Below, one piece after another: positions 1 to 20,254 of a DNA stretch of 20,254 nt (position 1 is the first letter of the stretch; each line of letters begins with the position of its first letter). Source of the stretch: a virus; IMG/VR virus record IMGVR_UViG_3300017818_001564, positions 1 to 20,254 of that record, one strand, 5' to 3'. The notes beneath the pieces were generated by a model that ran no database searches, was not told the origin of the DNA, and was given only the letters and a program-made list of their open reading frames with translations. The position numbers and the translations under genes were made by a program.

Positions 1-1084
1 CCAATCCGCAGCAACACTTACAGTTTCTGGTTCGGTTGTAGCGGGTGATGTAAAAGCTGGTAAGGCTGCTGATGGCACTAATCCCGGCATTTCGTTAGGA
101 ACAGTAGGTGGTGATGAGAATTATTGGATTAGAACAAGTGGTGGTGACGTAGAATTTTTTGCTGGCGTGTTCTCTGATCAAAATTTTATACAAATTAATA
201 CAGCATCAGCTGGTGACAATGTAATTGTTTTGAGCGGCAGTTATGAAACTGATCGAGGGACCTATGTGAATGTTGCTAGCACAATGGGCGGTGAGCAAGG
301 CAGAGTAGCGAGCATTGCAAGCGGAGTAACATACTACGATAAAGCATATGATTACGATTGGGAATCCGTTTTGTCGGGTTCAAAAATTGAAGTTATCAAT
401 GAAGATCTTGCTAGTCAACCAAAGGCTTTGATGGGAAATGATGATAATGAGTATGCAAGTTCAATTAGCGAAGCCGGTCAGCATGCATTCTTTAAAACAA
501 GTATATTAGTTAGTGGTAATGAAAAAGTAACAACAAAAATGGGTACTCAAAATGGTGGAACTATTATTGTAGGTGATACATCAAATGGCACTGCTAGTCT
601 TGAATTTGAAGCTAATGGTAATGATTTAATTATATCTAATGCCGCAGGAAATGCTAATATTCAACTGTATGGCCAGAATGGCTATATCAGGGCGCAAAAC
701 ACTATGTATAGAACCCCTGCTGGGCCTACAAAATATGTGGTGACAGATGGGAATGGTAATTTTTTTGGCAACACTACTAGTTATGGCTCATCTATTACGA
801 TTAAAAGAGATATAGAACCAATTCCTTATGGATTAGACACTATTATGCAGATCCGCCCAATTCGCTTTGAGTATATTGATAGCGAGTCAGGTAAGAAAAA
901 TATTGGTATGATTGCAGAAGAGTTGATGCATGTTCTTCCTGAGGCGTGTGTGTTTGATCTAGAAGATCCAGATTTTCAACCAAGTATTGGTTATCAAGAC
1001 ATTGTTCCAGTTCTGGTTAAAGGAATCCAAGAATTAAAGTCTAAAATTGATGATTTAGAAAATCAAATTGCTTCACTTTCTTAA
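1..1084 (+). CDS. Tail fibre/spike protein with C-terminal S74 chaperone domain (5' partial)
   Basis: The frame is open from base 2, so the gene begins outside the window; the GTG at 167 is internal. The body is rich in Gly, Ser, Thr, Asn and short beta-strand-like segments, as in trimeric fibre shafts. The last ~98 residues (from codon 788-790) match the peptidase S74 intramolecular chaperone domain. They start with the S-x4-K dyad (Ser codon 788-790, Lys 803-805), followed by RPIRFEY, NIGMIAEEL, VLPE, a GYQDIVPVLVKGIQEL stretch and a closing coiled coil ending in IASLS. In characterised S74 proteins this domain trimerises the fibre and then cleaves itself off just before the Ser. The product should be a host-binding virion protein. 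The domain call is firm; the exact role (fibre, spike or pre-neck appendage) is inferred. Confidence 0.88.
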   Translation, partial: QSAATLTVSGSVVAGDVKAGKAADGTNPGISLGTVGGDENYWIRTSGGDVEFFAGVFSDQNFIQINTASAGDNVIVLSGSYETDRGTYVNVASTMGGEQGRVASIASGVTYYDKAYDYDWESVLSGSKIEVINEDLASQPKALMGNDDNEYASSISEAGQHAFFKTSILVSGNEKVTTKMGTQNGGTIIVGDTSNGTASLEFEANGNDLIISNAAGNANIQLYGQNGYIRAQNTMYRTPAGPTKYVVTDGNGNFFGNTTSYGSSITIKRDIEPIPYGLDTIMQIRPIRFEYIDSESGKKNIGMIAEELMHVLPEACVFDLEDPDFQPSIGYQDIVPVLVKGIQELKSKIDDLENQIASLS

Positions 1085-1092
1085 TTAACTTT

Positions 1093-1098
1093 TATACT
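1093..1098 (+). promoter_or_regulatory. Possible -10 element (TATACT)
   Basis: TATACT lies 13 bases before the ATG at 1112, and no Shine-Dalgarno sequence lies between them. A transcript starting about 7 bases downstream would carry a very short leader. A TTGCTT at 1068-1073 could serve as -35, but the 19-base spacing is poor. The region is AT-rich, so a chance match is possible. Confidence 0.3.
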
Positions 1099-1111
1099 AT
1101 AAAATAGTTAT

Positions 1112-1357
1112 ATGAAAAAGTTTAAATCAATTTTAACTCGCATCATTGCTGTTTTTGCAGCATCTGCTTTGAGCGTTGTTGGTGCTGGTGCTATTGCTGG
1201 GGTAGAACTTTGGAAGGCTGCTTTGATGGCTGGTATAGGTGGTATGGCAACCGTCACAGAAGCTCTGGCTAGAGCATATATGGATGATGGTGTGCTTGAT
1301 GAAAATGAAATCAATGATGCTTTCCGTAGAGTTGACAAGAAAGCGGCTACTGAATAG
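1112..1357 (+). CDS. Small two-segment membrane protein, holin candidate
   Basis: The 81-residue product has a basic start (MKKFKSILTR). A long hydrophobic stretch follows, about residues 11-50, rich in Ala, Gly, Val and Ile, which can form one or two membrane segments (around 11-30 and 33-50). The hydrophilic tail carries an acidic DDGVLDENEINDAF stretch that resembles an EF-hand loop. Size, topology and position right after the fibre gene fit a holin or another lysis-associated inner-membrane protein, and I recall similar small proteins in actinophages. No ribosome binding site precedes the ATG; a -10-like TATACT is 13 bases upstream. A second holin-like protein lies at 3717, so only one of the two need be the true holin. 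It could also be a membrane protein unrelated to lysis. Confidence 0.65.
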   Translation: MKKFKSILTRIIAVFAASALSVVGAGAIAGVELWKAALMAGIGGMATVTEALARAYMDDGVLDENEINDAFRRVDKKAATE

Positions 1358-1366
1358 CAAATAGTG

Positions 1367-1372
1367 TATAAT
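1367..1372 (+). promoter_or_regulatory. Consensus -10 element (TATAAT) close to a start codon
   Basis: A perfect TATAAT, directly preceded by TG, ends 10 bases before the ATG at 1383. Initiation 6-8 bases downstream would leave a leader of only a few bases, which is common in Actinobacteria. There is no -35 at normal distance; the TTGACA at 1332-1337 is 29 bases away, too far. The call rests on the -10 alone. Confidence 0.4.
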
Positions 1373-1382
1373 AGTAGGTAGT

Positions 1383-2045
1383 ATGGCTTACGAAAACTAT
1401 AGGTTTATTTCTTGGAGCACCGGCACCCCGATCACTGGGGAACGCATGGCTCAGATGTCAACAAATATTGAGCAGGTAAAGCTTGCTACTGATGATCGAC
1501 CGCAGGGGTTGATCAAGTATGCAAAACTATCATCTCCACAAACTTATACAGATGTGGATGGCACTACTCATACTCTTGTAAATCTTAGAGATGATACGCC
1601 TTCTGGTGCTGACAATAGAGTTAATGCCGATGCAAGCAGGTATGTTAGATTGATGGTGACTTTTCCGGGCATTAAGATCGTAGAGAAGGGTGCTGAAGAT
1701 TGTAAGTACGAACTGAGTATTGTGCAAGGTTTGGACACAGATCCTGCTCCAACAACATTGTCAACATTCTATTTAAATCCGCACGCTTACAGTTTCTTTG
1801 ATGTTGCTGATACCGATAATCTTATTGCTAGATCAAATAGTGCCTCATCTTATGTATATTTTGGTGCAGGAAGTTATTCTACAGTGCTTAACACAAGCAC
1901 TAGTGGTTTAAATAATATAAACTTTTTTGTTTCAATTAAAAGATCTGCAAACAATGATATGACAAATGCTCCTGATTATAGCATAATGTCCTCTTCAACT
2001 TCTCCTTTAGAATTTTATGCTGAGGATATTGGAGGCACTGCATAA
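1383..2045 (+). CDS. Probable minor virion structural protein
   Basis: The product has 220 residues, with no signal peptide and no membrane segment. The N-terminal 40 residues (FISWSTGTPITGERMAQM, then NIEQVK) look like the short helical attachment segment found at the start of many phage tail or base-plate accessory proteins. The remainder is Ser/Thr/Asn/Asp-rich and strand-like, compatible with a beta-sandwich. It lies directly behind the S74 fibre gene and before the lysis/nuclease genes, so a tail-associated role is reasonable, but no catalytic motif or named domain is recognised. It may have its own promoter (TATAAT at 1367-1372). The partial GGTAGT just before the ATG is too close to be a good ribosome binding site. 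Confidence 0.6.
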   Translation: MAYENYRFISWSTGTPITGERMAQMSTNIEQVKLATDDRPQGLIKYAKLSSPQTYTDVDGTTHTLVNLRDDTPSGADNRVNADASRYVRLMVTFPGIKIVEKGAEDCKYELSIVQGLDTDPAPTTLSTFYLNPHAYSFFDVADTDNLIARSNSASSYVYFGAGSYSTVLNTSTSGLNNINFFVSIKRSANNDMTNAPDYSIMSSSTSPLEFYAEDIGGTA

Positions 2046-2047
2046 GC

Positions 2048-2467
2048 GTGTCTCTCGCATCTCAGCGTAAGGATATTGACTGGGTGTCAAACAACTATAC
2101 TGGTAAAGATAATCACAATTATTCAGGTGGTAAATACATTGATAATAAAGGTTACGTGAAGGTGTTGAGCGTAAATCACCCTAAAAATATTAAAGGATAT
2201 ATTTATGAACATCGTGCTGTTTTTGAATCTTACTTGGGCAGGTATCTTGAGAATTGGGAAACAATTCATCATATAAATGAAATAAAAACTGACAACCGGA
2301 TTGAGAATTTATTTCTGTGTACAGTTAAAGAGCACAGCGCAATACATCGAGAGGGTAAGCGTATTTCTATTGAACAGAAAGACAAAGCAAGGGAGGTCGT
2401 CAAGAAGACGAAACCTCATCTGCATAAGAAGCAGAAGCCTTTGCGTGCTCCTAGAGAAAATTTTTGA
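2048..2467 (+). CDS. HNH endonuclease (homing-type)
   Basis: The product has 139 residues. The N-terminal part (about 20-50) carries the small strand-rich module (GGKYIDNKGYVKVL) often seen before phage HNH domains. The core follows: YEHR (His55), the IHHIN metal-binding pair (His74, His75), DNRIENL (Asn83, Asn87) and a last His at about 96. This is the H-N-H order of the beta-beta-alpha metal fold that nicks or cuts DNA. The tail is very basic (residues 103-139, many Lys and Arg), probably for DNA contact. The assigned start is GTG, two bases after the preceding stop, with no clear ribosome binding site. Freestanding HNH genes like this are usually mobile homing endonucleases in phage genomes; a packaging role cannot be excluded, but no terminase is near. 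Confidence 0.85.
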   Translation: MSLASQRKDIDWVSNNYTGKDNHNYSGGKYIDNKGYVKVLSVNHPKNIKGYIYEHRAVFESYLGRYLENWETIHHINEIKTDNRIENLFLCTVKEHSAIHREGKRISIEQKDKAREVVKKTKPHLHKKQKPLRAPRENF

Positions 2468-2504
2468 TTCGCACACACGGCGGGTGAAATTCTGGTAGTA
2501 TCTG

Positions 2505-2510
2505 TATACT
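2505..2510 (+). promoter_or_regulatory. Possible -10 element (TATACT) before the phosphoesterase
   Basis: TATACT preceded by TG lies in the 68-base gap between the HNH gene and the gene at 2536. The same hexamer occurs before the gene at 1112. Here the leader would be about 20 bases and contains a GGAG ribosome binding site at 2527-2530. No convincing -35 was found. Confidence 0.35.
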
Positions 2511-2535
2511 GTCCGTTAACACCATTGGAGCAATA

Positions 2536-3705
2536 ATGAAATCGTGTGAAGCAGAGGGGTGTAACATTGAGTTTACGCCTAACTCGTCTAACCAAAAGTA
2601 CGCACACTCTACTTGTCGTAAGAGTTTAGATAGTTTTGGTATTTGTAAATATCGTAAAGAGAATGGATTGGTTGATATGCCTGTAGATATTATGTCTGGT
2701 GACACTCCAGATTCAGATTCAGAGTTGCGTATGGCATATGCCAGATTGCAAAAAGAGTACGATAAAGTTAAGAACAAGAAAGATGATCTTGTTGATGCTG
2801 TGTATCGTGCAACTCTTGAACTTGATACAACTGTTAAAGCGCAAAAGGTGAAAGCCCCGCCTAAAGACAAAAGAAAGGGTAAGACTGAAGAAGTTGCAGT
2901 TGCTGTCATTGCAGACTGGCAGCTTGCTAAAGTTACGCCTGATTATAATTCTGAAGTTTGTGAACAGCGCATTGAGCAGTATGCTCAAAAAATTATTGAT
3001 CTTACAGAGATTCAGCGTGCTGATCATCCTGTCAAGAAACTGCATGTGTGGGCTTTGGGTGATATTGTTGAGGGAGAACTTATCTTTCCGGGTCAATCGT
3101 TTTTGATTGATGGTGGTTTGTATCGTCAGGTTACTGTAGATGGTCCTCGTATTATTAAGAATTTCTTGACAAAGATGCTTGAAAACTTTGATGAAGTTCA
3201 CTTTACTGGTGTTATTGGCAACCATGGCTCTATCGGTGGTAGGGCTAGGCGAGACCACGATCCAGAGACGAATGCTGACAGAATGCTATATCGTGTAGTA
3301 CAATGGATGTTTGAGAAGGAAAAACGCATAACTTTTGATATACCGGATGGTAGGGGTGAAAAGCACTGGTTTGCTGTCCCTGAAATTGGGAATTACAAGA
3401 GTTTGCTTTGTCACGGTGATCAATTCAATGGTTTATCTTCATTCTACTCGTTCCAGAAAAAGGTGTATGGGTGGAAAATTGGTGCCCTTGGGCAAGACTT
3501 TGATGATGTCTACCTTGGTCACTGGCACACTCCAACTAAGATGACGTTTAATACTATTCAGGTTAGAGTGTCAGGCAGTCCTGAATCTACAAACACTTAT
3601 GCTATGGAGAGTCTTGCTGCTATTGGGAGACCTTCACAGCCCTTGATGTTTGTTCACCCTGATAGGGGTATAGTTACAGCAGAATATAATGTCTGGCTGG
3701 ACTAA
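2536..3705 (+). CDS. Zinc-finger / coiled-coil / metallophosphoesterase fusion
   Basis: The product has 389 residues in three parts. Residues 1-30 hold a probable zinc-binding unit (Cys4, Cys9, His24, Cys27). Residues about 60-118 are charged and likely helical or coiled coil, ending in a Lys-rich linker. From about 120 comes a calcineurin-like phosphoesterase: motif I as ADWQ (Asp127, Gln129), motif II GD (175-176), motif III GNH (228-230), then HGD (293-295) and GHWH (328-331). Motif I normally reads D-x-H; D-x-Q is a variant I have seen in phage members, so activity is still plausible. The likely substrate is a phosphodiester, perhaps nucleic acid. GGAG at 2527-2530 is well placed for the ATG. 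The neighbours (HNH nuclease, holin-like protein) do not settle the role; DNA processing or a late function are both possible. Confidence 0.82.
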   Translation: MKSCEAEGCNIEFTPNSSNQKYAHSTCRKSLDSFGICKYRKENGLVDMPVDIMSGDTPDSDSELRMAYARLQKEYDKVKNKKDDLVDAVYRATLELDTTVKAQKVKAPPKDKRKGKTEEVAVAVIADWQLAKVTPDYNSEVCEQRIEQYAQKIIDLTEIQRADHPVKKLHVWALGDIVEGELIFPGQSFLIDGGLYRQVTVDGPRIIKNFLTKMLENFDEVHFTGVIGNHGSIGGRARRDHDPETNADRMLYRVVQWMFEKEKRITFDIPDGRGEKHWFAVPEIGNYKSLLCHGDQFNGLSSFYSFQKKVYGWKIGALGQDFDDVYLGHWHTPTKMTFNTIQVRVSGSPESTNTYAMESLAAIGRPSQPLMFVHPDRGIVTAEYNVWLD

Positions 3706-3716
3706 GGAGGAAAATT

Positions 3717-3911
3717 ATGATTAAATTGTCAGAGGCAAATAAGAAAATGATTGCTTCATACGGGCGTAGCGTACTAGGTGCCGCTGTTGCAACGTATGCC
3801 GCAACCAACGATTGGAGTATGGCTCTCAACTCACTTTGGGCAGCACTTATTCCAGTTGCAATGCGATTCTTGAATCCGGGCGATAACGCGTTCGGTAAGA
3901 ACTCTCAGTAA
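3717..3911 (+). CDS. Putative holin (second holin-like membrane protein)
   Basis: The 64-residue product has a charged start (residues 1-11), a hydrophobic Ala/Val-rich segment (about 15-31), a second hydrophobic segment (about 36-52, ALNSLWAALIPVAMRFLN) and a short polar tail with NPGDNAFGK. Small size, two membrane segments and the closing LNPGD-AFG pattern resemble a family commonly labelled holin in actinophages (recalled, not checked). A strong AGGAGG lies just before the ATG, unlike the small membrane gene at 1112, so high expression is expected. It follows the phosphoesterase by 11 bases and probably shares its transcript. No endolysin is visible in the window; it may lie to the left. 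Confidence 0.68.
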   Translation: MIKLSEANKKMIASYGRSVLGAAVATYAATNDWSMALNSLWAALIPVAMRFLNPGDNAFGKNSQ

Positions 3912-3925
3912 CAATTAAATTAGTG

Positions 3926-4020
3926 ATTTAGCCCCTCTACGTAGAAAGCATGGTAATATATTCATATGGATATTAAATTAAGTTTTAAACTTAAGTGCTC
4001 TAAGTGTGGAGGGGCTAAAT
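3926..4020. repeat. Perfect 12-bp inverted repeat around a promoter and start codon
   Basis: ATTTAGCCCCTC at 3926-3937 is the exact reverse complement of GAGGGGCTAAAT at 4009-4020, with 71 bases between. The left arm lies upstream of the probable promoter; the right arm lies inside the zinc ribbon gene (codons around Gly15-Lys18). The arms could pair in read-through RNA from upstream, or act as two protein-binding half-sites, or be coincidence. Confidence 0.5.
3951..3959 (+). promoter_or_regulatory. Extended -10 promoter for a probable leaderless transcript
   Basis: TGGTAATAT forms an extended -10 (TG-n-TAATAT). The hexamer ends at 3959 and the ATG is at 3966, so normal spacing puts the first transcribed base on the start codon itself. 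There is no ribosome binding site, as expected for a leaderless mRNA, which actinobacterial ribosomes translate readily. No -35 is evident, as is usual for extended -10 promoters. Confidence 0.45.
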
Positions 4021-4169
4021 ACGTTGATGAGCCATATGCAATATTTGATACTTGGTTTGTTGATATTGTTTGCTTATCTTGTGGTCACTCTAGAGACATC
4101 CCTGTTTCTGAGTTTAATGAACTTATTTCTAATATCGAAAAAGCAAGTAAGAACAGCAATGCTAACTGA
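3966..4169 (+). CDS. Small zinc ribbon protein
   Basis: The product has 67 residues. Two Cys pairs, CSKC near residue 11-14 and CLSC near residue 36-39, form a classic C-x2-C / C-x2-C zinc ribbon separated by about 21 residues. A short charged helix (residues 47-67) follows. No catalytic motif is present. Such mini-ribbons often bind nucleic acid or act as adaptors on RNA polymerase or other proteins, but nothing here shows the partner. It is the first gene of the regulatory/early cluster, apparently on a leaderless promoter, and its end overlaps the next start by 11 bases. Confidence 0.65.
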   Translation: MDIKLSFKLKCSKCGGAKYVDEPYAIFDTWFVDIVCLSCGHSRDIPVSEFNELISNIEKASKNSNAN

Positions 4170-4608
4170 TAAAATAATTACAAATAAATTTTATTTATAC
4201 AAAAATGTATTACACAAAGTCAAAAAAGTGCAAAAAAAGAATAATAAAGTAATTCTTGGTAGCGCAAAAGACAATGGTGAAATCATTATTCCGTTGATGG
4301 GCGCAGATTTGTTGCTTTTCCGAGTGTATACCATTGGAGAAGTTGCTAAGATCGTAGAGCGCAGATCTGACACGATTAGAAAATATGAGAGGTCGGGTCT
4401 GATACCGAAACCGCTCGTCTTTGAAGATGAGTACCCGTCGTACAGGAATTGGAGGTTCTATTCACGCCCAGATGTCTACGATATTGTTGAGTTTTTCTCA
4501 GGTAGAACACCTGGTCGTCCAATTAAGCAAAAGAGTGAATCTACTATTGTATCTACAAAAATTCATAATCTAAATGAAAAAGTAAAAATGAAAGCAAGGA
4601 ATATTTGA
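4159..4608 (+). CDS. MerR-like helix-turn-helix regulator
   Basis: The product has 149 residues from the ATG at 4159. The open frame extends left to 4006, but that part overlaps the zinc ribbon gene and reads as a hydrophobic shadow, so 4159 is chosen. Residues 1-50 are basic and strand-like. Residues 55-112 match the MerR-type winged helix: RVYTIGEVAKIV, TIRKYERSGLIPKP, then WRFYSRPDVYDIVEFF. A basic tail follows (residues 115-149). There is no C-terminal effector or metal-binding domain, so it may be a DNA-binding factor acting as a phage transcription switch or an excisionase-like protein. Excisionases share this fold, but no integrase is present in the window. The target is unknown; the upstream inverted repeat is a candidate to test. 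Confidence 0.72.
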   Translation: MLTDKIITNKFYLYKNVLHKVKKVQKKNNKVILGSAKDNGEIIIPLMGADLLLFRVYTIGEVAKIVERRSDTIRKYERSGLIPKPLVFEDEYPSYRNWRFYSRPDVYDIVEFFSGRTPGRPIKQKSESTIVSTKIHNLNEKVKMKARNI

Positions 4609-4609
4609 A

Positions 4610-4813
4610 ATGCAAGAATCTAATGTTGAAATTTGGGCATCAATTGGGATTACTAAGAATCTTGGTAATTATGAGTCTTTGAGACTTGATGCTGGTGCAA
4701 GAGTAAAAGCTTCGTCTGAGAATGACGAGCAGGCTTGGGCTGAATTATGGAAGGCTGTTGACGAACAGATTGAGGCTAAGCTTCGGGAGTTAGATAGTGA
4801 GAATGAGGGATGA
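4610..4813 (+). CDS. Short conserved-looking phage protein, unknown function
   Basis: The 67-residue acidic protein has no Cys or membrane segment. The first half (SIGITKNLGNYESLRLDAG) looks like a small beta-sheet module; the second half (residues 36-67) is a strongly charged helix. I recall similar short proteins in actinophage early regions, but no function is known to me. An AAGGAA precedes the ATG, which starts one base after the MerR-like gene stop, and the end overlaps the WhiB-like gene by 17 bases. It is therefore probably co-transcribed with both regulators. Confidence 0.6.
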   Translation: MQESNVEIWASIGITKNLGNYESLRLDAGARVKASSENDEQAWAELWKAVDEQIEAKLRELDSENEG

Positions 4814-5099
4814 TTGGAAAAATTATGCTTTATGTGCTGATGATGAATACCCTTTTAGATGGCTGTCATCAAGCATAGATGATATAAATTACGCTAAAGA
4901 GGGGTGCATGAAATGCTCTGTTCGCATTGATTGCTTGTACTCAGCAATTTATGAGCGTGAAGAGTTTGTTGGTGTTAATGGCGGATATTCTGAAATTGAA
5001 TATCTAATAAGAACATGGGAAAGAGCAGAGGTGGATGATGAAACTAACTGGCGAAAGTCTGATAAACTTATTCAAGACTTGTTCAGAGAAATCTCATAA
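4797..5099 (+). CDS. WhiB-like Fe-S transcription regulator
   Basis: The 100-residue product has the diagnostic WhiB cysteine pattern: Cys13, Cys37, Cys40, Cys46 (C-x23-C-x2-C-x5-C), which would ligate a [4Fe-4S] cluster. After it comes a glycine turn reading GVNGG (about residues 59-63) where host WhiB proteins have G[VI]WGG; the Trp normally contacts the primary sigma factor. The tail (residues 75-100) is charged but not the usual basic AT-hook-like end. The GTG start at 4797 has GGGAG 8 bases upstream; ATG 4803 is an alternative. The family is essentially restricted to Actinobacteria and their phages, giving the best host clue. Known phage WhiB proteins repress or mimic host WhiB regulators; that role here is inferred. 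Confidence 0.88.
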   Translation: MRMRDDWKNYALCADDEYPFRWLSSSIDDINYAKEGCMKCSVRIDCLYSAIYEREEFVGVNGGYSEIEYLIRTWERAEVDDETNWRKSDKLIQDLFREIS

Positions 5100-5343
5100 A
5101 CTTTTTATTCCTGATTCACCCCGAGAGGATCAGGTTGCTGATAGTCTTGCTAAGCATTATGATGGAGAACTACTGACAAAGGCGGTAGAGTGGTATATTG
5201 AAAACAGGCCGGGGCCATTTTTAGTTTTTGACTTTGCAATTGAGTCTAGAGACTTGGTTGAAAAGGTTAAATATGAAAGCGACGCTAAATCTCGCTTTCA
5301 AGATATCGTAGCCGAAACACGTAAGAGAATGGAAAATTCTTGA
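5035..5343 (+). CDS. Unknown small protein before the helicase; possible helicase loader
   Basis: The product has 102 residues, mostly helical by composition, with PDSPREDQVADSLAKHYDG and RPGPFLVFDFAIESRD as its most distinctive stretches. The start is ATG 5035 or 5038, inside the WhiB-like gene (65-base overlap), preceded by a weak AGGTGG. Its stop overlaps the TTG start of the DnaB-type helicase in a TTGA, so the two are very probably translationally coupled. Small proteins encoded directly before phage DnaB-type helicases are often loaders or loader-inhibitors such as G39P of SPP1. The general size fits, but I cannot show homology. The call as a real gene is firm; the loader role is a guess from position. 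Confidence 0.62.
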   Translation: MMKLTGESLINLFKTCSEKSHKLFIPDSPREDQVADSLAKHYDGELLTKAVEWYIENRPGPFLVFDFAIESRDLVEKVKYESDAKSRFQDIVAETRKRMENS

Positions 5344-6560
5344 ATTACGAAATTAAATTACTTAATTCGATTATTGAAACTAATGATTATGTAGATGCAG
5401 TCAACAGCGGTGTTGAAAATGTTTTTATTGAGTATAGAGATGTTTGGAACTTTGTTGTTTCTCATCATGATGATCACGGAAAAGTGCCTTCAAAGGACAC
5501 TGTGAAATCTCACTTCTCAGACTTTGAGTTTTTCAATACCCCTGAGCCGCTTGCGTACTATGTTGATGAAGCAAAGAAGGAATCGCTAGCGTTTCAGACC
5601 CGTCAAATTGTTGCTAAGGCTCACTCTCTTATTGGGGATGTTGGACCAAAGGATGCACTGTCATATTTGATGGAGCAAACTAGCAAACTGTATAAGTATT
5701 CCAGTTCTCTGAAAGATACTGATCTTGTATCCGAGTGGCGTGATAGGTATGATGACCTTAAAGAGCGGTCAGAGAATCCTGATAAGCACACTGTGGGTAT
5801 TCCTAGTGGTATTGATGTAATTGACAAAACGTTTGGTGGCTGGCAGGCCGGAGACTTCATTGTTTTGTTGGGTTGGACTGGTGTTGGTAAGTCATTCATT
5901 GCACGATTGTTTGCAGCTAATGCTTGGCGTGCTGGTTATCGACCAATGATTATTTCTCTTGAGATGAATAAGAAGCAAGAGGGTCAGAGGTTGGATACAC
6001 TCCTTAACAATGGTGAAGGTCACTTTACCAATACGGATTTGATTAAAGCGAATCCTGCTATTGTTGATGGTTATGAGTCTTGGGCTGAGGCTACATTTGG
6101 AGGAAAGCAACCTATTTATCTGATTACTTCAGAGGGGTTGGAGACTGCTGACCAAAATATGGTGCAGGCTAAGATTGACCAGTACCAGCCAGATATGGTT
6201 ATTCTTGACTATCACGGATTGTTTGATGATTCTACTGGCGCAAAGAACGAAACCGAAAAGGCTAAAAATCTATCAAAAGCTTTTAAGAGGATTGCTGTCA
6301 AAAATAATGTGCCTATTATTGATGTGGCGGCAGTGACTATGGCTGATGGTCATGGGGACAGACCACCTGAACTTGAAGAAGTTGCTTGGTCAAAACAGTT
6401 GGCATATGATGCTGACTTGGTTCTTGCTATTCATCGTGAGTTCAACTCTGATCTCTTCCAAGTAGTATCTAGGAAGGTTCGTAGAGCAACACACTTTGGG
6501 TTTTATCTAAGGTGGGATTTAGAAACAGGAAAGTGGGCAGAAGAGTGGGACGTAGGATGA
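5340..6560 (+). CDS. DnaB-type replicative DNA helicase
   Basis: The product has 406 residues. It has an N-terminal helical region (about 1-130) shorter than in bacterial DnaB, then a RecA-fold SF4 helicase core opening with GIPSGIDVIDKTFGGW. Walker A is GWTGVGKS (178-185); Walker B is VILDYHG (287-293); later comes the AWSKQLAYDADLVLAIHRE strand typical of DnaB/KaiC-like ATPases. It should form a hexamer that unwinds the fork ahead of the phage DnaE polymerase and recruit the primase encoded just downstream. The start is TTG in a TTGA overlap; there is no in-frame ATG nearby. The overlap chain loader-helicase-62-residue protein-primase indicates one operon. Domain assignment is certain. Confidence 0.93.
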   Translation: MNYEIKLLNSIIETNDYVDAVNSGVENVFIEYRDVWNFVVSHHDDHGKVPSKDTVKSHFSDFEFFNTPEPLAYYVDEAKKESLAFQTRQIVAKAHSLIGDVGPKDALSYLMEQTSKLYKYSSSLKDTDLVSEWRDRYDDLKERSENPDKHTVGIPSGIDVIDKTFGGWQAGDFIVLLGWTGVGKSFIARLFAANAWRAGYRPMIISLEMNKKQEGQRLDTLLNNGEGHFTNTDLIKANPAIVDGYESWAEATFGGKQPIYLITSEGLETADQNMVQAKIDQYQPDMVILDYHGLFDDSTGAKNETEKAKNLSKAFKRIAVKNNVPIIDVAAVTMADGHGDRPPELEEVAWSKQLAYDADLVLAIHREFNSDLFQVVSRKVRRATHFGFYLRWDLETGKWAEEWDVG

Positions 6561-6745
6561 GTGCTGAAAGCATATTTCACACATTGAGCGGTACTGCTGT
6601 TGATGTTGAAACCATTATCAGATTGCGTTCATGGATGGAAGATGAAGTCAAAAGAAAACAAGGTCAATTTAATTTTACTTCTTTAATCACTGATTACGAT
6701 AAAGAGACTGAGACATTTGAATTCAAACTTCACTTCCACAGGTAA
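6557..6745 (+). CDS. Small unknown protein between helicase and primase
   Basis: The product has 62 residues from the ATG at 6557, which overlaps the helicase stop as ATGA. The open frame reaches back to 6512, but an internal start coupled to the helicase stop is more likely. The sequence is helix then strand: VETIIRLRSWMEDEVKRKQG followed by a strand-turn-strand segment ending KLHFHR. There is no Cys and no membrane segment. Its 3' end overlaps the proposed TTG start of the primase by 29 bases. Location suggests a replisome accessory part, but nothing in the sequence shows a function. Confidence 0.6.
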   Translation: MSAESIFHTLSGTAVDVETIIRLRSWMEDEVKRKQGQFNFTSLITDYDKETETFEFKLHFHR

Positions 6746-7643
6746 TATTCAAAAAGCAGTAATGGAACTGCTGGACAGTCAGGGTGTAGAGGTACACACG
6801 CAGTCTGGCACTGAAGTTGCTATTTACTGTCCATTTCATGACAATACTCACAGCCCTGCTTGTTATATAAATACAAAAACAGGTCTGTGGCAATGTTTTA
6901 ATCCATCATGTGGCAAGAAGGGCAACTTTAGACAGTTGTACAAACACATGACTGGTAAAACATACGGTCGTGAGTGGATACTTGATCCAGTCAATCTTCA
7001 GAGAGAGTTGGATTTAGCTCTTGTGATAAAGGATACGGTAGAGGATTTATCTATTGATTCCATTGAAGTTGATTATAAAAGCGATGAAGTTCAAAACTTA
7101 CAAACACTTATAGATCGTGGTTACGATTTAGATATTCTTGAATATTTTGAAATAGGATACTCAAAAGTTAAAGATCGTGTTGTTATCCCTGTACGTGATC
7201 CTCATTATAAACTTGTGGGCTTGATTGGTCGTGCGGTGCATGACTGGCAGGAGCCACGATACCTATATAATAAAGGTTTCAAACGGGCGGATATTCTTTT
7301 TAACATACAAAATGCTAAACAATATGATAGCGTAATCATATGTGAAGGCAGTTTGGATGCTATAAAAGTAGCACAGTCTGGATTCAAAAATGTCGTAGCG
7401 ACTTTGGGTGCAAAGGTTTCTCCGAATCAGATCAAGATGATCAAAAAATATTTTGACACGATTGTCGTATTTTCAGACAATGATGACGCTGGAGCGGAGA
7501 TGAGGCGTGCTATAATTGAGGAATGTCGTGGCAAACAGATTTATACCGTTGCTATACCTGACGGTCTTAAAGATCCGGGCGACATGACAGACATACAAAT
7601 TAAGCAAGCCATTACAAGCAAACAAATTAATATAGGAGAATAA
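6717..7643 (+). CDS. DnaG-type DNA primase (zinc finger plus TOPRIM)
   Basis: The product has 308 residues, about half the length of bacterial DnaG. The zinc-binding unit is Cys38, His41, Cys60, Cys65 (CPFH ... CFNPSC), the CHC2 type that recognises template. A linker follows, then the RNA polymerase/TOPRIM part: VIICEGSLDAIK (Glu210) and FSDNDDAG (Asp254, Asp256), the metal-binding acidic residues. There is no helicase domain and no DnaG-like C-terminal helicase-binding bundle, so contact with the helicase must use another surface or partner. The listed start is TTG; the ATG at 6762 (residue 16) is a realistic alternative that would remove most of the overlap with the preceding gene. It synthesises RNA primers for the phage fork. 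Confidence 0.92.
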   Translation: MNSNFTSTGNIQKAVMELLDSQGVEVHTQSGTEVAIYCPFHDNTHSPACYINTKTGLWQCFNPSCGKKGNFRQLYKHMTGKTYGREWILDPVNLQRELDLALVIKDTVEDLSIDSIEVDYKSDEVQNLQTLIDRGYDLDILEYFEIGYSKVKDRVVIPVRDPHYKLVGLIGRAVHDWQEPRYLYNKGFKRADILFNIQNAKQYDSVIICEGSLDAIKVAQSGFKNVVATLGAKVSPNQIKMIKKYFDTIVVFSDNDDAGAEMRRAIIEECRGKQIYTVAIPDGLKDPGDMTDIQIKQAITSKQINIGE

Positions 7644-7647
7644 TAAT

Positions 7648-8292
7648 ATGTCATTTTCAAGCATTAAAACATTAAAGGATATTGAGAACAGTATTCCGCA
7701 GAAGTCAGGCGGTTCTGGAGGGGCTAAGAAGTTTTTTAACCTTCAGTCAGGCGATACCTACAAGATTCGTTTCCGTCAAGAACTTACTGAGGATTCTAAG
7801 CATTACGACGAGGAAGTGGGAACGGGCATTATTGTTCCGGTTGTAACTTCCCCTATTAATTGGAAGTGGCGCTGTGCATCTACAGCGTCTATGGCGGAAC
7901 ATGGTTACCGCTGTTGGGCTACTGAGCAGGTTTCTCAAGATGGCCGTTGGAAGCCGAAGCCTCATCTTCTTATCAACATTGCGGTTGAGATGGATGGTGC
8001 ATGGGAGCCACGTATTCTTGATACGACCTTCAACCAGCGCCACATTGGTCTTTTGTTGATGGAGTACGCTAAAGAGTTTGGTTCAATTATGGATCAGACA
8101 TTTAAGTACAGCCGTACTGGTTCAGGCGCTCAAGACACTAATTATAGCCTTATTCCGCTCGGTCCAAGCGAAGCAGATAGTTCTATCGCTGATTTGACTA
8201 TGCATCAGTTGGATAACGTCTATATGGTGCTAGGTTATGATAAGCAGAAGCAGTATCTGACTACTGGCGATTTGAACAACGACGGTTGGTAA
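7648..8292 (+). CDS. Probable single-stranded DNA-binding protein (gp32-like)
   Basis: The product has 214 residues. It starts with a short basic/helical arm (residues 1-20) and a Gly-rich linker, then a strand-rich core with many aromatic residues. The last part is acidic and ends in Asp-Gly-Trp (TTGDLNNDGW), like the acidic tips by which SSBs recruit partners. The position directly after helicase and primase, the strong AGGAG ribosome binding site and the size fit a T4 gp32-type SSB. There are only two Cys in the middle (CASTASMAEHGYRCWA), so a full zinc site is not obvious. No sequence signature alone proves the OB fold; a structure prediction would settle it. It is the last gene before a strong hairpin, so it may close the operon. 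Confidence 0.65.
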   Translation: MSFSSIKTLKDIENSIPQKSGGSGGAKKFFNLQSGDTYKIRFRQELTEDSKHYDEEVGTGIIVPVVTSPINWKWRCASTASMAEHGYRCWATEQVSQDGRWKPKPHLLINIAVEMDGAWEPRILDTTFNQRHIGLLLMEYAKEFGSIMDQTFKYSRTGSGAQDTNYSLIPLGPSEADSSIADLTMHQLDNVYMVLGYDKQKQYLTTGDLNNDGW

Positions 8293-8308
8293 TCTTAACG
8301 GTGCGATT

Positions 8309-8347
8309 GTTGGGCTACGTGGGGGGAGCATTCCCCCCACACCCAAC
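8309..8347 (+). terminator. Strong two-part hairpin, probable terminator or RNA processing site
   Basis: The inner stem is 9 perfect base pairs, GTGGGGGGA (8319-8327) with TCCCCCCAC (8332-8340), closing a GCAT tetraloop. The outer stem GTTGGG (8309-8314) pairs with CCCAAC (8342-8347) across a small asymmetric internal loop. It lies 17 bases after the SSB stop and just before the next gene. A clean U-tract does not follow (only TTTTGTT from about 8355), so termination would be of the U-poor kind or partial, leaving the ribosome binding site GGAAAGG for the next gene exposed. Confidence 0.6.
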
Positions 8348-8361
8348 GGAAAGGTTTTGTT

Positions 8362-8889
8362 GTGGGTAAGACTATTTGTTTAGATCTTGATGGTGTTGTC
8401 ACCGACCTAGTTGGCGGAATAAATAGAGAACTAGATGTTCGTGGGATGTCTGGGTTTGATTATTCTGATTGGGTTATTACTCCGTTTGAGGATGATTTGA
8501 CTAGGGAGATTTTTGGTGATAGGTTGTTTTGGAGAAATTTGAAGCCTTTTGTTGATTCGTGGTATGCGGTTAATGATTGGTGGTCTAGTGGTCATGATGT
8601 GTTTTTTGTGACTGCTCGTTTTTCTGATGCGGCTATTCGTTCGGCTCGTCCTTGGTTGGATATGTGGGGTTTTCAGTATTCTGATTTGTTTTTTTGTGAT
8701 ATGGGCGATAAGTCTGGGCTGGTTGAGATGTTGAAGGCTGATGTGATGGTTGAGGATAATCCTAATGAGGTCAGGTTGTTGCGTGAGGCTGGTGTTGACG
8801 CTTTTCTGATGCGGGCTTGGTATAATTCTGAGTTTTGGGAGGATTTTCCTTCTATTGGTTCTTTGTTGGAGGTTGTTGTTGATGCGTAA
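8362..8889 (+). CDS. HAD-family 5'-(deoxy)nucleotidase
   Basis: The 175-residue product carries the four HAD motifs: DLDGVVTD near residue 8-15 (nucleophile Asp8 and acid/base Asp10), the FVTARF strand near residue 80 (motif II Thr), a Lys in the GDKSG segment near residue 116 (motif III), and VEDNP near residue 132 (motif IV acidic pair). Length and motif spacing fit the NT5C-type 5'(3')-deoxyribonucleotidases, which remove phosphate from nucleoside monophosphates. In a phage this could tune dNTP pools during replication or discard an unwanted nucleotide. The start is GTG with GGAAAGG upstream. From here the coding strand becomes strikingly G+T-rich, unlike the genes to the left, which suggests a separately acquired block. 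Confidence 0.8.
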   Translation: MGKTICLDLDGVVTDLVGGINRELDVRGMSGFDYSDWVITPFEDDLTREIFGDRLFWRNLKPFVDSWYAVNDWWSSGHDVFFVTARFSDAAIRSARPWLDMWGFQYSDLFFCDMGDKSGLVEMLKADVMVEDNPNEVRLLREAGVDAFLMRAWYNSEFWEDFPSIGSLLEVVVDA

Positions 8890-8995
8890 TTTTGGCGCTA
8901 CTTTGGCTGCTTTGTGGGCTTGTTATTGTGTTTTTGTCTATGATTGGCGGCTGGGTGTTGCTTGGTTTATTGTTGGTTTAGTTTCTGCAAGTTGA
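8882..8995 (+). CDS. 37-residue hydrophobic peptide, probably membrane-bound
   Basis: An ATG at 8882 overlaps the nucleotidase stop by 8 bases and opens 37 codons to TGA at 8993-8995. GGAGG at 8868-8872 gives a good ribosome binding site, 9 bases upstream. The peptide has two hydrophobic stretches (about 4-20 and 25-36) around a DWR turn: MRNFGATLAAL at the start and VAWFIVGLVSAS at the end. It fills the gap between the nucleotidase and the methyltransferase and keeps the same G+T-rich codon habit. No function is recognised. Small size lowers certainty, but ribosome binding site, overlap and complete gap filling argue that it is expressed. Confidence 0.55.
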   Translation: MRNFGATLAALWACYCVFVYDWRLGVAWFIVGLVSAS

Positions 8996-9002
8996 GGTTG
9001 TT

Positions 9003-10274
9003 GTGAAGTTTGGTTCTTTGTTTGCTGGTGTCGGTGGTTTTGATCTTGGTTTTGAGGCTGCTGGTTTTGAGTGTGGGTGGCAGGTCGAGTGGGATAAGCA
9101 TTGCCAACAGGTGTTGCAGTTTCGCTGGCCGAATGTTCCTAAGTGGGAGGATGTGCGTGATGTGTCTGGCTATGATTTGGAGCCGGTTGATGTTATTACG
9201 TATGGGTTTCCGTGTCAGGATTTGAGTATTGCTGGTAAGCAGGCTGGTTTAGATGGCGATCGGTCTGGTTTATTTTTTGAAGCCATTCGTATTATTAAGG
9301 AGATGAGAGATGCAACAAATGGACGGTTCCCAAGGGTCGTTGTGGCCGAAAACGTCGTCGGACTCCTCAGTGCCGACAGAGGCGATGCAATGGGGAGATG
9401 CCTTGACTCGCTGGCCGAAGCAGGGGCGTTGGAGCAGGAGTGGTGTGTGTTGGACGCACAATGGTTTGGAGTTCCCCAGAGAAGAAGGCGCGTGTTCCTC
9501 GCATCTGTCTTCGATTCTTCAGTCGCCGGAAGATGTCCCCGAGAAATTTTCCCTGTCGCCCAAGGCGGCGGAGGGGATTCTGAGGAGGGCTTCGAGAAGG
9601 GGGAAGGAGTTGCCGGAGTTGTTGAGGATGGCTCTGGAGTCGCTGGTACGTTCAGAATGCTAGGGTTTGGTCATTACGCTGAAGATGATTCTGCTTCTGC
9701 TGTGAAGGCTAGAGACTATAAGAATGCTACTGATTTAATTGTGATGCCTATTCAGGGCAAGGCTATTGGTCGTGAGAATGATAGCAACACTCCTAATGGT
9801 AAAGGGTATGGCGATGATGGTGATCCGATGTTTACTTTGACTTCTTTTGATCGTCATGCTGTTGCTGTTGTTCCTTTTGTGAAGTCTCGTCGTGCGCAGA
9901 ATGTTGATGATTTTGAGACTTGGGTTGAGGGTGGTCCGGCTCCTACGTTGAATCAGTTTGATATGGGTGATGTTCGGTCTACTGTGGCTGTGTTGTCGTT
10001 TGATACGAAGTTTGGTTCTAATGCTGGTGTGTTTGATGGTGTTTCTCCTACTTTGAAGGCTTCGCAGGGTTCTCCTAGTTTGTGTGATAATGTTGGTGTT
10101 AGGAGGCTTACTCCTACTGAGTGTGAGCGTTTGATGGGCTGGCCTGATGCACATACGTTGTTGCGTGCTGATGGTAAGGAGAATTCTAATTCTCAGCGTT
10201 TTAAGATGTGTGGTAATGGTGTTGTTGCTCCTGTTGCTCAGTGGGTTGCTAGTCAGATTGCAAGGGTTTTGTGA
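9003..10274 (+). CDS. DNA cytosine-C5 methyltransferase
   Basis: The product has 423 residues with all core motifs in order: motif I SLFAGVGGFDLG (5-16), motif IV GFPCQDLS with catalytic Cys71, motif VI ENV (116-118), motif VIII QRRRR (159-163), and motifs IX/X at the end (RRLTPTECERLMGWPDAH and GNGVVAPVAQWVASQI). The recognition region between VIII and IX is large (about 165-375) and includes a Gly/Glu-rich low-complexity part (about 185-215). The enzyme methylates the C5 of cytosine, probably to protect phage DNA from host restriction; no partner endonuclease is nearby. The start is GTG. Codons 103-220 are shared with a +1-frame gene and use quite different codons from the rest. The stop overlaps the DnaE start as GTGATG. 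Confidence 0.94.
   Translation: MKFGSLFAGVGGFDLGFEAAGFECGWQVEWDKHCQQVLQFRWPNVPKWEDVRDVSGYDLEPVDVITYGFPCQDLSIAGKQAGLDGDRSGLFFEAIRIIKEMRDATNGRFPRVVVAENVVGLLSADRGDAMGRCLDSLAEAGALEQEWCVLDAQWFGVPQRRRRVFLASVFDSSVAGRCPREIFPVAQGGGGDSEEGFEKGEGVAGVVEDGSGVAGTFRMLGFGHYAEDDSASAVKARDYKNATDLIVMPIQGKAIGRENDSNTPNGKGYGDDGDPMFTLTSFDRHAVAVVPFVKSRRAQNVDDFETWVEGGPAPTLNQFDMGDVRSTVAVLSFDTKFGSNAGVFDGVSPTLKASQGSPSLCDNVGVRRLTPTECERLMGWPDAHTLLRADGKENSNSQRFKMCGNGVVAPVAQWVASQIARVL
9297..9302 (+). promoter_or_regulatory. Internal Shine-Dalgarno site for the nested gene
   Basis: AAGGAG sits inside the methyltransferase coding sequence, with exactly 7 bases before the ATG at 9310. It is one of the best ribosome binding sites in the window and the methyltransferase itself has no use for it. 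Confidence 0.6.
9310..9663 (+). CDS. Nested gene in the +1 frame of the cytosine methyltransferase
   Basis: The frame encodes 117 residues and is wholly contained in the methyltransferase gene. It has an ATG with AAGGAG 7 bases upstream. The product begins with a Gln/Ser/Trp-rich part (WPKQGRWSRSGVCWTHNG), then HLSSILQSPEDVPEKFSLSP, then a basic helical segment KAAEGILRRASRRGKELPEL. I recall similar segments (LSxxL, then F-LS-KA--GILRRA--RGK-LP) in uncharacterised phage and prophage proteins associated with cytosine methyltransferases, but could not check this. Codon choice in the methyltransferase frame shifts from T/G-ending to AGA, GTC, GGA and CTC codons exactly over this interval, and the methyltransferase is low-complexity where the nested frame looks most structured. 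Function is unknown; the basic helical end could bind nucleic acid. Confidence 0.68.
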   Translation: MQQMDGSQGSLWPKTSSDSSVPTEAMQWGDALTRWPKQGRWSRSGVCWTHNGLEFPREEGACSSHLSSILQSPEDVPEKFSLSPKAAEGILRRASRRGKELPELLRMALESLVRSEC

Positions 10275-13200
10275 TGACTGATTTTGTTCATTTGCATTGT
10301 CATAGTGAGTATTCGTTGTTGGATGGTATGTCTCGTCCTGAGGATATTGCTCGAATTGCGTCGTCTAATGGTCAGTTTGCGGCGGCTATTACTGATCATG
10401 GAACTATGGGTGGTGTCTTAAAGTTTCAGGATGCGTGTGATAAGTCTGGTGTTCGACCTTTGTTTGGTATTGAGGCTTATTTTGTTCCGTCGGTTGAGTC
10501 TGATTCTGATGCGAAGCATGAACGTTTCCATTTGATTCTTTTAGCGAAGAATAATCAGGGCTTGCAGAAGTTGTTTGAGGCTAATCGTGTTGGTTGGAAA
10601 GATAACTTTTATTACAAGCCTCGTATGGATTTTAATTTGTTGGAGGAACTTGTTGATGATGATGTGATTGCTTTGTCTGGTTGTATGGGTGGCGCAATCT
10701 CTAAGGCTATTGAGCGTGATGATTTTGCTGAAGCTGAGCGTTTGTCTGAGAGGTTTATCAATATTTTTGGTGACGATTTTTATTATGAGGTTCAGGCTTG
10801 GAATCCTACTAGGTTGAATGATAAGTTGATTGATTTAGCTTCGTCGTTTAATAAGAAGGTGGTTGCTACTGCTGATTGCCATTTTCCTACTGCTCATGAT
10901 GCTCATGATGAAGAGGTTCTGTTGATGGTTTCACAGTATCCGTCTTTGAATGCTGGTCAGGTTCGTCATGCTAAGGAGAATCTTGTTGGTGGTGGTAATG
11001 TTACTGACAAGATGAATCGTATGTATCCTGATCGTTTTCTTAGGTTTGATGAGATTAATCCTTATGTTGCACCTGCTGAAGAGGTTCTTAGTTGGTTTGC
11101 AGATAAAGGTTACAATGATGTATCTTACTTGGAAAATACGATAGAGGTTGCAGAGAAATGTTCTGCCAAAATTGAGAAGCGAAAAAATTTGCTTCCAAAG
11201 TACATGAAGGCTTTGGATTCAAATGATTATCTTCGTGAGTTATGTTTGATGGCTTTGTCGGATAAGTCGATTGATACTGAAGAGTATAGGAATCGTCTTG
11301 ATGAAGAACTTGCTGTTATTGCGAAGTTGGGCTTCTCAGACTATTTTTTGATGGTGTGGGATTTGGTTAAGTGGTGTGATCGTAATGATGTTGGTCGTGG
11401 AACTGGCCGTGGTTCTGTGGGTGGTAGTTTGATTGCTTATCTGCTTGATATTTCTAAGGTAAATCCTATTGAATATGGTTTGTTGTTTGCTCGTTTTTTG
11501 AATCCTGATCGTAATGATTATCCTGATATTGATTTGGACTTTGAGGATAAGCAACGTGATCGTGTGAAGGAGTATTTGGCTGAGCGTTGGGGTGAGGATA
11601 ATGTTGCGGCTATTGCGACGTATGGTGTGTTTAAACCTAAGTCTGTGATTAAAGATGTTGCTCGTGTGTTTCAGGTTCCTTTTGATGAGACTAATAGTGT
11701 GACTCCGTTTTTTGAGACGTTGGAGGAATTGCAGGCAACAGATAAGGGTAAGACGTTTATTAAGAAGTATCCTGATGTGTTGCCTATTGCTAAGAAGTTG
11801 GAAGGTCGTATTAGGAATACTGGTATTCATGCGGCTGGGATGGTGGTTTCTTCTGTCCCATTGACCGATATTTGCCCCGTAGAGACTCGTAAAGGCACTT
11901 CTGGCGATGGTAGGGCGGCTGTTACTTCTTTTGATATGGAGGACGCTGAAGCGGTTGGTTTGATCAAGGTTGATATTCTTGGTTTGAAGACTGTTTCGGT
12001 TATTAAGGATTGTATTGCCAAGATTAAGGAAATTCACGGTGTTGACGTTACTGATGCGTCGCTTATGTTGGATGATCCTGCTGTGTTCCAGAATTTTAAT
12101 GAGGGCAACACTGTGGGTGTGTTTCAGGCTGATGCAGCTGCTTACAGAAATCTTATTGATCGTATGGGTATTGATGATTTTAATGATCTGGTTGTTTCTA
12201 ATGCGCTAGTTCGCCCAGGTGCTCTGCTTTCTCAGGGTCAGACGTATATTGATTGTAAGAAAGGCGAGGCTGCCGCTAAGTATCCCCATGAGATTGTGAA
12301 ACCTATTTTGGAAGAGACTTACGGTACTGTTATCTTTCAGGAACAGTTGATGCAGATGGCTGTGTTGCTTGCTGGCTTTACTTGGTCTGAGGCTGACAAG
12401 CTTCGTAAGATTATTGGTAAGAAGCGTGATGCGGCTGGGTTTGATGAATACAAGGAGAAGTTCTGTAGTAACGAGTATTTGACTCGTAAGCAGTCTGAAA
12501 AAATTTGGGCTGACTTTGAACTTGCGGCTTTGTATATGTTTAACAAGTCGCACGCTGTTGCGTATTCTATGTTGTCCTATCAGACTATGTGGTTAAAGAT
12601 TAATTACCCTAAAGAGTTCGTGTGGTCTATGCTATACAATGAGTCTGAAAAGGGTAAAATTACTGCTTATTTGATGGAGGCTACTCGTCTTGGTATTAAG
12701 ATTCTTCCTCCTGATGTGAATACGTCGGATGAGTATTTTACGATTGATTCTGAGGGTATTCGTTTTGGTTTGAGAAATGTTGCTGGTTGTGGTAATAGTG
12801 CTATTGATGAGATTGTTAAGCATCGACCTTACAATTCTTACGACGAGTTTATGAATAAGTGTTCTAAGCGTCATGTGAAGGCTCCGCTTCGAGAGAGTTT
12901 GGAGAAGGTTGGTTCGTTTGTTTCTCTGGGTCATAATTCTGGTTATGATCATGAGCGTTACTATCTTCCGATTCTAGGGTTTGCGGCTGGTCTTGCTGAT
13001 AGTGATAATGAGATGGATGAACTTGTGGAGCCTATTGAGGGGTTCCATGAAATCTATTCAGAGTTGCGAATGATTAAGGGTGTGGTTCGGTCTACTAAGA
13101 AAACACCGAAGTATCTTCGTGTTGAGATTGAGGACCAGTCTTCTTCTGTCAGTGTGTTTTGTGATCGTAATGCTGAGATTGCTAATCGTGATTTTATGTA

Positions 13201-13645
13201 TTTCTTGATTGGTGACCGCACTTTGCATATGTTCTGTGATGCTTATGAGTATGCTGGCACTGAGTTGTATGACTTGACCAACATTAGGAAGCAGGGGATG
13301 GATCATGAGTATAGTTGGTTGTATGAAACTGGTCTGGGTGACTCTTCTGATGAACGCAGTTTGCTTTACATTTTCAGTACAAGAACGTTTGTTACTGGCA
13401 AGGGTAAGGATATGTGCAACTTTTATGCTTGGGATGGTAAGAAGATTATCAAAGTTGTTGTGTTTCCATTCTTGTATGGCAAGATGCGTCATTTGCTAGG
13501 CAAGTCTGGCTGGCACGCTGCTAAACTTAAAGATGTAAAGGATTTGGAGGCGGCTACTCGTCTTGATTCTTTTACTCTGGACAATGAGAATTCGCTGATT
13601 ACTATTGAAAACTATATTGAGAGAAAGAGATTGGTTAAACCATGA
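10271..13645 (+). CDS. dnaE: DNA polymerase III alpha subunit (DnaE type) with intact PHP domain
   Basis: The product has 1124 residues. The PHP domain (about 1-210) keeps all expected metal ligands: His7, His9, Asp18, His43, Glu68, His87, Cys138, Asp202, His204. In bacterial DnaE enzymes such a complete set gives intrinsic 3'-5' proofreading. The C-family polymerase core has GRGSVGGS (380-386), PDIDLDFED with catalytic Asp419 and Asp421, and KVDILGL with Asp568. Fingers motifs follow (EQLMQMAVLLAG, RKIIGKK, NKSHAVAYSML), then helix-hairpin-helix and OB-like regions. The start is GTG 10271, overlapping the methyltransferase stop as GTGA; ATG 10274 is equally possible. The polymerase would replace the host enzyme at the phage fork, with the helicase, primase and SSB encoded to the left. 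Confidence 0.95.
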   Translation: MMTDFVHLHCHSEYSLLDGMSRPEDIARIASSNGQFAAAITDHGTMGGVLKFQDACDKSGVRPLFGIEAYFVPSVESDSDAKHERFHLILLAKNNQGLQKLFEANRVGWKDNFYYKPRMDFNLLEELVDDDVIALSGCMGGAISKAIERDDFAEAERLSERFINIFGDDFYYEVQAWNPTRLNDKLIDLASSFNKKVVATADCHFPTAHDAHDEEVLLMVSQYPSLNAGQVRHAKENLVGGGNVTDKMNRMYPDRFLRFDEINPYVAPAEEVLSWFADKGYNDVSYLENTIEVAEKCSAKIEKRKNLLPKYMKALDSNDYLRELCLMALSDKSIDTEEYRNRLDEELAVIAKLGFSDYFLMVWDLVKWCDRNDVGRGTGRGSVGGSLIAYLLDISKVNPIEYGLLFARFLNPDRNDYPDIDLDFEDKQRDRVKEYLAERWGEDNVAAIATYGVFKPKSVIKDVARVFQVPFDETNSVTPFFETLEELQATDKGKTFIKKYPDVLPIAKKLEGRIRNTGIHAAGMVVSSVPLTDICPVETRKGTSGDGRAAVTSFDMEDAEAVGLIKVDILGLKTVSVIKDCIAKIKEIHGVDVTDASLMLDDPAVFQNFNEGNTVGVFQADAAAYRNLIDRMGIDDFNDLVVSNALVRPGALLSQGQTYIDCKKGEAAAKYPHEIVKPILEETYGTVIFQEQLMQMAVLLAGFTWSEADKLRKIIGKKRDAAGFDEYKEKFCSNEYLTRKQSEKIWADFELAALYMFNKSHAVAYSMLSYQTMWLKINYPKEFVWSMLYNESEKGKITAYLMEATRLGIKILPPDVNTSDEYFTIDSEGIRFGLRNVAGCGNSAIDEIVKHRPYNSYDEFMNKCSKRHVKAPLRESLEKVGSFVSLGHNSGYDHERYYLPILGFAAGLADSDNEMDELVEPIEGFHEIYSELRMIKGVVRSTKKTPKYLRVEIEDQSSSVSVFCDRNAEIANRDFMYFLIGDRTLHMFCDAYEYAGTELYDLTNIRKQGMDHEYSWLYETGLGDSSDERSLLYIFSTRTFVTGKGKDMCNFYAWDGKKIIKVVVFPFLYGKMRHLLGKSGWHAAKLKDVKDLEAATRLDSFTLDNENSLITIENYIERKRLVKP

Positions 13646-14580
13646 CATTGGAACAATATCAAGATATTTGGGTTAACGGTAAAGTTAAAGAGCCGGGGAT
13701 TCGTGACTGCGGTTTGAGGTGGGAGATGATTAAACCTCAACTAGACAGGTGGAAGCGACCGTTCACGGTATTAGATTTTGGTGCTAACTTGGGCTATTAC
13801 TCTTTGCGTCTTGTTGAAGAGTATGATTGCACTGTCGTTGCTGTTGAAAGTGTTTATACCGAATGGCTGATGGATGTTCTTGATGAAAACAAGCAGGATC
13901 GAATCGTTCTGTTAGACAAGAAGTTCACTTTGCAGGATGTTCGGGCTTTGTCTGAGGTTGAGCATTTTGATTTGGTGCTGGCTTTGTCTGTTATGCATCA
14001 TGTTGAAGGTGGAACTTATGAAGAGATTCTTGAGGCGTTCACATCTCTGGGTGATGTGATGATTTCTGAGATTGCTTTGGAAGGCCCTGCTTGTGGGCAG
14101 GATATTGTTAAAGATACTTATGTTCCTAAGAACGCTAAGGTTTTAGGCAAGCCTAAGTCTCATCTTGATGGTTCGGAGCGGATTCTGTTTATGTCGGAAC
14201 ATAAGAAGAGAACCCTGGCTAAGTCTTATATTGGTACGCCTTTGCGTGACACGGCTCTAGATATTCATTCAGACTACTATCATAAAGAGTATATGAAGTC
14301 TGGCTCTGTTCGTCAGTGGTATCGTGGTATCAACCTGAAGACATGGATGGAGATGGGTGGTGTTCGTCCTTCTGTTGATGAAGTTGTTGAAATGTGTGAA
14401 AAAGAGAAGCCTGACTTCATGAAAGGTGATATGATTCATGGTGACCTCGCTGTGCATAATGTTATTTTGCAGGGCGACGGTGTTAAGTTCATTGACAGTC
14501 TGGATGTCAGAAGGCATGTTGAGATTGATGATGACTGGTTTTACAAAATGATTAACGAGATTAAAGAATCTAGGAGTTGA
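13642..14580 (+). CDS. SAM methyltransferase fused to a kinase-like catalytic loop
   Basis: The product has 312 residues. Residues about 38-150 form a Rossmann methyltransferase: motif I VLDFGANLGYYS (43-54), acidic strand end VAVES (about 66-70), and DLVLALSVMHHV (about 109-120). The C-terminal part has a full phosphotransferase catalytic loop: HGDLAVHN (266-273, catalytic Asp268 and Asn273) and FIDSLD (283-288, metal-binding Asp285), the HGD-x4-N / ID-x2-D pattern of aminoglycoside, choline and sugar kinases. The kinase C-lobe is almost absent (24 residues after the ID motif) and no canonical N-lobe is evident. Methyltransferase-kinase fusions are known in WbdD, which caps O-antigen chains, so a phospho-methyl capping reaction is possible. 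A pseudo-kinase binding module is the alternative. It overlaps DnaE by 4 bases and abuts the RecA-like gene. Confidence 0.72.
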   Translation: MTLEQYQDIWVNGKVKEPGIRDCGLRWEMIKPQLDRWKRPFTVLDFGANLGYYSLRLVEEYDCTVVAVESVYTEWLMDVLDENKQDRIVLLDKKFTLQDVRALSEVEHFDLVLALSVMHHVEGGTYEEILEAFTSLGDVMISEIALEGPACGQDIVKDTYVPKNAKVLGKPKSHLDGSERILFMSEHKKRTLAKSYIGTPLRDTALDIHSDYYHKEYMKSGSVRQWYRGINLKTWMEMGGVRPSVDEVVEMCEKEKPDFMKGDMIHGDLAVHNVILQGDGVKFIDSLDVRRHVEIDDDWFYKMINEIKESRS

Positions 14581-14581
14581 T

Positions 14582-15499
14582 ATGTTATTTATTGATAAGA
14601 GAAAAGGGGACTCTGTTCCTACTCATGAAATTATTCCAACACCAAGTATTGGTTTGAATAGAGCACTTGGTGGTGGTTTGTATACTGGGGCTACCCATTT
14701 GTTTTGGGGTACGCCTTCGGTTGGTAAGACAACTATGTGTTTTCGTATTCTTGCTGAAGCGCAAAAGATGGGGTATAGGCCGATCATTGTAGATTCAGAG
14801 TATTCGTACTCAGAAGAGTATGCGGCTAAATGTGGTATTGATGTTGATGATGTTGTCCTTATCCAGTCTACCGTTGTTGAGGATATTCTTAGACATTTGA
14901 TTGGTTATCTGAATCATCCGGATGAGAAGCATATCTTTTTGTTTGATAGTTTATCTAACATCGTTAAGGAAGAGTTCTACGACAAGCCTGACGGTGGTAA
15001 AGCAATGGGTTTGCAGGCTCGTTCGCAAGGTTATTTTTTGCAGAAACTTGTTAACCATTTGCACAAGGAGCGCAACATCATGTTGTTTGTCGCCCACCAG
15101 ACAGTCGATCTTAGCGGTATGTATGCTGTAATGAAGGCAAAGATGGGTAATACGGTGCATCATAATATGCACAATATTATTAAACTGTTCTTGTCGATGT
15201 CTCAGAAAGAGATGGAGCGTGAGGATCGTACCAATAAGATTATGAGTCAGCGTGCAACATGGACTATTGAGAAGACAAAACAGCTTCCTACTATCGGCAC
15301 TCAGGGATACTATTATGTCCTTCCTCAACAGGGTCGAATTGATGTTGATAGAGAGTTGATTGAGATGGCTGTTGAGAATGACATTATCCAACGTCGTGGT
15401 GCTTGGTATTCATACGGTGATCAGAAGTGGAATGGGACAAGCAACATTGAGTTAACTAGTGAGCAGGTGCAAGAGATTTACAAGGAGTTGGTCAGTTGA
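14582..15499 (+). CDS. RecA-like recombinase
   Basis: The product has 305 residues. Walker A is GTPSVGKT (43-50), followed by DSEYSYSEEYAAKCGID (the RecA DAE-type segment with its catalytic Glu). Walker B is IFLFDSLS (about 118-125), then the VAHQT segment in the switch region. The end carries the RecA hallmark GAWYSY, followed by a helical tail. It is slightly shorter than bacterial RecA (about 350) and lacks its long C-terminal domain. It should form filaments on single-stranded DNA and drive strand exchange for repair, replication restart or recombination of phage genomes. It lies one base after the methyltransferase-kinase gene; its stop overlaps the next start as TTGA. Codon use returns to the A-rich style of the left half. 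Confidence 0.88.
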   Translation: MLFIDKRKGDSVPTHEIIPTPSIGLNRALGGGLYTGATHLFWGTPSVGKTTMCFRILAEAQKMGYRPIIVDSEYSYSEEYAAKCGIDVDDVVLIQSTVVEDILRHLIGYLNHPDEKHIFLFDSLSNIVKEEFYDKPDGGKAMGLQARSQGYFLQKLVNHLHKERNIMLFVAHQTVDLSGMYAVMKAKMGNTVHHNMHNIIKLFLSMSQKEMEREDRTNKIMSQRATWTIEKTKQLPTIGTQGYYYVLPQQGRIDVDRELIEMAVENDIIQRRGAWYSYGDQKWNGTSNIELTSEQVQEIYKELVS

Positions 15500-15795
15500 A
15501 AAGAGATGAGAATCAAGAAACAAAGCGTGACAAAGCGAAGCCGGTTAAAAACTCTGGCAGGGGTTTTAGAAAGGGAGATGCCACTTTTCATCGTTTCCTT
15601 CTTGACTATAAGCATAATGGGAGCAGTTTCACTCTTAGTCGGAACGCTTGGATAAAACATCGAAAAGATGCTTGGAGAGAACAGTATAGATATCCTTGTA
15701 TTTCTGTGGTATTAGGCGAAGACTCTGATACAAAAGTTGCTATAATTGACTGGGAAGTATTTAAGGAGCTAATACGTGACTCAGATTACGAATGA
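15496..15795 (+). CDS. Possible PD-(D/E)XK junction resolvase
   Basis: The product has 99 residues, very basic at the start (many Lys/Arg up to 26). The segment NSGRGFRKGDATFHRFLLDYKHNG (about residues 19-42) has the GD...D-x-K spacing of a small PD-(D/E)XK nuclease core. Then come an aromatic helix (NAWIKHRKDAWREQ), a strand (CISVVLG) and IIDWEVFKEL, an order seen in compact Holliday-junction-type resolvases of phages. The TTG start overlaps the RecA-like stop as TTGA and has AAGGAG 8 bases upstream, so it is coupled to the recombinase, which fits a recombination nuclease. I cannot confirm homology; a plain DNA-binding protein is the alternative. It would be a second resolvase beside the RuvC-like protein at 17552. 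Confidence 0.5.
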   Translation: MKRDENQETKRDKAKPVKNSGRGFRKGDATFHRFLLDYKHNGSSFTLSRNAWIKHRKDAWREQYRYPCISVVLGEDSDTKVAIIDWEVFKELIRDSDYE

Positions 15796-15949
15796 AGAAT
15801 TGTATTCAACTGCATTCTATTATGTAGTCGGAATTATTAGCGGGATGGAGTATTATGAAGATATTCCAGAAGAAGAACTTATCTTTGGGTTTTTGCAAAG
15901 CGCAGAGGACATCCTTGTAGAGCGTCGTAATCGTTATGAGGAAGATTGA
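15776..15949 (+). CDS. 57-residue acidic protein, unknown
   Basis: A GTG at 15776 with AAGGAG 7 bases upstream opens 57 codons to TGA at 15947-15949. It overlaps the preceding gene by 20 bases and the next by 14. The product is acidic and helical (ITNEELYSTAFYYVVGI, then EYYEDIPEEEL, then AEDILVERRNRYEED), with one moderately hydrophobic stretch (about 11-23). No motif is recognised. The excellent ribosome binding site, the tight overlaps and the lack of any other gene in this interval support it as real. Confidence 0.6.
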   Translation: MTQITNEELYSTAFYYVVGIISGMEYYEDIPEEELIFGFLQSAEDILVERRNRYEED

Positions 15950-16190
15950 GAAGCACGGAATATTAGGTTGGGTTATGACTGCTTTGGTGGTTACTGCCTA
16001 TGATTACTGGGCTTTGCATAGTAAGCATCAAACAATGTCAAAGGCTTTTAAGAACGGTTTGTTCAGGAAGAGCACATCTTTGCCGACATTTTTGGGGTGG
16101 GCTGTGCTAACATGGCATTTATTCCATCCACCGTCGTTGCGGAAAACAGACTTGTTTTCCGTCATCCTAGATAGGAAAGTAATTGAGTAA
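15936..16190 (+). CDS. Small membrane protein, unknown
   Basis: The product has 84 residues. A hydrophobic segment (about 8-26, GILGWVMTALVVTAYDYWAL) is followed by a polar loop containing HQTMSKAFKNG. A second hydrophobic segment (about 51-66, FLGWAVLTWHLFHPP) leads to a short charged end. I recall comparable two-segment proteins as common small actinophage genes of unknown role. The ATG at 15936 overlaps the preceding gene by 14 bases; a GAG/GAGG-like stretch upstream is weak. The end overlaps the next TTG start by 8 bases. It sits inside the recombination cluster, though nothing ties it functionally to that cluster. Confidence 0.65.
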   Translation: MRKIEKHGILGWVMTALVVTAYDYWALHSKHQTMSKAFKNGLFRKSTSLPTFLGWAVLTWHLFHPPSLRKTDLFSVILDRKVIE

Positions 16191-16503
16191 TTTTTATATT
16201 GAAGTAGATACCATTAAAGAGATGATGGGCGATCATGCTGAAGAATTTATTGAGTGCATGAAGATTGTACAAGACATTATCCAGCGACCAGATCACTATG
16301 TGGGCGGTCAGGCAATTAGGTATGCTAATCAGCTCGCTGGTTATCGAACCATGATGATTGTAAAGTCACAAATGTTTAAGCGCAAGTCTCAGTTGATGGA
16401 CAATGAAGATAAGTTTGTCAATGACATCTGGAAGACTATGTACGAGGCTCTCAGTGAGAATATTAATGTTCTTAAATTATCAGCAAGGAATGGAACACAA
16501 TGA
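16183..16503 (+). CDS. Helical protein before the Cas4-like nuclease, unknown
   Basis: The product has 106 residues, nearly all predicted helix by composition, with recurrent Met, Lys and Asn. Notable stretches are AIRYANQLAGYRTMMIVKSQ and WKTMYEALSENINVLKLSAR. The start is TTG with AGGAAAG upstream; the next start overlaps its stop as ATGA, so it is coupled to the Cas4-like nuclease. A small all-helical partner next to RecA and a recombination nuclease might be a mediator like T4 UvsY, but that rests on position and general shape only. Confidence 0.6.
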   Translation: MSNFYIEVDTIKEMMGDHAEEFIECMKIVQDIIQRPDHYVGGQAIRYANQLAGYRTMMIVKSQMFKRKSQLMDNEDKFVNDIWKTMYEALSENINVLKLSARNGTQ

Positions 16504-17267
16504 AATCATTAAGAGCACTTAAGGTGGAGCCGCAAGAGAAAAAAGCGGTTGTCGAAAGCGAACCTATCAGTGGTTCTCAGTTAGAAGGTATGCTTTGTGA
16601 AGCGGTGGATATTCATATCGGTAAGCGTAATGAGCCTATCTATAAGAAGGTCGATTACTTTAGACCAAGTTCCACTAATCAATGCGCTAGATATTGGTAT
16701 TATATGTTTGAGGGTGTGACCTATACGCCCACGTTCTCTGCCCAAACTTATCGCATTTTTGATAACGGTCACGCCGTTCACGACAGGCTGTACTCTTACT
16801 TTAGAGAGATGGGCATCCTTGTTGCAGAAGAATTGCCGGTCAGTAACGATGATCCACCAATTCAGGGCACTGCTGATGGTATAATTGATTTAGATGGACA
16901 TAAACTTATTGAGTTAAAGTCAATCTCGACTGAAGGCTTCCAGTATAGGCAACTTTCACATAAACCTTCTGACGATCACGTTAGACAGGCTAATCTATAT
17001 ATGCATTGTTTAGGTTTAGATAGTGGTTTTGTTATTTATGAAAACAAGAATAATCAACAAATTTTACCTATTTATATAGAGCGAGACGACGTTTTTCTTG
17101 ATAAACTATTTAAGAAGTATCGTAAAATATATAAGGCCGTACAAGACCAAGAAAAGCCTAAGCGACCGTATAAGAATACTTCGAAGCACTGTGCTAGATG
17201 TGATTTAGCTCCAATGTGCTGGGCGGAGAATGATGTAGATGATAAGCAGGAGTACGAGCCATTTTGA
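16500..17267 (+). CDS. Cas4/RecB-like exonuclease with Fe-S cluster
   Basis: The product has 255 residues. The PD-(D/E)XK core is complete: His91/His94 in NGHAVHD, Asp126 in GTADGIIDL, Glu138-x-Lys140 in ELKSI and Gln163 in VRQANLY. Four Cys (Cys62 in NQCARYWYY, and Cys231, Cys234, Cys240 in CARC-x5-C) have the split arrangement that binds a 4Fe-4S cluster in Cas4 and AddB-type nucleases. The enzyme should resect or cut single-strand ends for recombination with the nearby RecA-like protein. No CRISPR array or other cas gene is present, so this is the phage recombination type rather than part of an adaptation module. ATG overlaps the previous stop as ATGA, with AAGGAA upstream. Confidence 0.88.
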   Translation: MKSLRALKVEPQEKKAVVESEPISGSQLEGMLCEAVDIHIGKRNEPIYKKVDYFRPSSTNQCARYWYYMFEGVTYTPTFSAQTYRIFDNGHAVHDRLYSYFREMGILVAEELPVSNDDPPIQGTADGIIDLDGHKLIELKSISTEGFQYRQLSHKPSDDHVRQANLYMHCLGLDSGFVIYENKNNQQILPIYIERDDVFLDKLFKKYRKIYKAVQDQEKPKRPYKNTSKHCARCDLAPMCWAENDVDDKQEYEPF

Positions 17268-17565
17268 CCCTATTCCATGCAAAAATGAAGAATGTAAGAA
17301 GATCTTTGTACCGAAAACGTATAATGCGATCTTTTGTTCCTCAGATTGCAGACGAGTTGTTACTAACAAGAAACTCCTTGATAATTACTACAAAAAGAAA
17401 GAAAAAAAGAACAAAAAGCGTGTTTGCGACACTAAAAAGTGTACAACAATCCTTTCTAGGTACAACAAAGAAGATCTTTGCGAAAGATGTAAGCGAGAAA
17501 GATACATTAAAAGATTAGTTAGTTGGGGTTGGGATGAGGAAAAAATAAGAGATGAGTATCGGTAA
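17239..17565 (+). CDS. Double zinc-finger protein, unknown function
   Basis: The product has 108 residues. The first finger is Cys14, Cys19 and then Cys33, Cys37 (PCKNEEC ... FCSSDC). The second is Cys63, Cys68, Cys81, Cys84 (VCDTKKC ... LCERC). Between them is a strongly basic helix (KKKEKKNKK). The pattern suggests nucleic-acid binding. It overlaps the Cas4-like gene by 29 bases and the RuvC-like gene by 14, so it is expressed with recombination functions and may be a DNA-targeting accessory protein. The ATG at 17239 has GGCGGAG about 10 bases upstream. Confidence 0.65.
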   Translation: MISRSTSHFDPIPCKNEECKKIFVPKTYNAIFCSSDCRRVVTNKKLLDNYYKKKEKKNKKRVCDTKKCTTILSRYNKEDLCERCKRERYIKRLVSWGWDEEKIRDEYR

Positions 17566-18133
17566 GATAGTCGCCTCAATAAAAACAACTCGTCTTATCG
17601 CCATTGACCCTTCTTCTCATTCGCTGGCTTGGTCAATTATTGATTTAGATAGGAATAATTTTAAAGTAGTTGCTACTGGAAAAATTGATTACAAGGAAAG
17701 CAAAGAACTTCATAACAAGTTTCGTGTAATCAGGAAAGGTATAAAGGATTTATGGAGCGAACATCAATTTCAGGATGCAGTTATTGAGCAGTCCGTTTAC
17801 ATTCAGAACTTTCAGTCAAGTAGGATTCTTTCATACATTATTGGATACAGTTGGGGGGTTTTAGATGAGTATTGTCATACTGTGTGTGATATTAACCCTC
17901 TCATCTGGAAGAATAAAATTGGATATAAGAATCTTTCAAAAGATGATAAGAAGGCTATTGAGATCCTTCACGGTACTAAAGGCATTCAGAAAAGACTTAC
18001 TAAAGAACGAAAAGATCGGGTGAAAAAGATTATTGAAGATAAAGTTAATTTTAGCACTGAAGATGAGGATATAAACGACTCAATCGGTATTGCTCTATGG
18101 TATTATATTGATCATGGCTTCGGAACCTTATAA
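17552..18133 (+). CDS. RuvC-like Holliday junction resolvase
   Basis: The product has 193 residues with an RNase H fold. The first strand is RLIAIDPSSHSLAWSIID (Asp19), the second acidic residue is in DAVIEQSVYIQN (Glu79), and the C-terminal pair is Asp173/Asp176 in DEDINDSIGIALWYY (the D-x2-D of RuvC). The middle also keeps a SSRILSYIIGYSWG helix and an IWKN segment typical of RuvC-like phage resolvases. It cuts branched intermediates made by RecA-mediated exchange or replication, clearing DNA before packaging. ATG 17552 is preceded by GAGG-rich sequence. Two regions (KRLTKERKDRVKK and KDDKK) are highly basic for DNA contact. Confidence 0.82.
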   Translation: MSIGKIVASIKTTRLIAIDPSSHSLAWSIIDLDRNNFKVVATGKIDYKESKELHNKFRVIRKGIKDLWSEHQFQDAVIEQSVYIQNFQSSRILSYIIGYSWGVLDEYCHTVCDINPLIWKNKIGYKNLSKDDKKAIEILHGTKGIQKRLTKERKDRVKKIIEDKVNFSTEDEDINDSIGIALWYYIDHGFGTL

Positions 18134-18410
18134 GGACAAGCAGTGGCTCTATGAGCATTATGTCATGAAGAGAATGAATCTGACTGACATATGTGCCAGA
18201 CTTAAGGATGGGTATAATATTGAAGTAACACCTCAGGCTGTTTACAACTGGGTTAAAAAGTATGATCTTTTAAAGTTTAGAGGTAAAGGAAGAAATCTCA
18301 GTAGCACAAGTATGCGTAGACCTAAATCACCGATGCAAGAAGCGGTGGAGAAGAAGCGTAGAGAAATGCGTAAGATTAATCAAATGAAGAAGAAAGGTAT
18401 GGGGCGTTGA
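18114..18410 (+). CDS. Helix-turn-helix DNA-binding protein
   Basis: The product has 98 residues from ATG 18114. An earlier in-frame start at 18090 would add a hydrophobic leader wholly inside the RuvC-like gene and is less likely. Residues 6-57 form a homeodomain-like helix-turn-helix: QWLYEHYVMKRMNLTDICARL, then VTPQAVYNWVKKYDL as recognition helix. The rest is very basic (RRPKSPMQEAVEKKRREMRK). I recall similar short proteins in actinophage early regions; they may act as regulators or as small DNA-binding parts of recombination or segregation. There is no ribosome binding site, consistent with coupling to the RuvC-like gene, which it overlaps by 20 bases. Confidence 0.65.
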   Translation: MASEPYKDKQWLYEHYVMKRMNLTDICARLKDGYNIEVTPQAVYNWVKKYDLLKFRGKGRNLSSTSMRRPKSPMQEAVEKKRREMRKINQMKKKGMGR

Positions 18411-19156
18411 GAAGAACTGTTAATTCTAGGGACATTACAACATTTGCAAAACTTGATATGTCTTATAATCAAGTAAGAATGCTCGAAGCTCAACAGAATG
18501 AGACGCAGTACAAATGTTTGGGTTCCGGTAAGTGTTGTAATATTGGTTTAGTTATTCACATGGGCGAGTGCGCTAACATTGCGTTCCGCCTGCGTCAGCA
18601 GTATTACTTATACCTTGAAGATAAAGGTCAAGTCTTTGCTGATGAATGGATGAATGATGTCATTAGTTCTCTAAAAGATGCGATGTTTGATGATGATTGG
18701 GAAGCCGGTGGTGAAACAACAAGAAAGTGTGCTATGTGGAAAGATGGCTGCACAATCTATGGCTTTAGACCAATGATATGCAGAACTGTTGGAACAGTCT
18801 CTGGTGTCGATGATTTTTGTCCTAGGTTAAGAAATGCTTACGGGAATGTTGAATACTATTCTGGACCAGCAGTTAAGAAGATCATAGAGTCGTTTCAGGA
18901 TCTTCTAAAAGAATATGCTGATGGTAAGGGTGAGGGGTATGACATGGTTGTGTATATGCCTCTTGGTGTTCTTTCTTTTCTTTTAACGACTGAAGAATTG
19001 CAAGAACTGGAGCGGGTGACCGATGAGAAATTTTGGAAAGCAGTTGAGGGCTGGTTTAACTACAGAGTTCAGTTCACAAAAGAACATGGATATGATTATG
19101 ATTATTTAAATACTCAGGCTGTTTCTATTGGTAAAAAATTAGTCTTTCCTAAATAA
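18407..19156 (+). CDS. YkgJ-type cysteine-cluster protein
   Basis: The product has 249 residues. Eight Cys in the N-terminal half match the CxxCxxCC-type zinc/iron-chelating family: Cys37, Cys43, Cys44, Cys55, Cys108, Cys115, Cys125, Cys138, with the family's GFRPMICRTVGTVSG stretch. The C-terminal part (about 150-249) is helical and of no known type. The biochemical role of the family is poorly established. It starts with TTG in a TTGA overlap with the helix-turn-helix gene, with AAAGG upstream, and is the last gene before a promoter-containing gap, so it probably closes the recombination operon. Confidence 0.78.
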   Translation: MRRTVNSRDITTFAKLDMSYNQVRMLEAQQNETQYKCLGSGKCCNIGLVIHMGECANIAFRLRQQYYLYLEDKGQVFADEWMNDVISSLKDAMFDDDWEAGGETTRKCAMWKDGCTIYGFRPMICRTVGTVSGVDDFCPRLRNAYGNVEYYSGPAVKKIIESFQDLLKEYADGKGEGYDMVVYMPLGVLSFLLTTEELQELERVTDEKFWKAVEGWFNYRVQFTKEHGYDYDYLNTQAVSIGKKLVFPK

Positions 19157-19203
19157 TAATTTTAAGAAAAACTTACAAACTCCTGAAAACGGAGAAAATA
19201 TCG

Positions 19204-19209
19204 TATAGT
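19204..19209 (+). promoter_or_regulatory. Possible -10 element (TATAGT) before the right-end genes
   Basis: TATAGT lies in the 99-base gap after the YkgJ-type gene. A transcript starting near 19216 would have a leader of about 40 bases. The leader contains CTCCTT at about 19230-19235, which can pair (with two G-U pairs) with the GGGGAG at 19246-19251 that overlaps the ribosome binding site. No -35 was found. Confidence 0.35.
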
Positions 19210-19255
19210 ATGTTTTTTGCTAAACACTACTCCTTCAATTAAAGAGGGGAGGGAA

Positions 19256-19381
19256 ATGGAAATTAAACGTGTTGAAGAGTCTTTTGAAAAGATTTCTGAA
19301 ATAGGTAAATATACTTTGTACAAAGTGAATAATGATGAAGAACAAGATATTCTGGAGAGCGCTCTCGAAGAGCAAAGCTGA
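19256..19381 (+). CDS. 41-residue acidic ORF upstream of the glycosyltransferase
   Basis: ATG 19256 is preceded by a purine-rich GAGGGGAGGG and opens 41 codons to TGA at 19379-19381. The peptide is acidic and amphipathic (MEIKRVEESFEKISEIGKYT, then DEEQDILESALEEQ) with no known motif. It overlaps the glycosyltransferase start by 50 bases in a different frame. Either it is a real small protein or it serves to bring ribosomes to the glycosyltransferase start, which lacks a ribosome binding site of its own. Confidence 0.5.
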   Translation: MEIKRVEESFEKISEIGKYTLYKVNNDEEQDILESALEEQS

Positions 19382-20254
19382 CGGGTACGGTTACGCATCA
19401 TATAGAATTTCCTCTGGTCTCAAGGAAGCCGGTCTGCCTTTACTTGAGACAGAGGATTTTTTACATTCAAAAGTACAATCTAATGTTACTAGTATCGGTC
19501 TTGATCCCGACAAAGGCTTTCTGTTTATTCCTGATTTAGAAAATGTTGATATTTATATAAATAACTGCTTGCCGCAAGATTTTACGTTTGGTGAGTCTTA
19601 TAATGTAGGCTTTTCTTACTGGGAGACTACAAAGATGCCTAGCAATTGGGTTCCTATGTTGAATAGATGTGATGAGGTTTGGACTACTTCAAAATGGGCT
19701 GGTGATGTTTTTAAGGAAAACACTGGGCATGAGAATGTTCACTCTTTTAAGTTAGGGATTGAATCAGATTTGTTTTGGTCAAACTCTTGGATTCCTGAGC
19801 CTTTTACTTTTCTTCATGTTGGTAGTCCGTCAACTAGGAAGAACACTCAGATGGCTGTAGACGCTTTTATAAAGACATATGGGCACAGGAAGGACTTTAG
19901 GCTGATTGTGAAGTCTATTGGGCCTCCTGACGCTCGTATAAGGGATTCTGGGATGAATCATGGTGCGATTACGAATCACGACAGGATTCAGGTTATTGAT
20001 TGGGAGTTATCTGAGCCTGATCTTGCTGATTTGTACAGGTCTGCCCACTGTCTGCTGTATCCCACTATGGGTGAAGGTTGGGGAATGATCCCTTTCAATG
20101 CTATTGCTTGTGGTACACCCACAATTTGCACTAACGCTACTGCTTGCACAGAATACGCTGAACTGTCAGTGCCATTGGACTTTGAATGGTCTAAAGAAGG
20201 AACTACTGGTATTTATAATACTGGAGGTAAGTGGGCAAAGCCTAGTATTGATGA
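19332..20254 (+). CDS. GT-B fold glycosyltransferase (3' partial)
   Basis: The frame is open from ATG 19332 to the right edge (307 complete codons). A stop at 19326-19328 fixes the start at or after 19332 (or the adjacent ATG 19335). The N-terminal part has FWRALSKSKADGYGYASYRI, the donor/acceptor loop style of GT4-like enzymes. It continues with GFSYWETTKMPSNWV and CDEVWTTSKWAGDVF, then the C-terminal nucleotide-sugar domain: FLHVGSPSTRKN (start of the second Rossmann half), RLIVKS, and LYPTMGEGWGMIPFNAIACG with the EGWG-x7-E-like loop (here the usual Glu is Asn). It should transfer a sugar from a nucleotide donor to a glycan, protein or modified base. There is no ribosome binding site; translation probably depends on the overlapping 41-residue ORF. 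Confidence 0.85.
   Translation, partial: MMKNKIFWRALSKSKADGYGYASYRISSGLKEAGLPLLETEDFLHSKVQSNVTSIGLDPDKGFLFIPDLENVDIYINNCLPQDFTFGESYNVGFSYWETTKMPSNWVPMLNRCDEVWTTSKWAGDVFKENTGHENVHSFKLGIESDLFWSNSWIPEPFTFLHVGSPSTRKNTQMAVDAFIKTYGHRKDFRLIVKSIGPPDARIRDSGMNHGAITNHDRIQVIDWELSEPDLADLYRSAHCLLYPTMGEGWGMIPFNAIACGTPTICTNATACTEYAELSVPLDFEWSKEGTTGIYNTGGKWAKPSID

Follow-up and report, generated by a model that had tools for sequence, protein, structure and literature searches.

An apparent overlapping gene in the +1 frame of a clade of phage cytosine-5 methyltransferases, and its possible role as a second subunit

An open reading frame lying in the +1 frame of a phage DNA (cytosine-5) methyltransferase gene is very likely a genuine overlapping gene, its translation being inferred in the absence of expression data. 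On balance we favour the view that its product is a small second (beta-like) subunit of the methyltransferase, a reading that is itself inferred, there being no data on contact between the two proteins, on requirement for activity or on expression.

The nested frame in its host gene

The window (the whole stretch of DNA analysed, 20,254 nucleotides of a virus record) carries a methyltransferase gene, hereafter alpha, that is unbroken and unsplit; motifs I, IV, VI, VIII, IX and X share a single reading frame. The features are these, the alpha motifs having been read in the sequence:

9003..10274, + strand: DNA (cytosine-5) methyltransferase (alpha), 423 aa, GTG start; Pfam PF00145 E 1.2e-59, phrog_116 E 2.6e-85
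9210-9218, + strand: alpha motif IV, PCQ
9297..9302, + strand: Shine-Dalgarno AAGGAG, 7-nt spacer to the nested ATG at 9310
9310..9663, + strand: nested +1-frame gene, 117 codons (117 aa), wholly inside alpha (9003-10274)
9348-9356, + strand: alpha motif VI, ENV
9427..9564, + strand: nested residues 40-85, homologous in profile comparisons to an in-frame m5C methyltransferase module between motifs VIII and IX
9477-9491, + strand: alpha motif VIII, QRRRR
9559..9657, + strand: nested residues 84-116, helical hairpin LSPKAAEGILRRASRRGKELPELLRMALESL, the family's most conserved part
10101-10145, + strand: alpha motif IX, RRLTPTECERLMGWP
10197-10232, + strand: alpha motif X, RFKMCGNGVVAP

The nested gene has a possible alternative start at a further in-frame ATG, 9319. 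The first half of the nested interval covers alpha motifs VI and VIII, and the second half a Gly/Glu-rich part of alpha. Outside the nested ORF 92% of alpha codons end in T or G, versus 45% inside, a value below that of every 118-codon block in the ten other window genes compared (mean 74%, lowest block 53%). A preliminary description, made from the sequence alone, had reported the 117-codon frame with its AAGGAG-7-ATG start, a codon switch coinciding with it, and this division of alpha into motifs and Gly/Glu-rich sequence; all three observations held.

An NT5C-like nucleotidase gene lies immediately 5' of alpha, and the window genes around it include the end of a tail-fibre S74 chaperone, an HNH_3 gene, a DnaB-like helicase and primase, a Cas4-like exonuclease and a glycosyltransferase (neighbour ORFs noted at 2-1084, 2048-2467, 5340-7643, 8362-8889, 16500-17267 and 19332-20252). 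Long antisense ORFs are also present (9735-10154, 11336-12037 and 2719-3258, all on the minus strand). These are probably open merely through the T/G-ending codons of the phage, and their presence means that ORF length alone is little evidence here. For the nested ORF itself, 676 of 2000 synonymous codon permutations of alpha leave the frame open, so its length is likewise not evidence; openness of the +1 frame as proof of a gene was dropped, since it is expected by chance in 34% of cases.

Distribution and selection

Against a family profile built from relatives, with the window left out, the nested frame scores 125.9 bits, whereas 2000 synonymous shuffles give a mean of 20.4 and a maximum of 63.3. 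Among methyltransferases of more than 250 residues that were picked by their C-terminus only, without regard to the nested frame (n=76), the real +1 score exceeded all 50 synonymous shuffles in 76/76. Seeming internal stops in 30 of these cases, inspected singly, lay either upstream of the internal start or where the frame naturally ends; no stop was found within the nested core in the cases inspected by reading, nor was any homologue seen with an intact alpha but a broken nested core.

A tblastn search with the nested product gave matches in 128 phage records, and pattern scans located relatives in at least 590 viral contigs and at least 522 bacterial or archaeal genome contigs, both figures being lower bounds. 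At all 170 loci examined (10/10 phage records, 80/80 viral contigs and 80/80 genome contigs), which span many phyla, the relative occupies the +1 frame of a methyltransferase ORF. These loci were picked by nested-protein similarity and are partly redundant, and 7 of the 80 genome loci were accepted as methyltransferases by eye, the strict motif test having missed them. We found no nested ORF apart from a methyltransferase gene, the linkage with alpha being one to one. When 24 genomes were searched with PF00145 and 30 loci fetched, the nested frame was present in all those with a clade-profile score above 270 bits; loci scoring below 175 bits lacked it, save for one 43-residue marginal match. 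The nested frame is thus bimodal among m5C methyltransferases, which points to a property of one clade rather than a general shadow of the enzyme.

The dmt gene of phage P1 likewise has a nested +1 gene. The P1-dmt stretch is present in 493 of 5426 E. coli genomes, the annotation inspected naming the methyltransferase only, and the nested gene is almost never annotated. The preliminary description had suggested that the family may be widespread but unnamed, pointing to similar segments in other phage proteins close to enzymes of this kind. The family is widespread, and the segments in question are the +1 frame of the enzymes themselves; 'unnamed' held only in part, one member, from Streptococcus phage MM1, having been deposited as a beta subunit.

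An overlapping gene may be recognised by lower synonymous variation in the host gene across the nested interval, by conservation of the nested protein beyond host-frame demands, and by translation signals of its own, and all three criteria are met. On the first, identity at fourfold third positions among 68 homologues is 0.59 inside the nested interval versus 0.28 outside, and fourfold pairwise divergence, in pairs 60-92% identical, is 0.275 inside versus 0.529 outside. On the second, we compared frames over the GILRR region (25 codons, -9 to +15 around GILRR) in 116 loci at <70% identity, where the nested frame has an amino acid identity of 0.66, alpha 0.34 and the third frame 0.30. Base identity there at alpha positions 1, 2 and 3 is 0.42, 0.68 and 0.73; the most conserved bases are alpha third positions, which are nested second positions, and first positions are the least conserved. 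In the set chosen without the nested frame, core amino acid identity is 0.60 (nested), 0.28 (alpha) and 0.25 (third frame). Identity in the nested core is thus about twice that of alpha, which suggests that selection there acts mainly on the nested protein. The N-terminal half is poorly conserved and under weaker constraint, and among P1 alleles most differences in this half alter the nested protein yet are silent in alpha. Both dual coding and the passing of constraint from one frame to the other, as originally proposed, are therefore upheld; homologues broken throughout the +1 frame, or undiminished synonymous variation, would have told against them, and the frame proved intact and the variation reduced.

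On the third criterion, a Shine-Dalgarno match of at least 5 nt is found at 35% of nested starts versus 6% of control ATGs (odds ratio 9.2, p 8e-13). The start methionine is conserved, and the first start codon typically lies a few codons past an upstream in-frame stop (commonest 7, 1 and 4). These nearby stops, together with the Shine-Dalgarno enrichment, make independent internal initiation likelier than frameshifting. It is likely that the nested gene is started from its own Shine-Dalgarno within the methyltransferase message, though translation is again inferred, without expression data.

P1-like dmt alleles (loci L001 and L400-L403) differ by a swap of alpha's downstream region past the nested GILRRAE codons. 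In the swap seen in P1-like plasmids, the junction is within the GILRRAE codons and the incoming sequence encodes a similar nested C-terminus (RGRKLPDILQTSLSDL).

Module homology and comparison with known systems

The module to which residues 40-85 are homologous has the pattern SGM..G..T...L.dIL..V..kyyLS. Compared with it directly, window-type profiles give 65-84% (shuffled controls ≤1.1%), whereas MM1-type members give 96.7% (hhalign, E 3e-10); MM1-type and window-type profiles match one another at 99.7% (hhalign). The strong link to the module thus goes via the MM1-type members, the direct window-type comparison being modest, and it should be borne in mind that profile-pair E-values are for one comparison and that the module has only ~50 residues. 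The in-frame module is absent from 281/281 methyltransferase ORFs in loci with a nested gene; the 20 methyltransferase ORFs that do have it were mostly fetched by module search, so only the zero is informative. A scan of viral sequences with the in-frame module gave no relatives.

The AlphaFold2 model reaches pLDDT >90 in the hairpin only, the rest being mostly of low confidence. Foldseek with the hairpin gave no significant fold match, a PDB sequence search with the nested profile gave no match, and the nested product itself matched nothing in Pfam, NCBIfam or PADLOC. Among 5027 PADLOC models, family members match only two, both type II methyltransferase models, and these weakly.

In Streptococcus phage MM1 (DQ113772), orf13 and orf14 were deposited as 'C5 methyltransferase alpha / beta subunit'. 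As in the window, orf14 (141 aa) is led by a Shine-Dalgarno and lies in the +1 frame inside orf13, which keeps its motifs, IX and X included, and orf14 matches the nested profile with E 2e-31 over ~115 residues. If membership of the MM1-beta family is defined by profile homology over most of the protein and a +1 position in an all-motif m5C methyltransferase, the window gene qualifies. It differs in that the MM1 alpha is of the PQNRER kind and its beta lacks the GILRR hairpin. A functional test of MM1 beta was not found in the open-access literature searched, the original MM1 paper being outside it. More generally, MM1-type nested members (loci L193, L197, L209, L214, L221, L228, L236, L246, L304-L311 and L397) sit in PQNRER-type methyltransferases and, without the hairpin, keep a SLSDILE..V..KYFLS segment; MM1 beta has matches in 216 phage records, mainly from Streptococcus.

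M.EcoHK31I (YGGCCR) is a two-polypeptide m5C methyltransferase; according to the title of Lee et al. 1995 (cited in PMC3404938) it requires both polypeptides in vitro, and its small subunit carries motif IX (PMC3404938). The second polypeptide of this enzyme is read from a different frame inside the alpha gene. The window differs in that alpha has RRLTPTECERLMGWP in frame and the nested product lacks motif IX. The membership test on motif IX thus failed, and at most the nested product may work like the M.EcoHK31I small subunit, an analogy drawn without comparison of beta sequences.

M.AquI (CYCGRG) is naturally split after motif VIII (PMC3404938), and is not described there as nested. It differs from the window, where alpha is unsplit, but resembles the arrangement in a Pseudomonas abyssi prophage (L275 1667-2947, the same as L171). 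Here the nested ORF extends 426 codons in frame into motifs IX-X, the motif I-VIII frame (alpha) ends after VIII, and the nested protein is thereby fused to the enzyme's C-terminal half; this is a single prophage, met twice. Alpha is split after motif VIII also in L266, L272 and L002.

The phrog_1008 family (labelled 'DNA methyltransferase'; L315-L394, L282 and L283) is likewise +1-nested in methyltransferase-like ORFs, these being of another class, at 78 of 80 loci, in a layout resembling M.EcoHK31I. Its proteins are longer, have a motif-IX-like LNPAHSRWLMGLPPEW end and show no profile homology to the window product. Homology between the two had been suspected from hmmscan (weak matches from 6 of 24 members, best E 1e-4), and was unsupported by hhalign (~1%). 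In Xanthomonas phage PhiXhv-18 (L396 1371-2363 / 1453-2358) both frames are annotated as DNA methyltransferase.

The ShiLan domain (PMC11855218), an HNH endonuclease encoded out of frame within a phage methylase, is similarly a hidden gene in such an enzyme. It is a homing insertion with an HNH fold, whereas the window frame is uninserted and overlaps core motifs VI-VIII, and no HNH domain was detected in the nested product with Pfam, NCBIfam or PADLOC.

Both the notion of two subunits and a single nested 'beta' have therefore been on record since MM1, and M.EcoHK31I is also a precedent. In the open-access literature searched we found nothing on the extent of the family, its module, the reversal of selection or the member in P1 dmt; within that literature, what is new is the breadth, the layout and the near-absence from annotation.

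Function of the nested product

Under the subunit reading, alpha carries all the catalytic motifs, and the nested protein would supply a VIII-IX module in trans, plus a helical hairpin, and may help assembly, DNA binding or target recognition. We favour it because of the MM1 depositors' beta naming together with the profile match of MM1 beta; because residues 40-85 are homologous to an in-frame methyltransferase module that is missing from alphas with a nested gene; and because the gene is never apart from the enzyme and is fused to motifs IX-X in one Pseudomonas prophage. Of the functions originally suggested (assisting, inhibiting, or being toxic without the enzyme), 'assist' fits best, again by inference. 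The sequence, its conservation, the internal start signals, the obligate linkage to a methyltransferase clade and the module homology are shown; translation, physical contact with alpha and need for activity are inferred. Several points count against a subunit: with every catalytic motif present, alpha has no obvious need of a partner; the nested N-terminal half is variable; AlphaFold is confident in the hairpin only, with no fold match; the direct module match is modest; the fusion comes from a single prophage; and there are no expression data.

A bolder reading, which we consider possible but would not yet back, is that many phage cytosine methyltransferases, P1 Dmt included, are two-component enzymes. 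The second subunit would be encoded out of frame over motifs VI-VIII and carry the displaced VIII-IX module, not motif IX, and its C-terminus and the variable region of alpha would be exchanged together, as the P1 swap at the GILRRAE junction illustrates.

Among the alternatives, the one that survives best, though it is unlikely, is a real gene whose product acts apart from methylation (in anti-restriction, host takeover or regulation) and merely shares alpha's DNA. The complete motif set of alpha, the variable nested N-terminus and the mostly low-confidence AlphaFold model are compatible with this. Against it stand the absence of the nested gene outside methyltransferase genes, the homology to a methyltransferase module and the MM1 depositors' 'beta subunit' name.

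Ribosomal +1 frameshifting, yielding a shortened form of alpha that ends in the nested C-terminus, is very unlikely. A fused isoform is conceivable in that the module follows motif VIII in frame in other enzymes. However, in-frame stops lie close upstream of the start (commonly 1-7 codons), the start methionine is conserved and Shine-Dalgarno matches are enriched, and a product of such a shift would be without motif VIII or motifs IX-X.

We give equally little credence to an inhibitor or toxin-like regulator restraining the methyltransferase. Strict one-to-one linkage with alpha would fit this too, but homology to the enzymes' own module suggests a working part, and no PADLOC defence model besides methyltransferases was matched.

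That there is no gene, the +1 similarity merely reflecting conservation of the methyltransferase, codon bias or an RNA element, is all but excluded: the window frame is open in 34% of shuffles, and shuffles score above zero because alpha is conserved, but all 76 unbiased cases beat their own shuffles, the nested core is about twice as conserved as alpha, non-clade methyltransferases lack the frame, and an RNA element would not yield codon-periodic +1 constraint.

Few long same-strand overlaps between genes are conserved from one bacterial phylum to another, and claims of them often meet with doubt. Here, the nested gene is superimposed on catalytic motifs of a textbook enzyme and, for part of its length, is the frame with the higher conservation. 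Phage P1 and hundreds of phages and prophages thus gain a protein that is missing from their annotation. If the product is indeed a beta-like subunit, then wherever phage cytosine methyltransferases have been cloned from alpha alone, or recoded for synthesis, the partner may have been missing or destroyed when the enzyme was tested.
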